64,000 nt of DNA, from assembly GCF_011927695.1 (NCBI RefSeq), contig NZ_JAATJE010000002.1, forward strand, positions 420,001 through 484,000, written 5' to 3'. The notes beneath the pieces are model-generated. The model did not search any database, had not been told where the DNA came from, and saw only the letters and a program-made list of their open reading frames with translations. Each line of letters starts with the position of its first letter. Positions within the stretch are counted from its first letter, which is position 1. The translations under genes were made by a program, and so were the position numbers. Origin of the DNA: Sphingomonas jejuensis. GTDB taxonomy: Bacteria; Pseudomonadota; Alphaproteobacteria; Sphingomonadales; Sphingomonadaceae. Shown in pieces: positions 1-64,000 of the stretch.

Positions 1-1341
1 CTTGCCGCAGGTGCCCACCCCTTCGTCCAGCGCCGGGTCGTTGCCGATGCCCATCACCTGGGTCAGAACGCTCGGCCCGTCGCCGATCAGGGTCGCGCCC
101 TTGATCGGTGCGCCGATCTTGCCGCCTTCGACGCGGTAGGCTTCGGTGCAGGTGAAGGTGAACTTGCCCGACACGATGTCGACCTGCCCGCCGCCGAAGC
201 TCTTGGCGTAGATGCCGTCCCCCATGCGGGCCAGAAGCTCCGCCGGGTCGTCCTTGCCGCCCGTCATGAAGGTGTTGGTCATCCGCGGCATGGGTGCGTG
301 GGCATAGCTTTGGCGGCGACCGTTGCCGGTCGGCTTGACGCCCATCAGCCGCGCGTTCAGCCGGTCCTGCATATAGCCCACGAGCACGCCGTCCCTGATC
401 AGCACGGTTTCCTCGGTCGGCGTGCCTTCGTCGTCGATCGACAGCGATCCGCGACGTCCCTCGAGCGATCCGTCGTCCACCACCGTCACGCCGGGCGCGG
501 CGACGCGGTCGCCGATGCGACCGGAAAAGGCCGACGTGCCCTTGCGGTTGAAATCGCCCTCTAGCCCGTGGCCGATTGCCTCGTGCAGCAGGATGCCGGG
601 CCAGCCCGGCCCGAGCAGCACCGTGCGTTCGCCGGCGGGAGCGGGGACGGTATCCAGGTTGACCAGCGCCTGCGCCAGCGCCTGGTCGATGCCGCGGTTC
701 CAGGTCTCCGGATCAAGCAGCCGGTCGTAGAGCATGCGCCCGCCAGTCCCGAAGCTGCCGGTCTCCCGTCGGCCGTTCTGTTCGACGACGATGCCGATGT
801 TGAGGCGCACGAGCGGACGGACGTCGGTCGCGACAAAGCCGTCGGCACGCACCACCTCCACCACCGACCAGCTGCCGAGCAGACTGGCCGAGACCTGCCG
901 CACCCGCGGATCGCGCGCGCGCGCGGCTGCATCGATCTCGCCCAGCAGCCGGACCTTGGTTTCGAACGGCACGGCCGAAAGCGGATCGGCATCGGTGTAG
1001 AGATGGCGGTTGCTTCGCCGCGGCGCGGCCGCAGGGGTGCTGCCCGACGGGTCGAGCAGCCGCATGGTTTCGGTCGCGCGCTGGATCGCCGGCGCGTCGA
1101 TCGAGCTGGCATGCGCATAGGCGGTGGTGGTGCCGCTGACCCCGCGCAGGCCGAAGCCGCGGTCGACGGAGTAATCCGCCGTCTTCAACCGGCCATCGTC
1201 AAAGGCCAGGCTTTCCGCCTGGCTGTGCTGCAGGAACAGCTCGCCGTCATCGAGATGACCGATCGCGCCGCGCGCCAGCCGGAGCGCGTCGGCCGGGTCG
1301 ATGTCGCGGTAGAGGAGCGACCGGGGCGCCGCGGCCGCCAC
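1..1341 (-). CDS. tldD: TldD metalloprotease, C-terminus cut by window edge
   Basis: TldD is the catalytic partner of PmbA/TldE, a zinc protease that degrades unfolded peptides and matures modified peptides in the cytoplasm. The 447 residues present contain the hallmark HEAIGH (HExxxH) motif near residue 255, followed by the usual glycine-rich and GGK-type segments. The family is about 475-480 residues, so roughly 30 C-terminal residues lie outside the window. I start it at a GTG two bases after the stop of the upstream zinc-finger gene, because no in-frame ATG precedes the conserved 'SLLYRDID' region. The identification is firm; the exact start is moderate. Confidence 0.93.
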   Translation of the reverse strand, partial: MAAAAPRSLLYRDIDPADALRLARGAIGHLDDGELFLQHSQAESLAFDDGRLKTADYSVDRGFGLRGVSGTTTAYAHASSIDAPAIQRATETMRLLDPSGSTPAAAPRRSNRHLYTDADPLSAVPFETKVRLLGEIDAAARARDPRVRQVSASLLGSWSVVEVVRADGFVATDVRPLVRLNIGIVVEQNGRRETGSFGTGGRMLYDRLLDPETWNRGIDQALAQALVNLDTVPAPAGERTVLLGPGWPGILLHEAIGHGLEGDFNRKGTSAFSGRIGDRVAAPGVTVVDDGSLEGRRGSLSIDDEGTPTEETVLIRDGVLVGYMQDRLNARLMGVKPTGNGRRQSYAHAPMPRMTNTFMTGGKDDPAELLARMGDGIYAKSFGGGQVDIVSGKFTFTCTEAYRVEGGKIGAPIKGATLIGDGPSVLTQVMGIGNDPALDEGVGTCGK

Positions 1342-1343
1342 CG

Positions 1344-1541
1344 TCAGGCGACCTCGCCCCGGTCCGCCGGCCCGCCCGCAAGAATGAAGCGGCGGTCGCA
1401 ATAGCCGCAATCGACGACGCCGTCGGCGCCCATCTGCAGCCACACGCGCGGATGGCCCAGCGCGGGGGCGATATCGCCCGCGCCGTCGCAGGCGATGCGG
1501 GTCTGGTCGACACGGATGATTTCGGGTTGAGGCGCGTTCAT
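1344..1541 (-). CDS. Small zinc-finger (zf-CHCC / NDUFS6-like) protein
   Basis: A 65-residue protein with the pattern of the CHCC zinc-finger family: a Cys near the N-terminus (RIACDG), a His (GHPRVWL) and a CGYC pair near residue 50. In mitochondria the relative NDUFS6 is a complex I accessory subunit. Bacterial members are short stand-alone proteins often annotated as zinc-finger domain proteins, and a respiratory role here is inference. The start is the ATG giving MNAPQPEIIR; an upstream in-frame ATG would add 12 unconserved residues. It lies directly upstream of tldD with a two-base gap, so the two are probably co-transcribed. Confidence 0.85.
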   Translation of the reverse strand: MNAPQPEIIRVDQTRIACDGAGDIAPALGHPRVWLQMGADGVVDCGYCDRRFILAGGPADRGEVA

Positions 1542-1577
1542 CTGAGCGGTCCTATCAAGCGCGTGCGGTGGCAGCAA

Positions 1578-2144
1578 TCATCCGAGCAGGTCGATGCAGT
1601 GGCCCGCAAACGCCTGCCCCGTGTCGCGCGGCGGCGGCGGCGTGCTGCCGATCCGCTGGACGCCCTGCACGACATCGATGGCGGCTGCATCAGCCATCAG
1701 CTCGGCAAGATTGGGCGGGATCGACCCTTCGGCAACGCTGCCCCGGGCGCCGGGGGCCTCCACGATCGGCGCGAGCGCGATTTCCGTGGTGCCGATCGCC
1801 AGCCGCATCGGCTCCCCGGTGCGCGACGGCGTGAACCCCGGGACCGCAACCGACAATCGCGCCGGCGTGCCGCCGCAGGTCAGCGTCAGGGAGACGGTGC
1901 CTTCCGGCTCCACCAGTTGCAGGCTGCCATCCGCGTCGCCGGGCACGATGCGCCAGCTGAGCCCCGGCACCGGCTCGGCCGGTTCAGCGGCCAGGTTGGA
2001 CTGGCTTTGCGTCGCGACCTCGGCCGGGATGCCGGCAGCGTTGTTGGTGGTCACGTCGTCGCCACCGCCACAGGCGGGCAGCGCCAGCACGAGGAGGGCG
2101 GCGAGCCCGCGTGACGATCGCCGCTTGGAGCCTGCCTTCGCCAC
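1578..2144 (-). CDS. Conserved hypothetical lipoprotein
   Basis: A 188-residue protein with a basic N-terminus, a hydrophobic stretch and a lipobox (LPAC) at about residues 22-25, followed by GGGDD. It is therefore predicted to be lipid-anchored, probably in the outer membrane, where an acidic residue after the +1 Cys is not immediate. The mature part is Ala/Pro-rich, contains one further Cys in a 'LTCGG' context and ends in a 'FAGHC' segment, compatible with a disulfide. No family recognised. The start is GTG at 2144, preceded by AAGGGGA. It is divergent from the ABC ATPase gene with only 18 bases between the starts, so the promoters must overlap. Confidence 0.7.
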   Translation of the reverse strand: MAKAGSKRRSSRGLAALLVLALPACGGGDDVTTNNAAGIPAEVATQSQSNLAAEPAEPVPGLSWRIVPGDADGSLQLVEPEGTVSLTLTCGGTPARLSVAVPGFTPSRTGEPMRLAIGTTEIALAPIVEAPGARGSVAEGSIPPNLAELMADAAAIDVVQGVQRIGSTPPPPRDTGQAFAGHCIDLLG

Positions 2145-2162
2145 CGCTATTCCCCTTGACCC

Positions 2163-3083
2163 ATGACCGACGTCGCCATTCAGATCGATACGCTTTCGAA
2201 AACATACAAGGGTGGAAAGCGCGCGCTGGACGGTGTGACGTTCGACGTGCCGCGCGGCCAGATCTTCGGGCTGCTGGGTCCGAACGGCGCGGGCAAGTCG
2301 ACGCTGATCAACATCCTGGCCGGGCTGGTGAACCGCACCGGCGGCAGCGCGCGGATCTGGGGGTTCGACATCGGGCAGGACGCCCGCAACGCCAAGGCGT
2401 CGATCGGGATCGTGCCGCAGGAGATCCTGTTCGATCCGTTCTTCACCCCGCGCGAATCGCTGGAGATCCAGGCCGCGCTCTACGGCGTGCCGCGCGACAA
2501 GCGGCGCACCGACGAGCTGCTGGCCGCCGTTCACCTGTCCGACAAGGCGGACGCCTATGCCCGGACCCTGTCCGGCGGCATGAAGCGCCGGCTGCTCGTC
2601 GCCAAGGCGATGGTGCATTCGCCGCCCGTGCTGGTGCTGGACGAGCCCACCGCAGGGGTCGACATCGAGCTTCGCCAGCAGCTGTGGGCCTATGTGCGCG
2701 AGCTGAACGCCGCCGGAGTCACGGTGGTCCTCACCACCCACTATCTGGAGGAGGCCGAGGAACTGTGCGACCGCATCGCGATCATCAACCACGGCCGCCT
2801 GATCGCCAACGAGCCGACCCGCGCCCTGGTCGGGATGGCGCAGGAGAAAATCGTGGAGGTGACGGTGGACCGCGACATCGCGGCCGCCCCGGCCAATGCC
2901 TGCTTCGACAAGGTCCTGTTGAAGGGCAGCCGCGTGCTGGAGATCAGCTACCGCAAGGACCGGGTGAACGCGGGCGAGGTGCTGGCTGCGCTGCAGGGCG
3001 CCGGCCTGGGCATCGTCGACGTGTCCACGAAGGAGGCGGACCTGGAGGACGTCTTCCTGAACCTGACGCGCGCCGCCGCCTGA
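2163..3083 (+). CDS. ABC transporter ATP-binding protein (YadG/CcmA-like)
   Basis: A 306-residue ABC ATPase. Walker A GPNGAGKST spans residues 39-47, the signature LSGGM 136-140, Walker B ends in DE at 160-161, and the switch His is in TTHYLEEAEE. The C-terminal 70 residues form the accessory region common in export-type (ABC-2) ATPases of the YadG/NodI group. No ABC-2 permease gene is adjacent: the next gene downstream is a convergent hypothetical and upstream is the divergent lipoprotein. The partner must lie elsewhere or be missing. The substrate cannot be told. Confidence 0.9.
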   Translation: MTDVAIQIDTLSKTYKGGKRALDGVTFDVPRGQIFGLLGPNGAGKSTLINILAGLVNRTGGSARIWGFDIGQDARNAKASIGIVPQEILFDPFFTPRESLEIQAALYGVPRDKRRTDELLAAVHLSDKADAYARTLSGGMKRRLLVAKAMVHSPPVLVLDEPTAGVDIELRQQLWAYVRELNAAGVTVVLTTHYLEEAEELCDRIAIINHGRLIANEPTRALVGMAQEKIVEVTVDRDIAAAPANACFDKVLLKGSRVLEISYRKDRVNAGEVLAALQGAGLGIVDVSTKEADLEDVFLNLTRAAA

Positions 3084-3097
3084 CGGACACCGCCGCC

Positions 3098-3439
3098 TCA
3101 GCCTGAGTCGGCCACCTGCGTGAGGGCCGCAAGATCGGCGAACAGCACCGGATCGCTGTGCTGGAACCGAAAGCAGGTCCTGCCATGCCGCACGGCCCGC
3201 AGGGCGGGGGACACGGCGGCGTCCAGCCCGTCGTCGCCGTAGAGCGGCATCAGGTGATAGGCGACGCATTCCTCCTTCACGGTCACCGTTCCGAACCAGC
3301 CGAGTTCCCCCGTGCTGCCGTCGACGTCGCATGAGCGGACCACCAGCCGACCGGGCTTGTCGACCGTCACGACCTGTCGGCCGGCAGCCGCCACCATGAT
3401 GGCGCGCAGATCGCTGAAGACCTCGTCGATCGGGTTCAT
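3098..3439 (-). CDS. Conserved hypothetical protein (113 aa)
   Basis: A short cytoplasmic protein with the pattern 'AYHLMPLY...SPALR...CFRF...DPVLFADLAALT', which I recognise from a widespread family of uncharacterised roughly 110-residue bacterial proteins. No signal peptide or membrane segment. It is convergent with the ABC ATPase gene, with a 14-base gap between stops. No function can be assigned. Confidence 0.7.
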   Translation of the reverse strand: MNPIDEVFSDLRAIMVAAAGRQVVTVDKPGRLVVRSCDVDGSTGELGWFGTVTVKEECVAYHLMPLYGDDGLDAAVSPALRAVRHGRTCFRFQHSDPVLFADLAALTQVADSG

Positions 3440-3554
3440 GTCTCCCTCCGCCGAAGCATCATTGTATCAGAAGCCGGTGCGGGCGACTTGCATGGCAAGG
3501 CACGCCACCGGCGGGACGCTGTCCTCCGCCGGCGGATCATGGCAGACGGAACCG

Positions 3555-3656
3555 ATGAACCGACGCTTCCCTCCCCCGCCCGCCGCACCGATCCCCTTCA
3601 AGCCCGACGCGACGGGCCGCAGCGGTGATGGCGTCCGGGAGCACGCACCAGCATGA
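3555..3656 (+). CDS. Candidate 33-residue proline-rich leader ORF of nadB
   Basis: An ATG-initiated reading frame encoding a proline-rich N-terminus (FPPPPAAPIPF) whose TGA overlaps the nadB start codon as ATGA, the arrangement seen in many coupled gene pairs in this window. Nothing else supports translation: there is no clear ribosome-binding site and no known family. It may be a coincidental frame in high-GC DNA. It is listed because no gene otherwise occupies 3440-3652. Confidence 0.25.
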   Translation: MNRRFPPPPAAPIPFKPDATGRSGDGVREHAPA

Positions 3657-5254
3657 CGGACGCGGCGAGCGGGGCATCGTTCGACGTCGTCATCGTCGGA
3701 TCGGGAGCGGCCGGGCTGACGGCGGCGCTGAACCTGGCCGAGCGCTTTCGCGTGGCGGTGCTGGCGAAGGGCGGCCTGTCCGAGGGGTCGACGGCCTGGG
3801 CCCAGGGCGGCATCGCCGCCGTTCTTGAGCCGGGCGACAGCTTCGAGGCGCATATCGAGGACACGATGATCGCCGGTGGTGGCCTCAACGACCGCGAGGT
3901 CGTGGAGCATGTCGTGTCGCGCGCACCGGCGGCGATCGAGCGGCTGGCCGAGCTGGGCGTGCCGTTCAACCTGGGCGAGAACGGCGAGCGCTGGCACCTG
4001 ACGCGTGAGGGCGGGCACAGCCACAGGCGCATCGTGCATGTCGACGACGCGACCGGATGGGCGGTGCAGGCGGCGCTCGAGAAGGCCGCGGTGGCGCATC
4101 CGAACATCACGCTGCTGCCCGATCATGTCGCGATCGACCTTGCCACCGGCCGGCACGGCGAACGCTTTTCAGGCGATGGGCATGTGCGCGGCGTTTATTC
4201 CTTCAACCGCGCCACCAATCATGTCGAACTGACCACCGGGCGCGCGACCATCCTGGCGACGGGCGGAGCGGGCCGTGCCTATCTCTTCTCAACCGCGCCG
4301 CGGGGCGCCACCGGCGACGGCATCGCCATGGCGTGGCGCGCGGGCGCGCGCGTTTCCAACATGGAATTCATGCAGTTCCATCCGACCTGCCTGTACAATC
4401 TGGAGGTCAAGAACTTCCTCGTCACCGAGGCGGTGCGTGGCGAGGGCGGGCGGCTGATCAACCCGACCACGGGCAAGCGCTTCATGCCTTACTATGACGA
4501 GCGGGCGGAGCTTGCCCCGCGCGACGTGGTGGCGCGGGCGATCGACGCGGAGATCAAGCGGTTCGGCCTCGACTATGTCCATCTGGACATCAGCCACATG
4601 GACGCCGGCTTCGTGCGCGGTCATTTCCCGAACATCAACGACAAGCTGCTGGGCCTGGGCATCGACATCACCGCCCAGCCAATCCCGGTGGTTCCGGCCC
4701 AGCATTATACCTGCGGGGGCGTGGTGGTGGACCTGGAAGGGCGCACGGACCTGCCCGGCCTCTATGCGGCGGGCGAAGTCACCGAATCAGGTCTGCACGG
4801 GGCAAACCGGCTCGCCTCCAACTCGCTGCTGGAATGCTTCGTGTTCGGAGAGGCGGCGGCCGAAAGCATCAAGCAGCGCTGGGACGACCTGCCCGTGCCG
4901 CCGCCGACACGCGCCTGGGACGAAAGCCGCGTCACCGATTCCGACGAGGAAGTGGTGGTGCAGCACAACTGGCGCGAGCTTCGCCGCTTCATGTGGGATT
5001 ATGTCGGCATCGTCCGCACCACCAAGCGGATGGAACGCGCGCGGCGGCGCATCGCCAACCTGCGCGCCGAGGTGGACGATTATTACGGCAACTTCCGCGT
5101 GACGCCCGACCTCATCGAACTGCGCAACCTGATCGAGGTGGCGGACCTGATCGTCCGATCCGCGCTGCACCGGCAGGAAAGCCGGGGTCTGCACTATACG
5201 CTCGACCACCCCGACATGGCGGCGGAGGCAGTCGACACCGTGCTGGTGCCCTGA
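3653..5254 (+). CDS. nadB: L-aspartate oxidase
   Basis: Oxidises L-aspartate to iminoaspartate, the first step of de novo NAD synthesis. The 533-residue protein has the FAD-binding GSGAAG (residues 16-21), the 'GSTAWAQGG' segment typical of NadB/Sdh flavoproteins, the substrate region MQFHPT, and the C-terminal 'GLHGANRLASNSLLE' motif followed by the helical domain. Length matches the family. nadA and nadC are not in the window, so the gene stands apart from the usual nadABC cluster here. Confidence 0.96.
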   Translation: MTDAASGASFDVVIVGSGAAGLTAALNLAERFRVAVLAKGGLSEGSTAWAQGGIAAVLEPGDSFEAHIEDTMIAGGGLNDREVVEHVVSRAPAAIERLAELGVPFNLGENGERWHLTREGGHSHRRIVHVDDATGWAVQAALEKAAVAHPNITLLPDHVAIDLATGRHGERFSGDGHVRGVYSFNRATNHVELTTGRATILATGGAGRAYLFSTAPRGATGDGIAMAWRAGARVSNMEFMQFHPTCLYNLEVKNFLVTEAVRGEGGRLINPTTGKRFMPYYDERAELAPRDVVARAIDAEIKRFGLDYVHLDISHMDAGFVRGHFPNINDKLLGLGIDITAQPIPVVPAQHYTCGGVVVDLEGRTDLPGLYAAGEVTESGLHGANRLASNSLLECFVFGEAAAESIKQRWDDLPVPPPTRAWDESRVTDSDEEVVVQHNWRELRRFMWDYVGIVRTTKRMERARRRIANLRAEVDDYYGNFRVTPDLIELRNLIEVADLIVRSALHRQESRGLHYTLDHPDMAAEAVDTVLVP

Positions 5255-5258
5255 CGGC

Positions 5259-6131
5259 TCAGGCGAGGAAGCCGCGCACCGCCACCGCGAATTCACGCGG
5301 GCGGTCGAGCATCACCATGTGGCCCGCGCCTTCCACGGGCACCAGCCGCCTGTCCGGCGCCCGCGCATAGGCGGCGGCATAGGTGCGGCCCAGCCCGCGG
5401 GGATCCGCCTCGTCGCGCGGTGGCGCGGCATAGACGACGGTGAGCGGGCTCCTGAGACGAGAAAGCTGCGGCCCGAGGTCGGTGGTCGCGAGCTCGTGCA
5501 GCGCATTGGCGGTCACGTCCGGGTTGGTGGCGCCCATGCCGAACCGGCTCATCAGCTGACCGAACATCTGCCGCCCCCCGGGGGTGGCGGTGAACTGCTC
5601 CCGAAGCCGATCGAACAGGCCGTTGGATCCGCCGCTGGCAAAGCCGTAGCCGGTGGCGGGCGCGGGGAGGATGTCGACCACCATCAGCCGCCCGACCGCC
5701 GCCGGCACGCGCGTGGCAAGCATCAGGCCGATGATGCCGCCCATCGAATGGCCGATCACCGCCGGTTGCACGAGCCGCTGGACCTGGATGTAGCGGGCGA
5801 TCTCCGCCGCCACCGGCCCGGCGACCGGGCCGTCGGCGTTCGCGCCCGGCGCGGTGCCACCGAAGCCGTTGATCTGGACCCGGTGGTAGCGGTGGCCGGG
5901 CACGGCGGCGACCAGGCCGTCCCACACGCTGCGCGAGCCGCCGAGGCCGTGGATCAGGATCACGTCTGGGCCCGTGCCGCGCACCTCCACCGACATCCGG
6001 TTGGAGGAAAAGGGCGCGGCGGCGGCGCTATCCGGCAGCAGCGCCCCGCACGCGACCGCGACGCCGGCGGCAGCGGCGGTCCCGATCAGGCGGCGGCGGT
6101 CGATGTTGTCTGTTGCATGCATGCGACGCAT
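5259..6131 (-). CDS. Alpha/beta hydrolase with Tat-type signal
   Basis: A 290-residue hydrolase. The N-terminus has a twin-arginine motif (DRRRLIG, residues 11-17) followed by an Ala-rich hydrophobic segment ending near AAAAPF, so export of the folded enzyme to the periplasm is predicted. The fold is shown by HGLGG (oxyanion region, about 61), the nucleophile elbow GHSMGG (Ser129) and a C-terminal GAGHMV that supplies the catalytic His. Substrate unknown: esterase or lactonase are equally possible. Either Met1 or Met4 may start it. It is convergent with nadB, with a four-base gap. Confidence 0.88.
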   Translation of the reverse strand: MRRMHATDNIDRRRLIGTAAAAGVAVACGALLPDSAAAAPFSSNRMSVEVRGTGPDVILIHGLGGSRSVWDGLVAAVPGHRYHRVQINGFGGTAPGANADGPVAGPVAAEIARYIQVQRLVQPAVIGHSMGGIIGLMLATRVPAAVGRLMVVDILPAPATGYGFASGGSNGLFDRLREQFTATPGGRQMFGQLMSRFGMGATNPDVTANALHELATTDLGPQLSRLRSPLTVVYAAPPRDEADPRGLGRTYAAAYARAPDRRLVPVEGAGHMVMLDRPREFAVAVRGFLA

Positions 6132-6210
6132 CCTGCCCGGTCGCGCTTGAACGGCAGATGATCGGTCCCGCTCGCTGGCAGGAGGGCGTGCGATCCGCTA
6201 TCCGCCATCC

Positions 6211-8958
6211 ATGCCGCACCTCTACCTCGTCGACGGATCGGGTTACATTTTCCGGGCCTATCATCGGCTGCCGCCGCTCACCAACCGGCATGGCGAGCCG
6301 GTAGGCGCGGTCTATGGCTACACCACCATGCTCTGGAAGCTCGCCGACGAGCTGCACGCCGCCGACGGCCCCACGCATATGGCGGTGATCTTCGATGCGT
6401 CGTCGAAGTCTTTCCGCAACGACATGTACGACCAGTACAAGGCGCATCGGCCGCCGCCGCCCGAGGACTTGGTGCCGCAGTTTCCGGTGATCCGCGACGC
6501 CACACGCGCCTTTTCGCTTCCGTGCCTGGAGGAGGAAGGGTTCGAGGCGGACGACCTGATCGCCTCCTATGCCAAGGCGGCACTGGCCGAGGGATGGTCG
6601 GTCACCATCGTGTCGTCGGACAAGGACCTGATGCAGCTGATCGAGCCCGGGCTCGACCTCTACGACACGATGAACAACCGCCGGCTGGGCGCCGAGCATG
6701 TGCAGGAGAAGTTCGGCGTCGGTCCGGACAAGCTGGGCGACGTGCTGGCGCTGATGGGCGACAGCGTCGACAATGTGCCCGGCGTCCCCGGCATCGGCCC
6801 CAAGCGCGCGTCCGAGCTGATCAAGCAGTTCGGCGACGTGGAAGCGGTGATCGCCGCCGCACCCGCGATGAAGCCGTCCAAGATGCGCGACAACCTGCTG
6901 GAGCATGCCGATGCCGCGCGGCTGTCGCGCGAGCTCGTGCGCCTGAAGGACGACATGGCGCTGCCGGCGCCTCTCGACGAGTTCGCGCTGCCCGACAGCG
7001 GCATCCCGGAAGCGCCGTTGCGCGCCTTCCTGGAGCATCATGGCTTCAAGTCCCTGCTGACCAAGCTGAGCCAGGTCGCGGAGCCCACCCCCGACACGCC
7101 CTCGCACCCGGTGTTGCCGCCCGATCCGCCGTGCGATCATGACGCATACCAGACGGTGCTGACGCTCGATGCGCTGGACGAGTGGATCGCCCGCGCCCGC
7201 GCGCAGGGGAGCGTCGCGCTGGACACGGAAACGGACGCGCTGGGATCGGCCAGCGCCAACCTGGTCGGGCTGAGCCTGGCGCTGGGGCCCAACCAGGCCT
7301 GCTATGTCCCGCTGGCCCACAGCGGCGGCGACCTGTTGTCGGACGTGCCGCAACAGATCGACATGGCAGAGGCGCTCGGCCGGCTGAAGCCGCTGTTCGA
7401 GGATCCCGGTGTCCTGAAGGTCGGCCACAACCTCAAATACGACCTCACCGTGCTTGCCCGCCACGGCATCGCGGTCACGCCGATCGACGATTCGATCGTC
7501 ATGAGCTTCGACCTGGATGCCGGACTCCACGGGCACGGGCTGGACGAGCTTGCCGCCACCCATCTTTCGCACAGCTGCATCGCGTTCAAGGACGTGACCG
7601 GGTCGGGCAAGGCGGCGATCGGCTTCCATCAGGTCGCGCTGGACCAGGCGACGCGCTACGCCGCGGAGGACGCCGACGTCGCGTGGCGCCTGTGGCGCCG
7701 CTTCAAGGCCAGGCTGGCGCTGGAGGGAGCGACCCGCGTCTACGAACTGGTCGACCGGCCGCTGGTGCCGGTGATCGCCCGCATGGAAGGCCGCGGGATC
7801 AAGGTCGATGCGGCCAAGCTGGCGCAGCTGTCGGCCGACTTCGGAACGCAGATCGAGGCGCTGGAGGCCGAGGTGCATGCGCTTGCCGGTCAGCCCTTCA
7901 CGATAGGCTCGCCCAAGCAGCTGGGCGACATTCTGTTCGAGAAGCTCGGTCTGAAGGGTGGCCGCAAGGGGAAGTCGGGCGTCTATTCGACCGATGTCAA
8001 CGAGCTGGAGCGGCTGGCGGGCGAGGGCGTGCCGATCGCGCGCAAGGTGCTGGAATGGCGGCAGCTGACCAAGCTGAAGTCGACCTACACCGACTCGCTT
8101 CAGGCAGACATCAATCCGCGGACGGGCCGCGTTCACACCAGCTACTCGCTGACCGGCGCACAGACGGGGCGCCTGTCGTCGAACGACCCCAACCTGCAGA
8201 ACATCCCGATCCGGACGGAGACCGGCCGTCAGATCCGCGACGCCTTCGTAGCGGAGCCGGGTCACCTCATCCTGTCCGCCGACTATTCGCAGATCGAGCT
8301 GCGGCTGGCCGCGCATTTCGCGGACGAGCCCGCGCTGAAGGCAGCCTTCGCCAACGGCGACGACATCCACGCGCTGACCGCGACAGAGCTGTTCGGCGAG
8401 GTCAACCGCGACACGCGCGGGCGTGCCAAGACCATCAACTTCGCGATCCTCTACGGCATCTCGCGCTGGGGGCTGGCTGGGCGGCTGGACGTCACCGCCG
8501 ACGAGGCGCAGGCGATGATCGATCGCTATTTCGACCGTTTCCCGGGCATCAAGACCTATATCGCCGAGACGCTGACGCGCGCCCGCGACACCGGCTACAC
8601 GGAGACGCTTTTCGGCCGGAAGACGCATTTCCCGCGCATCAAGTCCAAGAACCAGGCCGAGCGCGGCGGATCGGAACGCGCCGCCGTCAACGCGCCGATC
8701 CAGGGCACATCGGCCGACATCATCAAGCGCGCCATGGCCCGGATCGAACCCGCGCTTGCCGCCGGCGGCTGCACCCGGACCCACATGCTGCTGCAGGTCC
8801 ACGACGAGCTCGTCTTCGAGGTCGCCGAGGATGAGGTGGAGCGCGCCACGCCCATCATCCGTGAGGTAATGGCGACGGCGGCCGAGCCCTACCTCACGCT
8901 CAACGTGCCGCTGGGCGTCGAGATCGGCACCGGTTCGAGCTGGGGCGCCGCGCATTGA
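6211..8958 (+). CDS. polA: DNA polymerase I
   Basis: Repair and Okazaki-fragment processing polymerase, 915 residues, all three domains present. The 5'-3' exonuclease occupies about 1-290 ([29 protein letters not shown]). The 3'-5' exonuclease is about 310-500 with an intact DxE (ALDTETDAL), so proofreading is probably active. The polymerase domain has motif A ([10 protein letters not shown]), the O-helix region around [11 protein letters not shown], and motif C (QVHDELVFE). The first ATG lies directly before the conserved start of the exonuclease domain. The flippase gene follows with a four-base overlap. Confidence 0.97.
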
Positions 8959-10499
8959 TCAAGGGCGATGGCGTCGCCACCCCGCAGCCGGATGCGGAGC
9001 GCGAAGGAGAGGACATCGCAACGCTGGCCAAGGGCGGCCGAACGAACGTGTTCGGGTTCGTCCTCCGGCTGACCGCGCGGCTGCCGTTCCTGTTCATCGC
9101 GGGCCGCATCTATGGCGCGGAAACGGTTGGTCGGTTCGCCTTCGCCGTGCTGATCGTCGAGCTGGCGGCGCTGGTCGCAACGCTGGGCCTGAAGCGCGGA
9201 CTGGCGCAGGCGCTGGCGAAAACGGACCGTTCGCACTCGCACGTCGTGTGGGACGGCATGGCGGTCGCCTTCCTGGCATCGGCCGCCGCCACCGCGCTGC
9301 TCTTCGCCTTTCCGCAGATCATGTACCCGAACAGCGAGATCTACGGCCTCGAGCGGCTGTTGCCGCTGGTGGTGTTCGCGATCGCGTGGTCCGACATCTC
9401 GCTCGCCGCGCTCGCCTATCGCCTGAACGTCAAGGCGACCGTGTGGGCGCGGGCGGTGGTGGAGCCCTGGACGATCAGCGTGGCGGCGCTGGCGCTGTCG
9501 TTCGTGTCGACACGCGACGGCCTGATCATCTCCTATGTTCTCTCGATGATCGCGGCGCTGACGGCATCGCTGGTGCCGTTCATCCGCAGCTACGGCATTC
9601 CCTATGGCTGGAAGCCGCATGTCGCGCCGATTATCCAGCTGACGCGCGCCAACGTCCCGCTTGCCGGCGCGGACGCGCTGGAATGGGCGTCGCGCAACGT
9701 CGACAGGTTCATCCTCGGCCTGTTTTTCGGCCCGGCGATCGTCGGCGTCTACTACATGGCGCAGCAGGTGGCATCGCTGCCGCAACGGCTGAAAACCAGC
9801 TTCGACCCCATCCTTGGGCCGGTGGTGACGCAAAGCCTGGCCGAAGGCGACCGCGCGGCGGTGGCGCGGCAGGTGCGGCAGGTCGCCTACTGGATCATGA
9901 CGGCACAGCTGCTGCTGGCCCTGATGGGATCGGTCCCGGGCGAGGCGGTGATGGGCGTGATCGGCCCCGCCTTCGTTTCCGGCACGGCCGCCCTCGCCTT
10001 CCTGTTGTTTGCGGAGGTGTTCGCGTCGCAGGGTGCGGTGTCGGAAAGCGCGCTCGTCTACATGGCGCGGCACCGCAACCTGATGATCTCCTCGACGATG
10101 CTGGGGATCCAGGTGGTGATGAGCATCGGTCTTATCCTGCTCGCCCGGCGGCTGGGCCTGCCGGAGACCTACGCCGCCGCCGGCCCCGCGCTCGCGCTCG
10201 CCATCACCGTCGGGATCGCGTCCTTCACCAAGGCCGCGCTGTTGAAGCACCTGACGCAGACGCCCGTCTGGGGCTTTCGCTGGGCGCTGGTCGCCGCCGG
10301 CGTGATCGCCGCCGGTGTCGGCACCTTGTTCACGCGCCTGCCCGAATGGGCCGAGCTGAGCTTCGGCCTGCCTGCGATCGTCGCCACCTATGCGGTGGTG
10401 ATCTGGCGCTACGGCCTGACCGACGACGATCGGGCGCTGTTCCGCAAATCCGGCGCCCAGCCGGCGCCGATCAGTGGCGGAAGTGCCGCTGCCCGGTGA
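8955..10499 (+). CDS. Lipopolysaccharide/polysaccharide flippase-like membrane protein
   Basis: A 514-residue polytopic membrane protein with about 12-14 hydrophobic segments, resembling the MVF/Wzx polysaccharide-transporter family (an early '[13 protein letters not shown]' and '[13 protein letters not shown]' in the middle). It probably flips a lipid-linked glycan across the inner membrane. The start is a TTG overlapping the polA stop (TTGA), with no good in-frame ATG before the first membrane segment, so it seems translationally coupled to polA. There are no glycosyltransferases alongside. Its 3' end overlaps the convergent purH by 29 bases. Confidence 0.82.
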
Positions 10500-12060
10500 A
10501 GACCATGGCGAGGCCCGCCTCGTCCGCCGCCGCGATCACCTCATCATCCCGGATCGAGCCGCCCGGCTGGATGACGCTGGTCGCGCCGGCCTCGACCGCC
10601 GCCAGCAGCCCGTCCGCGAACGGGAAGAACGCGTCCGACGCAACCGCGGACCCGATCGTGCGCGGCCGGTCCCAGCCCGCCTTCTCGGCCGCATCCTTCG
10701 CCTTCCACGCAGCAATGCGCGCCGACTCCAGCCGGTTCATCTGGCCGGCGCCGATCCCGGCGGTGGCGCCGTCCTTGGCGTAGACGATCGCGTTTGACTT
10801 CACGTGCTTGGCGACCGTCCAGGCGAACAGCAGGTCGCGCATCTCATCGGCGGACGGCGCGCGCTTCGTGACGAGCTTGAGCTCGCCTTCCGTCACGCGG
10901 CCGAAATCGCGGCTTTGCACGAGATAGCCGCCGGCGATCGACCGCACCTGCACGCCGCGGCGCGCGGGATCGGCGATCTCGCCGGTCAGCAGCAGGCGCA
11001 GATTCTTCTTGGCGGCGAACGCCGCCAGGGCATCGTCGTCGGCATCCGGCGCCACCACCACCTCTGCGAACAGCTGGGTGATCGCCTGCGCGGTGACGCC
11101 GTCGAGCGGGCGATTGACCGCGATGATGCCGCCAAAGGCCGACACGCTGTCGCAGGCGCGCGCGGCCTCATAAGCGTCCAGCAACGTCGATGCGGTGGCG
11201 ACCCCGCACGGATTTGCATGCTTCACGATCACGGCCGTGGAGTCGGCGTCGCGGAACTCCGACAGGAGCTCCAGCGCCGCGTCGGCGTCGTTGTAGTTGT
11301 TGTAGCTCAGCGCCTTGCCGCCGACCTGGCGGGCATGGGCGACGCTGCCGCGCCCGCCGCCCGATGGCAGGTAGAGCGCGGCCATCTGATGGGGATTCTC
11401 TCCGTAGCGCAACTCGCCGGCCTTCTCGGCCGACAGGAGCAGCCGCTGCGGCAGCCGCTCGCCCTGGTCGACATGCGCGAACCAGCGGGCGATCGCCGCG
11501 TCATAGGCTGCCGTCGCGGCAAAGGCCTTCGCGGCCAGCCGCTTGCGCAGGACAAGATCCGTGCTGCCGCCGGTCGCGTCGAGCGCGTCGACCAACGCCT
11601 GGTAGTCGGCCGGATCGGTCACGATGGCGACATAGGCGTGGTTCTTGGCGGCCGATCGCACCATCGACGGACCGCCGATGTCGATGTTCTCGATCACCGT
11701 GTCGCGATCGGCGCCCTTCGCCACCGTCGCCTCGAATGGATAAAGGTTCACCACCACCAGATCGATCATGCCGATGCCGTGCGCGGCGGCGGCGGCGGCG
11801 TGGGCGGCATCGTCGCGAACGGCCAGCAGCCCGCCATGGACGACCGGGTGCAGCGTCTTCACGCGCCCGTCCATCATCTCGGGAAAGCCGGTGAGATCGG
11901 AGATGTCGCGCACGTCGAGCCCGGCGTCGCGCAGCGCAGCGGCGGTGCCGCCGGTGGAAACAAGCTCGACCCCGTGGCGGGCAAGCGCCCGGCCGAGATC
12001 GACGATCCCGGTCTTGTCGGAAACGGACAGGAGGGCGCGGCGGATGGGCAGATCGGTCAT
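10471..12060 (-). CDS. purH: Bifunctional AICAR transformylase / IMP cyclohydrolase
   Basis: Catalyses the last two steps of IMP synthesis. The 529-residue protein has the N-terminal MGS-like cyclohydrolase domain ([20 protein letters not shown]) and the C-terminal transformylase domain with the KHANPCG active-site motif and the 'SDAFFPF.DG' signature near the end. Length is standard. It is the last gene of a minus-strand run rsmB-rpe-heparinase-purH, separated from the heparinase-like gene by 37 bases. Confidence 0.97.
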
Positions 12061-12097
12061 GCCGGCCCGTTAGCCGAAGCGCCCGCGCTGTTGAACC

Positions 12098-13825
12098 CTA
12101 TCCGCTGCGCTTCAGCAGCCAGGAGACATTTGTGCCGCCGGCCGGGCTCTCGCCCGTCGCCACCAGCTGGGTGGTGCCCGCCGGGTGCCCCTCGCCATCG
12201 ATCCAGATGCTTTCTTCCAGCGACAGGACGGCGCCGCGCAGGCGGAACTGCCAGAGCGGCCCGCCGGCGACGCGCAGCAGCGCCCCCATGCCGTCGGCGG
12301 TGGGCGTTGCCTCCACGTCCGCGCCGAGATGGAAACGGATGGCAAAGGCGGCCGGCTTGCCACGCCCGCGCTTGGCGGCGGGAAGCAGCATGTCCTCACC
12401 CGCAAGCTCGCGCCCGTCACTCGACAAACGCAGGATGCGGCGATGGATGAGGCCGTGGCGGCGTGCATAGCCGTCATGGCTCGCCTCCAGCCGGCTCGTT
12501 CCTTCGCTTTCCTGCCGGTCGACCTCGACCTCCACCACGCCGCGGCCGAGCGCGCCGTCGCCGTGGATGGCGGTGGAGTTGGTATCGGCCAGGACCAGCG
12601 TCGAATGCGCGGCGGTGGTGCGAAGCGCGGCGGCGAGATCGTCGGGCAGGGTCAGCCCGGCGAGGCCGCCGCCCCCGCACGACACGATGATGCGGTCCGG
12701 CCCGTCCGACATCTCGAAGGCAAGGGTGGAGGCGCAGCCTCCTTCGCACAGCCGGGCGACCGGCGGCGGGGCGGCATCCACGGTGATGACGGTCGCGCCG
12801 CCCGCCAGCCGCTGGAAACCCCATTCCCTGGCCTGGCGGAGCGGCCGGGCGCGCACGCCGCTCGCTTCCACCACCTGCCGCACGCGCACGGCGGGGACGG
12901 GCAGCCCGCCCTGCCAGCTGGCAAGGCCGCCGTCGCCGTGGCACACGCCGAGCAGCGCCGGCACCGCGCGGGCAAGCGTCGCCTTCAGCGCGGGCGCCGG
13001 CTCCATGCGGACCGCATCATAGCAGGCGTCCAGCGTCGCCAGCAGGGCGACACCATCCAGCAGCCCGCCCGGGTTGCGGCACACGGCGCCGCCATCTCCC
13101 GTGAAGGCACCGGCGAGCGCGCGCTCGAGCCCTTCCTCGCCGAACTGGCGGCGGCGCTCCCCGCCCGGCAGCAGAAGCCCGGCCGCGACCACGCCCGACC
13201 AGGCAGCGACCCGCGCCATGCCGATCGGCGCACGATCGGCGCCGCGATCGAGATGACGGGCGCCGCGCGCAAAGGTGTTCAGGACCGCCGACCGGTACAC
13301 CAGATCGGACGACGACAGGATGAGCGGCGCATGCGCCGCCCACATCAGGATGCGGCGCCCCCACAGGTCGTAGCGCCAGGCGAGGCCGGACACGTCCTCG
13401 GCATGCTGCGCCAGCCAGCGGCGCATGATGCCCTCAGCGATGGGCGCGCCGTCCTGCCGGGTCGCGGCGGTCGACAGGTCGCGTAGCCAGCCGAAGCCGT
13501 GGAGATGTTCGGCAAGCGCGCGGGGCACGGCGAGCTGCGCGAAATCGAGATCGGCCACCGGCACGCTGACGCCGCCGAAGCTCAGCTCGCCGGCAAGCAG
13601 CGCCTGGCCCGCATGGCGATCGCCCATCACCGGATCGCGCGGCGCCGCGAGCAGCTTCAGTGGAAAGCGGCCACGCAGGCGAAAGCTGTGGAGCGGCGTG
13701 CGCCAGGTCAGCCGGTTGAAGCCGTTGGCGATCCGCTCGAGCAGACCGCCCGAACCCTCGCCCTCGACCCGGATCAGCCGCTTGCCTTGCTCGATCCCGT
13801 CGTCGCTCGGCTGCGGTGCGCTCAT
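12098..13825 (-). CDS. Heparinase II/III family protein
   Basis: A 575-residue protein with an N-terminal alpha/alpha-toroid-like half ([32 protein letters not shown]) and a C-terminal beta-sandwich half rich in short strands ([19 protein letters not shown]). This is the layout of heparinase II/III polysaccharide lyases. There is no clear signal peptide, so it is probably cytoplasmic or envelope-facing by another route. The family is common beside purH in sphingomonads and related bacteria, but its substrate is unknown. The start overlaps the rpe stop by four bases (ATGA), so it is coupled to rpe. Confidence 0.82.
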
Positions 13826-14484
13826 CGCCCGGCCAGCCCGCGGATGTTGGCGGCGTAGGCGTCGGCCCCGCCGCGAAAGGCGGCGGTCCCGGCCACCAGC
13901 ACGTCCGCACCCGCCGCGATCGAGCGGGGCGCGGTGTCGGCGGTGATGCCGCCATCGACCTGCAGCCGGATCGGCTTGCCGAGCTTGTCGATGCTTTTCC
14001 TGATCGCCTCGATCTTGCGAAGCTGGCTGTCGATGAAGCTCTGGCCGCCGAAACCGGGATTGACGCTCATCACCAGGACGAGGTCGATCTCCTCCAGCAC
14101 ATAATCCAGCATCTTGGCGGGCGTGGCGGGGTTGAGCGACACGCCTGCCTGCTTGCCCAAGGCCTTGATGCGCTGGATCGTGCGGTGAAGATGCGGGCCG
14201 GCTTCCGGATGGACGGTCAGGATGTCCGCGCCCGCATCCGCAAAGGCGTCAAGGAACCCGTCGACCGGCGAGATCATCAGGTGGACGTCGAGCGGCTTGG
14301 CCGTTTGGGGCCGAAGCGCCTTCACGACAGCGGGTCCGATCGTGATGTTGGGCACGAAGTGCCCGTCCATCACGTCGACATGGATCCAGTCGGCGCCGGC
14401 GGCGTCCATCGCGCGCACCTCCTGCCCCAATGCGGCGAAGTCGGCCGACAGGATCGACGGTGCGATGAGAACGGGCCCGGTCAT
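13822..14484 (-). CDS. rpe: Ribulose-phosphate 3-epimerase
   Basis: Interconverts ribulose-5-P and xylulose-5-P in the pentose phosphate pathway. It has the (beta/alpha)8 barrel signatures [21 protein letters not shown] (metal-binding His/Asp), [11 protein letters not shown] and QVDGGI. 220 residues from the ATG giving MTGPVLIAP; an upstream in-frame Met adds 13 residues that are not family-like. It follows rsmB by 13 bases and overlaps the heparinase-like gene. Confidence 0.96.
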
Positions 14485-14497
14485 TGGGGGCCAAGCT

Positions 14498-15778
14498 CTA
14501 GTGGCCCGACTCGGCACCCGCAAGCGGCCGGCGCCGAAGCCTGGCGATGAAGAAGCCGTCGAGCCCGCCCTGATCGGCGATCATCCCGGGAAGCGTGCGG
14601 ACCCAGCCTTCGCCGGCAACCGGAACACCGGCCGGAAGCTCCCCGGACGCGGGCGGATGGACGGCATAGTCCGGGCGGGACGCGACAAAGGCGCGGATCT
14701 GGTCCTCCCCTTCCTCCGGCTCCATCGAGCAGGTGGCGTAGACGAGCGTCCCGCCGGGCCGGACCCAGTCGGCCGCGCGCGCCAGCATCGCCGCTTGGCC
14801 CGCGGCCAGATCGGCGATCGCGCGCGGCTGGACACGGTGGAGCACGTCCGGATGGCGCCGGAACACGCCGGTTGCGCTGCACGGCGCATCCAGGAGCACG
14901 GCGGCAGCCGGTTCGGGCGGGTTCCAGCGGAGGATGTCGGCCTCGACCAGGTCGGCCCGCAGGCCGGTGCGCGCCAGATTCTCGCCGAGCCGCTTAAGGC
15001 GCGATGCCGATCCGTCGACCGCCGTCACCCGCCACCCGGCGGCGGCGAGCTGCATGGCCTTGCCACCGGGCGCCGCGCAGAGATCGAGGACATGCTCGCC
15101 CGCGCCTTCGCCGAGCAACCGCGCCGGGATGGAGGCGGCGAGATCCTGAACCCACCAGCCCCCCTGGTCGAAGCCGGGCAGATCGGTGACGGTGCCGGAC
15201 GGCAGGCGCCGGTGGCGGGGGGCGAACGCGACCCCGTCGGGGGCGACGACATCCTCCCGCGCCAGACTGAGGTCCAGCGGCGGCGGAGCCGCGATCGCCA
15301 CTGCGGCAGCCGCCACCACGTCGGGGCCCCACGATCGCCGCCACCGGTCGGCGACGGTCGGCGGCAGCGTCGGATGTGCCGGCAAGGTCACGCCGCGGCG
15401 CATCAGCGTGCCGAAGACGCCATGCACCAGCCGCTTGGGCCCGCCGTCCAGCAGCGGGAGTATTGTGGCGATGGCGGCGTGCGGCGGCGTGCCGAGCACC
15501 AGCGGCTGCACAAGCGCGAGCCGGAGCGCCATGCGCGCCTTTGCGTCGTCAGCCAGCCGGTTGCGGGTCGCGCTGTCGATCAGCGCGTCGAGGTCGGGCA
15601 GTCGGCGCAGCACCTCGCCGGCGATGGCGAGCGCGAGCGCCTGATCCTGGCGATCCGCCACGTCGCGGGTGGCGGCGGACCTGGCCGCGTCGATCGGAAG
15701 GCCGCGCCGCAGCACGGCGTCCAGCAGGCGCAGCGCCGCGCGCCGGGCGGGAAGTCCGGGCGTTCCCGCATCGCTCAT
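14498..15778 (-). CDS. rsmB: RsmB-type 16S rRNA (cytosine-C5) methyltransferase
   Basis: A 426-residue RsmB/Sun-family enzyme. The N-terminal about 140 residues resemble the NusB-like RNA-binding domain ([13 protein letters not shown]). The SAM-binding part has [15 protein letters not shown], and both catalytic cysteines are visible in [15 protein letters not shown] and [10 protein letters not shown]. It is the first gene of the minus-strand group. The spot methylated (m5C967 in E. coli) is inferred from the family only. Confidence 0.9.
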
Positions 15779-15856
15779 CGTGCCATGTCCTGCCCTTGAA
15801 CCCCTTGCACCGCGTCACGACAGTGGTGGCGCAGAGCGCAACCTTTGGAGGCCATC

Positions 15857-16021
15857 ATGTCAGGTCGTCGTCCCGCCCATCTGGATCCGCCCGCCGATCT
15901 GTCGAAAAGCCCGCCGGTGCCGAAGCCGGAGCCGCTGGTCCGGCCGAGCGACGATCCGCTGGGGATGGACCCGGTGCGCTATGGCGATTGGGAGCGCAAG
16001 GGCATCGCGGTCGACTTCTAG
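15857..16021 (+). CDS. DUF1674 / SDHAF4-like succinate dehydrogenase assembly factor
   Basis: A 54-residue protein, below common ORF cut-offs, with a proline-rich N-terminus and the diagnostic C-terminal block RYGDWERKGIAVDF. Family members in mitochondria (SDHAF4) bind the FAD-loaded SdhA subunit and protect it before complex II assembly. The same role in bacteria is inferred. It has a GGAG ribosome-binding site about ten bases before the ATG. It sits between the divergent rsmB and the convergent gpsA, and no sdh gene is nearby. Confidence 0.88.
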   Translation: MSGRRPAHLDPPADLSKSPPVPKPEPLVRPSDDPLGMDPVRYGDWERKGIAVDF

Positions 16022-16029
16022 AGCGGTCA

Positions 16030-17001
16030 TCATGCTTCCGCCCGAAGCGGGCGGGACAACAGCGTGCGGATGACATCGGCGGCCTGCGCGCCGGCCAGGA
16101 GGTCGCAGACCGCCGCGGTCACTGGCATGTCGATGCCGGCCTCATCGGCCGCCGCCCGCAGAACCGGCGCGGTGAACGCACCCTCCGCAACGGTGCGGCG
16201 GTCGCCCAGCAGCTCGGCCGCCGTCCGCCCTTCGCCGATGCCGAAGCCGAGTGCGAAGTTGCGCGACCGCTGCGACGAGCAGGTGAGCACCAGGTCTCCC
16301 AGCCCGGACAGGCCAGCGATCGTGCTTTCGCGGGCGCCGCGTGCCCGGCCGAAGCGGCTCATTTCGGCAAAGCCGCGCGCGATCAGCGACGCGCGGCCAT
16401 TCTCGCCAAGCCGGGCGCCGGCCACCACGCCGCATGCGATGGCGAGCACGTTCTTCACCGCGCCGCCGATCTCCGCCCCGACGACATCGTCGGACAGGTA
16501 GGGGCGGAAGGTCGGGCGGGCGATGCGCTGCACCAGCCGCTCGCCAAGCGCAGGATCGGCGCAGGCAAGCGTCACCGCAGTGGGCAGGCCGGCGGCGACC
16601 TCGTGCGCGAAGGTGGGTCCGGACAGCACAGCGATAGGGGAGCGCGGCCGGGCGGCCGGTGCGACCTCCGACATCAGCCGCCTTGTGCCAGCCTCGATGC
16701 CCTTGCAGCACAGGATCAGCGGCTGGTCGCCGGCGGGCGCGGTTCGCAGCACCTCGCCCATCGCCTGGGCGGGTGTCACCACCAGCCAGGCCTCCGCCGC
16801 GGCGAGATCGCCGATGCGGCTGGTCGCGCGAACGGACGGCGACAGCGTGATCCCGGGCAGATAGGCGGGGTTGGTCGCGCTGTCGTTGATGGTGTCGGCA
16901 ACCGCGGGATCGCGCGCCCACAGCACCACATCCTCGCCGTTGCTGGCCATCGCCTGCGCCAGGGCAGTGCCCCAGGCGCCGGCGCCGATCACGCCGATCA
17001 T
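16030..17001 (-). CDS. gpsA: Glycerol-3-phosphate dehydrogenase [NAD(P)+]
   Basis: Makes sn-glycerol-3-phosphate for phospholipid synthesis. 323 residues from the ATG giving [15 protein letters not shown], which carries the NAD-binding GxGxxG. It also has the CKGIE segment, the catalytic Lys in [15 protein letters not shown], and the SRNFALG region. An upstream in-frame Met would place 17 residues before the Rossmann motif and is rejected. The start overlaps the tsaD stop by four bases. Confidence 0.96.
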
Positions 17002-18032
17002 GCCTTCACTCCCGCGCCGCGGGCGGGTGCCGCTTCCGGATCGAGCGGCCACCGCGCGCGTGCCGGCACGTCCAGATCATCCAGCATGCCGGCGGCAAGA
17101 CGCTCCGCACCCGCCCAGGCGATCATCGCGGCGTTGTCGGTGCAGAGCCACAGCGGCGGTGCCACGAAGGGAAGGGCATGGTCGGTCGCAAGCCGTTCCA
17201 GCGCTTCCCTGATCGCGCCGTTCGCGGCCACGCCCCCGGCGACCACAAGGGCGGTGACCCCGTCACTGGCATCCAGCGCACGGCGTGTGCGATCGACCAG
17301 ACAGTCCACCACCGCCTGCTGGAACGACGCGGCGATGTCGGCCGTGCCGAAGTCGCCCGACTGCGCGGCGCGCGCGACCGCGCTCTTCAGGCCGGCGAAG
17401 GAGAAATGCGGATCGGCCGTCCCGACCAGCGGGCGCGGCAGCGGCACCGCGCGCGGGTCGCCACCCGCCGCGGCACGTTCCACCGCCGGGCCGCCGGGGA
17501 AACCCAGCCCGAGGAGCTTGGCCGTCTTGTCGAACGCTTCGCCGGCGGCATCGTCAATGGTGGTGGCGAGCCGGCGATAGCGGCCGACGCCGTCCACCCG
17601 CAGCAACTGGCAATGGCCGCCGGACACCAGCAGCAGCAGATAGGGGAAGTCCAGCGAGCGGTCGTGGAGACGGACGGACAGCGCATGGCCTTCGAGATGG
17701 TTGACCGCGATCAGCGGCTTGTCCGCCGCCATCGCCAGCGCCTTGCTGGTCACCAGCCCGACCATGACGCCGCCGATCAGCCCCGGCCCCGCCGTCGCGG
17801 CGACCGCATCCACGTCGGCCAGGGCGATGCCGGCATCGGCCAGCGCGGCCCCGACCAGCGGTGCGAGCACCTCGACATGCGCGCGTGCCGCGATCTCCGG
17901 CACCACGCCGCCGAAGGGGCGGTGCTCGCTCTCCTGACCGGCAAGCCTGTGGGCGAGCACGCGGCCATCTCCTGTCACAACCGCAGCGGCGGTTTCGTCG
18001 CAACTCGATTCGATTCCGAGGATCAGCGTCAT
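16998..18032 (-). CDS. tsaD: tRNA N6-threonylcarbamoyladenosine synthase subunit TsaD
   Basis: Transfers threonylcarbamoyl to A37 of ANN-decoding tRNAs. 344 residues beginning [15 protein letters not shown], with the metal-binding HLEGH motif (NHLEGHALS), the [10 protein letters not shown] nucleotide loop and a late [12 protein letters not shown] motif. It is upstream of gpsA in a two-gene operon with an ATGA overlap. An upstream in-frame Met would add 12 residues before the conserved start. hemC is divergent, with 58 bases between the starts. Confidence 0.97.
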
Positions 18033-18090
18033 GCGCCGCGGCTCTAGCGCATTTGTCATGGCACACACATGCCCCTAAGCGACCGCCACG

Positions 18091-19005
18091 ATGGTTGCCC
18101 TTCCCCTTCGGCTCGGCACGCGCGGATCGCCGCTTGCACTCACCCAGGCGCGCATGGTGCGCGCCGCCTTGTGCGCCGCGCATGGCTGGCCGGACGATGC
18201 CGTCATCATCGTCCCCGTGTCGACCAGCGGCGACCGCATCCAGGATCGCGCGCTCGCCGAGGTGGGCGGAAAGGCGCTGTGGACCAAGGAACTCGACCGG
18301 GCGCTGTGCGAGCGGTCGATCGACTTGGCGGTTCACAGCATGAAGGACGTGGAAACGGTCCGCCCGGTTGAGATCGCGATCGCCGCCGTGCTGCCCCGCG
18401 CCGACGTGCGGGACCGGTTGATCGGCGCGCCCTCCTTCGATGCGCTGCGCAAGGGCGCCGTCGTCGGCACCAGCGCGCCGCGCCGCGCCGCCCAGCTGCT
18501 GCGGATGCGGCCCGACTTCCGGATCGTGCTGTTCCGCGGCAACGTCGGGACGCGGCTGGCCAAGCTGGAGGTCGGGGAGGCCGATGCGACGCTGCTGGCG
18601 GCAGCGGGGCTCGAACGGCTAGGGCGCGACGACGTCGGATCGCCGATCCCGGTGGACATGATGCTTCCCGCGCCCGCGCAGGGCGCCGTCGGCGTGGAGG
18701 TGCGCGCGGAGGACGCTGCCGTTCGCGACGCCGTTTCGGCCATAAACCACCACCCGACCCGTCAGGCGGTGCGGACGGAACGTGCGCTGCTCTACGCGCT
18801 TGGCGCCGATTGCCGTTCCCCGGTGGCGGCGCTTGCGACCATGGAGGGTGGCGGCATCCGCCTGCGCGCCGAAATCCTGACCAACGACGGCAGCCTCCAC
18901 CTCGCACGGGAAGCGACCCTGGCCGCTCCGGAGGACGCAGCCTCGCTGGCGGCGGACATGCTGGCCGAGGCACCGGCGCCGCTGCGGTCGCTGTTCGCGG
19001 CATGA
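18091..19005 (+). CDS. hemC: Porphobilinogen deaminase (hydroxymethylbilane synthase)
   Basis: Polymerises four porphobilinogens in haem synthesis. 304 residues. Substrate-binding motifs include RLGTRGSPLAL at the start, DLAVHSMKDV, and TSAPRRAAQLL. The dipyrromethane cofactor is carried on Cys241 (GADCRSP). The intergenic region with tsaD contains a possible promoter on this strand (TTGTCA at 18053, CTAAGC 16 bases later), giving a very short leader. hemD follows with an ATGA overlap. Confidence 0.97.
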   Translation: MVALPLRLGTRGSPLALTQARMVRAALCAAHGWPDDAVIIVPVSTSGDRIQDRALAEVGGKALWTKELDRALCERSIDLAVHSMKDVETVRPVEIAIAAVLPRADVRDRLIGAPSFDALRKGAVVGTSAPRRAAQLLRMRPDFRIVLFRGNVGTRLAKLEVGEADATLLAAAGLERLGRDDVGSPIPVDMMLPAPAQGAVGVEVRAEDAAVRDAVSAINHHPTRQAVRTERALLYALGADCRSPVAALATMEGGGIRLRAEILTNDGSLHLAREATLAAPEDAASLAADMLAEAPAPLRSLFAA

Positions 19006-19676
19006 CCCCGATCCTGGTGCTGCGGCCGCAGCCCGGGGCGGATGCGACGGCCGCGCGCATCCGCGCACGCGGCCTGCCGGTGGTGGTCACCCCCCTGTTC
19101 GCGCGGGTTCCGCTTGCCTGGACCCCGCCCCCGCCCGACGCGGTGGATCACCTGCTCGTCACCAGCGCGGCCGTATTCGACCATGGCGGTGCGGGGCTTG
19201 CCGCTTTCCGTCAGCTGCCGCTGGTGGCGGTGGGCGGCGCGACGGCAGCGGCCGCGCGCGCGGCCGGCTTCACCCATGTCGCCTTTATGGAAGGCGGCGA
19301 CGTGCATGCGGCAGCTGCGCTGCTGGCGCGGCGCGGCGCCCGGCGCGTGCTGCACCTGGCAGGCGCCGACCGGATGGAGGCGGACGTGCCGGACGCAACG
19401 GTGATGCCGATCGCGGTCTATGCGTCGCGCCCGGCCCCGCCCCCCGACAGTTTCACCCGTGCGCTGGTCGGGCCCGCGATCGCACTGGTCCATTCGGCGC
19501 GGGCGGGCGCGCGGCTCGGTGCGCTTGTGACGGACCGCGACCACCTTTCGATCGTCGCGATCAGCGCGGCGGCGGCGCGCGCGGCGGGCGATGGCTGGCG
19601 CGCGGTCTCGGTCGCCGCGGCGCCAACGGACGCGGCAATGGTCGAACAGGCAGCGGCGCTTGTGCACGCGGGTTGA
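19002..19676 (+). CDS. hemD: Uroporphyrinogen-III synthase
   Basis: 224 residues starting MTPILVLRPQPGADATAARI, a typical HemD opening, followed by VTSAAVFDHG, the VGGATAAAARAAGF segment and a C-terminal TDAAMVEQA block. HemD diverges fast, so position directly after hemC (four-base overlap) is a large part of the evidence. It cyclises hydroxymethylbilane to uroporphyrinogen III. Confidence 0.93.
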   Translation: MTPILVLRPQPGADATAARIRARGLPVVVTPLFARVPLAWTPPPPDAVDHLLVTSAAVFDHGGAGLAAFRQLPLVAVGGATAAAARAAGFTHVAFMEGGDVHAAAALLARRGARRVLHLAGADRMEADVPDATVMPIAVYASRPAPPPDSFTRALVGPAIALVHSARAGARLGALVTDRDHLSIVAISAAAARAAGDGWRAVSVAAAPTDAAMVEQAAALVHAG

Positions 19677-19694
19677 GCCTGCGATGAAGCGTGC

Positions 19695-20603
19695 ATGATC
19701 GCGGAGGAACCACCCTACGCGCCAGCATCCCGGCGCGCGCGCCGGTGGCCGATCGTGCTGCTGCTGGCGATTGCTCTCTTCCTGGCCGGCGTCGCGGCGG
19801 CCGTCTGGGCATTCCGCGACCCGGGCATGCGCGACCTGATCGCCGAAGAGCCCGAGAGCATGACCAACACCGCAGCCCCCATGCCGGTGGCGGCGGTGAC
19901 ACCACCCCCGATCGTCCCGACCGCAGATCCGGCGGCAACCGAGACCGCCGACGCGCTGGACGAACGCGTGGCGGCGCTGGAAGCACGCATCGATCAGGTC
20001 GGCCGGCGTGCGCAGAGCGCGGCGGGCGACGCGGCGCGTGCGGAAGGTCTGCTGGTCGCCTTCGCCGCCCGCCGCGCGCTCGATCGCGGTCTCGGCCTCG
20101 GCTACCTCGAAGGTCAGCTGAACGATCGCTTCGGAACCGCCCAGCCCCTGGCGGTGCGCACCGTGATCGCGGCCGCACGGGACCCGGTCACGATCGAGGA
20201 TCTCCAGCTTGATTTGGAGGAGATCGCTCCCGCGCTCGGCCGCGGCAGCGCGGACGAAGGCTGGTTCGACGGCGTGCGCCGGAACCTGTCGGAGCTGATC
20301 GTGATCCGCCGGGCAGGCACACCGTCGCCCCTTTCGTCCGAGCGGCTCCGCCGCGCGCGGCGGATGCTGGAGGGCGGCCGTGTCGATGCGGCGATGGCGG
20401 AGGTCGCGCGGATGCCGGGCCGCGACGGTGCCGCCGCCTGGCTGACCGACGCGCGGCGCTATGTCGCGGCGCGCCGGGCGCTGGACGTGCTGGAAACGGC
20501 TGCCCTGCTTGCGCAACAGCCGCAGCCGGGTGCGGCGGGCGTGACCCAGCCAGCCGTGACCGACGCGGATCAGCCTACGCCCGATGCGGCGGCGCGCCCG
20601 TAA
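19695..20603 (+). CDS. Mitofilin-like membrane protein downstream of hemD
   Basis: 302 residues: a short basic cytoplasmic N-terminus, one membrane helix at about residues 18-42, a Pro/Thr/Ala-rich linker, a predicted coiled coil near residues 90-125 (ALDERVAALEARIDQV) and a helical C-terminal domain. The layout matches the COG4223/mitofilin-related proteins encoded after hemCD in alphaproteobacteria, thought to be ancestors of the Mic60 membrane organiser. Any role in membrane folding here is inference. It follows hemD by 18 bases and is probably in the same operon. Confidence 0.72.
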   Translation: MIAEEPPYAPASRRARRWPIVLLLAIALFLAGVAAAVWAFRDPGMRDLIAEEPESMTNTAAPMPVAAVTPPPIVPTADPAATETADALDERVAALEARIDQVGRRAQSAAGDAARAEGLLVAFAARRALDRGLGLGYLEGQLNDRFGTAQPLAVRTVIAAARDPVTIEDLQLDLEEIAPALGRGSADEGWFDGVRRNLSELIVIRRAGTPSPLSSERLRRARRMLEGGRVDAAMAEVARMPGRDGAAAWLTDARRYVAARRALDVLETAALLAQQPQPGAAGVTQPAVTDADQPTPDAAARP

Positions 20604-20636
20604 TTTCCGATTAGTGAGGTCGCGGCCGATGGCGAC

Positions 20637-20711
<75 letters not shown>

Positions 20712-20886
20712 TCTGGCGTTGCGCGACCCTGGTGGGCCGGCGGGTGAGGTCGGGCTGATAACGGCAAGGATTGGGCACCGCAAGCCCCTTCGCATGCAAA
20801 GGCCGCCCGCGGCTCCGCGGGGGTTGGCATGGATGCGCGGTGCCCTCACATACGACAGTACGATCAAGGCAAGGTGGAGAGTGGCG

Positions 20887-21798
20887 GTGGCGACTTTGGG
20901 GATGAGCGCGGCGGACCGTGAGGCGATTGAGGCCTTTCGCCGCGACGTCGTCGAGCCGTCGATGACCAAGCTCGTGATCCTCGATTTCTGGGCGGAATGG
21001 TGCGGTCCGTGCAAGGCGCTGGGGCCGGTGCTCGACGCCGTGGCCGAACGCTATGCGGCACGCGGCGTGGTGCTGCGCAAGCTCGACGTCGACAAGGAGA
21101 AGATGATCGCGGCCCAGTTCCAGGTCCGGTCGATTCCGACAGTCTATGCCCTGTTCCAGGGTCAGCTGGTCGCGGACCTCACCAACTATCGCACGGAGGC
21201 GCAGCTCAGCCAGGCGCTGGACGAGATCCTGCGACAGCTGCCGGTCGAGGCGGGCGAGCCCGCCGACGCCGCGGCGGACGTCGCTCCGCTGATCGGGATG
21301 GGCGAGGAGGTGCTGGACAGCGGCGACGCCGAACGTGCGGCGTCGATCTTCACGCAGCTGTTCGACATGGCGCCCGACAACCCTGCCGTCATCGCGGGGC
21401 TGGCTCGCGCGCTCGTGGCGCTGGGCCGGATCGAGGACGCGGAGGCACTGATCGAGGCCCATGCCGCGGACAGCACCGACGCCGCCATCACCCGCGCGCG
21501 GACCGCCGTGTCGCTGGCGAAGGACGCGCAGCCCGCCGACGAGCTCGACGGATTGCGGGCGCAGGTCGCTGCCGACCCCGACGATCATCAGGCCCATATC
21601 GATCTGGCCGGCGGCCTGATGGCGGCGGGTGACCGCGACGGTGCCGCCGACCTGCTGCTCCGTTCGATCGCGCGCGACCGGGAGTGGAACGACGGCGCGG
21701 CCCGCCAGAAGCTGTTGCAGCTGATGCAGGTGGTCGGCCTGGAAGATCCGTGGGCGTCGGCGACCCGCCGGCGGCTGTCGGCGCTGCTGTTCGGCTGA
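20887..21798 (+). CDS. Thioredoxin-TPR co-chaperone (CnoX/YbbN-like)
   Basis: 303 residues: an N-terminal thioredoxin fold with an intact WCGPC active site near residue 38, then a C-terminal helical repeat region with TPR-like pairs. In E. coli CnoX holds oxidation-damaged proteins for GroEL/DnaK; unlike E. coli's SxxC, both Cys are kept here, as in Caulobacter-type members, so redox activity is plausible. The start is chosen as GTG at 20887, eight bases after AGGTGGAGA. GTG 20881 and ATG 20902 are alternatives. Confidence 0.88.
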   Translation: MATLGMSAADREAIEAFRRDVVEPSMTKLVILDFWAEWCGPCKALGPVLDAVAERYAARGVVLRKLDVDKEKMIAAQFQVRSIPTVYALFQGQLVADLTNYRTEAQLSQALDEILRQLPVEAGEPADAAADVAPLIGMGEEVLDSGDAERAASIFTQLFDMAPDNPAVIAGLARALVALGRIEDAEALIEAHAADSTDAAITRARTAVSLAKDAQPADELDGLRAQVAADPDDHQAHIDLAGGLMAAGDRDGAADLLLRSIARDREWNDGAARQKLLQLMQVVGLEDPWASATRRRLSALLFG

Positions 21799-21801
21799 TC
21801 C

Positions 21802-22416
21802 GTGCGCTCCACGTCCCGCCTGTCGATCTTCCCGCTTGGGGGCGCGCTGCTATTCCCGGGCATGCAGCTGCCGCTCCACATCTTCGAACCGCGTTATCGC
21901 GCGCTGGTGAGCGATGCCATGGCGCGCGATCGCAGGATCGGGATGGTGCAGCCGCGCGGCGATGGCGATCCGCCGCCGCTGTTCGATGTCGGTTGCGTGG
22001 GGCGCATCGCCCATGTCGAGGCGCTGGACGACGGCCGTTACAACATCCTGCTGGAAGGCGTGGCGCGGTTCCGCATCGTCTCGGAACTGGATGTGGCAAC
22101 GCCCTTCCGGCAGGTCGAGGCGACCATCGAGGAGGCAGCCCCCGACGAGAGTCTGGCGGCCGTCCAGCGTGCGGCGCTGGAGAGCGAGTCGCGCCGGTTC
22201 GCCGAGGCGCATGGCTATGCGGTGGACTGGAGCGCGGTCAGTCGTCTCGACGACATGTCGCTGGTCAATGGCATCGCGCAGATCGCCCCGTTCGACGTCG
22301 CGGCCAAGCAGGCATTGCTTGAGGTGGACGGCATCGCGGCGCGGAGCGAGCTGATCATCCAGCTGATGCAGTTCTTTGGCCGGCATGACGGCGAGAACCG
22401 CGTGACGCTGCAATGA
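21802..22416 (+). CDS. Lon N-terminal (substrate-binding) domain protein
   Basis: A 204-residue stand-alone LON domain: [20 protein letters not shown] at the start and an [11 protein letters not shown] core. It has no ATPase or protease domain, so it is not a Lon protease. Such proteins are conserved in alphaproteobacteria with unknown function, and substrate recognition or an adaptor role is inference. GTG start three bases after the CnoX-like stop, and ATGA overlap with the next gene: a three-gene operon. Confidence 0.88.
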
Positions 22417-22577
22417 GCCTGCCCGACGAGATGGTGGCGCGGCTCGTGTGCCCGGTGACACGCGCTCCGCTCAGACGCGACGGCGAGTGGCTGGTGTCGG
22501 ACGCGGCGGGATTGGCCTTCCCGATCGTCCGCGGCGTACCCCGGCTTGTGCCGGAGCAGGCACGCCCGACAGCCTAG
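22413..22577 (+). CDS. Trm112/YcaR-like small protein
   Basis: A 54-residue protein of the UPF0434/Trm112 type: [14 protein letters not shown], then a short beta unit and [13 protein letters not shown]. Canonical zinc-binding members carry CPxC plus a second Cys; here only one Cys remains (CPVT), so zinc binding is doubtful. In eukaryotes Trm112 activates methyltransferases. It overlaps the Lon-domain gene, and its TAG shares CTAG with the stop of the convergent methyltransferase gene. Confidence 0.85.
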
Positions 22578-23449
22578 CCGTCGTTCGACCAGCGCGCGAA
22601 GATGGCGGTGGGAAGGAGGAGGCCGCGTGCCTCTTCCCGCACGGTCAGTTCGCCCGCCTCGACCCGCCCCGGCAGGTCCGCGAACAGCTGGCGCATCAGC
22701 TCGCCGATCGCCAGCGCCGACATGCGCACCGCGTAGACGGTGAGGAAGCAGAAGCGCGATTGCTGGTCGATGAGCGCGCGAACGTCGGCGAGCAGCGGCG
22801 CCAGATCCTGTTCCAGCCGCCATGTTTCCCCTGTGGGACCACGGCCGAACTTTGGCGGGTCGAGCAGGATGCCGTCATACCGCCGTCCGCGCCGACGCTC
22901 CCGCGCGACGAACTTGCCGGCATCGTCGACAAGCCAGCGGACCGGGCGATCGTCGAGGCCCGACAGCCGGGCATTGGAACGGGCGGTATCGACCGATTTC
23001 TTCGATGCATCGACATGCACCACCTCGGCACCCGCCGCCGCCATCGAAAGCGTGCCCACGCCCGTGTAGCCGAACAGGTTCATCAGCTGCGGCCGTTCGG
23101 CGCCTGCGACACGCTCCCGCATCCAAGACCAGACAGGTGCCATGTCCGGAAAGAAACCCAGGTGGCGAAACGGCGTGCACTGCGCGGTGAAGCGGACGTC
23201 CTCCCAGGCAAGGGGCCACCCGTCGCGGGGGACCGGGCGGTCGAAACGCCACCGGCCGCCGCCATCCTCATCGGGACCCGGTACGAACTCGGCATCTGCC
23301 GCCCACTCGGCGTCGGCGGGCGCCCACAGCGCCTGCGGATCGGGACGAACGAATCTGTAGCCGCCATAGCGCTCCAGCTTTCGCCCGCCGCCCGAATCGA
23401 CCAGCCCGTAGTCGCCCCAGGCCTCCCCCGTCATCGTCACGAGCGTCAT
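22574..23449 (-). CDS. Class I SAM-dependent methyltransferase (RlmI/RlmK-like)
   Basis: 291 residues. SAM-binding motif I is [20 protein letters not shown], followed by [14 protein letters not shown] and the catalytic-loop motif [11 protein letters not shown]. This pattern belongs to the RlmI/RlmL family of 23S rRNA (cytosine/guanine) methyltransferases, but the PUA domain of RlmI is absent, so the target is uncertain. Its ATG overlaps the thrC stop by four bases, making it the last gene of the cox operon. Confidence 0.85.
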
Positions 23450-24849
23450 GCGGCGGGGGTCGCGTGCTCGCGCAGATAGCGGGTGAGCGCATCATAGGTG
23501 CCGGGGATGGCGGTGCAGCGTTCCTCACGCGCGAACAGGTCGCCGACGCGCGGGGGCAGGCCCGGTCGGTTGCCGGAGGCGCGCTCCACCGCGTCCCGGA
23601 ATTTGGCGGGGTGAGCGGTCGCCAGCGTGACGATCGGGATGGCGGGGTCGAGATCGATCCGCTGGGCGGCGGACAGGCCGATCGCCGTATGCGGATCGAT
23701 CAGCTGACCGGACCGCTCGTGCGCCCAGCGCAGCGCCATCGCCATCTCGTCGCCGTCGACCCGCACGCTGGCGAACCGCCGCGCGATCCCGCCACGCTGC
23801 TCCGGCGTCAGCCCGACGCGTCCGGCGGCGGCGAAATCCGCCATTTGATCGGACAGGGCGGTGCCGTTGCGGCCGCCTTCCTCGAACAGCAGCCGCTCGA
23901 AATTCGAGGAGACGGCGATGTCCATCGACGGGGTGGCCGTCTCCACGACACCCGCCGGCGCATAGTCGCCGGTCTCCAGCGCACGGTGCAGGACATCGTT
24001 GACGTTGGTGGCAACGACGAGGCGGGCGATCGGCAGCCCCATGCGCGCGGCCACATAGCCTGCGAACACGTCGCCGAAGTTGCCGGTCGGCACGGAAAAG
24101 GCGACGGGACGATGCGGCGCGCCGAGCCGCACGGCTGCGTAGAAATAATAGACGACCTGCGCCAGCAGCCGCGCCCAGTTGATCGAGTTGACCGCCGTCA
24201 GCGCATAGCGCCCGGCGATGTCGGGATCGCCGAACATGCGCTTCACCAGCGCCTGCGCGGTGTCGAAGTCGCCTTCGATCGCCAGGTTGTGGACGTTGGG
24301 CGCCAGCACCGTCGTCATCTGGCGGCGCTGCACGTCCGACACACGGCCGCGCGGGTGGAGCATGAAGATGTCGAGCCGATCGATGCCGGCAAGTCCATGG
24401 ATGGCGGCGGAGCCGGTATCGCCCGACGTCGCGCCGATCACCGTCAGGTGACGATCGCTGCCGGCGAGAAAGCGTTCGAGAAGAAGCCCGAGCAGCTGGA
24501 GCGCCACATCCTTGAAGGCGAGCGTGGGGCCGTGGAACAGTTCGAGGAGCCAGTGCCGGCCGTCCAGCTGGATCAGCGGGGTGACGGCGGCATGATCGAA
24601 CCGGCCGTAGGCGGTGCGGCACAGCGCGAGCAGGTCGGCCGCCGGCACCGCGTCGCCGACGAAGGGCTGCATGATGCGCTGGGCGGTTGCGGCATAGTCG
24701 AGGCCGGCAAGCGCCGCGATGTCCTCGCCGGTGAGATGCGGCAGGCGGTCCGGCAGGTAGAGGCCACCGTCCGGCGCGAGCCCCGCCATGGTTGCCGCGC
24801 GGAAATCGACGGGCGGCGCCGCACCGCGCGTGCTGATGTAGCGGATCAT
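23446..24849 (-). CDS. thrC: Threonine synthase
   Basis: Converts O-phosphohomoserine to threonine with PLP. 467 residues beginning MIRYISTRG. The PLP Lys is K113 in LAFKDVALQ, with GATSGDTGSAAIHG for phosphate binding and FSVPTGNFGDVFAGY. This is the longer, fungal/E. coli-type ThrC. It overlaps both neighbours by four bases (surf1 upstream, methyltransferase downstream), so its expression is tied to the cytochrome oxidase operon. Confidence 0.97.
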   Translation of the reverse strand: MIRYISTRGAAPPVDFRAATMAGLAPDGGLYLPDRLPHLTGEDIAALAGLDYAATAQRIMQPFVGDAVPAADLLALCRTAYGRFDHAAVTPLIQLDGRHWLLELFHGPTLAFKDVALQLLGLLLERFLAGSDRHLTVIGATSGDTGSAAIHGLAGIDRLDIFMLHPRGRVSDVQRRQMTTVLAPNVHNLAIEGDFDTAQALVKRMFGDPDIAGRYALTAVNSINWARLLAQVVYYFYAAVRLGAPHRPVAFSVPTGNFGDVFAGYVAARMGLPIARLVVATNVNDVLHRALETGDYAPAGVVETATPSMDIAVSSNFERLLFEEGGRNGTALSDQMADFAAAGRVGLTPEQRGGIARRFASVRVDGDEMAMALRWAHERSGQLIDPHTAIGLSAAQRIDLDPAIPIVTLATAHPAKFRDAVERASGNRPGLPPRVGDLFAREERCTAIPGTYDALTRYLREHATPAA

Positions 24850-25457
24850 CGCGAGCGCCGGGCCCGGCTGCGTAGTGCCACGACGTAGACCACCAGCGCG
24901 ATCGCCGCGAAGGCGAACCATTGCACCGCATAGGCCCGGTGGTTGTTCGGGATGCTGTCGATGTCGGGCGGCGCCGCCGGCATCAGCCCGGCCGGGGCGT
25001 CGTCGGCGACGAGGCGGATGAGGCTGCGGCTGTCCGGGGCGATCGTGCCGGTCACGCGGCCGCCGGCCCACGCCGGGTTCGCATCGTCCCGGGACCATCC
25101 GACCACCACCTGGGCGCCCGGCCCTTCGGCGCCGGTGCGGCAGGACGCGACATGGATCCAACCGGACTCGCCGGCGCGATTGCGACCGCTGGTGGCGCGC
25201 CACCCGGCGACCGAAAGGCAGGTCACGGCCGACCGCCGGAACAGTGGGAGCGCGTCGGCGACGGGCGGAGCGGGATAGGCGACCGCCGGCTGATGGGCTG
25301 CGGCGGCAAGCTCCCGCAGCACGGCATCCTTCCACTCGGCGCGGCGAAGCTGCCACACGCCAAGCCCGATCATGGTGACCACCGCCGCCAGGACGATGAT
25401 CGTGGCCAACAGGGGCGGCCGGCCGGTTCGCCCGGTGTCAGGCGTGCCGTCGGCCAT
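24846..25457 (-). CDS. SURF1 family cytochrome oxidase assembly protein
   Basis: 203 residues with two membrane helices, one near the N-terminus (LLATIIVLAAVVTMIGLGVW) and one near the C-terminus (AVQWFAFAAIALVVYVV). They flank a periplasmic loop with the family motifs LGVWQLRRAEWK and NNHRAYAVQWF. SURF1 helps insert haem a into subunit I. The start at 25457 leaves four bases after the cox3 stop; an in-frame ATG at 25490 inside cox3 is possible. Confidence 0.93.
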   Translation of the reverse strand: MADGTPDTGRTGRPPLLATIIVLAAVVTMIGLGVWQLRRAEWKDAVLRELAAAAHQPAVAYPAPPVADALPLFRRSAVTCLSVAGWRATSGRNRAGESGWIHVASCRTGAEGPGAQVVVGWSRDDANPAWAGGRVTGTIAPDSRSLIRLVADDAPAGLMPAAPPDIDSIPNNHRAYAVQWFAFAAIALVVYVVALRSRARRSR

Positions 25458-25461
25458 CCGG

Positions 25462-26280
25462 TCAGCCGTGAACCGCGGCGCCCCAGCCACCCCAGACGTA
25501 GATCGTCAGGAAGAGGAACAGCCAGACCACGTCCACGAAGTGCCAGTACCAGGCGGCCGCCTCGAACCCGAAATGCTGCCGCGGGGTGAAGTCGCCGCGA
25601 TAGGTGCGCACCAGGCAGACGATCAGGAAGATCGTGCCGACCAGGACGTGGAAGCCGTGGAAGCCGGTCGCCATGAAGAAGATCGAGCCATAGTTGAGCC
25701 CGGAGAAGGCGAACGGCGCATGGGCGTATTCATAGGCCTGGATGGCGCTGAACAGGATGCCGAGGCCGATCGTCAGCCACAGGCCGTTCTTCAGGCTCGC
25801 CCGGTCGTTGTGCAACAGCGCATGGTGCGCCCAGGTGATCGTGGTGCCCGAGCACAGCAGGATCAGCGTGTTGAGAAGGGGCAGCCCGAACGCGTCGATC
25901 ACCTCGACACCGGCCGGCGGCCAGACCCCGCCGACTGCCTCGGCATCGGAGGGGAACAGCGCGAAGTTGAACCAAGCCCAGAACCAGCCAACGAAGAACA
26001 TCACCTCGGACGCGATGAACAGGATCATTCCGTAGCGCAGGTGCAGCTGGACGACCGGCGTATGATCGCCGCGGTTGGCTTCCCGCACCACGTCCGCCCA
26101 CCAACTGTAGAAGGTGAACAGGACGGCTGCGAGGCCGACGCCGAACACGGCCGCGCCATAGGGCGCATCGTGCATCCACATGATGCCGCCCGCCGCCATC
26201 GCCAGCGCCGAGAACGAACCCACGATGGGCCACGGGCTGGGCGGAAGGATGTGGTAATCGTGGTTCTTGGCGGACGCCAT
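25462..26280 (-). CDS. ctaE: Cytochrome c oxidase subunit III
   Basis: A 272-residue seven-helix subunit. Typical motifs: HDYHILPPSPWP at the start, GMILFIASEVMFFVGWFWA, NTLILLCSGTTITWAHHA, GFHGFHVLVGTIFL, and the C-terminal WYWHFVDVVWLFLF. It is part of the aa3 oxidase in the inner membrane. The ATG follows ctaG by 32 bases. Confidence 0.97.
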   Translation of the reverse strand: MASAKNHDYHILPPSPWPIVGSFSALAMAAGGIMWMHDAPYGAAVFGVGLAAVLFTFYSWWADVVREANRGDHTPVVQLHLRYGMILFIASEVMFFVGWFWAWFNFALFPSDAEAVGGVWPPAGVEVIDAFGLPLLNTLILLCSGTTITWAHHALLHNDRASLKNGLWLTIGLGILFSAIQAYEYAHAPFAFSGLNYGSIFFMATGFHGFHVLVGTIFLIVCLVRTYRGDFTPRQHFGFEAAAWYWHFVDVVWLFLFLTIYVWGGWGAAVHG

Positions 26281-26312
26281 CGTGTCAGGCCCTTGTCTAT
26301 CTCGGTCTTGCT

Positions 26313-26879
26313 CTAGCCACCGGTTCCGGCACGGTCCACCGGGAAGAAGGTGTAGCTGAGCGTGATTTCCTGGATGTCGCGCGCGTCCGGGTCCTCCAGG
26401 ATCGCGGGATCGACATAATAGAGCACCGGCATGCGCACGCGCTGGCCGGGTTCCAGCCGCTGCTCGGTGAAGCAGAAGCACTGGATCTTGGTAAAATATT
26501 TGCCCGCCTGGCTCGGCGTGACGTTGAAGGTCGCGGTGCCCGTGACCGGCACCGTTCCCTTGTTCTCGGCGATGAACACCTGCATGTCGCGCGCTCCAAC
26601 CGTCACCCGGTCGCGGTTCTGTTCCGGGTGGAACGACCAGGGGAGCGCCGGCGACGTGTTCGCGTCGAAACGGATGGAGAGCACATTGCCGGCGACCGGG
26701 TGGGCCCGTTCCGCGACAACGGCGGGATCGACGCGCATGGTGGTGCCGCCCCAGCCCGTCACCTGGCAGAACATACGGTAGAGCGGGACGCTGGCGTAGC
26801 CGAGGGCGAGCATGCCGAGCGCAGCCACCAAGGCCATCAGGGCCGCCCGCCGGTTCCGATCCTGAAGCGTCGCCGCCAT
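26313..26879 (-). CDS. ctaG: Cytochrome c oxidase assembly protein CtaG/Cox11
   Basis: Delivers copper to the CuB site of subunit I. 188 residues: one N-terminal membrane helix (residues 12-32, running into YASVPLYRMFCQVTG) and a periplasmic immunoglobulin-like domain with the copper ligand motif CFCF in KIQCFCFTEQ and the final SYTFF. The start overlaps the stop of the 42-residue gene by one base. Confidence 0.96.
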   Translation of the reverse strand: MAATLQDRNRRAALMALVAALGMLALGYASVPLYRMFCQVTGWGGTTMRVDPAVVAERAHPVAGNVLSIRFDANTSPALPWSFHPEQNRDRVTVGARDMQVFIAENKGTVPVTGTATFNVTPSQAGKYFTKIQCFCFTEQRLEPGQRVRMPVLYYVDPAILEDPDARDIQEITLSYTFFPVDRAGTGG

Positions 26880-27007
26880 CAGCGCAGACCCAGCTTTGCA
26901 ATCGTAATGAGGAAGAAGAGGATGGCGAGCGCGCCTAGCACGATCCCCATCACGGTCGCCCGCGATCGCTGCCGCGCGCGGAACAGGTCCTGATCGTCCG
27001 GCGTCAT
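26879..27007 (-). CDS. Small single-helix membrane protein of the cox operon (CoxF-like)
   Basis: A 42-residue protein: a charged N-terminus ([16 protein letters not shown]) and one hydrophobic segment ([19 protein letters not shown]) ending in KLGLR. It lies between ctaB and ctaG, exactly where alphaproteobacterial cox operons carry a tiny poorly named gene. Its ATG overlaps the ctaB stop (ATGA) and its TGA overlaps the ctaG start (TGATG). The tight coupling and retained membrane topology argue it is real. A role in oxidase assembly is inferred from position. Confidence 0.85.
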
Positions 27008-27929
27008 GCCAGCAGCAGCCGGTCGGCGACGACGGCCCCGAACAGAGCGAACAGGTAGAGGATCGAGTAGCGGAACAGCGCCCGTTCCGGCGCCATCCGG
27101 GTCGGATCCGTCTCCGTCGAGCGCGAGACGCGCCAGGCGAGGAGAAGGAACGGGACGGTGAGCGCCACGGCAGCCGCCGCGTAGAGCCAGCCGGCAAGGT
27201 CGAACAGCGCAGGCGCGATCACCACCGCCGCCATCACGATGCTGTAGAACAGGATCTGGCGGCGCGTCTCTAGCTCACCCGCCACGACCGGAAGCATGGG
27301 CACGCCGGCCGCCGCGTAGTCGGGCCGCACGAACAGCGCGAGCGCCCAGAAATGCGGCGGCGTCCACATGAAGACGAGCCCGAACAGAACGAGCGGAAGC
27401 GCCCCGACCTGACCGGTCGCCGCGGCCCAGCCGATCAGCGCCGGAAACGCACCGGCGGCGCCGCCGATGACGATGTTCTGCGCCGTGCGCCGCTTCAGCC
27501 AGACGGTGTAGACCAGCACGTAGAAGAGGATCGACACCAGCAGGATCGCCGCTGCCAGCCAGTTGAGCGCGACGCCCATCAGCAGCACGGAAAAGGCGCC
27601 CAGCGCCACGCCGAAATGCAGCGCATCCTGCCGCGCCATGCGGCCGGCGGGAAGCGGGCGCCTGGCCGTGCGCTTCATCAGCGCGTCGATATCGGCCTCG
27701 TACCACTGGTTGAGCGCGGCTGCCGCACCGGCGCCGAGCGCGATACACAGGATTGCGGTGAAGCCGAGCACGGGGTGCACCGGCACCCGCGCCGCGAGCA
27801 GCCCGCACAGGCCGGTGAAGACGACCAGCGTCATCACCCGCGGCTTGGTCAGCGCGACGAAGTCACGCCAATCGGCGGACAGCTGTGTGCTGCCCGCCGG
27901 ACTGGTTGCCGGATGTGTCGTGGACGCCA

Positions 27930-27930
<1 letters not shown>
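27004..27930 (-). CDS. ctaB: Protohaem IX farnesyltransferase
   Basis: Makes haem o, the precursor of haem a for the oxidase. 308 residues, a UbiA-superfamily membrane enzyme. Prenyl-diphosphate motif [15 protein letters not shown] (Asp-rich) and the second motif region near [26 protein letters not shown] is the classical N-terminus. The start is the ATG giving MASTTHPA, overlapping the ctaD stop by one base. Confidence 0.97.
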
Positions 27931-30762
<2,832 letters not shown>

Positions 30763-30837
30763 AGTCGTCCCGATCATTCCACTCGGTTCGCGGCAAAGCG
30801 GTCGGCACCGACGCCGAACGGGCCTGCGATTCAAGGC

Positions 30838-30866
30838 CCTATATGCCCGGCTGCTCCCGCCCTCAA
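30838..30866 (-). promoter_or_regulatory. Candidate sigma70 promoter of the cox operon
   Basis: Read on the minus strand: TTGAGG (-35), 17-base spacer, TATAGG (-10), placing a start site about 70 bases before the ctaC ATG. Each hexamer matches the consensus at four of six positions. It is the only good candidate in the 143-base ctaC/pyrE divergent region on this strand. Confidence 0.45.
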
Positions 30867-30905
30867 GCTTGTCAGCGGAGATTTTGCTGGCATAGCGGCC
30901 GAACC

Positions 30906-31490
30906 ATGGACCGCGACGCCATCCTGAACGAATTCCGCGCCGCCGGCGCGCTCCTGGAAGGGCACTTCATCCTGTCCTCCGGCCGGCACAGTCCGGTGTT
31001 CCTCCAGAAGATGCTGGTGTTCCAGGACCCCCGCCGCACGGAGCGGCTTTGCCGCGCGCTGGCGGACCGCATCACCGACCGGTTCGGTGCCGTCGACGTG
31101 ATCGTCTCCCCGGCGATGGGCGGCATCATCCCCGGATATGAGACCGCCCGCGCGCTGGGCTGCCGCGCGATCTTCGTGGAGCGCGAAGAGGGCGAGTTCC
31201 GGCTGCGGCGCAACTTCTCCATCGCGCCGGGCGAGCGGGTCGTGATGGTGGAGGACATGGTGACCACCGGCCTTTCCTCGCGGGAGTGCATCGCCGCCAT
31301 CCGCCGCCATCCGGGCGATCTGCTGGGGGCGGCCTGCCTGATCGACCGCTCGGGCGGCCGGGCGGACATCGGCGTTCCGCTGGTGCCGCTCACCACGCTC
31401 GACATCCCAGACTACGCAGCGGATGCGCTCCCTGCCGAGTTGGCGGCGATGCCGGCGGTGAAACCCGGCAGCCGCGATCTCGCCCGGTGA
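30906..31490 (+). CDS. pyrE: Orotate phosphoribosyltransferase
   Basis: Forms OMP in pyrimidine synthesis. 194 residues from [10 protein letters not shown]. The PRPP-binding motif is [14 protein letters not shown], with ILSSGRHS and [10 protein letters not shown] also present. There is no recognisable Shine-Dalgarno before the ATG, and a weak promoter-like pair (TTGTCA 30869, CATAGC 30891) would place transcription almost at the start codon. It opens the pyrE-pdxJ-acpS-lepB cluster; pdxJ overlaps by four bases. Confidence 0.96.
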
Positions 31491-32206
31491 TCCGGCTCGG
31501 CGTCAACATCGATCATGTGGCGACCGTCAGGAACGCGCGCGGCGCGGGCTATCCCGATCCCGTGCGCGCCGCGCGGCTTGCCGCCGATGCGGGCGCGGAC
31601 GGCATCACCGCGCACCTGCGGGAGGACCGCCGCCACATCACCGATGACGACATCGCGCGGCTTTCCGCCGAGCTGACGGTCCCGCTGAACCTCGAAATGG
31701 CGGCCACGGACGAGATGCTGGCGATTGCGCTGCGCCATCGGCCGCACGCCGCCTGCATCGTTCCCGAAAAGCGCGAGGAGCGGACCACGGAGGGCGGGCT
31801 GGATGCCGCCGGGCAGCGCGCGCACCTGGCGCCGATGGCGGCGGCTCTGGCGGAGGCCGGCATCCGGCTGTCGCTGTTCATCGAACCGGACGCGCGCCAG
31901 ATCGAAGCGGCGTTGCAGCTGGGTGCGCCCGTGGTCGAGCTGCACACCGGTCGCTATGCCGAGCTGGAAGGAGACGCCAAGGTGGAGGAGCTGCGGCGGT
32001 TGTCCGATGCGGCGGCGCTTGCCGCCAAGAACGGCATCGAGGTCCATGCCGGCCATGGCCTCACCTTCGACAATGTGCAGCCGGTGGCGGCGATCCCGCA
32101 GGTGCGTGAGCTCAACATCGGCCACTTCCTGGTGGGGGAAGCGCTGTTCGACGGCCTGGCTCCCGTTGTCCGCCGGATGAAGGCTCTGATGGACGACGCC
32201 CGGTGA
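31487..32206 (+). CDS. pdxJ: Pyridoxine 5'-phosphate synthase
   Basis: Condenses 3-amino-1-hydroxyacetone phosphate with DXP to PNP. 239 residues with [16 protein letters not shown] at the start, [24 protein letters not shown] and [13 protein letters not shown] start overlapping the pyrE stop (GTGA). Followed by acpS after 37 bases. Confidence 0.96.
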
Positions 32207-32243
32207 GGACGCCGCGGGCGCTCGTTCCTTGGATGGATGCGGC

Positions 32244-32675
32244 ATGATCATCGGTATCGGGTCGGACCTGTGCTCGATCGAGCGGATCGCGCGCTCGCTG
32301 GAGCGGTTCGGCGAACGGTTCGAGACACGCGTGTTCACCCAGGCCGAGCTTGCGCGCGCGGCGCGCCGGCCGTTCACCCGGGCCGGAACCCTGGCCAAGC
32401 GCTTCGCCGCGAAGGAAGCGATGTCGAAGGCGCTGGGCACCGGCTTTCGACAGGGTGTGTTCATGCGCGACATGGGAGTGGCGAACATGGCCAGCGGCGC
32501 GCCGACCATGACGCTCCAGGGCGGTGCCCGGGCGAGGCTTGACGGCATGACGCCGCCGGGCCACGCCGCGCGCATCCACCTGAGCATGACGGACGATCAT
32601 CCCTGGGCCCAGGCATTTGTCGTAATCGAGGCCGTTGCGGTGCCGGACACGGGGATCGGGAGACTTGAGGCGTGA
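32244..32675 (+). CDS. acpS: Holo-[acyl-carrier-protein] synthase
   Basis: Transfers 4'-phosphopantetheine to ACP. 143 residues with the two family motifs: [12 protein letters not shown] (magnesium Asp) and [14 protein letters not shown]. An upstream in-frame Met would add five residues. The lepB start overlaps its stop (GTGA), matching the common alphaproteobacterial pdxJ-acpS-lepB order. Confidence 0.96.
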
Positions 32676-33520
32676 ACGCATCCAAGGCGGCCAAGGCCGG
32701 CACCAAGAAGAAGACCGACTGGGTCGGTGAGCTGAAGGGCATCTTCTGGCTGGTGCTGGCGGTGCTCGGCTTCCACAGCTTCGTGGCCAAGCCCTTCTAC
32801 ATCCCGTCCGAATCGATGATGCCGGGGCTGCTGGTCGGCGACCGGCTGGTGGTGTCCAAATTCCCCTATGGCTGGTCGTTCGTGTCGCCCACCTTTCACA
32901 TCCTGCCGCCGATGCCCGGCCGCGTGCTCGGCCGCATGCCTGAGCGGGGCGACGTGGTGATCGTCTCGCCACCCGGCGTGCGCCAGGACTATATCAAGCG
33001 GGTGATCGGCCTGCCGGGCGACCGCATCGAGATGCGCGACGGCACCGTGATCCTGAACGGCGTCCCGATCCGGCGGGAGCGGCAGCCCGACGCGCTGATC
33101 CCGGTCGATGCGAACGCGCCCTGCTCGCCCTTCCAGTTTCCGGGAGCGCTGGAGACCACCGCCGCCGGTGGTGAGGTCTGTCGCCTGCCGATCGTCCGCG
33201 AAACGCTGCCCAACGGGCGGCAGTACGACACGATCGACCTCGGCCCGACGCCGGCCGATAATTTCGCGGCCTTCACCATCCCGGCCGACCACGTGTTCCT
33301 GATGGGCGACAATCGCGATCGCTCTGCCGACAGCCGCGCCGCGCTGATCGACGGGGGTCTGGGCGGGCCGGTGCCGTGGGAGAATCTTGGCGGCCGCGCC
33401 GAGTTCACGACCTTCTCGCTCGACGGATCGTCGACCTGGTACAACCCGATCAGCTGGATCGAGGCGCTGCGCCCCGGCCGTGCCGGCAACAGCCTGCATC
33501 CGGTCCAAAGCGTCAACTGA
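32672..33520 (+). CDS. lepB: Signal peptidase I
   Basis: Cleaves signal peptides at the inner membrane. 282 residues: one N-terminal membrane helix (about residues 22-40), the catalytic Ser48 in PSESMMP, and the general base Lys109 in [12 protein letters not shown], followed by the C-terminal box [14 protein letters not shown] start coupled to acpS. In many alphaproteobacteria rnc follows lepB, but here it does not. Confidence 0.96.
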
Positions 33521-33821
33521 CGTCCGTCAGCGGGTCGTTTGAGGAGGCGTTGGCGAAAGCTCTCTAGGTGGGGGTCAACAACCCGATCCGGTCGTCGGGT
33601 CGGGTCGCCGCGCACCGCAGTGGATGCTGAGGCGGCCCGCACTTAGCGCCGCAGGCCTTGGTCGCGCTGCGTCACGGACGAGAGCCAGCCGAGAGCAGGG
33701 TCCTGATCGTCAGGCTGTCCCGCTGCCGACGGTGCTTGGCCCGAGGATGAGCTGCACCAGCGGGCGATCAGCCATTCGCGGTGACGATGTCTGATGCAGG
33801 CCGCGCCACAGCCCAATGGCG
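33521..33821. other. Gene-free stretch after lepB
   Basis: About 300 bases between lepB and the FKBP terminator. I see no tRNA, strong promoter or conserved coding frame. A minus-strand frame from about 33780 to 33643 reads WLIARWC...ALGWLSSVTQRDQGLRR and could be a decayed gene end, but it has no start codon of its own and no recognised family. Confidence 0.5.
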
Positions 33822-33850
33822 AAAAACCGGACCCGCGTCGGGCCCGGGTC
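33822..33850 (-). terminator. Rho-independent terminator of rpsU-FKBP
   Basis: On the minus strand: a GACCCG/CGGGTC stem with a nine-base GC-rich loop, followed by CGG and five T. It begins four bases after the FKBP stop codon and would end the two-gene transcript. Confidence 0.65.
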
Positions 33851-33854
33851 GCTT

Positions 33855-34457
33855 TCAGCGCCCGTCGGCGCCCGGTGCGGGGCCACCCGGCGGCATTCCG
33901 CCCGGCATGCCCGGCATCCCGCCCATGCCCTGCATCTGCTGCAGCACGGCGGCCGGGATGAAGTCGATCATCTCGACGTCGAAGATCAGCACGCTGTTGG
34001 CCGGGATCTCGGGCCCGGGCGACTGTTCGCCATAGCCCAGCGCGGGCGGCAGCCAGATGCGGTACTTGGATCCCTTGGGCATCTTGGTCATGCCCTCTGC
34101 AAAGCCGGGGACGACCTGCGCCAGCGGGAACGGCGCGCGCTCGCCCTGATCGAACTGCGATCCGTCGCGCAGCGTGCCGGTGTAGTTCACCAGCACCACG
34201 TCCGACATGGTCGGCGTGGCCCCCTCGCCCGGCTCGATCGCGCGGTACTGAAGGCCCGACTCGGTGGTGACGACACCCGGCTGGCGCGCGTTCCATGCCA
34301 GGAACTGTTCCGGGGTGCCGGCCTGCGCGACCGGCGCGCTGGTGGTGGCCCAGGCCAGCCCACCGGCGGCGGCGACGGCAAGGCCGATGCCCACCCACAA
34401 CGAAACAAGGACGCGGCGGCGCGTCGGTCGCAGCGGAACGGCCGTCACCGATGACAT
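33855..34457 (-). CDS. FKBP-type peptidyl-prolyl isomerase, membrane-anchored
   Basis: 200 residues. An N-terminal anchor or signal helix (VLVSLWVGIGLAVAAAGGLAW, split across about residues 14-35) precedes a spacer and a full FKBP domain: VLVNYTGTLRDGSQFD, VVPGFAEGMTKMPKGSK, WLPPALGYGE, LIFDVEMID. The C-terminal 30 residues are Met/Gly/Pro-rich (MGGMPGMPGGMPPGG). Probably a periplasmic folding factor. It lies 13 bases after rpsU. Confidence 0.92.
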   Translation of the reverse strand: MSSVTAVPLRPTRRRVLVSLWVGIGLAVAAAGGLAWATTSAPVAQAGTPEQFLAWNARQPGVVTTESGLQYRAIEPGEGATPTMSDVVLVNYTGTLRDGSQFDQGERAPFPLAQVVPGFAEGMTKMPKGSKYRIWLPPALGYGEQSPGPEIPANSVLIFDVEMIDFIPAAVLQQMQGMGGMPGMPGGMPPGGPAPGADGR

Positions 34458-34470
34458 GGGTCGAAAAGCC

Positions 34471-34677
34471 TTACTTGGCGCCGTCGCGCTCGGCGCGCTT
34501 GCGCTCCAGCTTGCGAGCCCGGCGGACAGCGGCGGCACGCTCGCGCGCACGCTTCTCCGACGGCTTCTCATAGTGACGGCGCAGCTTCATCTCGCGGTAC
34601 ACGCCCTCACGCTGCAGCTTCTTCTTGAGCGCACGAAGGGCCTGGTCGACATTGTTGTCGCGAACGAGAATTTGCAT
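34471..34677 (-). CDS. rpsU: 30S ribosomal protein S21
   Basis: 68 residues, [22 protein letters not shown] with a very basic C-terminal half ([20 protein letters not shown]), the standard bS21 pattern. It is co-transcribed with the FKBP gene. A perfect 8-base inverted repeat sits 35 bases upstream of the start (34712-34734). Confidence 0.97.
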
Positions 34678-34711
34678 GAACCGCCGAACTCCGAAAGCCG
34701 AACGCGGCCGA

Positions 34712-34734
34712 TTCGCCCAACCGATATGGGCGAA
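34712..34734 (-). promoter_or_regulatory. Inverted repeat in the rpsU leader region
   Basis: TTCGCCCA and TGGGCGAA pair perfectly over 8 bases with a 7-base loop. It lies between rpsU and the divergent aldolase gene. It could be an RNA hairpin in the rpsU leader, an operator, or both. No T-run follows on either strand, so it is not a standard terminator. Confidence 0.5.
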
Positions 34735-34872
34735 GACCGCGCAATATGAATGCGTTACGCCCGAAACCCTTTCCGGACGCGAACCGCACTCCTAGCACCG
34801 CGCGCCAGCCGCTTCAAGTCGCGGCCGAACAGGTCTAGGAACAGGCCGGAGAGGATGGCCGAGGAGACGATC

Positions 34873-35625
34873 ATGGCAACGGCAGTCGACACCCGGATGA
34901 GCGAGGCGGAATGGGCAGCGCGGCAGGAGCTGGCCGCCTGTTACCGCGTGTTCGACATGCTCGGCTGGTCCGAGATGATCTACAACCATATTACCGTGAA
35001 GGTGCCGGACGAGGAGGGCGCCTTCCTGATCAACCGGTTCGGCCTTCATTTCAGCGAGGTGACCGCGTCCAACCTCGTCAAGATCGACATCGACGGCAAT
35101 GTTCTGGGTGATCCCGCCCCCGTCAACCGCGCCGGCTTCGTCCAGCACGCCGTGTTCCACCGCAACCTGCCGCACGCGCACTGCATCATGCACACCCATA
35201 CCACCGCCGGCATGGCGGTGAGCGCGCTGGAAGGCGGGCTCAGGCCCACCAACTTCTATGCCACCGCCTTTGCCGGGCAGCTCGGCTACCACGACTTCGA
35301 AGGGGTCACCGTACGTGACGAGGAAGGCGCGCGGCTGATCGCGAGCCTCGGGGACAAGCGCGCCATGTTCCTGCGCAATCACGGCATCCTGGTCATGGGC
35401 CGCACGTTGCCAGAGGCGTTCCTGACGCACTGGTCGCTGCAGCGGGCGTGCGAGATCCAGCTGGCGACCATGTCGATGGGAACACCGCTGGAGGTGCCGG
35501 CCGAGGTGATCGCCGTGCACCAGCGCGATCTCAGCCAGGCGCAAGCGCCGGGCGGCCCGGGTGCGGCCGATTTCGCCGCCATGGTCCGGCTGGTGGACCG
35601 GACGGACCGGAGCTGGCGAGACTGA
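34873..35625 (+). CDS. Class II aldolase/adducin family protein
   Basis: 250 residues of the class II (zinc) aldolase fold: early YNHITVKVPDE, the metal-binding HTHT (MHTHTTAG) and the third His in RNHGILVMG. Substrates in this family include sugar phosphates and dicarboxylates; nothing here fixes the choice. The ATG at 34873 has GAGGAG seven bases before it, and an ATG at 34855 with GGAG close by is the alternative. Its stop overlaps the start of the 2Fe-2S gene (TGATG). Confidence 0.88.
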   Translation: MATAVDTRMSEAEWAARQELAACYRVFDMLGWSEMIYNHITVKVPDEEGAFLINRFGLHFSEVTASNLVKIDIDGNVLGDPAPVNRAGFVQHAVFHRNLPHAHCIMHTHTTAGMAVSALEGGLRPTNFYATAFAGQLGYHDFEGVTVRDEEGARLIASLGDKRAMFLRNHGILVMGRTLPEAFLTHWSLQRACEIQLATMSMGTPLEVPAEVIAVHQRDLSQAQAPGGPGAADFAAMVRLVDRTDRSWRD

Positions 35626-36176
35626 TGGTTGCCCTCACCGTCAACAACCAGCCGGTCGATTACCTGATGGATCCGGACACCCCGCTGCTCTGGGCGCTGC
35701 GCGACGCGTCCAACCTGACGGGCGCGAAATATGGCTGCGGCGATGGCAGCTGCGGCGCGTGCACGGTGGATGTCGACGGCGCGGCGGTGCGCGCCTGCAC
35801 CATGTCGCTGGCGGAGGCGGAAGGCCGCTTCGTCACCACCATCGAGGCGCTGTCGCGCGACCGGAGCCATCCGGTCCAGCAGGCCTGGGTCTCAAATCAG
35901 GTGCCGCAGTGCGGGTTCTGCCAGCCCGGCATGATCATGGCGGCCGCCATCCTGCTGCGGCGCACGGCGCGGCCGACCGATACCGAGATCGACGCCGCGA
36001 TCACCAACCTGTGCCGCTGCGGCACCTATCCCAGGGTTCGGGACGCGATTCGCCGCGCTGGCGCCGTGCAGTCCGGCGCGGAGACGATCGCGGCCGCCCC
36101 GCCGCCGCGCATCGATCCGGCCGACGCCGCCGCCGCGGTGCCCGCCCTTACCCCGCCGGAGGCGCGGCAACCTTAA
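35625..36176 (+). CDS. (2Fe-2S)-binding small subunit of a molybdenum hydroxylase
   Basis: 183 residues. The plant-type cluster motif is YGCGDGSCGACTVDVDG...RAC, and the second cluster is QCGFCQPGMIMAA...NLCRCGTY. This is the two-cluster layout of IorA/CoxS-type subunits that carry electrons for a molybdopterin hydroxylase. An Ala/Pro-rich tail of about 35 residues follows. The large molybdopterin subunit, normally next door, is absent on both sides. It is coupled to the class II aldolase gene. Confidence 0.9.
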   Translation: MVALTVNNQPVDYLMDPDTPLLWALRDASNLTGAKYGCGDGSCGACTVDVDGAAVRACTMSLAEAEGRFVTTIEALSRDRSHPVQQAWVSNQVPQCGFCQPGMIMAAAILLRRTARPTDTEIDAAITNLCRCGTYPRVRDAIRRAGAVQSGAETIAAAPPPRIDPADAAAAVPALTPPEARQP

Positions 36177-36276
36177 CGGCGCGGTTCAACGACGTTCAGC
36201 CACGGCTCATGGCGGATGGGTCAAAGAAGCTCCATGATCCGGCGCGTCCTGCACGCGGGTCGTTGGAGAGTATGTC

Positions 36277-37307
36277 ATGCGTAACAGGTTCATTCTGGCG
36301 ATGCTGGCCGCCAGCGTCGCCGTGCCCGCCTCAGCCCAGGTGGCGGAGCTCGCGCCGACGGAAAGCATCGAGCCGGTGCTGGCGAGTCCGGCCCGGGCGG
36401 AGCGGGCTGCCCCCGCAGCGCCCATCGAGATCGCGCAGCGCGAGGGCCGCCGCGGCGGCGGAGAGCGTCGCGGCGGCGGCGAACGCTTTGGTGGTCGCGG
36501 GGGCGGAGAAGGCTTCCGCGGGTCGCCGCGCAGCACCAACGAGGCGGTGTTCCGCGCCCGCGAACGCGCGGTGCCATCGTCCATGTCCGCGCAACCGCGC
36601 CCCGAGCAGGGCGCACGGCAGGAGTTCCGGCGCGAGCGTCGCGACGCCGGCAGGACTTCCGGCAGGAACGGCGCGGCGACCGGCAGGAGTTCCGGCAGGA
36701 GCGTCGCGACTGGCGCCAGGACCGGCCTGCCAACCCGGCGGACAGGGGCGAATGGCGGCGGGAGGGACGCGAGGATCTCCGCGACTTCCGCCAGGATCGC
36801 CGTGACGATCGCCAGGATTTCCGGCGCGACCGCCGCGACGACCGTCAGGACTTCCGCCGCGACAACGGGCGGTGGGATCGCGGCGACAATCGCAACTGGA
36901 ACAACGATCGGCGCTGGAACGACAACCGCGGCTGGAACAATGATCGCCGCTGGAACGACGGGCGGGGATGGAACGGGCGCGATCGCGACGGTCGCGGCTG
37001 GGATCGCGGATGGCGCAACGATCGCCGCTACGACTGGCAGAGCTATCGTCGCTCGAACCGGGCGGTCTTTCGCGGATCGCGCTACTACGCGCCGCGTGGC
37101 TGGGGCTACGGCTACCGCCGGTTCGACATCGGCATCAGCCTGTTCGCCGGGCTCTACGCGTCGAACTACTGGATCAACGATCCCTGGTATTACCGCCTGC
37201 CGCCCGCTTATGGCAGCTACCGGTGGGTGCGCTACTATGACGACGCGCTCCTGGTGGATGTGAGGTCGGGCTATGTCGTGGACGTCATCTACGATTTCTT
37301 CTGGTGA
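36277..37307 (+). pseudogene. RcnB family protein, frameshifted
   Basis: Two frames make one protein. The first begins MRNRFILAMLAASVAVPASAQ, a signal peptide, and runs through an Arg/Gly-rich region to QEFRRERRD at about 36645. The second continues without a break as RQDFRQERR..., an Arg/Asp/Asn repeat region, then RGSRYYAPRGWGYGYRRFD and the RcnB C-terminus YVVDVIYDFFW, stopping TGA at 37305-37307. The shift equals loss of one base near 36643-36650 ('gacgccgg' for expected 'gaccgccgg'). Without it the frame would give about 343 residues. RcnB-like proteins are periplasmic; the E. coli one modulates nickel/cobalt efflux. GGAG lies nine bases before the ATG. It overlaps the oxygenase start by 35 bases. 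Confidence 0.85.
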
Positions 37308-37974
37308 CATAGACCGCGATCAGGCGACGGTGCTGGCCCAGACGGGCCGCGCCGTCGCCGATCGGCTGCGGGAGAACCCGGCGGTTATCGCCATCCCGCA
37401 TGACGGCATCGAGATGTTCGTCGTGCCCGACTTCATCTCCCCGGCAGAATGCGCCGCGTTGATCGAGAAGATCGACGCAGTTTGCCAGCCCTCCACGCTC
37501 CTGTCCGGCGGCACCCTGGCCGACGATGTCGGCTTCCGCACCAGCCACAGCGCCAATCTCGACCGGTTCGATCCGCTTGTGGAGGCGATCGACACCCGGA
37601 TCCTGGCGCTCACCGGCCTGCGGGAGCGGCAGGGCGAGACGATCCAGGGCCAGCGCTATCGGCAGGGACAGCTGTTCAAGCCGCATTATGACTGGTTCGG
37701 CACCGACCAGCCTTATTGGCCGAAGGAAGCGGCGGCCGGCGGGCAGCGCAGCTGGACCACCATGGCCTATCTCAACAGGCCCCAGGCAGGCGGCGCGACC
37801 CGCTTCACATCCGCCGGGTTCCAGGTGGAGCCGCTGCCCGGATTGCTCCTTCTTTGGAACAACATGACCGTCGACGGCCTGCCGAACCCGGCCGTTATGC
37901 ACGAAGGTTCACCCGTCGAGGCGGGAACCAAATACATCTTTACCAAATGGTTCCGTCGAGGCGATTGGTATTGA
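37273..37974 (+). CDS. 2OG-Fe(II) oxygenase (prolyl 4-hydroxylase-like)
   Basis: 233 residues. The iron triad is visible: HYDWF (His and Asp) and the distal His in VMHEGSPVEAGTKYIFTKWF, with Lys for 2-oxoglutarate. The DSBH core has MAYLNRPQAGGATRF. Members hydroxylate prolines in proteins; the target is unknown. The first ATG at 37273 lies inside the 3' end of the broken RcnB gene; GTG at 37330 is an alternative start with a better position after that stop. Confidence 0.88.
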   Translation: MSWTSSTISSGDIDRDQATVLAQTGRAVADRLRENPAVIAIPHDGIEMFVVPDFISPAECAALIEKIDAVCQPSTLLSGGTLADDVGFRTSHSANLDRFDPLVEAIDTRILALTGLRERQGETIQGQRYRQGQLFKPHYDWFGTDQPYWPKEAAAGGQRSWTTMAYLNRPQAGGATRFTSAGFQVEPLPGLLLLWNNMTVDGLPNPAVMHEGSPVEAGTKYIFTKWFRRGDWY

Positions 37975-38088
37975 GGAAGCTTTCGGGAAGCTGACAACCG
38001 CATTCCCGCATCGTTCAGAGCGAATCGCGCAGAAGAGCGTTCATGGAGCCGCCGGATATTCGGCAGGTCCAACGAGAGGAGCTTTTCT

Positions 38089-38565
38089 ATGCGCAAGCTT
38101 ATCATCACTGGCCTGATGCTGGCCACTGCGCTTCCCGGTGTCGCCCAGGCGCAGACCGCCCGAGAGGTGCGCGAGGATGCCCGCGACCTGCGCGATGCGC
38201 GTCGTGACCTGCAGGATGCACGCCGTTACGGCGACCGTGACGACCGCCGCGATGCGCGTCGCGACGTCCGCGATGCCCGCCGCGACTAACGCGAGGAGCT
38301 GCGTGACTATCGCCAGCGCAACCGGCAGCTCTATCGCCAGGGCGCCTATGTCGGCCCGCGCGGCTATCGCTACGTCCCGGCCAATGTCGGCGGCACGCTG
38401 AACCGCTCGCTCTATGCCCGCAACTACTACGTCGCGAACCCGACCCGCTACCGGCTGCCGCCGGTCGCCCGCAACCAGCAGTGGGTGCGCCACGGCAACG
38501 ACGTGCTGCTGGTGGATGTGCGCACCGGCCGCGTCCTCGACGTGAACCGCAATTTCTTCTGGTAA
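38089..38565 (+). pseudogene. RcnB family protein with an in-frame TAA
   Basis: A 158-codon frame interrupted once. It opens with a signal peptide (MRKLIITGLMLATALPGVAQAQ) and an Arg/Asp/Ala repeat region. TAA lies at codon 67 (38287-38289), then the same frame reads REELRDYRQRNRQLYRQG and the RcnB C-terminus VLLVDVRTGRVLDVNRNFFW, stopping at 38563. The context RRD-stop-REEL suggests TAC (Tyr) became TAA. GAGAGGAG lies eight bases before the ATG and a strong terminator follows at 38587, so the transcription unit looks intact. Only the N-terminal 66 residues would be made. Confidence 0.87.
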
Positions 38566-38586
38566 CCCTTCAGTAGCGTTGCGTAA

Positions 38587-38627
38587 GGCCGGCTCGGGAG
38601 CATGCTGCTTCCGGGCCGGTTCCTTTT
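38587..38627 (+). terminator. Rho-independent terminator after the second RcnB gene
   Basis: A 14-base stem (arms 38589-38602 and 38606-38619, including two G-U pairs) with a three-base loop, followed by TTCCTTTT. It is the strongest terminator seen in the window and lies just before the DUF885 gene. Confidence 0.82.
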
Positions 38628-38660
38628 GGGGGCGGCCTGCTCGAACTCGAAAGCCGGTCC

Positions 38661-40499
38661 ATGCGTCGTCTCTCCGCTGCCGCCTGCCTCCTTGCCGCCG
38701 TCGCCGCGGCGGGCCCCGCCCTGGCACAGGCGCCGGCGCGCACGCCCGCGTCCGCAGCAGCGACGCAGGACAGCGCGGCGGACGAGGCGCTGCGCGCGCT
38801 GTTCCGGCAGAGCGACGAAGACAATCTCAGGCGCAATCCGCTGTCGGCGATCTTCCGCGGCGACCTGCGCTACGCCGATCGGCTGGGCGACTACCTGACC
38901 GACGACTATTACGATGCGGAGCGGGCGGCGGCCGAGCAGAGCCTGGCCGCGCTGCAGCGGATCAACAAGGCGGCGCTGACCCCCACCAACCAGATCGCCT
39001 ATGATGTCTTCGAATATCAGCAGCGCGAATCGCTCCGGCAGCTCGACCCTGCGATCCTGGCGCTCACGGCAGTGCGGCCGGTGGATCATTTTTCCGGCTT
39101 CCAGACCTTCTACCCCAGCTTCGCCTCGGGCCAGGGCGCCGCGCCGTTCCGGACCGTCCTCGACTATGAGAACAACATCAAGCGCCATGCCGACTATGTG
39201 CGGCTGACCGACCGGTCGATCGCCCGGCTGCGCGAGGGGATGGCGAGCGGGGTGACGCAGCCCAAGCTGATCGTCCGCAACACGATCGAGCAGCTCGACC
39301 AGCTGATCGCGCAGGACACGCAGGCGTCGACCTTCTACGGCCCGGTGCGCGACTTTCCGGACAGCATCCCCGCGGGCGAGCGTGAGCGGCTGCGCGCCGA
39401 GACGGTCCGCGCGATCGAACAGATCAACGCTGCCCACACGCGGCTGCGCGACTTCCTGCGCGACACCTATCTGCCCGCCGCGCGCGACACGGTGGGCCTC
39501 GGCGGCATGCCCGGCGGCGACCGGCTGTACGCGGCGCTGATCGAGCAGAACACGACGCTGCCGCTCGATGCCGCGACCATCCACGCGCAGGGCCTGGCGG
39601 AGGTCGCCCGGATCCGCGGCCAGATGGAGGCGATCCAGCGCGAGCTTGGCTTCCAGGGGACGCTGGCCCAGTTCTTCGAGCATCTCCGCACCGACCCTGC
39701 CTACCGCCCCGCGTCCGCGCAGGCGCTGATCGACGGGTTCCAGGCGATCGGCCGGCGCGTGGATGCGCGCGTGGGCGAACAGTTCTCCACCATTCCGCAA
39801 ACCCCGCTCGAAATCCGGCCGGTCGAGGCCTATCGGGAGCGCGGGGCCGCCGCCGGCAGCTATCAGGACGGCGTGTGGGATCCTGCCGATCCCGCCAAGA
39901 ACCGGCCGGGCGTCTTTTACTTCAACACCTATGATCTCCCGTCGCGCAACACCTACGGCATGGAAACGCTCTACCTGCACGAAGCCGTGCCGGGGCATCA
40001 CTTCCAGATCAGCCTGGCGCAGGAGAACACGGCGCTGCCCGCCTTCATGCGCTACGGCGGCAACACCGCCTTTGTGGAGGGCTGGGCGCTCTACGCCGAA
40101 ACCCTGTGGCAGGAACTCGGCATGGAGCAGGAGCCGCTGCAGCGCTTCGGCGGCCTTGATGACGAGATGCTGCGCGCGATGCGTCTGGTGGTGGACACCG
40201 GCATCCATGCCTATGGCTGGGACCGTGACCGCGCGATCGCCTACATGCTCGAAAACTCGTCCATGGGCCGCACGGACGCGACCATCGAGGTCGATCGCTA
40301 CATCGCGATCCCGGGTCAGGCCCTGGCCTACAAGACCGGGCAGCTGACGATCAGCCGGCTGAAGGCCGAGGCGCAGCAGGCCCTTGGCGATCGCTTCGAT
40401 CCGCGCGCATTCCACGCGGAGGTGCTGATGACGGGCGCCTTGCCGCTTCCCGTGCTGGAGCAGAAGATCGACGGCTGGGTGGCGAACAGCCGCCGCTGA
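38661..40499 (+). CDS. DUF885 domain metallopeptidase-like protein, secreted
   Basis: 612 residues with a signal peptide (cleavage near ALAQAPA). The DUF885 family is related to M1/M32-like gluzincins: here the zinc motif is HEAVPGHHFQ near residue 435, with the downstream EGWALYAE containing the third ligand. It is probably a periplasmic or outer-membrane peptidase. Substrates are unknown. It is convergent with lysK, with a 12-base gap. Confidence 0.9.
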   Translation: MRRLSAAACLLAAVAAAGPALAQAPARTPASAAATQDSAADEALRALFRQSDEDNLRRNPLSAIFRGDLRYADRLGDYLTDDYYDAERAAAEQSLAALQRINKAALTPTNQIAYDVFEYQQRESLRQLDPAILALTAVRPVDHFSGFQTFYPSFASGQGAAPFRTVLDYENNIKRHADYVRLTDRSIARLREGMASGVTQPKLIVRNTIEQLDQLIAQDTQASTFYGPVRDFPDSIPAGERERLRAETVRAIEQINAAHTRLRDFLRDTYLPAARDTVGLGGMPGGDRLYAALIEQNTTLPLDAATIHAQGLAEVARIRGQMEAIQRELGFQGTLAQFFEHLRTDPAYRPASAQALIDGFQAIGRRVDARVGEQFSTIPQTPLEIRPVEAYRERGAAAGSYQDGVWDPADPAKNRPGVFYFNTYDLPSRNTYGMETLYLHEAVPGHHFQISLAQENTALPAFMRYGGNTAFVEGWALYAETLWQELGMEQEPLQRFGGLDDEMLRAMRLVVDTGIHAYGWDRDRAIAYMLENSSMGRTDATIEVDRYIAIPGQALAYKTGQLTISRLKAEAQQALGDRFDPRAFHAEVLMTGALPLPVLEQKIDGWVANSRR

Positions 40500-40511
40500 T
40501 GGCGGTCGCGC

Positions 40512-42095
40512 TCAGTCGCCCGCCCCGCTCCCCAGCGCCTCGGCGATCAGCCGCCGGCTGTTGGCGATGCCGTAAAGCCGCACGAAACTGCCCATCCGCG
40601 GCCCCTGGCTGCTGCCGAGCAGCGTCTCGTAGAGCGCCTTGAACCAGTCGCGCAGGCCCTCCTTGCCGAAGTGCGCCTTGCCGATCTCGTACACCTCGTC
40701 CTGGATCGCCTCGGCCGTGGCATCGTCGGGCATCAGGGCAAGCTTCTCGTCGAACGCGCGCAGCGCCGCCGCCTCGCGCGCGTCGGGCGCGCGCCGCTGC
40801 AGCGTCGGCGCGACCAGGTCGCGGTGGATGGCGATTGCATGGCCGACCAGCCGGTCGAGATCGGGATCGGTGTCGGCGCGCGCGTCCGTGTAATTGGCGA
40901 GATAGCCCCACACCTGGTCCGGCGTCGCGCCCGCCCCCAGCACGCCCACAAGGTTCAGCAGCAGCGAGAACGGCACCGCCAGCTGCCCCGGCGGAACGGC
41001 GCCCGCATGGACGTGGTGCACCGGATTGCCCAGCCGCTGCTCCACCGGCTGATCGTGCCAGTTGGCCCGGAACTGCCAGTAATCGTCGATCGCGCGGGGG
41101 ATCAGCCCGACATGCAGCGACTTCGCCTTCTTCGGCTCGCGGTAGATGTAGAAGGCGAGGCTCTCCTCGGGCCCGTAGCGCAGCCACTCGTCCAGCGAGA
41201 GGCCGTTGCCCTTGGACTTCGAGATCTTCTCGCCCTTCTCGTCGAGGAACATCTCGTAATTGAAACCTTCGGGCGGCCGGGCACCCAGCACGCGCGCGAT
41301 CTTGCCCGACTGCACGACCGAATCGATCAGGTCCTTGCCCGCCATCTCGTAATCGACGCCGAGCGCGGCCCAGCGCATCGCCCAGTCGACCTTCCACTGC
41401 AGCTTCGCCAGCCCGCCGAGCGCGGACTGCTCGACCCGCTGCCCGTCGTCCTCGAAGGCGATGATGCCCGCGTCGGCGTCGATCACCTCGACCGGCACCT
41501 GCAGCACGACGCCTGATGTGGGGCTGACCGGCAGGATCGGGGAATAGGTCCGGCGCCGCTCCTCGCGCAGGGTCGGCAGCATCACGGCCATGATCGCGTC
41601 GAAGTTGCGCAAGACGCCTTTCAGCGCCTCGTCGAACCGGCCGGAGCGGTAGCATTCGGTCGCCGACAGGAATTCATAGTCGAAGCCGAAGCGGTCCAGG
41701 AAGGCGCGCAGCATCGCATTGTTGTGCGCGGCGAAGCTGTCATGCGTGCCGAACGGATCGGGGATCGCCGTCAGCGGCCGGCCGAGATGAGCCGCCAGCA
41801 TGTCGCCGTTGGGCACATTGTCCGGAACCTTGCGCAGCCCGTCCATGTCATCCGAAAATGCGATCAGCCGGGTCGGCTGGTCGCTTAACACCTCGAACGC
41901 GCGGCGCACCATGGTGGTGCGCAGAACCTCGTTGAAGGTTCCGATGTGCGGCAGGCCGGACGGGCCATAGCCGGTCTCGAACAGGATGGGCGCGCCGCCG
42001 GGCTTTCCGTCCGGATAGCGGGCAAGCAGCTTGCGCGCTTCCTCGAACGGCCATGCCTTGGACTGGAGCGCCGCTTGGCGCAGATCGTCGGTCAT
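40512..42095 (-). CDS. lysK: Lysine--tRNA ligase, class I
   Basis: 527 residues. It has the class I Rossmann signatures HIGT (SGLPHIGTFNE, the HIGH box) and KISKSKGNG (KMSKS loop), plus FSDDMDGLRK and the C-terminal anticodon-binding cage. Class I LysRS replaces the usual class II LysS in many alphaproteobacteria and archaea. The gene stands alone and is divergent from the bestrophin gene. Confidence 0.97.
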   Translation of the reverse strand: MTDDLRQAALQSKAWPFEEARKLLARYPDGKPGGAPILFETGYGPSGLPHIGTFNEVLRTTMVRRAFEVLSDQPTRLIAFSDDMDGLRKVPDNVPNGDMLAAHLGRPLTAIPDPFGTHDSFAAHNNAMLRAFLDRFGFDYEFLSATECYRSGRFDEALKGVLRNFDAIMAVMLPTLREERRRTYSPILPVSPTSGVVLQVPVEVIDADAGIIAFEDDGQRVEQSALGGLAKLQWKVDWAMRWAALGVDYEMAGKDLIDSVVQSGKIARVLGARPPEGFNYEMFLDEKGEKISKSKGNGLSLDEWLRYGPEESLAFYIYREPKKAKSLHVGLIPRAIDDYWQFRANWHDQPVEQRLGNPVHHVHAGAVPPGQLAVPFSLLLNLVGVLGAGATPDQVWGYLANYTDARADTDPDLDRLVGHAIAIHRDLVAPTLQRRAPDAREAAALRAFDEKLALMPDDATAEAIQDEVYEIGKAHFGKEGLRDWFKALYETLLGSSQGPRMGSFVRLYGIANSRRLIAEALGSGAGD

Positions 42096-42179
42096 GCGCG
42101 TCGTCTAGCGCGGTGGGCGCGGCGCGCAACGCCGCGTGTTGCCATGCAACAAAGTAGGCCGCTTCTGCGTCTTGCGGCG

Positions 42180-43073
42180 ATGATCGTGACCCCGTCGCCG
42201 CGGCTAAAGCGGATCGTCCTTGATGTCTGGAAGCCGCTGCTCGCGCTCGGCATCTGGGACGTCCTCGTGACGGTGACCTATTTCGTCTTCCCGTTCACAG
42301 CGCCGTCGCTGCCGCTCACGCTGTTCGGCACGGCGTTGGCGCTGTTCTTGGGCTTCCGCGACAACAGCGCCTATCAGCGCTGGTGGGAAGGCCGGATCCT
42401 GTGGGGATCGATGATCAACGCGTCGCGCAACGTGGCGCGGGGTGCGGGCGCCTTTTTGGCGGAAGAGGATGGTCAGGAGGTGCTGGACCTGCGCCGGTCC
42501 ATCACACTGCGCCAGATCGCCTATGTGCACGCGCTGCGGTGCCAGCTCCGCCGGCAGGACCCCTCGGCCGAGGTGCGCCGCTTCCTGTCGGACGACGAGG
42601 CGGCCGAGCCCCTGGGGCGCCGCAACCCGGCCAACGGTCTTCTCGACGGCACAGCCGGGCGGATCGAGCATGCCATGCGCAAAGGATGGATCGACACGAT
42701 CCAGCAGACGCAGCTTGAACGCATCCTGGTCGACATCGCCAACGCGCAGGGCGGCATGGAGCGGTTGAAGAACACGCCCCTGCCGAACCAGTACCGTTTC
42801 TTCCCGACCTTCTTCACCCGGCTGTTCTGCGTGCTGCTTCCGATCGGGCTCGTCGAGACGCTGGGCATCGCGACGCCGATCGGGTCCACCATCGCCGGGC
42901 TGATGTTCCTGGCCGTCCTGCAGATCGGCGAGGACCTGGTGGATCCGTTCGCCGACACGATCCACGACGTCCCGATGACCGCCATGTGCCGCACGATCGA
43001 GATCGACCTGCTCGAGGCGCTGGGCGATCCCGCCCCGGAACCGCTGCAGCCCACAGACGGCGTGCTCTGGTAG
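42180..43073 (+). CDS. Bestrophin family chloride-channel protein
   Basis: 297 residues with four hydrophobic segments. It has the family signature LGFRDNSAYQRWWEGR after the first helix pair, and LPNQYRFFPTFFTRLFC in the second half, ending ADTIHDVPMTAMCRTIEIDLLE. Bacterial bestrophins form pentameric anion channels. The start is taken as the ATG giving MIVTPSPRLKR; an ATG 36 bases upstream is possible. Confidence 0.9.
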   Translation: MIVTPSPRLKRIVLDVWKPLLALGIWDVLVTVTYFVFPFTAPSLPLTLFGTALALFLGFRDNSAYQRWWEGRILWGSMINASRNVARGAGAFLAEEDGQEVLDLRRSITLRQIAYVHALRCQLRRQDPSAEVRRFLSDDEAAEPLGRRNPANGLLDGTAGRIEHAMRKGWIDTIQQTQLERILVDIANAQGGMERLKNTPLPNQYRFFPTFFTRLFCVLLPIGLVETLGIATPIGSTIAGLMFLAVLQIGEDLVDPFADTIHDVPMTAMCRTIEIDLLEALGDPAPEPLQPTDGVLW

Positions 43074-43119
43074 CACGTTCACTTTCCGTTCGGGCGCTGC
43101 CGCGCTAAACCCTGCCGCG

Positions 43120-45840
43120 GTGCTTCCCTACCCTGCCCTTCATGCCAGCCATGCCGGCATCTGGATCGCGCGTCCGGGTGAGCCGGCCCGCGCCGTTGAG
43201 CGCGGAACGGCCGTGGGCCTTACCGCGGAAACGCCGACCATTCTTTTGAACGCGCCGCTCACCGGCGACAGGCTCGGCTATCCAGATCTGTCCGGGCTCG
43301 ATCTGCTTGAGCTGTTCGCCTTCGTGCACCCCGCCCGCTTCGCCGTGCCGACGCCCGCAGGCATCGCGCGCGCGCTCGGCCTGCAGCCGCCCGCGGACGA
43401 AGCCGGCGTTCCGGCGCTGCTGATCGCCGCAGCGGCGGCGCTGGTGGAGCGGATGCGCGACGCCGACTGGGCGGAACGGCACGGCGCCTGGGACAGTGTG
43501 CAGGCGCTCACCCGCGCGCGGTGGCCCTGGGCGCCGGCCGTGGGCGTGTCGCTCAACCGGCCGGAGCGGCCGGAGCGCGGCCTCTTCCAGCGCCTGCCGG
43601 AATGGGAGGAAGGGCAGCCCCGCGATCCGCCGCGCCCGATCGCCATCGAACCCGAAGAAACGATCGGGCGGCTGGCCCGCCTGACCGGCGGCCAGGCCGA
43701 ACAGCGCGCCGGGCAACGGGATTATGCCGCCGCCGCCGCCCAGGCATTCGCCCCGCGGGCTCGCGTCGACACGCCACGCCTCGTGCTGGCGGAGGCAGGC
43801 ACGGGCATCGGCAAGACGCTCGGCTATCTCGCGCCTGCCAGCCTGTGGGCGGAGCGGGCGGGCGGTGCCGTGTGGGTGTCTACCTATACCAAGGCGCTGC
43901 AGCGTCAGCTTGACCGCGAAGGGGAACGGCTGTTTCCCGATCCGGCGGCAAGGCGGCGGCGCATGGTGATCCGCAAGGGTCGCGAGAACTATCTCTGCCT
44001 CCTGAACCTGGAGGATGCGATGCAGGGCGGCTTTGCCGGCCGGGCGGCCGTGCTCGCGCAGCTGGTGGCGCGCTGGGCCGCATATTCGCGCGACGGCGAC
44101 ATGGTGGGCGGCGACCTGCCGGGCTGGTTGCCGTCGCTGTTCCGCAGGAACGGGTCCACCGCGCTCACCGACCGCCGGGGCGAGTGCGTGTTTGCCGGCT
44201 GCCCGCACTATCGCCGCTGCTTCGTGGAGCGCGCGGTGCGGGCCAGCGCGGACGCCAGCATCGTGGTCGCCAACCACGCCCTGGTGCTGGTCAACGCGGC
44301 CCGCGGCCGTGATGCGGGCGGTCCCACGCGGCTGGTGTTCGACGAAGGACATCATCTGTTCGAGGCGGCCGATTCGACCTTCGCCGCCGCGCTGACCGGT
44401 GCGGAGCTGATCGAGCTTAGGCGCTGGGTGGTGGGACCGGAAGGGCGGTCGCGCGGCCGGCGGCGGGGCCTGTCCGCCCGCCTGCTCGACGTCGCGTCGC
44501 AGGATGAGATCGGCGGCGATGCGATTGCCCGCGCGATCGAGGCGGCGGGTCTGCTGCCGGCCGACGGCTGGCTCGGGCGATTGATCGAGGCCCAGCCGTT
44601 CGGTCCGCTCGAAACGCTCCTCGCGGAGGTGCGGGGCACCGTTTACGCCCGGGCCGAAGGCGAGGATGCCGGCTATGGTCTGGAAACGGAGCTTGCCCAG
44701 CTGCCGGCCGGGTTGGTCGATGCCGCGGGACCGGCCGCGGCCGCGCTGGGGGCGCTCCATCAGCCGCTTCTTCAGCTTGCGCAGCGGCTGGAGGCGCTGC
44801 TGGAGGAGGGACCCGACTGGATCGACACGCCGGCGCGCGCCCGGATCGAGGGGGCGGTCTCGGCTCTCGGCTGGCGCACCGCGACACTTGCGGCTTGGAC
44901 AGCCCTGCTGGCGCGGGTCGGCGGCCCGGCCGACCCCGACTTCGTGGACTGGCTGGCCGTTGCGCGCATCGATGCACGCGACCTCGATGTCGGTCTCCAT
45001 CGCCACTGGCTGGACCCGACCCGCCCGCTTGCCGAGCTGGTGCTGAAGCCCGCGCACGGCGTGCTGGTCACCTCCGCCACGCTCCGCGGCGGCGGCGATG
45101 GCTGGCAGGCGGCCGAAGCGCGCAGCGGATCGCTGCACCTGCCCGCTCCGCCGACGCTGTTCGAGGCGCCCAGCCCGTTCGACTATGCCGCGCAGGCGGA
45201 AGTGCTGATCGTCACCGACGTGAAGCGCGGCGACCTGGCCGCGCTCGCCGGCGCCTATGCGCGCCTGATCGTCGCGGCCGGCGGCGGAACCCTCGGCCTG
45301 TTCACCGCCATCCGCCGGCTGCGCTCCGTCCACGCTCGGATCGCGGACCGGCTCGCTCGCGACGGCCTCCCGCTCTACGCCCAGCATGTCGATCCGATCG
45401 ACACGGGGACGCTTGTCGACATCTTCCGCGACGATTCGCGCGCCAGCCTGCTCGGCACCGATGCGCTGCGCGACGGCGTGGACGTGCCCGGTCATTCGCT
45501 GCGCCAGGTGGTGATGGAGGCGGTGCCCTGGTCACGGCCCAGCGTCCTTCATGCCGCGCGACGCGCAGCGAGCGGTGATGCCGCCGCTTATGACGACCGC
45601 CTCATCCGCGCGCGGCTGGCGCAAGCCTTTGGACGGCTGATCCGGCGCGCCGACGATCGCGGCACCTTCGTGATCCTGTCGCCGGCGATGCCGTCCCGCC
45701 TGCTGACGGCGTTCCCCGCCGACACCCCGGTCAGCCGCGTGACGCTCGACGAGGCGGCGGAGCGGGTTCGTCAGCGCCTTTCGCCGCCGCCCGACATGGT
45801 GCAAGGGGGATCGACGCCCGCGCCGGTGGAGCCCCGATGA
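43120..45840 (+). CDS. Fe-S ATP-dependent DNA helicase (DinG/XPD-like)
   Basis: 906 residues. Walker A AEAGTGIGKT and the DEAH-type box VFDEGHHLFEA are visible. Between them lie Cys residues spaced as in 4Fe-4S helicases (NYLC, then ECVFAGCPHYRRC). The C-terminal RecA domain ends DGVDVPG...GRLIRRADDRGTF. The N-terminal 170 residues are unfamiliar and lack an exonuclease motif. Probably 5'-3' repair helicase activity. GTG start. sixA-like follows with an ATGA overlap. Confidence 0.88.
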   Translation: MLPYPALHASHAGIWIARPGEPARAVERGTAVGLTAETPTILLNAPLTGDRLGYPDLSGLDLLELFAFVHPARFAVPTPAGIARALGLQPPADEAGVPALLIAAAAALVERMRDADWAERHGAWDSVQALTRARWPWAPAVGVSLNRPERPERGLFQRLPEWEEGQPRDPPRPIAIEPEETIGRLARLTGGQAEQRAGQRDYAAAAAQAFAPRARVDTPRLVLAEAGTGIGKTLGYLAPASLWAERAGGAVWVSTYTKALQRQLDREGERLFPDPAARRRRMVIRKGRENYLCLLNLEDAMQGGFAGRAAVLAQLVARWAAYSRDGDMVGGDLPGWLPSLFRRNGSTALTDRRGECVFAGCPHYRRCFVERAVRASADASIVVANHALVLVNAARGRDAGGPTRLVFDEGHHLFEAADSTFAAALTGAELIELRRWVVGPEGRSRGRRRGLSARLLDVASQDEIGGDAIARAIEAAGLLPADGWLGRLIEAQPFGPLETLLAEVRGTVYARAEGEDAGYGLETELAQLPAGLVDAAGPAAAALGALHQPLLQLAQRLEALLEEGPDWIDTPARARIEGAVSALGWRTATLAAWTALLARVGGPADPDFVDWLAVARIDARDLDVGLHRHWLDPTRPLAELVLKPAHGVLVTSATLRGGGDGWQAAEARSGSLHLPAPPTLFEAPSPFDYAAQAEVLIVTDVKRGDLAALAGAYARLIVAAGGGTLGLFTAIRRLRSVHARIADRLARDGLPLYAQHVDPIDTGTLVDIFRDDSRASLLGTDALRDGVDVPGHSLRQVVMEAVPWSRPSVLHAARRAASGDAAAYDDRLIRARLAQAFGRLIRRADDRGTFVILSPAMPSRLLTAFPADTPVSRVTLDEAAERVRQRLSPPPDMVQGGSTPAPVEPR

Positions 45841-46379
45841 AGACGCTGATCCTCCTCCGCCATGCAAAGTCCGGCTGGGACGACGGCATTGCGCGCGATT
45901 TCGACCGTCCTCTGAACGGCAAGGGCGAACGCGCGGCCCGTACCGTTGGCCGCCGCCTGCGGGAGGATGGGCTGACCTTCGATCAGGTTGTCGCATCGTC
46001 CGCCGTTCGGGTGCGGGAGACGCTGGCGCAGCTCTGGCTCGGCTACGGCACGACGCCGGACGTCACCTTCGACACGGGGCTCTACCTGGCGACGGTGGAC
46101 GGGTTGCTCGACAGGGTCCAGCAGACCGAGGACTCGGTCGATCGCCTGCTCTTGGTCGGTCACAATCCGGGCCTGGAGGACCTGGTGCTGACGCTGGTGC
46201 CCGATCACCCGGACGACCGGCTGCGCGACGACGTGGAAGAGAAGTTCCCGACCGCCAGCGTGGCCGTGCTGGCGCTCGCCATCGACAGCTGGACTGCGGC
46301 GAAGCCCGGTGCGGGCAAGCTCGAGCGCTTCATCCGCCCCCGCGATCTGGACCCTGCACTGGGCCCCGACCGCGGCTGA
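45837..46379 (+). CDS. SixA-like histidine phosphatase
   Basis: 180 residues, the phosphoglycerate-mutase-like fold: RHAKSGWDD near residue 8 (catalytic His), SSAVRVRETL, and the second His in LLLVGHNPGLEDL. It most resembles SixA, which removes phosphate from phosphohistidine, but could act on other small phosphoesters. Coupled to the helicase gene by a four-base overlap. Confidence 0.88.
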   Translation: MKTLILLRHAKSGWDDGIARDFDRPLNGKGERAARTVGRRLREDGLTFDQVVASSAVRVRETLAQLWLGYGTTPDVTFDTGLYLATVDGLLDRVQQTEDSVDRLLLVGHNPGLEDLVLTLVPDHPDDRLRDDVEEKFPTASVAVLALAIDSWTAAKPGAGKLERFIRPRDLDPALGPDRG

Positions 46380-46382
46380 GGC

Positions 46383-46757
46383 TCAGCCGTCCGCCTGAAG
46401 TGCTGCGGCCAGCCGATCGCGGATCCGCTTCAGGTCGGTCAAGAGGGCGTCGTTCGCGCCCGCGTCCTCCGCCGGACTTTCGGCCGAAGGCGCCGGCGTC
46501 GCGGTACCGGACAGCAGCTGCTGCACCCCCTTCACCGTATAGCCTTCGCGGTTCAGGAGCGTGTTGATGCGGGTGGCCAGGGCCACGTCCGCCGGCCGGT
46601 AATAACGGCGCCGGCCGGAGCGCTGCAGCGGGCGCAGCTGCGGGAAGCGCGTTTCCCAGTAGCGAAGGACATGGTGGGCGACGCCCAGCCGATCCGCCAG
46701 CTCGCCGATGGTGAGGAACGCGTCCTCACCCTTCTCGCCCTGGCGATCGTCCGTCAT
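46383..46757 (-). CDS. MerR family transcriptional regulator
   Basis: 124 residues. The N-terminal helix-turn-helix and wing (FLTIGELADRLGVAHHVLRYWETRF...SGRRRYYRPAD) is canonical; the C-terminal part is a short helix with no metal-binding Cys. This type regularly follows ihfA in alphaproteobacteria. It is the last gene of rpmF-plsX-fabH-ihfA-merR, 13 bases after ihfA. Target unknown. Confidence 0.92.
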   Translation of the reverse strand: MTDDRQGEKGEDAFLTIGELADRLGVAHHVLRYWETRFPQLRPLQRSGRRRYYRPADVALATRINTLLNREGYTVKGVQQLLSGTATPAPSAESPAEDAGANDALLTDLKRIRDRLAAALQADG

Positions 46758-46770
46758 CCGCGCGCCGGCC

Positions 46771-47070
46771 TCAGCCCTGGTTGGTGATGCGGTCGCGCAG
46801 CATCTGGCTGGCGCGGAAGGTCAGGACGCGGCGCGGCGCGATCGGCACCTCCACCCCCGTCTTCGGATTGCGGCCGACCCGCTCGCCCTTGTCGCGCAGG
46901 ATGAAGCTCCCGAAGCCGGAGATCTTCACATTCTCGCCGTCCGAGAGGGCCCCGCACAGCTTGGCCAGGATCTGCTCGACCATGGACGCCGACTCGGCAC
47001 GCGACAGCCCGACCTCGCGGTGCAGCGACTCGGCAAGCTCCGCCCGCGTGAGCGTCGCGACGTCAGCCAT
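46771..47070 (-). CDS. ihfA: Integration host factor subunit alpha
   Basis: 99 residues of the HU/IHF fold: [43 protein letters not shown], ending in MLRDRI. The RNPKTG beta-arm inserts in the DNA minor groove. It follows fabH by 59 bases, a gap that could hold its own control site. In this clade ihfA is next to fabH rather than pheT. Confidence 0.96.
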
Positions 47071-47129
47071 GATCTTCCCCCCAGAACCTAGTGTAAAACG
47101 ACCATATCATAGCAGCCTGGCCGCTCTGC

Positions 47130-48092
47130 TCACAAGCGCACGACGGCAGCGCCCCATGTGAATCCGCCGCCCATCGCCTCGAGCACCAGCAGCTGCCCCG
47201 GCTTGATGCGCCCATCGCGCACGGCCACGTCGAGCGCCAGCGGCACGGACGCCGCCGAGGTGTTCGCGTGGATGTCGACCGTGGTCACGACCCGCTCGGG
47301 ATCGAGCCCCAGCTTGCGGGCGGTGGCGTCCAGGATTCGGGCGTTCGCCTGGTGCGGGACGACCCAGTCGACCTCGCTGCTGTCATGCCCGGCGACCGCC
47401 AAGGCTTCCTGCATCACGGCGGCCAGGTTCACCACCGCGTGGCGGAACACCTCCCGGCCCTTCATGCGCAGCTTGCCGACCGTGCCCGTCGTGGACGGCC
47501 CGCCGTCGACATAAAGCAGGCCGTTGTGCCGACCATCGGCATGAAGGCGCGTGGCAAGGATGCCGCGGTCGGCCTGATCAGTCGCCTGCAGCACCACCGC
47601 GCCCGCGCCGTCGCCGAACAGCACGCAGGTGGTGCGGTCCTCCCAATCCAGGATCCGGCTGAAGGTCTCGGCGCCGATCACCAGCGCCGTGTCGGCGGTG
47701 CCCGCGCGGATCATGCTTTCCGCGACGGACAGCGCGTAGAGGAAGCCGGAACAGACCGCCGCGACATCGAACGCGACGCAGTCGGCGATGCCGAGCTTTT
47801 CCTGGACGATCGTCGCCGTCGACGGGAATGTCTGGTCGGGGGTCGCCGTCGCCAGCACGATCAGGCCGACCTCCGACGCGTCGATGCCCGCCGCCTCCAG
47901 CGCGCGGCGCGACGCATCGGTCGCCAGCGTCGCCGTGGTTTCGCCGTCACCCGCGATGTGGCGGAAGCGGATGCCGGTCCGCTCGACGATCCACTCGTCG
48001 GAGGTGTCGACCTGCTCTGCAAGCTCGGCATTGGCAACTCGGCGCACGGGCAGGGCCGCGCCCGTCCCGGTGATGGCGGCCCGCCGCGTCAC
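47130..48092 (-). CDS. fabH: Beta-ketoacyl-ACP synthase III
   Basis: Starts fatty acid elongation by joining acetyl-CoA and malonyl-ACP. 320 residues with the catalytic triad in place: Cys114 ([11 protein letters not shown]), His in VPHQANARI and Asn in [25 protein letters not shown] is the N-terminal hallmark. It overlaps plsX by four bases. Confidence 0.97.
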
Positions 48093-49135
48093 TTGGCCAG
48101 GCCCTCGCCGTGGCCGATCGCACCCAGGTCGGCGGTGATCCGCTCGGTGATGCCGTCGCGCGCCAGCTTCGCCGCGACCGAGATCGCATTGGCCACGCCG
48201 CCGATGTCGGCACCGCCGTGGCTCTTCACGATGATGCCGTTCAGGCCCAGGAAAACCGCGCCATTGTGGTTGTTCGGATCGAGGTGCGTCTTCAGCATGT
48301 GAAAGGCCGGCCGTGACAGCAGGAAACCGGCTTTCGACCGGAACGAGCTGGTGAAGGCGCGGCGCAGCAGGTCGGTGATGAACCGGGCGGTGCCCTCAAC
48401 CGACTTCAGCGCGATGTTGCCGGTAAAGCCGTCCGACACGATCACGTCGGCCTCGCCCCGGCCGAGCCGGTCGGCCTCGATGAACCCTTCGAACCGCAGC
48501 GGAAGGTGTGGCGACGCGCGCAGCGTGTCGGCTGCCTCGCGCACCTCGTCGGTTCCCTTCAGCTCCTCGACGCCGATGTTGAGCAGCCGCACGCGCGGCG
48601 TATCCACGCCCAGCACGATGCGGGAATAGGCGGCGCCCATGACGGCGAACTGCACCAGGTTATCGGCATCGCACTCGGTGTTCGCGCCGAGATCGAGCAT
48701 GACGAGGTCATTGTCGCCAAGGGTGGGCAGCGTCGCCGCCAGTGCCGGGCGGGCGATCCCCTTCATGGTGCGCAGCGACAGCTTCGCCATCGCCATCAGC
48801 GCACCCGTGTTGCCCGCCGACACCGCCGCCGCCGCCTCGCGCGACTTCACGGCGCTGATCACCAGCCCCATCGACGTCGTCTTGGCGCGGCGAATGGCAA
48901 GCGTCGGCTTTTCGGTCGACGCGATCGTCTCCGGCGCGTGACGCACGTCGGCTGCGGCCGCAAGCGCGGCATGCCGCTGAAGCTCGGCATGGATGCCGGC
49001 CTCGTCACCGATCAGAAGTAAGCGCAGGGTCGGATCGGCCGCGAGCGCCGCGGCCGCGCCGCCGATCATCACCGGCAACCCGCCGTCGCCGCCCATCGCA
49101 TCGATCGCGATCCGCGACGTTGTGCTCACCGCCAC
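48089..49135 (-). CDS. plsX: Phosphate acyltransferase
   Basis: Makes acyl-phosphate from acyl-ACP for phospholipid synthesis. 348 residues: [15 protein letters not shown] at the start, [25 protein letters not shown] and [13 protein letters not shown]. It lies between rpmF (23 bases) and fabH (overlap). Confidence 0.97.
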
Positions 49136-49158
49136 CGGTCCTTCAGGTGAAGCGGTCG

Positions 49159-49338
49159 TCAGGCCTCGACCGAGACGATCTCACGGCCGTTATAATGGCC
49201 GCAAGCGGTGCACAGGTTGTGCGGACGCTTCAGTTCGCCGCAATTCGGGCACTCCTGAAACGCCTGCGGCGCGAGCGCGTCGTGGCTGCGGCGCATGTTG
49301 CGCTTCGAGGGTGACGTTTTTCTCTTCGGCACTGCCAT
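49159..49338 (-). CDS. rpmF: 50S ribosomal protein L32
   Basis: 59 residues beginning [20 protein letters not shown] with two zinc-binding CxxC pairs (CPNC and CTAC). First gene of the five-gene lipid/ribosome operon, a standard grouping. An upstream in-frame extension is not family-like. Confidence 0.97.
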
Positions 49339-49444
49339 GGCGGCACCCGTTCCAATCCAGATGATGTGTTCGGCGACCGGTGCCGGTAAGGAACACGGCA
49401 CCAAGGGCCGCGGACCTGGGGCGGCCGTTCGCAAGCGAGCCGCC

Positions 49445-49472
49445 GCCTATAGCGATTCCCGATCAGGTTGCA
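49445..49472 (-). promoter_or_regulatory. Candidate promoter of the rpmF-plsX-fabH operon
   Basis: On the minus strand: TTGCAA, 16-base spacer, TATAGG, about 100 bases upstream of rpmF. Each box matches consensus at four of six positions. The -10 sequence is the same as in the cox and wza candidates. Confidence 0.4.
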
Positions 49473-49511
49473 AGCGCGCGTCACCCGCGACCGCCTGCAG
49501 TTCGCCTCATG

Positions 49512-50177
49512 CTACCCGGCAAGCACATGATCCGCCACGAAACCGTTGGTGCGCCGTTCGTGCCCGAAGGTGGATGTGGGGCCATGGCCGGGGATAAATA
49601 CGGTGTCGTCGCCCAGCGGCCACAGCACCTCGGTCACCGACCGGATCAGCGCCTGGTGATCCGACAGGGGAAAGTCGGTTCGGCCGACGGAACCGGCGAA
49701 CAGCACATCCCCCACCAGCGCCAGCGCGGATGCCGGATGGTGGAATGTGACGTGCCCCGGCGTGTGTCCCGGGGTGAAATAAACGTCCAGCGTCAGATCG
49801 CCGACGGTGACGCTGTCGCCGCCCTTTAGCCAGCGATTCGGCTCGAACGGCGCGGCATCGGGCATGCCATAGGCGCGGCCGTCCTCGCCCAGCCGCGCGA
49901 TCCAGAACCGGTCCGCCTCGTGCGGACCCTCGATCGGCACGCCCAGCTCGGCGGCGAGCAGGCCGGCTTCCCCGCAATGATCGATATGGCCGTGGGTCAG
50001 CAGGATCTTCTCGACCGACACTCCCGCCTGCGTCACCGCCTCACGGATGCGCGGCCGGTCGCCGCCCGGATCGACCAGCGCCGCCCGCATCGTCGCCGTG
50101 CACCAGATGAGCGAGCAGTTCTGCTGGAGCGGCGTCACCGGAATGATCGCGGCGCGAAGAGGCGGCTGTGTGGTCAT
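49512..50177 (-). CDS. MBL-fold metallohydrolase (glyoxalase II/YcbL-like)
   Basis: 221 residues. The metal motif THGHIDHCG (HxHxDH) is complete, with FTPGHTPGHV, VGDVLFAGSVGRTD and a final PGHGP. It resembles the small GloB-like YcbL subfamily that lacks the C-terminal glutathione-binding domain. Hydrolysis of a glutathione thioester is possible but unproven. Confidence 0.9.
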   Translation of the reverse strand: MTTQPPLRAAIIPVTPLQQNCSLIWCTATMRAALVDPGGDRPRIREAVTQAGVSVEKILLTHGHIDHCGEAGLLAAELGVPIEGPHEADRFWIARLGEDGRAYGMPDAAPFEPNRWLKGGDSVTVGDLTLDVYFTPGHTPGHVTFHHPASALALVGDVLFAGSVGRTDFPLSDHQALIRSVTEVLWPLGDDTVFIPGHGPTSTFGHERRTNGFVADHVLAG

Positions 50178-50306
50178 GCCCCCGACCTGCGCGGTCCGGC
50201 GCCCCGACGCAAGTGAGACAGACGATCCGCGCAGTCGGCCTGGATCGAGTAAGGCGTATCAGCAACGTTCGAGATTTGGACAGGTGAGCACGGCGCCTGT
50301 TGCTGT

Positions 50307-50771
50307 TCATCGATCCGAAGGCTGGCTGTGATCCCGAGACAACATGGGGCGCCAACGAACGCCCAGGCTGATCACCAGCGGCCAGAACAGGGTGTTTCCT
50401 ATGTCAGCGAGCGTGTCTGCCCATCGAAGCCCATAGACAAGATAGTCCATGAACTCGTTGCCGAGTTCCGCGGCGAGAACCCACCAGAATGGGAAGAAAC
50501 TTCCGAGCGATCGCCGGCTGACGAGCCGGACAAGCAATAGGATCGCGAGCCCGGCATGGATGTGCAGAATGGCATCCGGGAGGCCGGTGCCATCCCCGAT
50601 CCACAAGATCAGACGATGGTAGAGGGCCGGGATCTGCCAGCCAGAGCCAAGCTCCTCCGGCGAAGAGGGGACCGACGCAGTTATCTGGCTTCTCCAACTA
50701 AGAGGCAAAGATGGGCAGTCGGTGTTGAACGCAGGCCGAAATCCGTCTGCCAGAAGGTCAGGTGGAAGCAC
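50307..50771 (-). CDS. Small multi-pass membrane protein (hypothetical)
   Basis: Up to 154 residues. The C-terminal 100 contain about three hydrophobic segments (AGLAILLLVRLV, FFPFWWVLAAELGNEFMDYLVYG, DIGNTLFWPLVISLGV) in a layout I recognise from unnamed sphingomonad proteins. The first 50 residues are not hydrophobic and the GTG start at 50771 is only a guess. GGAGGAG lies before a point with no in-frame start, so the true N-terminus may differ or be damaged. Confidence 0.6.
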   Translation of the reverse strand: MLPPDLLADGFRPAFNTDCPSLPLSWRSQITASVPSSPEELGSGWQIPALYHRLILWIGDGTGLPDAILHIHAGLAILLLVRLVSRRSLGSFFPFWWVLAAELGNEFMDYLVYGLRWADTLADIGNTLFWPLVISLGVRWRPMLSRDHSQPSDR

Positions 50772-50820
50772 GCGCTGCCCACGACCCCGCCGATAGGAAG
50801 CGAGGGATCAAGTCAACGCT

Positions 50821-51246
50821 TCAGATGAGCTGTCGGAGGCAGCTCAGGCCAATCCGTGCTCGGGCATTCGTGTCGGGTTGGGCGGTTTCATAGTTCTGAC
50901 GTGCTACGGCAGCTTCATCAGGGGACAGGCCTTCGGTCGCGCGGCGCCGATAGAGGGCCTGCGCTTGCGCGTAGACCCGCTCTTGCTCGGCGGACAGCAG
51001 CCCGCTCGATCGGAGGCGCGTTCCGAGCGCGTCGAGGCCGAACTCGCATGCCAGGGCCTGATCCTGCGCCGTGCCGGCCTGAGGCGCGCTAGCGCTGCTG
51101 AGAGACAGCTTCTGTGCTGTTGCCCGATCCTGCGCACTGAAGATCTTTGCGGGCGCGCGATCGGCTGGCTGCTCGCCTGACGGCGGTGGCGAACAGGATG
51201 CAAGGGAAGCCGATGCCACAAGCATATACGAGACAGAGCGGTGCAT
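50821..51246 (-). CDS. Hypothetical lipoprotein
   Basis: 141 residues. A signal of the lipoprotein type ends with LASCSPPPSG, so the mature protein is anchored at Cys. The rest is helical and Gln/Ala-rich with two more Cys residues. The start is the ATG at 51246 (GAGG six bases upstream); ATG 51258 is possible. No family recognised. It is the last gene before the tRNA-like remnant. Confidence 0.65.
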   Translation of the reverse strand: MHRSVSYMLVASASLASCSPPPSGEQPADRAPAKIFSAQDRATAQKLSLSSASAPQAGTAQDQALACEFGLDALGTRLRSSGLLSAEQERVYAQAQALYRRRATEGLSPDEAAVARQNYETAQPDTNARARIGLSCLRQLI

Positions 51247-51296
51247 TACGGGCCTCATTACGATGGCGGAACCATGGAGCCGGCCTAGAAGCGCCC

Positions 51297-51333
51297 GATC
51301 CGCAGGTCTGTCTTCGCCACTGAGCTACGGATC
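51297..51333 (-). other. Truncated tRNA-like sequence
   Basis: The minus strand reads GATCCGTAGCTCAGTGGCGA and on to CGGATC. The D-arm-like GTAGCTCAGTGG is tRNA-typical, and the six end bases pair with each other (GATCCG/CGGATC), but there is no recognisable anticodon arm or T-arm. It looks like a decayed tRNA or a fragment left by recombination. It is not counted as a functional tRNA. Confidence 0.35.
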
Positions 51334-51407
51334 AAGCATCTAGAGCCGTGGCGCACAAGCTTGCGGATGACGCTTGCCTGATCGGGATGCAATTCGGAGG
51401 CGGCAGC

Positions 51408-51794
51408 TTAGCGCTGTTGCGGCGTTCTCGCGGCGCGTTGCCGGTCTGAGGCTTCTTCGAACGGATCCGTCACGTTGCTGCGCGAATCATAGTTCCTATC
51501 CACCCGGTTGCGGATGCGGTTCTCCAAACGGTTTTGGATTCGCGCTTCGATGCGCTTCATCGGCTCAATCCGCAACGCCTCGGACAGATCCTCGGGATTT
51601 TGTCGTAAGCCGGCTTCTCCGGCCACACTGCTCGGGTTTCGGGTGAGAACTGGCGACGGGCCAGTTTCCTGATCTGGTTGATCGACCGTCTGCGCTTCGG
51701 CAAGGCTCGACGCGGCGATCGAAGCGAGAAGCAAGTAGAACAGGCGCAGGCACATTGTTCTGCTATACGCGGAGAGACTGAGATTGCTTTTCAT
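51408..51794 (-). CDS. Small secreted protein of the exopolysaccharide cluster
   Basis: 128 residues. A signal peptide (LRLFYLLLASIAASSLAEAQ) is followed by a polar, Arg/Asn-rich region with a repetitive stretch (KRIEARIQNRLENRIRNRVDRNYDSRSN) and a basic end. Its ATG overlaps the stop of the 411-residue gene (ATGA), so it belongs to the same operon. No known family. A surface or periplasmic partner of the polysaccharide is conceivable but unproven. Confidence 0.7.
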   Translation of the reverse strand: MKSNLSLSAYSRTMCLRLFYLLLASIAASSLAEAQTVDQPDQETGPSPVLTRNPSSVAGEAGLRQNPEDLSEALRIEPMKRIEARIQNRLENRIRNRVDRNYDSRSNVTDPFEEASDRQRAARTPQQR

Positions 51795-53026
51795 GGCGCC
51801 GGTCGGATCTGCGCCTCCAAAATGCGGCCCGTTGTACCGCCCACCTGAGTTGACGCTCTCGTAATGAGCGCAAGAGTCTGCATGGGACAATCTGCTGGAA
51901 CGACAAAGCGGCCGTTGAAACGCGCCTCACTGTCTGGGGAGTTCGTCATCACCACGCGCCCGAGCTCGCGCCCGTCCGCGCAAGTGATGAGCCAATATGG
52001 ACGGGCAGTCAGTTGCTGGTCGATCTCTGCGCTTCGTCCCGAGAGCGAATAGCGGCCTGGAGGCAGCAGCTGCCGTTGCGACAGAACAGGGCCGCCGACC
52101 GCCGCGGGTGCGGAGAAACTGACGAAACCGCCATCTTCTTCAGCTTGGATCGACGCGAATGCCCCGTCCTGCTGCACAGGCACCCAGTCAAACCCGGAGG
52201 GCCGTTCCAACCTTGTCGTGAAACGGGGATCTCGCGAGAACCGCTTGTTCGCTGCCGCATTGTACCGTCGATATAACGTCCAACTCGCATCGAGCGCTCC
52301 GGCGGAGACCAGGCGGTCCACGAGGCCGGCCCTCACAGAAGGTGGTATCGCGACACCTGCGCGGGCAAGCCGACCATAAAAGGCGGCGACGTCGACCGGG
52401 TCGCCCGTGTAAGAAACACTCTCGACGAACGAATCCAACCAATTCGGCCGCTGTGACAAAGTACGGGATAGGTATTCTTGGATCCGCGGATCAGCGATTG
52501 CGGTACTTAGAACAGGGAAGAGCAGCTCCGGCGCCTGTCGAGATGTCCTGAGAGCGACATCATAATGACTCAAGGCCGCCGCCAGGTCTCCCCGTCCAAC
52601 GGCATCTTCGATCAACCAAAGGCGAGTCCGCAAGTCTCGCCTCGAGAGTCGATCAGAGAAGGAGAAGTAGGATCTCGCTTCCGCTTCATCTTTGTCGAGC
52701 GCGGCTATGACGCCTCTGACCGATACAGCGGCGACAGCCGTCGGGTCACGCAGCAATGCCGCCGCGGCGAGGCGATCAGCTTGGTCACGGCTGCTTGGCG
52801 CGCCGCTGTCGGCGAGTTCGGCTGCGAAGCTTGCCTCAACCCTCGCGTCCCAGGGAGCCAGAGCATAGGCCGTATCCGGAAGCCGGGATCGTATCGCCAA
52901 GGCCAGCGACTGCGTCACCGACACATAGCACAACCAGAAGGTCGCCAGAGCCAGGGCCGATCGCAGCGCCCACTCCGCCGGCGAGCGACGACTTGTCCCG
53001 GCCCGCCGCCCCCGCTGCCTAGACAT
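51791..53026 (-). CDS. Unknown membrane protein, repeat plus beta-rich domains, in EPS cluster
   Basis: 411 residues. A basic N-terminus and one membrane helix (about residues 20-42: ALRSALALATFWLCYVSVTQ) lead into about 220 helical residues resembling degenerate TPRs (AAALLRDPTAVAAVSVRG, RGDLAAALSHYDVALR). The last 130 residues are beta-rich, with two Cys (ITCADG, PADCPM) likely to form a disulfide and a carbohydrate-binding-like pattern (LPPGRYSLSGRS). Probably periplasmic. The start shares one base with the stop of the Wzc-like gene. I know no named family. Confidence 0.75.
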   Translation of the reverse strand: MSRQRGRRAGTSRRSPAEWALRSALALATFWLCYVSVTQSLALAIRSRLPDTAYALAPWDARVEASFAAELADSGAPSSRDQADRLAAAALLRDPTAVAAVSVRGVIAALDKDEAEARSYFSFSDRLSRRDLRTRLWLIEDAVGRGDLAAALSHYDVALRTSRQAPELLFPVLSTAIADPRIQEYLSRTLSQRPNWLDSFVESVSYTGDPVDVAAFYGRLARAGVAIPPSVRAGLVDRLVSAGALDASWTLYRRYNAAANKRFSRDPRFTTRLERPSGFDWVPVQQDGAFASIQAEEDGGFVSFSAPAAVGGPVLSQRQLLPPGRYSLSGRSAEIDQQLTARPYWLITCADGRELGRVVMTNSPDSEARFNGRFVVPADCPMQTLALITRASTQVGGTTGRILEAQIRPAP

Positions 53027-55257
53027 CAGGTGCGCGCGGCCTTCTTGGCATCGGCTGCCGCGTCACGGCCGTAACCATAGCCGTAATCATACCCATAGCC
53101 GAAGTGAGCCTTCTTCGGCTCGAACTTCGTCAGCACGCCGCCGATGACGTAGGCGTTGGCACTGGCCAGTCGACCTAGAGCCGTCTTCACGAGGCTCGAT
53201 CGGATACCGTGCGACTCGACCGCATAGATCACACCTTCAACGCGGCTCGCGATCAGCGGAGCGTCAGCCAGTCCGAGCACAGGAGGGCTATCGATGACGA
53301 CATTGTCATACGTCTCGAGCAGCCGAGTAATCAGCAATTGCAGGCGATTGCCGGTCAGAAGCTCGGCGGCATTCGGCGGGATCGGGCCCGCTGACATGGC
53401 AGTGAAGCCCAGATCGGTCATCGGGAAGGTCAGCCCCTCGATCGAGTCTTCACCAGCCAGGAAGTTGCTCAAGCCTCGCTCGTGCCCCACATTTCCCAGG
53501 TGATGGACGGACGGTGACCGCATGTCGCCATCCACCAGGATGACCTTTCGCCCAGCGCGCGACAGGGTCGTGGCGAGCGACAGGGAGGTGGTCGACTTGC
53601 CTTCCGCCGGACGGGTCGACGTGACCGCGAAGGACCTCGGCACCCCGTGTTCAGTCGTGAAGGCGAGATTGGTCTGAACGGCCAAGTACGCATCGACGAG
53701 TTCGGATTTCCGATCCAGCAGAGCGTCGCGCGGAGTCTGCCCCTCGACCTTGGGCACCGTTCCAAGCAGTGGAAGTCCCAGGCGTCGCTCGACCTCGGCA
53801 GGATCGGCAATCGCCTCATCGATCTGCTCGAGCGCAAACGCCAGCCCCGCACCGAGTCCAAGACCCGCAAGGATTGCGATGGCGAGGTTGAGAAGCAGGC
53901 GCGGACTGGAGGGCCTTTGCGGAACGTCGGCCTGATCGACGATCGAAACGTTGTTGACGCCTACACCTCCAGCAATCCCGATCTCCCTGTAGCGCTGCAG
54001 CAAGCCTTCGTAGAGGGTGCGATTGGTATCAACTTCCTGTTGGAAGATGTTGTACTGGATGGACCGGCGGCGAAGATCCAAATAGTCGGCCTTCAAGCTT
54101 TCCACGCGGTTCCGCAATCCACGCTCACGCTGAAGAGCGCTGCGATAGTCGCCCTGCAACGAACCAGACACGCGCCGTTCCTCAGCGGCGATGCTGCGGT
54201 CGAGCTGCTCGATCTGCGATTGGATTTGCCGTGCCGCCGGATAGCCCGGTTCGAATTGCGTCATTAACCGTTGATAGTCTGCCGCGTATTCTGCACGTCG
54301 CTGACGGAGCGCATTGATGGCCTGATTTCGGAGGGCCTCAGCCGAAGCTCGGCGCCCGCCCTCGCGGAAGCGCGCTTCCGCCGCGATGCGATCCGCAGTT
54401 GCCTCTCCGAGCGCAGCATTCAAAGAGGCAAGATCGTCGGCAACGATCGACCGCTCAGTAGACGAGCCTTCACCCGAGGACTGTGCAGGTAAGTTTATGA
54501 TCTCCTGCTGCGACGCATAGGTGACAAGCTGGCGCTGACTTTCGTCTAGCAGCTCCTTTTGTTGCGCGAGTTGCCGCTCTAGCAAGTTGCGCCCGTAAGA
54601 GGTGGCTTGCACCTTTCGTTCAAGATTAGTCTGGATGAAGTTTTCCGACCAAGCGTTTGCAACTCGGGCGGAAAAGGCGGCATCCGGACTGGTGAAGCCG
54701 ATGTCGACCAAACGGGAAAGTCGTGTCGGAGAGATGCTTAGATTTTCACGAAGGATCTCACCCGCCGCACGCTGTCGTTCCGCCCGCCCCGCAGCAGCGT
54801 AACGTCCATTACTTAGCTCAAATGCAGGAGTGTCTGACGTGACTCCGAACATCTGGAAAAAATCCGGATCATCGATCAGCCTTAGCTGAACGGCCACGCG
54901 CTCAGACAAAGCGCGCGATCGCAGCAATCCATATTGTGTTTGATAGAACTCTTGATCGGCGATGCCGGTTTCGCGCTCCACTCCCTCAAAGTTCGTGACC
55001 TGACTAGCCTCTCGCGAAATCTCAATCGTGCTGACCGCCGTGTACTTCGGCGTCATAAGCAATGTGATTATCAAGCCCGCGACAACGCAAGCCGCCAATG
55101 CGGCTACGATGACGTAGCGCCACCGCATCGCAATCCGAAGATATTGCCGGATCAGCGGGATCTCTTCGGCTTGAACAGCCGAAATCCGCTTCGCACCCGC
55201 AGGATCCTGGTTCGCTGGATTGAAGTTCCCGCGCAAATTCGGGGTCACGAGGTTCAT
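53026..55257 (-). CDS. Polysaccharide co-polymerase with tyrosine autokinase domain (Wzc/GumC-like)
   Basis: 743 residues. The N-terminal Wzz domain has two membrane helices (about 50-70 and 450-470) and a long coiled-coil periplasmic part. The kinase half has Walker A around Lys554 (AEGKSTTS), Walker A' VILVDGDMRSP and NVVIDSPPVLGLAD. The C-terminus holds a Tyr cluster (FGYGYDYGYGYGRD) for autophosphorylation. It controls chain length and export together with the Wza-like protein. No tyrosine phosphatase gene is adjacent. Confidence 0.94.
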   Translation of the reverse strand: MNLVTPNLRGNFNPANQDPAGAKRISAVQAEEIPLIRQYLRIAMRWRYVIVAALAACVVAGLIITLLMTPKYTAVSTIEISREASQVTNFEGVERETGIADQEFYQTQYGLLRSRALSERVAVQLRLIDDPDFFQMFGVTSDTPAFELSNGRYAAAGRAERQRAAGEILRENLSISPTRLSRLVDIGFTSPDAAFSARVANAWSENFIQTNLERKVQATSYGRNLLERQLAQQKELLDESQRQLVTYASQQEIINLPAQSSGEGSSTERSIVADDLASLNAALGEATADRIAAEARFREGGRRASAEALRNQAINALRQRRAEYAADYQRLMTQFEPGYPAARQIQSQIEQLDRSIAAEERRVSGSLQGDYRSALQRERGLRNRVESLKADYLDLRRRSIQYNIFQQEVDTNRTLYEGLLQRYREIGIAGGVGVNNVSIVDQADVPQRPSSPRLLLNLAIAILAGLGLGAGLAFALEQIDEAIADPAEVERRLGLPLLGTVPKVEGQTPRDALLDRKSELVDAYLAVQTNLAFTTEHGVPRSFAVTSTRPAEGKSTTSLSLATTLSRAGRKVILVDGDMRSPSVHHLGNVGHERGLSNFLAGEDSIEGLTFPMTDLGFTAMSAGPIPPNAAELLTGNRLQLLITRLLETYDNVVIDSPPVLGLADAPLIASRVEGVIYAVESHGIRSSLVKTALGRLASANAYVIGGVLTKFEPKKAHFGYGYDYGYGYGRDAAADAKKAART

Positions 55258-55268
55258 AGAAAACTGCC

Positions 55269-55979
55269 CTACTGCAGGAACGCGATGAGAGGCGCCGCAA
55301 GAACCGGCGAAACAGCCACGAGGTCTCGGAAGAGGCGGCGCTGGGGAGAGTCGCCGACCACGATGACATCATTGGCGTAGACGGGCGGGTCATCGTAGGC
55401 GCCGCGGCGAATGGCGGCGACGTTGTAAAGGCCGGCCATACGACGCCCCTCCACGCTCCGCAGGATCACCACATCGTCCTGCCTTGCAAATTCGGAGAAC
55501 CCCCGCGCGGAGGCGATGACGCGCATCAGCGTCATCTGGTTGGTCACAGGATAGAGCCCCGGTTCGGTCACCTGACCATCGATGGTCACAACCTGGCTGA
55601 CGGAGCTCCGGATGTTCACGATCACCTGAGGATCCCGCACGAAGCGAGCGCGCAGTGCCTCTTCGACGCGCAGGGCTAGCTCGCCAGCCGTCAGGCCGTT
55701 CGCATCGATCGTGCCTGCGAGCGGCATCGCGATGCGGCCACTCGCGTCCACCTGCATTTCGCGGCTGAGGTCCGGAACGTTAAAGACATCGACCTGGATC
55801 GTGTCGAGCGGACCAATCAGTGCCGGACGATCCGCGGCCAGCAGATCCTGCCGGTTAGGCGGCGGCAAAACAGCAGCGCCGTCCACAACCGTCAGCCGCG
55901 GTGTCGAGGTTATCGGCTCGCGCCCCGCGCAGCCGGAAAGCGCCGCAGCCGCAAGAAAAACAAGGGAAAGTTTCAGCAT
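55269..55979 (-). CDS. Polysaccharide export lipoprotein (Wza-like)
   Basis: 236 residues. A lipoprotein signal (LSGCAG) precedes the poly-export domain (LIGPLDTIQVDVFNVPDLS...MPLAGTI) and a SLBB-type beta-grasp repeat (VTIDGQVTEPGLYPV). It forms the outer-membrane or periplasmic channel for the exopolysaccharide. It is shorter than E. coli Wza (379) and lacks the C-terminal amphipathic helix region. The stop is 11 bases before the Wzc-like start. Confidence 0.93.
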   Translation of the reverse strand: MLKLSLVFLAAAALSGCAGREPITSTPRLTVVDGAAVLPPPNRQDLLAADRPALIGPLDTIQVDVFNVPDLSREMQVDASGRIAMPLAGTIDANGLTAGELALRVEEALRARFVRDPQVIVNIRSSVSQVVTIDGQVTEPGLYPVTNQMTLMRVIASARGFSEFARQDDVVILRSVEGRRMAGLYNVAAIRRGAYDDPPVYANDVIVVGDSPQRRLFRDLVAVSPVLAAPLIAFLQ

Positions 55980-56017
55980 GCGCCGCTTGGTTCCGCCGGT
56001 CAGGAAAAATCTTGCCG

Positions 56018-56046
56018 CCTATAGGGGCTGCCTTCACGCGGGTAAA
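56018..56046 (-). promoter_or_regulatory. Candidate internal promoter for the wza-wzc part
   Basis: On the minus strand: TTTACC, 17-base spacer, TATAGG, overlapping the end of the O-antigen-ligase-like gene and 39 bases upstream of the Wza-like ATG. It would let the export genes be transcribed apart from the ligase gene. Confidence 0.45.
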
Positions 56047-57407
56047 GCTGGGCGGCCCGACCGGCTCGAGCCTCCGTTCAGCCACACCGCTGCAATCGCG
56101 ACGATCGCCATGATCATCGGAGTGCGCGCCGGGTAATCGACCAGGCTGGCAAGGAAGATGAGGAGCAGCACCGAAGACCCCAGTTTCGCGGTCGCATGCT
56201 CCGACCGCCCTCCCGCACGCCATGCCCGCACACTGGCCAGCAGCCACCACCCCAGCGCGACCAGAAGCAGCACCATGCCCGCCAGGCCGCCTTCGAGAGC
56301 GACCTCCAGAAAATCATTATGCGCATGATTAAGGTACAGGGTCTGGAGAAGCTCCAGAGGCTCGCGGATACGGAAAACCGGGTCGAAACTTCCAAACCCG
56401 GAACCGGCAGGAAAGTAGATCCAAAGAGCGTCGATGACGGTCGGGAGTCCGCGTGCTCGCAGGTCGTCGCTGGCGTCGATCGACAGAGCACGATCGATCG
56501 CGTCCGCGCGACCGGCGGAGAGGGAAACGAACACAAGCGAGATGATCAGGGCTCCAATCGCGACCAGCAGAGCCGGAAACGCCCATTTGGGTGCGCGGCG
56601 CAGGTCGTCGCGCAGTCGGCGGCGAACGATGAGCAGGCCGAGAACGACGCCGACCACTCCGAGAAGGAGGCCCGCTCGAGACCCGCTGGCAAGGATCATC
56701 AAGACCAAGACCAGGATCATACCGAGTGCGGCTGCGCCTCGCCATCGCGCCCGCGTTTGGCCGCCAAACGCCCACACCGGCGCAACAACGCACCCGATCG
56801 CCAGAAACAATGCGAAATGATTTCGGTTGGCCAAGCTACCGCTTACCTGACCGTTTCCATCGTTGATGAGCGGATTGTCAAAATCGATCCCAGAGAACTG
56901 AACGACGCCAAGAAGCATCGACATCAGGATGACGACCAACACCATCAGCGGAACAAGCGCGCGATCCTCAGCCGGCATCCAGGCCAACAGGATTAGGACC
57001 GCGGCGGGCACAACAAGCGAGGCGGCAGCGTTGACGGCGCCGTCCGGTACGATCGCCAATGGGCGCCATATATCTGCCGGGAGAACGTCCGCCTGAGCGA
57101 AAAGCTCGCGGCCCGGCAGGCTCTGCCACAGACCGGGCGGAAGCGGCACCAGCTGGACGATCAACAGCAGGAGCGCGGCGGCCAGAATGAAGATGGCGGG
57201 ACGGGTATCGTCTAGCCTGATCGGGCGCGGAGCGAGGAAAGCCGTGGCGACGATCGCCAGGAACGCCGCACATCGTGTGATCGCTTGGCCCATCGCGTCC
57301 GCCCGTGACGCGCCGCCCGCCATCCAGAGCACCGCAAACAAAGTGGCGAGGATGAGGAACGAGGCTCCGGGCCGCCGCAGGAGCGTGCCGCGTCTATGGT
57401 CTGGCAT
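56034..57407 (-). CDS. O-antigen ligase / polymerase family protein
   Basis: 457 residues with about 11-12 hydrophobic segments and the Wzy/WaaL-type periplasmic loop: GSLANRNHFALFLAIG early, SGSRAGLLLGV in the middle, and the HAHNDFLEVALEGGLAG signature (catalytic His) before the last helices. It either ligates chains to lipid A or polymerises repeat units. Position before Wza/Wzc favours polymerase for an exopolysaccharide. Confidence 0.9.
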   Translation of the reverse strand: MPDHRRGTLLRRPGASFLILATLFAVLWMAGGASRADAMGQAITRCAAFLAIVATAFLAPRPIRLDDTRPAIFILAAALLLLIVQLVPLPPGLWQSLPGRELFAQADVLPADIWRPLAIVPDGAVNAAASLVVPAAVLILLAWMPAEDRALVPLMVLVVILMSMLLGVVQFSGIDFDNPLINDGNGQVSGSLANRNHFALFLAIGCVVAPVWAFGGQTRARWRGAAALGMILVLVLMILASGSRAGLLLGVVGVVLGLLIVRRRLRDDLRRAPKWAFPALLVAIGALIISLVFVSLSAGRADAIDRALSIDASDDLRARGLPTVIDALWIYFPAGSGFGSFDPVFRIREPLELLQTLYLNHAHNDFLEVALEGGLAGMVLLLVALGWWLLASVRAWRAGGRSEHATAKLGSSVLLLIFLASLVDYPARTPMIMAIVAIAAVWLNGGSSRSGRPALPA

Positions 57408-57456
57408 GTGGTCGCATTAAGGCGTCGCCGCCGAAAACGGAACCGCCGATCTGGAC

Positions 57457-57474
57457 GAACCGTCCCAACGGTTC
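57457..57474. repeat. Perfect inverted repeat upstream of the EPS operon
   Basis: GAACCGT and ACGGTTC flank a four-base centre. It lies 50 bases upstream of the ligase-like gene and 165 bases past the S9 peptidase stop. No T-run follows, so an operator is at least as likely as a terminator. The remainder of the 231-base gap shows no gene. Confidence 0.5.
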
Positions 57475-57638
57475 ATCGACTCCGACCCTCTGCCCTCGGA
57501 AGGATTTGCAACGCGCTCCACACTGTCGCTGCTGCCCGCACGGCACGAAGGCTTAATGCCGGCCTGATCACTGGACGGCGCAAGCAAACGACCACCGATC
57601 GGCAACCAGCCGTCACTCTCGCGAATGCCGGCTGTCAA

Positions 57639-59665
57639 CTATTCCGCAGTCGGCGACGCCCCGGGCGCGACGTGCATGTCTGGGTTCGCGGTTCCCAGCA
57701 GATTGGTCTGCCAGAAGATCAGCGAGGTCCAGAACTGGTAATCCTGGTTCTCCTTGCGGGCGAAGCCATGGCCTTCGTTCTGGCCAAGCAGGTGCCAGGC
57801 CTGGCCGCCGTTGCGGCGGACCGCCTGGACGATCTGGTCCGCCTCCGACGCAGGAACGCGCGGGTCGTTCGCGCCCGTCACCACCATCAGCGGCACGCGC
57901 AGCTCGGAAACGCGAGTCAGCGGGCTGATCTCGGCAAGCTTGGCGCGCTGCTCGGGCACCCGCTCGTCGCCATATTCCACCCGGCGAAGGTCACGGCGAT
58001 AGCTCTGCGTGTTCTCCAGGAACGTGTTGAAGTCGGAGATCGCGACGATGCAGTTCGCGCCGCGCAAACGGTCGCCGTACCGGATCGCCGAGGCATAGCA
58101 CATGTAGCCACCGTATGAGCCGCCCGTCACCGCGATGCGGGTCGGGTCGATGGCGGGGTCGCCGCCGAGCCGGTCGAGAAAGGCGCCGATGTCCTTGACC
58201 GAGTCCTCGCGGCGGAACGGTCCGTTGTCGAGCGCGACGAAGCGCTTGCCGTATCCGGTCGACCCGCGGACGTTCGGGTAGAAGATCGCGATGCCCAGTT
58301 CGTTCAGCAGGTAATTGCTGCGGCCAAGAAAACCCGGCCGGCTCTGCCCTTCGGGTCCGCCATGGATGTTGACGATGAGCGGGCGCCGCCCCGGAAAGCG
58401 CGCCGCATCCGGGCGGTAGAGGAAGCCGGAGACCGGCTCCCCGTCGAAGCTGCGCACCTCCACCAGCTCCGGCTCGACATTGCGGGTGGCATCAAGGCCG
58501 CCCGTCTCGCTCTCCGTCCACCGGGTCACCTGCAGCGTCTCGGGATCCACCGAATAGGCGTCGGACGGCGAGGTCGCAGACGACAGGGTGAAGCCGATCG
58601 TGCCCCATGGCGCGAACTCCGCGCCGCCGATCACGCCCGCCGGCAGCGGCACGTCGCGCACGGCCCGGTTCCGGTCGGCCAGGTCCATGATCCGCATCTT
58701 GGACGCGCCGGCCTCGTTGACGATGTAGACGAGCCGCCGGCCGTCTTCCGAGATGTCGAAGCTGTCGACGTCCCAGCGCTCCTCCCGGCTCACGGGGGTG
58801 AAGCGACCGGTGGCCACGTCCAGCGTGCCCAGCCGCTGGAAGTCCGATCCCTGGTCGCTGACCGTCCACACCGTGCCGTCGGGCGCATAGCGCGCCCCGC
58901 CCCAGGCGATCTCCTCGTCGGGTGTGATCGGCCGCATCCGGCCACTGGCGACATCGAGCGCATGGAGGCGCGACCGGGTAAGGACTTGTATTCGCCGACG
59001 ATCGCGGTGCGCCCGTCGGGCGAGAAGTCCGCCACGCCCCAGCCGCCGCCGGACACCTCGGCCACCAGCCGCGTCGTCGACGGATCGCGCGGATCCATCA
59101 TGTAGATGTCGCTGTCCGTCCCGTTCCGCTTGTTGGAGGTGAAGGCGACCTGCCGGCCGTCCTGCGTCCAGGCATTCAGGTTGTTGCGGCTCTGCCCGTC
59201 GGTCAGCAGCGTCAGCCGCCCGTCCTTGAGCGTGTAGAGCTGGTCGAACTCGCTGCCGCCGACATCCATCGCCACCACCAGCACGTCGCCCGTGCGGCGC
59301 GCATAGCTGCCCCCGGCAATCGGCTCCGCCTCGAAGCTGATCTGCCGGCGGTCGGCACCGGGCGCGCGCACCTTGTGGAGCTGGGCGGTGTCGCCGAAGC
59401 GCGTTGCGATCAGCATCGACCGGTCGTTGCGATCCCAGCCGGAGAAGCCGGCGGTGCGGAACTCCATGTAGGGCCGGGTGGCGGTGGCGAGCGCCTGCGG
59501 CACCTCGGGAACGCCGTCGGAGACGAGGGCGGCCGGCCGGGGCACGACTGCCGCCGCCGCGCTGGCCGCTGCGGGTGCGGGCGCGGGCGCGCTGCCCTGC
59601 GGCGCCTGCGCCCACGCGGCACCGGTCAACAGCACCAGCATTCCGAACGATCCCGCCACCCGCAT
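57639..59665 (-). pseudogene. S9 family prolyl oligopeptidase-like peptidase, frameshifted
   Basis: The protein needs two frames. The first begins MRVAGSFGMLVLLTGAAWAQ (signal peptide; GGGGAG seven bases before the ATG) and gives the beta-propeller half to IVGEYKS near 58985. The second continues TRSRLHALDVASGRM and includes the hydrolase domain: GGSYGGYM (Ser), GANDPRVPASE (Asp), NEGHGF (His). The break is explained by one base missing in 'aagtccttacccgg' (58977-58990), restoring EYKSLTRSRL. The catalytic half is otherwise complete. Total about 675 residues as for S9 enzymes. As sequenced it would yield only the propeller half. Confidence 0.85.
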
Positions 59666-59909
59666 GCCCGTGCTCCCCATCAACCAGCTGGCGAAGGCTA
59701 GTCCGGGTCCGGACGCCCGGCAAGCTGCGCTTGATCGACAGGCAACGCCGCCGGTCGGGGCCGACGGCAGCCGTCGAGCCGCACCATCCCTCCATCGGAA
59801 GCATGCTGCGGACGCCTCAGGGGAGCGATAGCGCCTTTGCAACGGCGAGCGAACCGAACCCGCCAACGCCGTCCCTTCTCAACGCAACTTTAATCCAGGG
59901 AGCCGTCGA

Positions 59910-60320
59910 ATGCGTCTTCGATCGATAATACTCGCCGCGGCGGTTCTCTCCGCCACGCCGACCATGTTGTTGGCCCAGAGCGCTGAGGGCGCAGAGCCGG
60001 CACCTGCTGGCGCTGTCGGCGGAACAGCGGATGGCGCCGCGGCCTGCCCGCTCCAAAGCAACCAGGCACCACCATCCGCGCCCCGGCGTCGTCGCGGGCT
60101 CGGCGGGCTGCTCCGTGCCGTCGGATCGTCCGGTGCGCTGGCGTTCGTTCCGGGCCTTGGCATGGCCGGGCAAGTCGCAAACCTGGCCGCCGGCACAGCG
60201 GCGCAGCTCTCCGCCGAGGATCAGCAGGGCGCGGCGGCAGCGGAGCAGGCGCGGCAATCCGGCGACGCCGTCCGCCTCGCCGCCTGCCAGGCTCAGGCGG
60301 CCGCTGCGGTGGCGAACTGA
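59910..60320 (+). CDS. Hypothetical secreted protein
   Basis: 136 residues: a signal peptide (MRLRSIILAAAVLSATPTML) and an Ala/Gln-rich mature part with a Gly-rich hydrophobic hairpin in the middle (LAFVPGLGMAGQVANLAAG) and a helical end. AGGGAG lies seven bases before the ATG. Two Cys (AACPL, AACQA) may pair. No family recognised. Convergent with sdaA. Confidence 0.65.
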   Translation: MRLRSIILAAAVLSATPTMLLAQSAEGAEPAPAGAVGGTADGAAACPLQSNQAPPSAPRRRRGLGGLLRAVGSSGALAFVPGLGMAGQVANLAAGTAAQLSAEDQQGAAAAEQARQSGDAVRLAACQAQAAAAVAN

Positions 60321-60330
60321 GCCTGCCTGC

Positions 60331-61710
<1,380 letters not shown>

Positions 61711-61797
61711 CGGCGATCTCTCCTTGCCGGATCATCGCAGTCCGCCCGGCTGGCCGCGCTCTAGCGTGGCGCGGCGGCGCGGCCTAGGGATCGCTGC

Positions 61798-63480
61798 ATG
61801 GACGCGCCTTTCGTGCTGCTCGACGATGCCCGTGGCGGGCGCGCCCGACTGTTCCGGGCGCCGCGCGACGTGCTGGTCGCGCGCTCCGCGGAGGAGGTCG
61901 CGGCGCTGCTCGACCGGCTTAGGGGCGAGACGCGGCACGCCGCCGGCTTCCTCTCCTACGAAGCCATGGAGGAAGGCGCCACGTCGACCGGCCTGCCGCT
62001 CGCCTGGTTCGGCCTGTTCGATGCGTGGGAGCCGGTCGATGCCGCAGAATGGCTGCCGGATCCGGCGGGCGCCTGGGCCGGCACGCCCGTGCCGCGGATC
62101 GACAGGGCCACCTATGCCGCCCGCTTCGCGGAGGTGGCGGAGGCGATCCGCGCGGGCGAGATCTATCAGGCGAACCTCAGCTTTCCGGCCGACGTCCCCG
62201 TCGCCGGTCATCCCGCCGCGCTCTATGCGGGCCTGCGCGCGCGTCAGCGCATGGCGCACGGCGCGCTCCTGTTCACCGGCGACGACTGGCTGTTGTCGCT
62301 GTCGCCCGAACTGTTCGTGGCGGTCGAGGGCGACAGCGTCCGGGCGCGCCCGATGAAGGGCACGGCGCCGCCCGATGCCGCGCCCGAGCTGCTGGCGGGC
62401 GACGAGAAGCAGCGCGCCGAAAACCTGATGATCGTGGACCTGATGCGCAACGACCTGTCGCGTGTCGCCGTACCCGGCAGCGTCCACGTCCCACGGCTGT
62501 TCGCTGTCGAGCGTTATCCAACGGTGCAGCAGATGGTGTCCGATGTCGCGGCAACGCTGCGCTCCGGCGTCGGCCCGGTTGATGTCATCGCCGCCGCCTT
62601 TCCCTGCGGATCGATCACCGGGGCGCCGAAGCGCGCGGCGATGGCCCGGCTCCGATCGGTCGAGCAGGTGCCGCGCGGCATCTACACCGGCGCGATCGGC
62701 CATGTGTCGGCGCAGGCCTGCGACCTCAACGTCGCCATCCGCACGCTGCACATCGCCGGCGACGGCGATCGGGCGGTGATCGGCCTCGGCTCCGGCGTCG
62801 TCGCGGACAGCGACGCCGACCAGGAATGGGCGGAGTGTCTTCGCAAAGGCAGCTTCGTGGCGTCCGATCGGGCGTTCGACCTCATCGAGACGATGCTGTT
62901 CGATGCGAACGACGGCCTCATGCGGCTCGATCTTCATATCGAGCGCATGCGCCAAAGTGCGCGGCTGTTCGGCTATCCGTTCGACCGTCACGACGTCCGC
63001 AACGAACTGCAGGCCGCGACCTTCCGGCTGCGCCAGGATGCGACCGTGCGGTTGTTGTGCGGCAAATCGGGGGCGATCAGCGTGGAGACGCGGCCGCCCC
63101 CCGACAGGCCGGTCGGCCCGGTCATCGTTCCCGTGGTGCCGCTGCCTGTCGCGCCGCACGACATCCGGCTGCGACACAAGACAAGCGACCGCGCCTTCTA
63201 CGACACGGCGCGCCGCGCGGCGGGCGCGTTCGAGGTGCTGTTCCGCCGCCCGGACGGGCTGCTGACCGAAGGCAGCTTCACCAACCTGTTCGTCGAACGG
63301 GGCGGAACGCTGCTGACCCCGCCCTTGTCGCGCGGCCTGTTGCCGGGCGTGCTGCGCACCGCGCTGATCAACGAGGGTCGCGCGGTTGAGGCGGACCTGA
63401 CGGAAGGTCATCTGGCCGAGGGTTTTCTCATCGGCAACGCCGTGCGCGGACTTTTGCCAGCGCGGCTCGCTTCGCTATAG
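61798..63480 (+). CDS. pabB: Bifunctional aminodeoxychorismate synthase I / lyase
   Basis: 560 residues in two domains. Residues about 100-370 are the PabB part, with RPMKGTAP (the Lys-containing PxKGT that marks PabB, where anthranilate synthase has PIAGT), FPCGSITGAPK and GLGSGVVADS. Residues about 385-560 are a PabC-like fold-type IV PLP enzyme (RHKTSDRAFY with the PLP Lys, EGSFTNLFVERGG). Together they make p-aminobenzoate from chorismate and ammonia for folate. The glutaminase PabA is not in the window. Confidence 0.95.
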   Translation: MDAPFVLLDDARGGRARLFRAPRDVLVARSAEEVAALLDRLRGETRHAAGFLSYEAMEEGATSTGLPLAWFGLFDAWEPVDAAEWLPDPAGAWAGTPVPRIDRATYAARFAEVAEAIRAGEIYQANLSFPADVPVAGHPAALYAGLRARQRMAHGALLFTGDDWLLSLSPELFVAVEGDSVRARPMKGTAPPDAAPELLAGDEKQRAENLMIVDLMRNDLSRVAVPGSVHVPRLFAVERYPTVQQMVSDVAATLRSGVGPVDVIAAAFPCGSITGAPKRAAMARLRSVEQVPRGIYTGAIGHVSAQACDLNVAIRTLHIAGDGDRAVIGLGSGVVADSDADQEWAECLRKGSFVASDRAFDLIETMLFDANDGLMRLDLHIERMRQSARLFGYPFDRHDVRNELQAATFRLRQDATVRLLCGKSGAISVETRPPPDRPVGPVIVPVVPLPVAPHDIRLRHKTSDRAFYDTARRAAGAFEVLFRRPDGLLTEGSFTNLFVERGGTLLTPPLSRGLLPGVLRTALINEGRAVEADLTEGHLAEGFLIGNAVRGLLPARLASL

Positions 63481-63512
63481 CAGCCGCAGCCGACCACCAT
63501 CCGGAGCCGTCG

Positions 63513-64000
63513 ATGACCCGCCTGTCCGCCGCCATCGATCGCATCCAGTCGTCGGCGACCCTGGCGATGACGGCTCGCGCCGCCAGGTTGAAGGCCGAAG
63601 GCATCGACGTCATCGGCCTGTCGGCCGGGGAGCCGGATTTCGATACCCCCGACTTCGTGAAGGAGGCGGCCATCGCCGCGATCCGCGACGGGCAGACCAA
63701 GTACACCAATGTCGATGGCACCCCGCGGCTGAAGGCGGCGATCGCGGCCAAGTTCGCACGCGACAACCGCCTCCGCTACGACCCGGCGACGCAGATCGGC
63801 GTCGGCGTCGGCGGCAAGCATGTCATCTTCAACGCCATCGTCGCGACGCTCGATCCCGGCGACGAGGTGGTCATCCCCGCGCCCTACTGGGTGAGCTACC
63901 CCGACATCGTCGCGTTCACCGGCGGCACCCCCGTCACCATCCCGGCGGGCGCCGACCAGGGCTACAAGATCACGCCGGAACAGCTCGATGCGGCGATCAC
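63513..64000 (+). CDS. Aspartate/aromatic aminotransferase, truncated by window end
   Basis: The first 162 residues of a fold-type I aminotransferase, the class I (AAT-I, prokaryotic type) family: VIGLSAGEPDFDTPDFVKEAA, TKYTNVDGTPRLKAAIA, GVGGKHVIFNAI and PAPYWVSYPD. The PLP Lys lies beyond the window. Aspartate transaminase is most likely. It starts 32 bases after pabB. Confidence 0.93.
   Translation, partial: MTRLSAAIDRIQSSATLAMTARAARLKAEGIDVIGLSAGEPDFDTPDFVKEAAIAAIRDGQTKYTNVDGTPRLKAAIAAKFARDNRLRYDPATQIGVGVGGKHVIFNAIVATLDPGDEVVIPAPYWVSYPDIVAFTGGTPVTIPAGADQGYKITPEQLDAAI

Follow-up and report, generated by a model that had tools for sequence, protein, structure and literature searches.

A predicted TPR and beta-sandwich protein of no named family accompanies the Wzc-type co-polymerase of a polysaccharide export module in Sphingomonas jejuensis and its relatives

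The window, i.e., the whole 64,000-nucleotide stretch of Sphingomonas jejuensis DNA that we analyzed (contig NZ_JAATJE010000002.1, positions 420,001 to 484,000), carries a compact run of genes on the minus strand, given here from the highest coordinate downward:

LIG, 56034-57407, minus strand: 457 aa, O-antigen ligase-family membrane protein; PF04932 (Wzy_C), E 2.8e-16
WZA, 55269-55979, minus strand: 236 aa, OPX protein; Poly_export PF02563, E 2.4e-20, and SLBB, E 1.3e-11
WZC, 53026-55257, minus strand: 743 aa; PF02706 (Wzz), PF13807 (GNVR) and PF13614 (kinase-type ATPase)
P411, 51791-53026, minus strand: predicted N-terminal helix, TPR superhelix and CBM-like beta-sandwich
P128, 51408-51794, minus strand: small protein with a hydrophobic, signal-like N-terminus and an Arg-bearing helix
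145-aa ORF, 50821-51258, minus strand: lipoprotein-like; module membership uncertain
154-aa ORF, 50307-50771, minus strand: end of the reported interval, probably outside the module

The genes, their order, and their overlaps were as a sequence-only reading of the window had described them, as confirmed by ORF and family matches: the P411 and WZC frames overlap by one base and those of P128 and P411 by four. WZC exceeded the NCBIfam cut-off for TIGR01007 (137.9 bits against 108.05 bits), ends in a Tyr-rich tail (FGYGYDYGYGYG), and, judged from its sequence, is a one-piece co-polymerase and tyrosine autokinase. WZA is one of two PF02563 matches genome-wide. Matches to Pfam and NCBIfam place a Wzy-type polymerase, a BY-kinase co-polymerase, and an OPX protein in one locus, and an initiating transferase, glycosyltransferases (GTs), and Wzx are present in the genome, as expected of a Wzx/Wzy pathway. 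Since the genes and their order are kept across dozens of genomes, a chance arrangement can be excluded. This end of the pathway looks like the ordinary surface-polysaccharide type, and the new part looks to be its unnamed partner, P411.

To more broadly assess how closely P411 follows this machinery, we analyzed 296 Sphingomonadales genomes, calling WZC present at E <= 1e-80. WZC was found in 177 genomes; 162 of these gave a P411 profile match and 15 did not, while none of the 119 genomes without WZC did so. Of the 109 WZC matches taken from the 150 listed, 99 had a listed P411 within 5 kb, and in 91 it lay downstream on the same strand (median gap 51 bases among the matches listed); the other 10 had none nearby among the P411 matches listed. 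P411 stands beside Wzc in close relatives too, so that the absence there that would have spoken against a shared role was not encountered. In a set of 63 loci, 54 had both WZC and P411, and a LIG match was present in 50 of these 54, usually just before WZA and WZC; WZA, WZC, P411, and LIG also occur together in two genomes that belong to the same taxonomic class but to a different taxonomic order. At the remaining 9 of 63 loci, P411 was without LIG, WZA, and WZC in the fetched flank, one of these genomes carrying WZC and LIG on another contig.

In six genomes of one genus, P411 is fused to a Wzy-type polymerase as a single ORF, with LIG homologous to the N-terminal part of the fusion; four of the six gave no row in the P411 profile search. 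The accessible text of PMC4594306 yielded nothing on polymerase-TPR fusions. A fusion of Wzc with P411, suggested by open frames of 1138-1176 aa at three P411 matches (G005, G271, and G196), was ruled out, Wzc ending at its own stop before P411 (ORF calls, L063, L064, and L065); the profile search gave P411 frames of 405 and 406 aa in two of the three. Median pairwise identity was 45% for P411 and 47% for LIG, compared with 72% for both WZA and WZC, a divergence as expected of parts facing a variable polymer. The corrected P411 distance tracked WZC and LIG, not WZA.

We then turned to what P411 might be. It falls in no Pfam or NCBIfam family, and the possibility that it belongs to a named family with an unrelated role found no support: Pfam returned sub-threshold TPR matches only (best PF23914, E 1.1e-5, 25.7 against a 42-bit cut-off), NCBIfam returned no match, and searches limited to open-access full text found no paper naming it. 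The structural model (pLDDT 95.8) has a helix at residues 16-45, helices at 50-255, and strands at 289-409, and the TPR nature of the superhelix is backed by the fold and by a profile run against PDB sequences. The best 19-residue hydropathy was 1.58 against a threshold of 1.6, so the scan called no membrane segment; the family median was 1.65 in one alignment (A3) and 1.85 in another (A4), and the N-terminal helix is probably a membrane anchor. P411 has Cys at 33, 349, and 380 only, and two Cys are invariant in the beta half (47/47 and 36/36 alignment rows). There is no typical lipoprotein start, because Cys33 sits inside helix 16-45. From the anchor and the two invariant Cys, we infer that the superhelix lies on the periplasmic side.

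The beta-sandwich (residues ~257-411) has the fold of carbohydrate-binding modules (CBM4/16/22/61), with structure matches at Z 12.8-14.1 and rmsd 2.5-3.3 Å over 125-147 residues. The best Foldseek row was a porphyran-binding module; further matches were to CBM61, CBM22, CBM4, and a K2 capsule tailspike, and the same rows held nonsugar jelly rolls (GOLD, MAM-bearing, and insecticidal-protein chains). The likeness to sugar-binding folds is at fold level only, at 9-21% identity. No Pfam CBM family matched P411 at its cut-off, and in one relative PF22637 (CBM_4_9_1) matched weakly (E 0.072) in the helical part. Wzy_C_2 (PF11846) forms the C-terminal domain of some membrane polymerases, and in the polymerase-P411 fusions, too, a membrane protein of polymerase type ends in a soluble part. 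Membership of P411 in that family was considered and rejected: the window's P411 gave no match, one fusion scored below the cut-off (E 0.0032, 17.9 of 28.5 bits), and no match was seen in the other fusion or in eight further relatives scanned.

Like PgaA, AlgK, BcsC, and PelB, P411 has a TPR superhelix that may serve polymer export, and the TPR module of PgaA can bind PNAG, according to the accessible text of PMC9384988. However, those proteins are outer-membrane-associated and belong to synthase pathways, whereas P411 combines an N-terminal helix and a CBM-like domain with a Wzy/Wzc/Wza set, and its model contains no barrel. On our best reading, P411 would act as a periplasmic polymer-handling scaffold between the polymerase and Wzc.

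TPR domains usually bind proteins. This, together with the fold-level nature of the sugar-binding likeness, the nonsugar jelly rolls that match as well, and the residual co-divergence of P411 with WZC and LIG, would suit a purely structural P411 whose TPR and beta-sandwich bind proteins (LIG, WZC, or peptidoglycan factors) and never sugar. We regard this as rather unlikely, although it is the likeliest of the alternatives; the porphyran-binding module in the top row, the accompanying CBM61, CBM22, CBM4, and K2 tailspike matches, and a divergence about as fast as that of the polymerase speak against it.

The sequence-only reading had called LIG a ligase/polymerase homolog, which is right at the level of the family (PF04932); that family, named O-antigen ligase, does not separate ligases from polymerases. 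By analogy with the published genetics of similar operons, LIG is most likely a repeat-unit polymerase. According to the accessible text of PMC5399355, deleting the Sphingomonas sanxanigenens operon NX02_02920-02935, or each of its genes, gave a sanxan-poor phenotype, and ssG deletion cut sanxan drastically, with ssG in trans not restoring it. That ssG-ssD-ssC operon resembles the module in encoding a polymerase (459 aa), a Wza-like protein, and a one-piece Wzc-like protein (751 aa), with ssG in the same operon position as LIG, judged by locus-tag number, one more gene, the fourth, on the Wzc side, and transferases elsewhere, as in S. jejuensis; it differs in its shorter Wza-like protein (199 aa, compared with 236 aa for WZA). 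As far as the available portions of the sources go, PMC5399355 names three of the proteins and leaves NX02_02920, which we liken to P411 by position alone, unnamed, and PMC10884872, in which the ssGCD operon was deleted, does not name the fourth gene. In Sphingomonas sp. LM7, for which the published account was likewise available in part, the numbering of cluster B runs GT4, Wzy, one gene absent from the table, and Wzc, and wzyB deletion altered cell density but left secreted polymer and colony appearance on Congo Red unchanged. Cluster B has HisF/HisH, WbuX, MviM, and WxcM-type sugar genes like those of a cluster on another S. jejuensis contig (C1) but differs in being contained in a single locus just under 48 kb long, and no counterpart of P411 is mentioned in that portion of the account.

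It is conceivable that LIG instead joins finished chains to lipid or protein, with P411 recognizing the acceptor and a 450-aa protein of the C1 cluster acting as the polymerase. An O-antigen ligase (WaaL) moves undecaprenyl-linked polymer onto lipid A core. A PF04932 match fits either enzyme, the 450-aa protein, which has no family match and could be a second polymerase, does lie in a repeat-unit cluster, and the LM7 cluster B product is, in the text available, a cell-associated polysaccharide. Nevertheless, we find this improbable, since the authors of the S. sanxanigenens (PMC5399355) and LM7 work, in the parts accessible, assign the genes in the same place as polymerases, and LIG accompanies nearly all WZC and P411 loci in its usual place before WZA and WZC.

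The absence of an adjacent GT or initiating transferase, as the sequence-only reading had remarked, was confirmed: whole-genome searches with PF02397 and PF00534 gave zero matches inside the window, and none of 29 reference proteins (for sugar genes, GTs, flippases, and cluster genes) had a tblastn match there at E <= 1e-6. In contrast, a lack of GTs as a mark of the system was not supported. The genome has PF02397 matches at C1:1201226 and C1:1658172 and 16 PF00534 matches, an initiating transferase gene spans C1:1658133-1658837, and a repeat-unit cluster without wza, holding a Polysacc_synt_3 protein and GT4s, lies on C1; we infer that these genes serve the LIG-WZA-WZC module. A stretch of 5.4 kb shares 79% identity with sequence immediately upstream of the corresponding module in Sphingomonas sp. 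ID1715; in S. jejuensis, this stretch ends near a transposase gene, whose position alone suggests movement by the transposase. The transposase region, which lies near the C1 cluster, matched nothing in the window, and the rest of the genome gave a single partial match of 44 bases.

We also tallied sugar genes at the 54 loci with WZC and P411, each over 50 bits, using 28 reference proteins from module loci and the S. jejuensis genome and flanks no longer than 10 kb, some truncated at contig ends. An initiating transferase or GT was nearby at 26 of the 54, either of these or a sugar gene at least 40% identical at 42 (neither at 12), and any reference match at 45. A second set of 39 loci, 28 with WZC and P411, gave 17, 26, and 26 for the same three classes. 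The tally may undercount, as locus L118 scored empty yet carries a GT4, or overcount, as the dehydrogenase and epimerase references also hit unrelated proteins that share their fold. A few relatives do apparently have the module but no such neighbors, a free-standing module may not be unique, and, on sequence comparison, the absence of adjacent GTs in S. jejuensis looks like a local rearrangement. A reading of the module as decayed or as an orphan remnant, idle without neighboring transferases, would fit the zero transferase matches in the window but is very improbable given its open and conserved frames, the repeat-unit cluster without wza in the same genome, and the scattered yet working sanxan pathway described in the accessible text of PMC5399355.

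The claim that both unrecognized proteins are dedicated export parts held well for P411, through co-occurrence, gene order, fusions, and predicted fold, and less well for P128. P128 has no match in Pfam or NCBIfam and lies behind P411 in 28 of the 54 loci; it is a narrower family than P411, linked to export by gene position alone. Its Arg residues at 81, 85, 89, 93, and 97, one per four residues, are invariant together with R64 in a 31-row alignment whose rows were chosen by eye for likeness. The model (pLDDT 70.6, pTM 0.26) has a helix at 78-101, and past residue 34 there are 16 basic and 16 acidic residues.

Together, these results make it probable that the genes from LIG to P128 form the polymerization and export end of a Wzx/Wzy pathway, with P411 as an extra core subunit. 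Lipid-linked repeat units would be built by transferases of the other contig and flipped by Wzx there; LIG, from knowledge of its family and deletions in relatives, would polymerize them on the periplasmic side of the inner membrane; and, as in their families, WZC would set chain length and drive export through cycling tyrosine phosphorylation, and WZA would export the chain. The fusions suggest that the P411 helix anchors it beside LIG, where the superhelix may bind LIG and/or WZC and the beta-sandwich, judging by its fold, may touch or hold the growing polymer, keeping the chain at the polymerase and handing it to WZC and WZA. P128 would probably be a secreted, polymer-associated accessory peptide, a weak assignment. 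Synteny suggests that the export end became separated from the repeat-unit cluster in the S. jejuensis lineage, leaving it without neighboring transferases. More tentatively, P411 could be a core subunit, previously unnamed, that defines one sub-class of Wzy machines: a polymer clamp tethered to the polymerase and passing the nascent chain on to Wzc, as a counterpart of the synthase TPR scaffolds, with P128 as an arginine-ladder peptide binding acidic polymer at the surface.

P411, which is conserved beside the Wzy polymerase and Wzc in gene order, is sometimes fused to the polymerase, and has a sugar-binding-like domain, would offer a direct handle on the step in which the polymerase hands the growing chain over to Wzc and Wza, and its study would name a family-less gene common to many sphingomonads, bacteria used for industrial gum production. 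The locus is also a warning that, in sphingomonads, an export module can lie apart from the sugar genes that belong to it.

Of the two small frames behind P128, the 145-aa ORF had a sub-threshold Pfam match only (PF05350, E 0.012) and none above 50 bits in the tally of module loci; tblastn matches at 31-41% identity occur in loci L045, L046, L048, and L049, and ORFs clustering with it in L041 and L047. The 154-aa ORF matched nothing in Pfam or NCBIfam within an E-value limit of 1, tblastn against 40 module loci gave no hit longer than 30 residues, and a VanZ-like reading made by eye was dropped for want of a family match. The module is flanked by a metallo-beta-lactamase gene and an S9 peptidase gene. 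Insertion between these two genes was considered and set aside, as no empty site could be shown; in all 12 relatives matching both (59 genomes searched, query included), they lie on different contigs.

The genes that the sequence-only reading had placed in this interval were recovered on the minus strand, with coordinates and family matches in agreement:

56034-57407, minus: LIG, a Wzy_C/O-antigen ligase-family membrane protein read as the polymerase (Wzy_C match)
55269-55979, minus: WZA, an OPX protein (Poly_export and SLBB matches)
53026-55257, minus: WZC, a one-piece co-polymerase with tyrosine autokinase (Wzz, GNVR and kinase-type ATPase family matches)
51791-53026, minus: P411, a 411-residue protein (sub-threshold TPR matches only)
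51408-51794, minus: P128, a 128-residue protein (no family match)

The overlaps described earlier, one base for WZC/P411 and four bases for P411/P128, were confirmed, and the two genes called unrecognised are covered by no family in Pfam or NCBIfam. ORFs of 145 and 154 aa also lie inside the interval first described, their relation to the module being uncertain or none.

We analyzed the co-occurrence of P411 with WZC across sphingomonads, part of a check proposed with that reading. A single-sequence search detected P411 in 113 of 296 Sphingomonadales genomes; with a profile built from 36 diverse alignment rows (A4, E ≤ 1e-10), the count rose to 162. WZC (E ≤ 1e-80) was found in 177 genomes, including all 162 with P411; 15 contained WZC without P411 and 119 neither, and while kinship between genomes inflates these co-occurrence counts, P411 matches nevertheless cover 38 of 80 genera. 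Among the matches listed (109 WZC places out of 150), P411 was located ≤5 kb from WZC at 99 of 109 places and directly downstream on the same strand at 91, with a median gap of 51 bases; the 10 places without P411 within 5 kb include genomes with a P411 match outside those listed. A class-wide draw gave P411 matches in 5 of 289 genomes, three from the same family and two from another order of the same class. In the latter two, the gene order is WZA, WZC, P411, LIG, and the P411 frame overlaps WZC by four bases in one and by one base in the other. By co-occurrence and gene order, P411 is a conserved partner of the module.

One genus includes six genomes in which P411 forms the C-terminal half of the polymerase; the fused ORFs run to 838-892 aa, and both LIG and P411 are matched over nearly their full length (L066, L067, L166, L167, L168 and L169; L067 is from the same genome as L170). 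The P411 part begins at its N-terminal helix, directly after the last membrane segments of LIG. No stand-alone P411 ORF was found in the scanned stretches of these six genomes, where WZC was present in 6/6 and WZA only in L067, L166 and L169; stand-alone frames occur in other genomes of the genus. The P411 profile gave rows for L066 and L067, the other four fusion genomes being without a row. Of the clues to P411 acting at the polymerase, these fusions are the strongest.

Across 50 module sets, median pairwise identity was 47% for LIG, 45% for P411 and 72% for both WZA and WZC. When corrected for the other module parts, in Mantel-type tests that are rough on related sequences, P411 distances followed those of WZC (partial r 0.45, permutation p 0.001; 38 closest sets 0.33, p 0.002) and LIG (0.34, p 0.001; 38 closest sets 0.22, p 0.024) but not those of WZA (0.04, p 0.32; 38 closest sets 0.08, p 0.21). 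This co-divergence points to an inner-membrane partnership.

An AlphaFold2 model of P411 built from 47 alignment rows (mean pLDDT 95.8) comprises a helix (16-45), helical repeats (50-255) and a beta-sandwich (~257 to 411). No membrane segment was called in the window P411 by hydropathy scan; since its best 19-residue mean, 1.58, is just under the limit of 1.6, while most family rows reach it (28/47 and 26/36), the N-terminal helix is likely a membrane anchor. The helical part resembles TPR superhelices by fold, and in a profile search of PDB sequences it matches a consensus TPR (E 6.9e-17). In the available text of the respective reports, the TPR module of PgaA is able to bind its polymer (PMC9384988), and TPRs are discussed for synthase-dependent systems (PMC12220298). 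By fold, the modeled beta part matches carbohydrate-binding modules, namely the porphyran-binding module 8xmz, CBM61, CBM22, CBM4 and CBM16, with a hyaluronan-binding module and K2 tailspike in the same list (Z 12.8-14.1, 125-147 residues, 2.5-3.3 A). However, identity ranges from 9% to 21%, and GOLD, MAM-bearing and insecticidal-protein chains, which are non-sugar jelly rolls, match too, so fold alone does not amount to sugar binding. Cys349, Cys380, Trp196 and Trp281 are invariant in 47/47 and 36/36 rows, and the cysteine pair would be consistent with a disulfide formed in an oxidising compartment.

Many Sphingomonas have, downstream of P411, a P128-like protein (94-152 aa) whose start is signal-like; tblastn at > 50 bits detects P128 in 28 of the 54 named loci that contain both WZC and P411. 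A GxR motif and Arg 81, 85, 89, 93 and 97 are invariant in 31/31 aligned rows, picked for their likeness to one another; helix 78-101 of the model (pLDDT 70.6, pTM 0.26) bears this arginine ladder. Net charge past residue 30 has a family median of +6 (range -1 to 10), but in the window's P128 basic and acidic residues balance past residue 34, at 16 each. That P128 binds an acidic polymer is a guess.

The module had also been described as free of glycosyltransferases. This held for the window, which contains 0 of the genome's 16 PF00534 matches, but not in general: of 63 named loci, 54 hold WZC and P411, and 26 of these show a reference match to an initiating transferase or GT nearby. The count is 42/54 for a transferase or a reference match at ≥40% identity and 45/54 for any reference match; among the remainder are loci on cut contigs and at least one locus that was undercounted (L118). 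No transferase was seen in the scanned flanking proteins of L098, L100 and L134 (one, two and five proteins), and free-standing modules may exist in other genomes. In L134 (11769-12701), from Sphingomonas sp. Leaf67, the module adjoins a replication initiator (PF10134), which suggests plasmid carriage.

The missing transferases are best read as genome rearrangement. As to where the TRANSFERASES are, both initiating transferases of the genome lie on another contig (C1:1201226 and C1:1658172), the latter within a repeat-unit cluster:

C1:1634870-1660769: initiating transferase, WbpM-like dehydratase, Wzx-like flippase and GT4 transferases (Pfam)

We take this cluster, mostly by resemblance, to hold FnlA/FnlB/WecB, HisH/HisF, WbpG-like, WlbA-like, acetyltransferase and aminotransferase genes as well. 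None of its ORFs matched WZA or WZC, and the genome has just two Poly_export matches, one at C1:1183892 and the other in the window. In Sphingomonas sp. ID1715 (L107), HisF, FnlA, FnlB, WecB and GT4 lead straight into LIG-WZA-WZC-P411, the block being 72-92% identical to the C1 cluster in protein and 79% in DNA over 5,392 bases; other cluster parts (72-81% identity) lie within ~8 kb of the modules in L042, L106 and L109. The transferase-free module is therefore most likely the product of a split between the export genes and their cluster. A transposase gene (rve and HTH_21 domains) lies 0.35 kb past the GT4 end of the block in S. jejuensis, with no copy of its region in the window; a transposon may have taken part in the separation. 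On the far side of the cluster, a stretch of 44 bases (C1:1663139-1663182) matches the transposase region at 91% and is perhaps a remnant.

The module's pathway is of an already known kind; the new element is the widespread unnamed subunit P411, with a proposed, testable role at the polymerase-to-Wzc step. In the available text on S. sanxanigenens, where the polysaccharide pathway is spread over the genome, the polymerase gene ssG, the Wza-like ssD and the Wzc-like ssC belong to the operon NX02_02920-02935, and deleting the operon or each single gene gave an Ss- phenotype with lower yield; ssG in trans failed to restore it and ssC restored it only partly (PMC5399355). By gene number, NX02_02920, unnamed there, would occupy the P411 position. 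For Sphingomonas sp. LM7, the accessible text assigns cluster B to a cell-associated polysaccharide, as wzyB deletion gave denser cells and left the secreted polymer unaffected (PMC11340318).

Within the C1 cluster, a 660-aa right-handed beta-helix protein (C1:1644276-1646258; Beta_helix/NosD matches) is possibly a polymer-modifying or cleaving enzyme. The genome also carries a second polysaccharide locus, its gene names in part provisional, with a layout like promonan cluster A of LM7:

C1:1174766-1201813: rml-type genes, WecG-like GT, Wza, 448-aa protein, Wzz-like protein, separate kinase and initiating transferase

Nine named loci have P411 with none of the module's other genes within the flank retrieved (L138, L140, L143-L147, L150 and L151; 27-30% identity, mostly Sphingorhabdus-like); L150 is apparently G181:C34, and G181 has WZC and LIG together on another contig. 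In L056, a P411 homologue lies beside presumably riboflavin-type genes, which in L038 are also neighbors of the module. LIG-WZA-WZC-P411 is also present on a 5.7-kb contig (L155) labelled as an Acidobacteria MAG, by mis-binning or transfer. In Sphingomonas sp. 7/4-4 (L121), LIG, WZA and WZC are each in two pieces near a single P411, reflecting frameshift splits or duplication.
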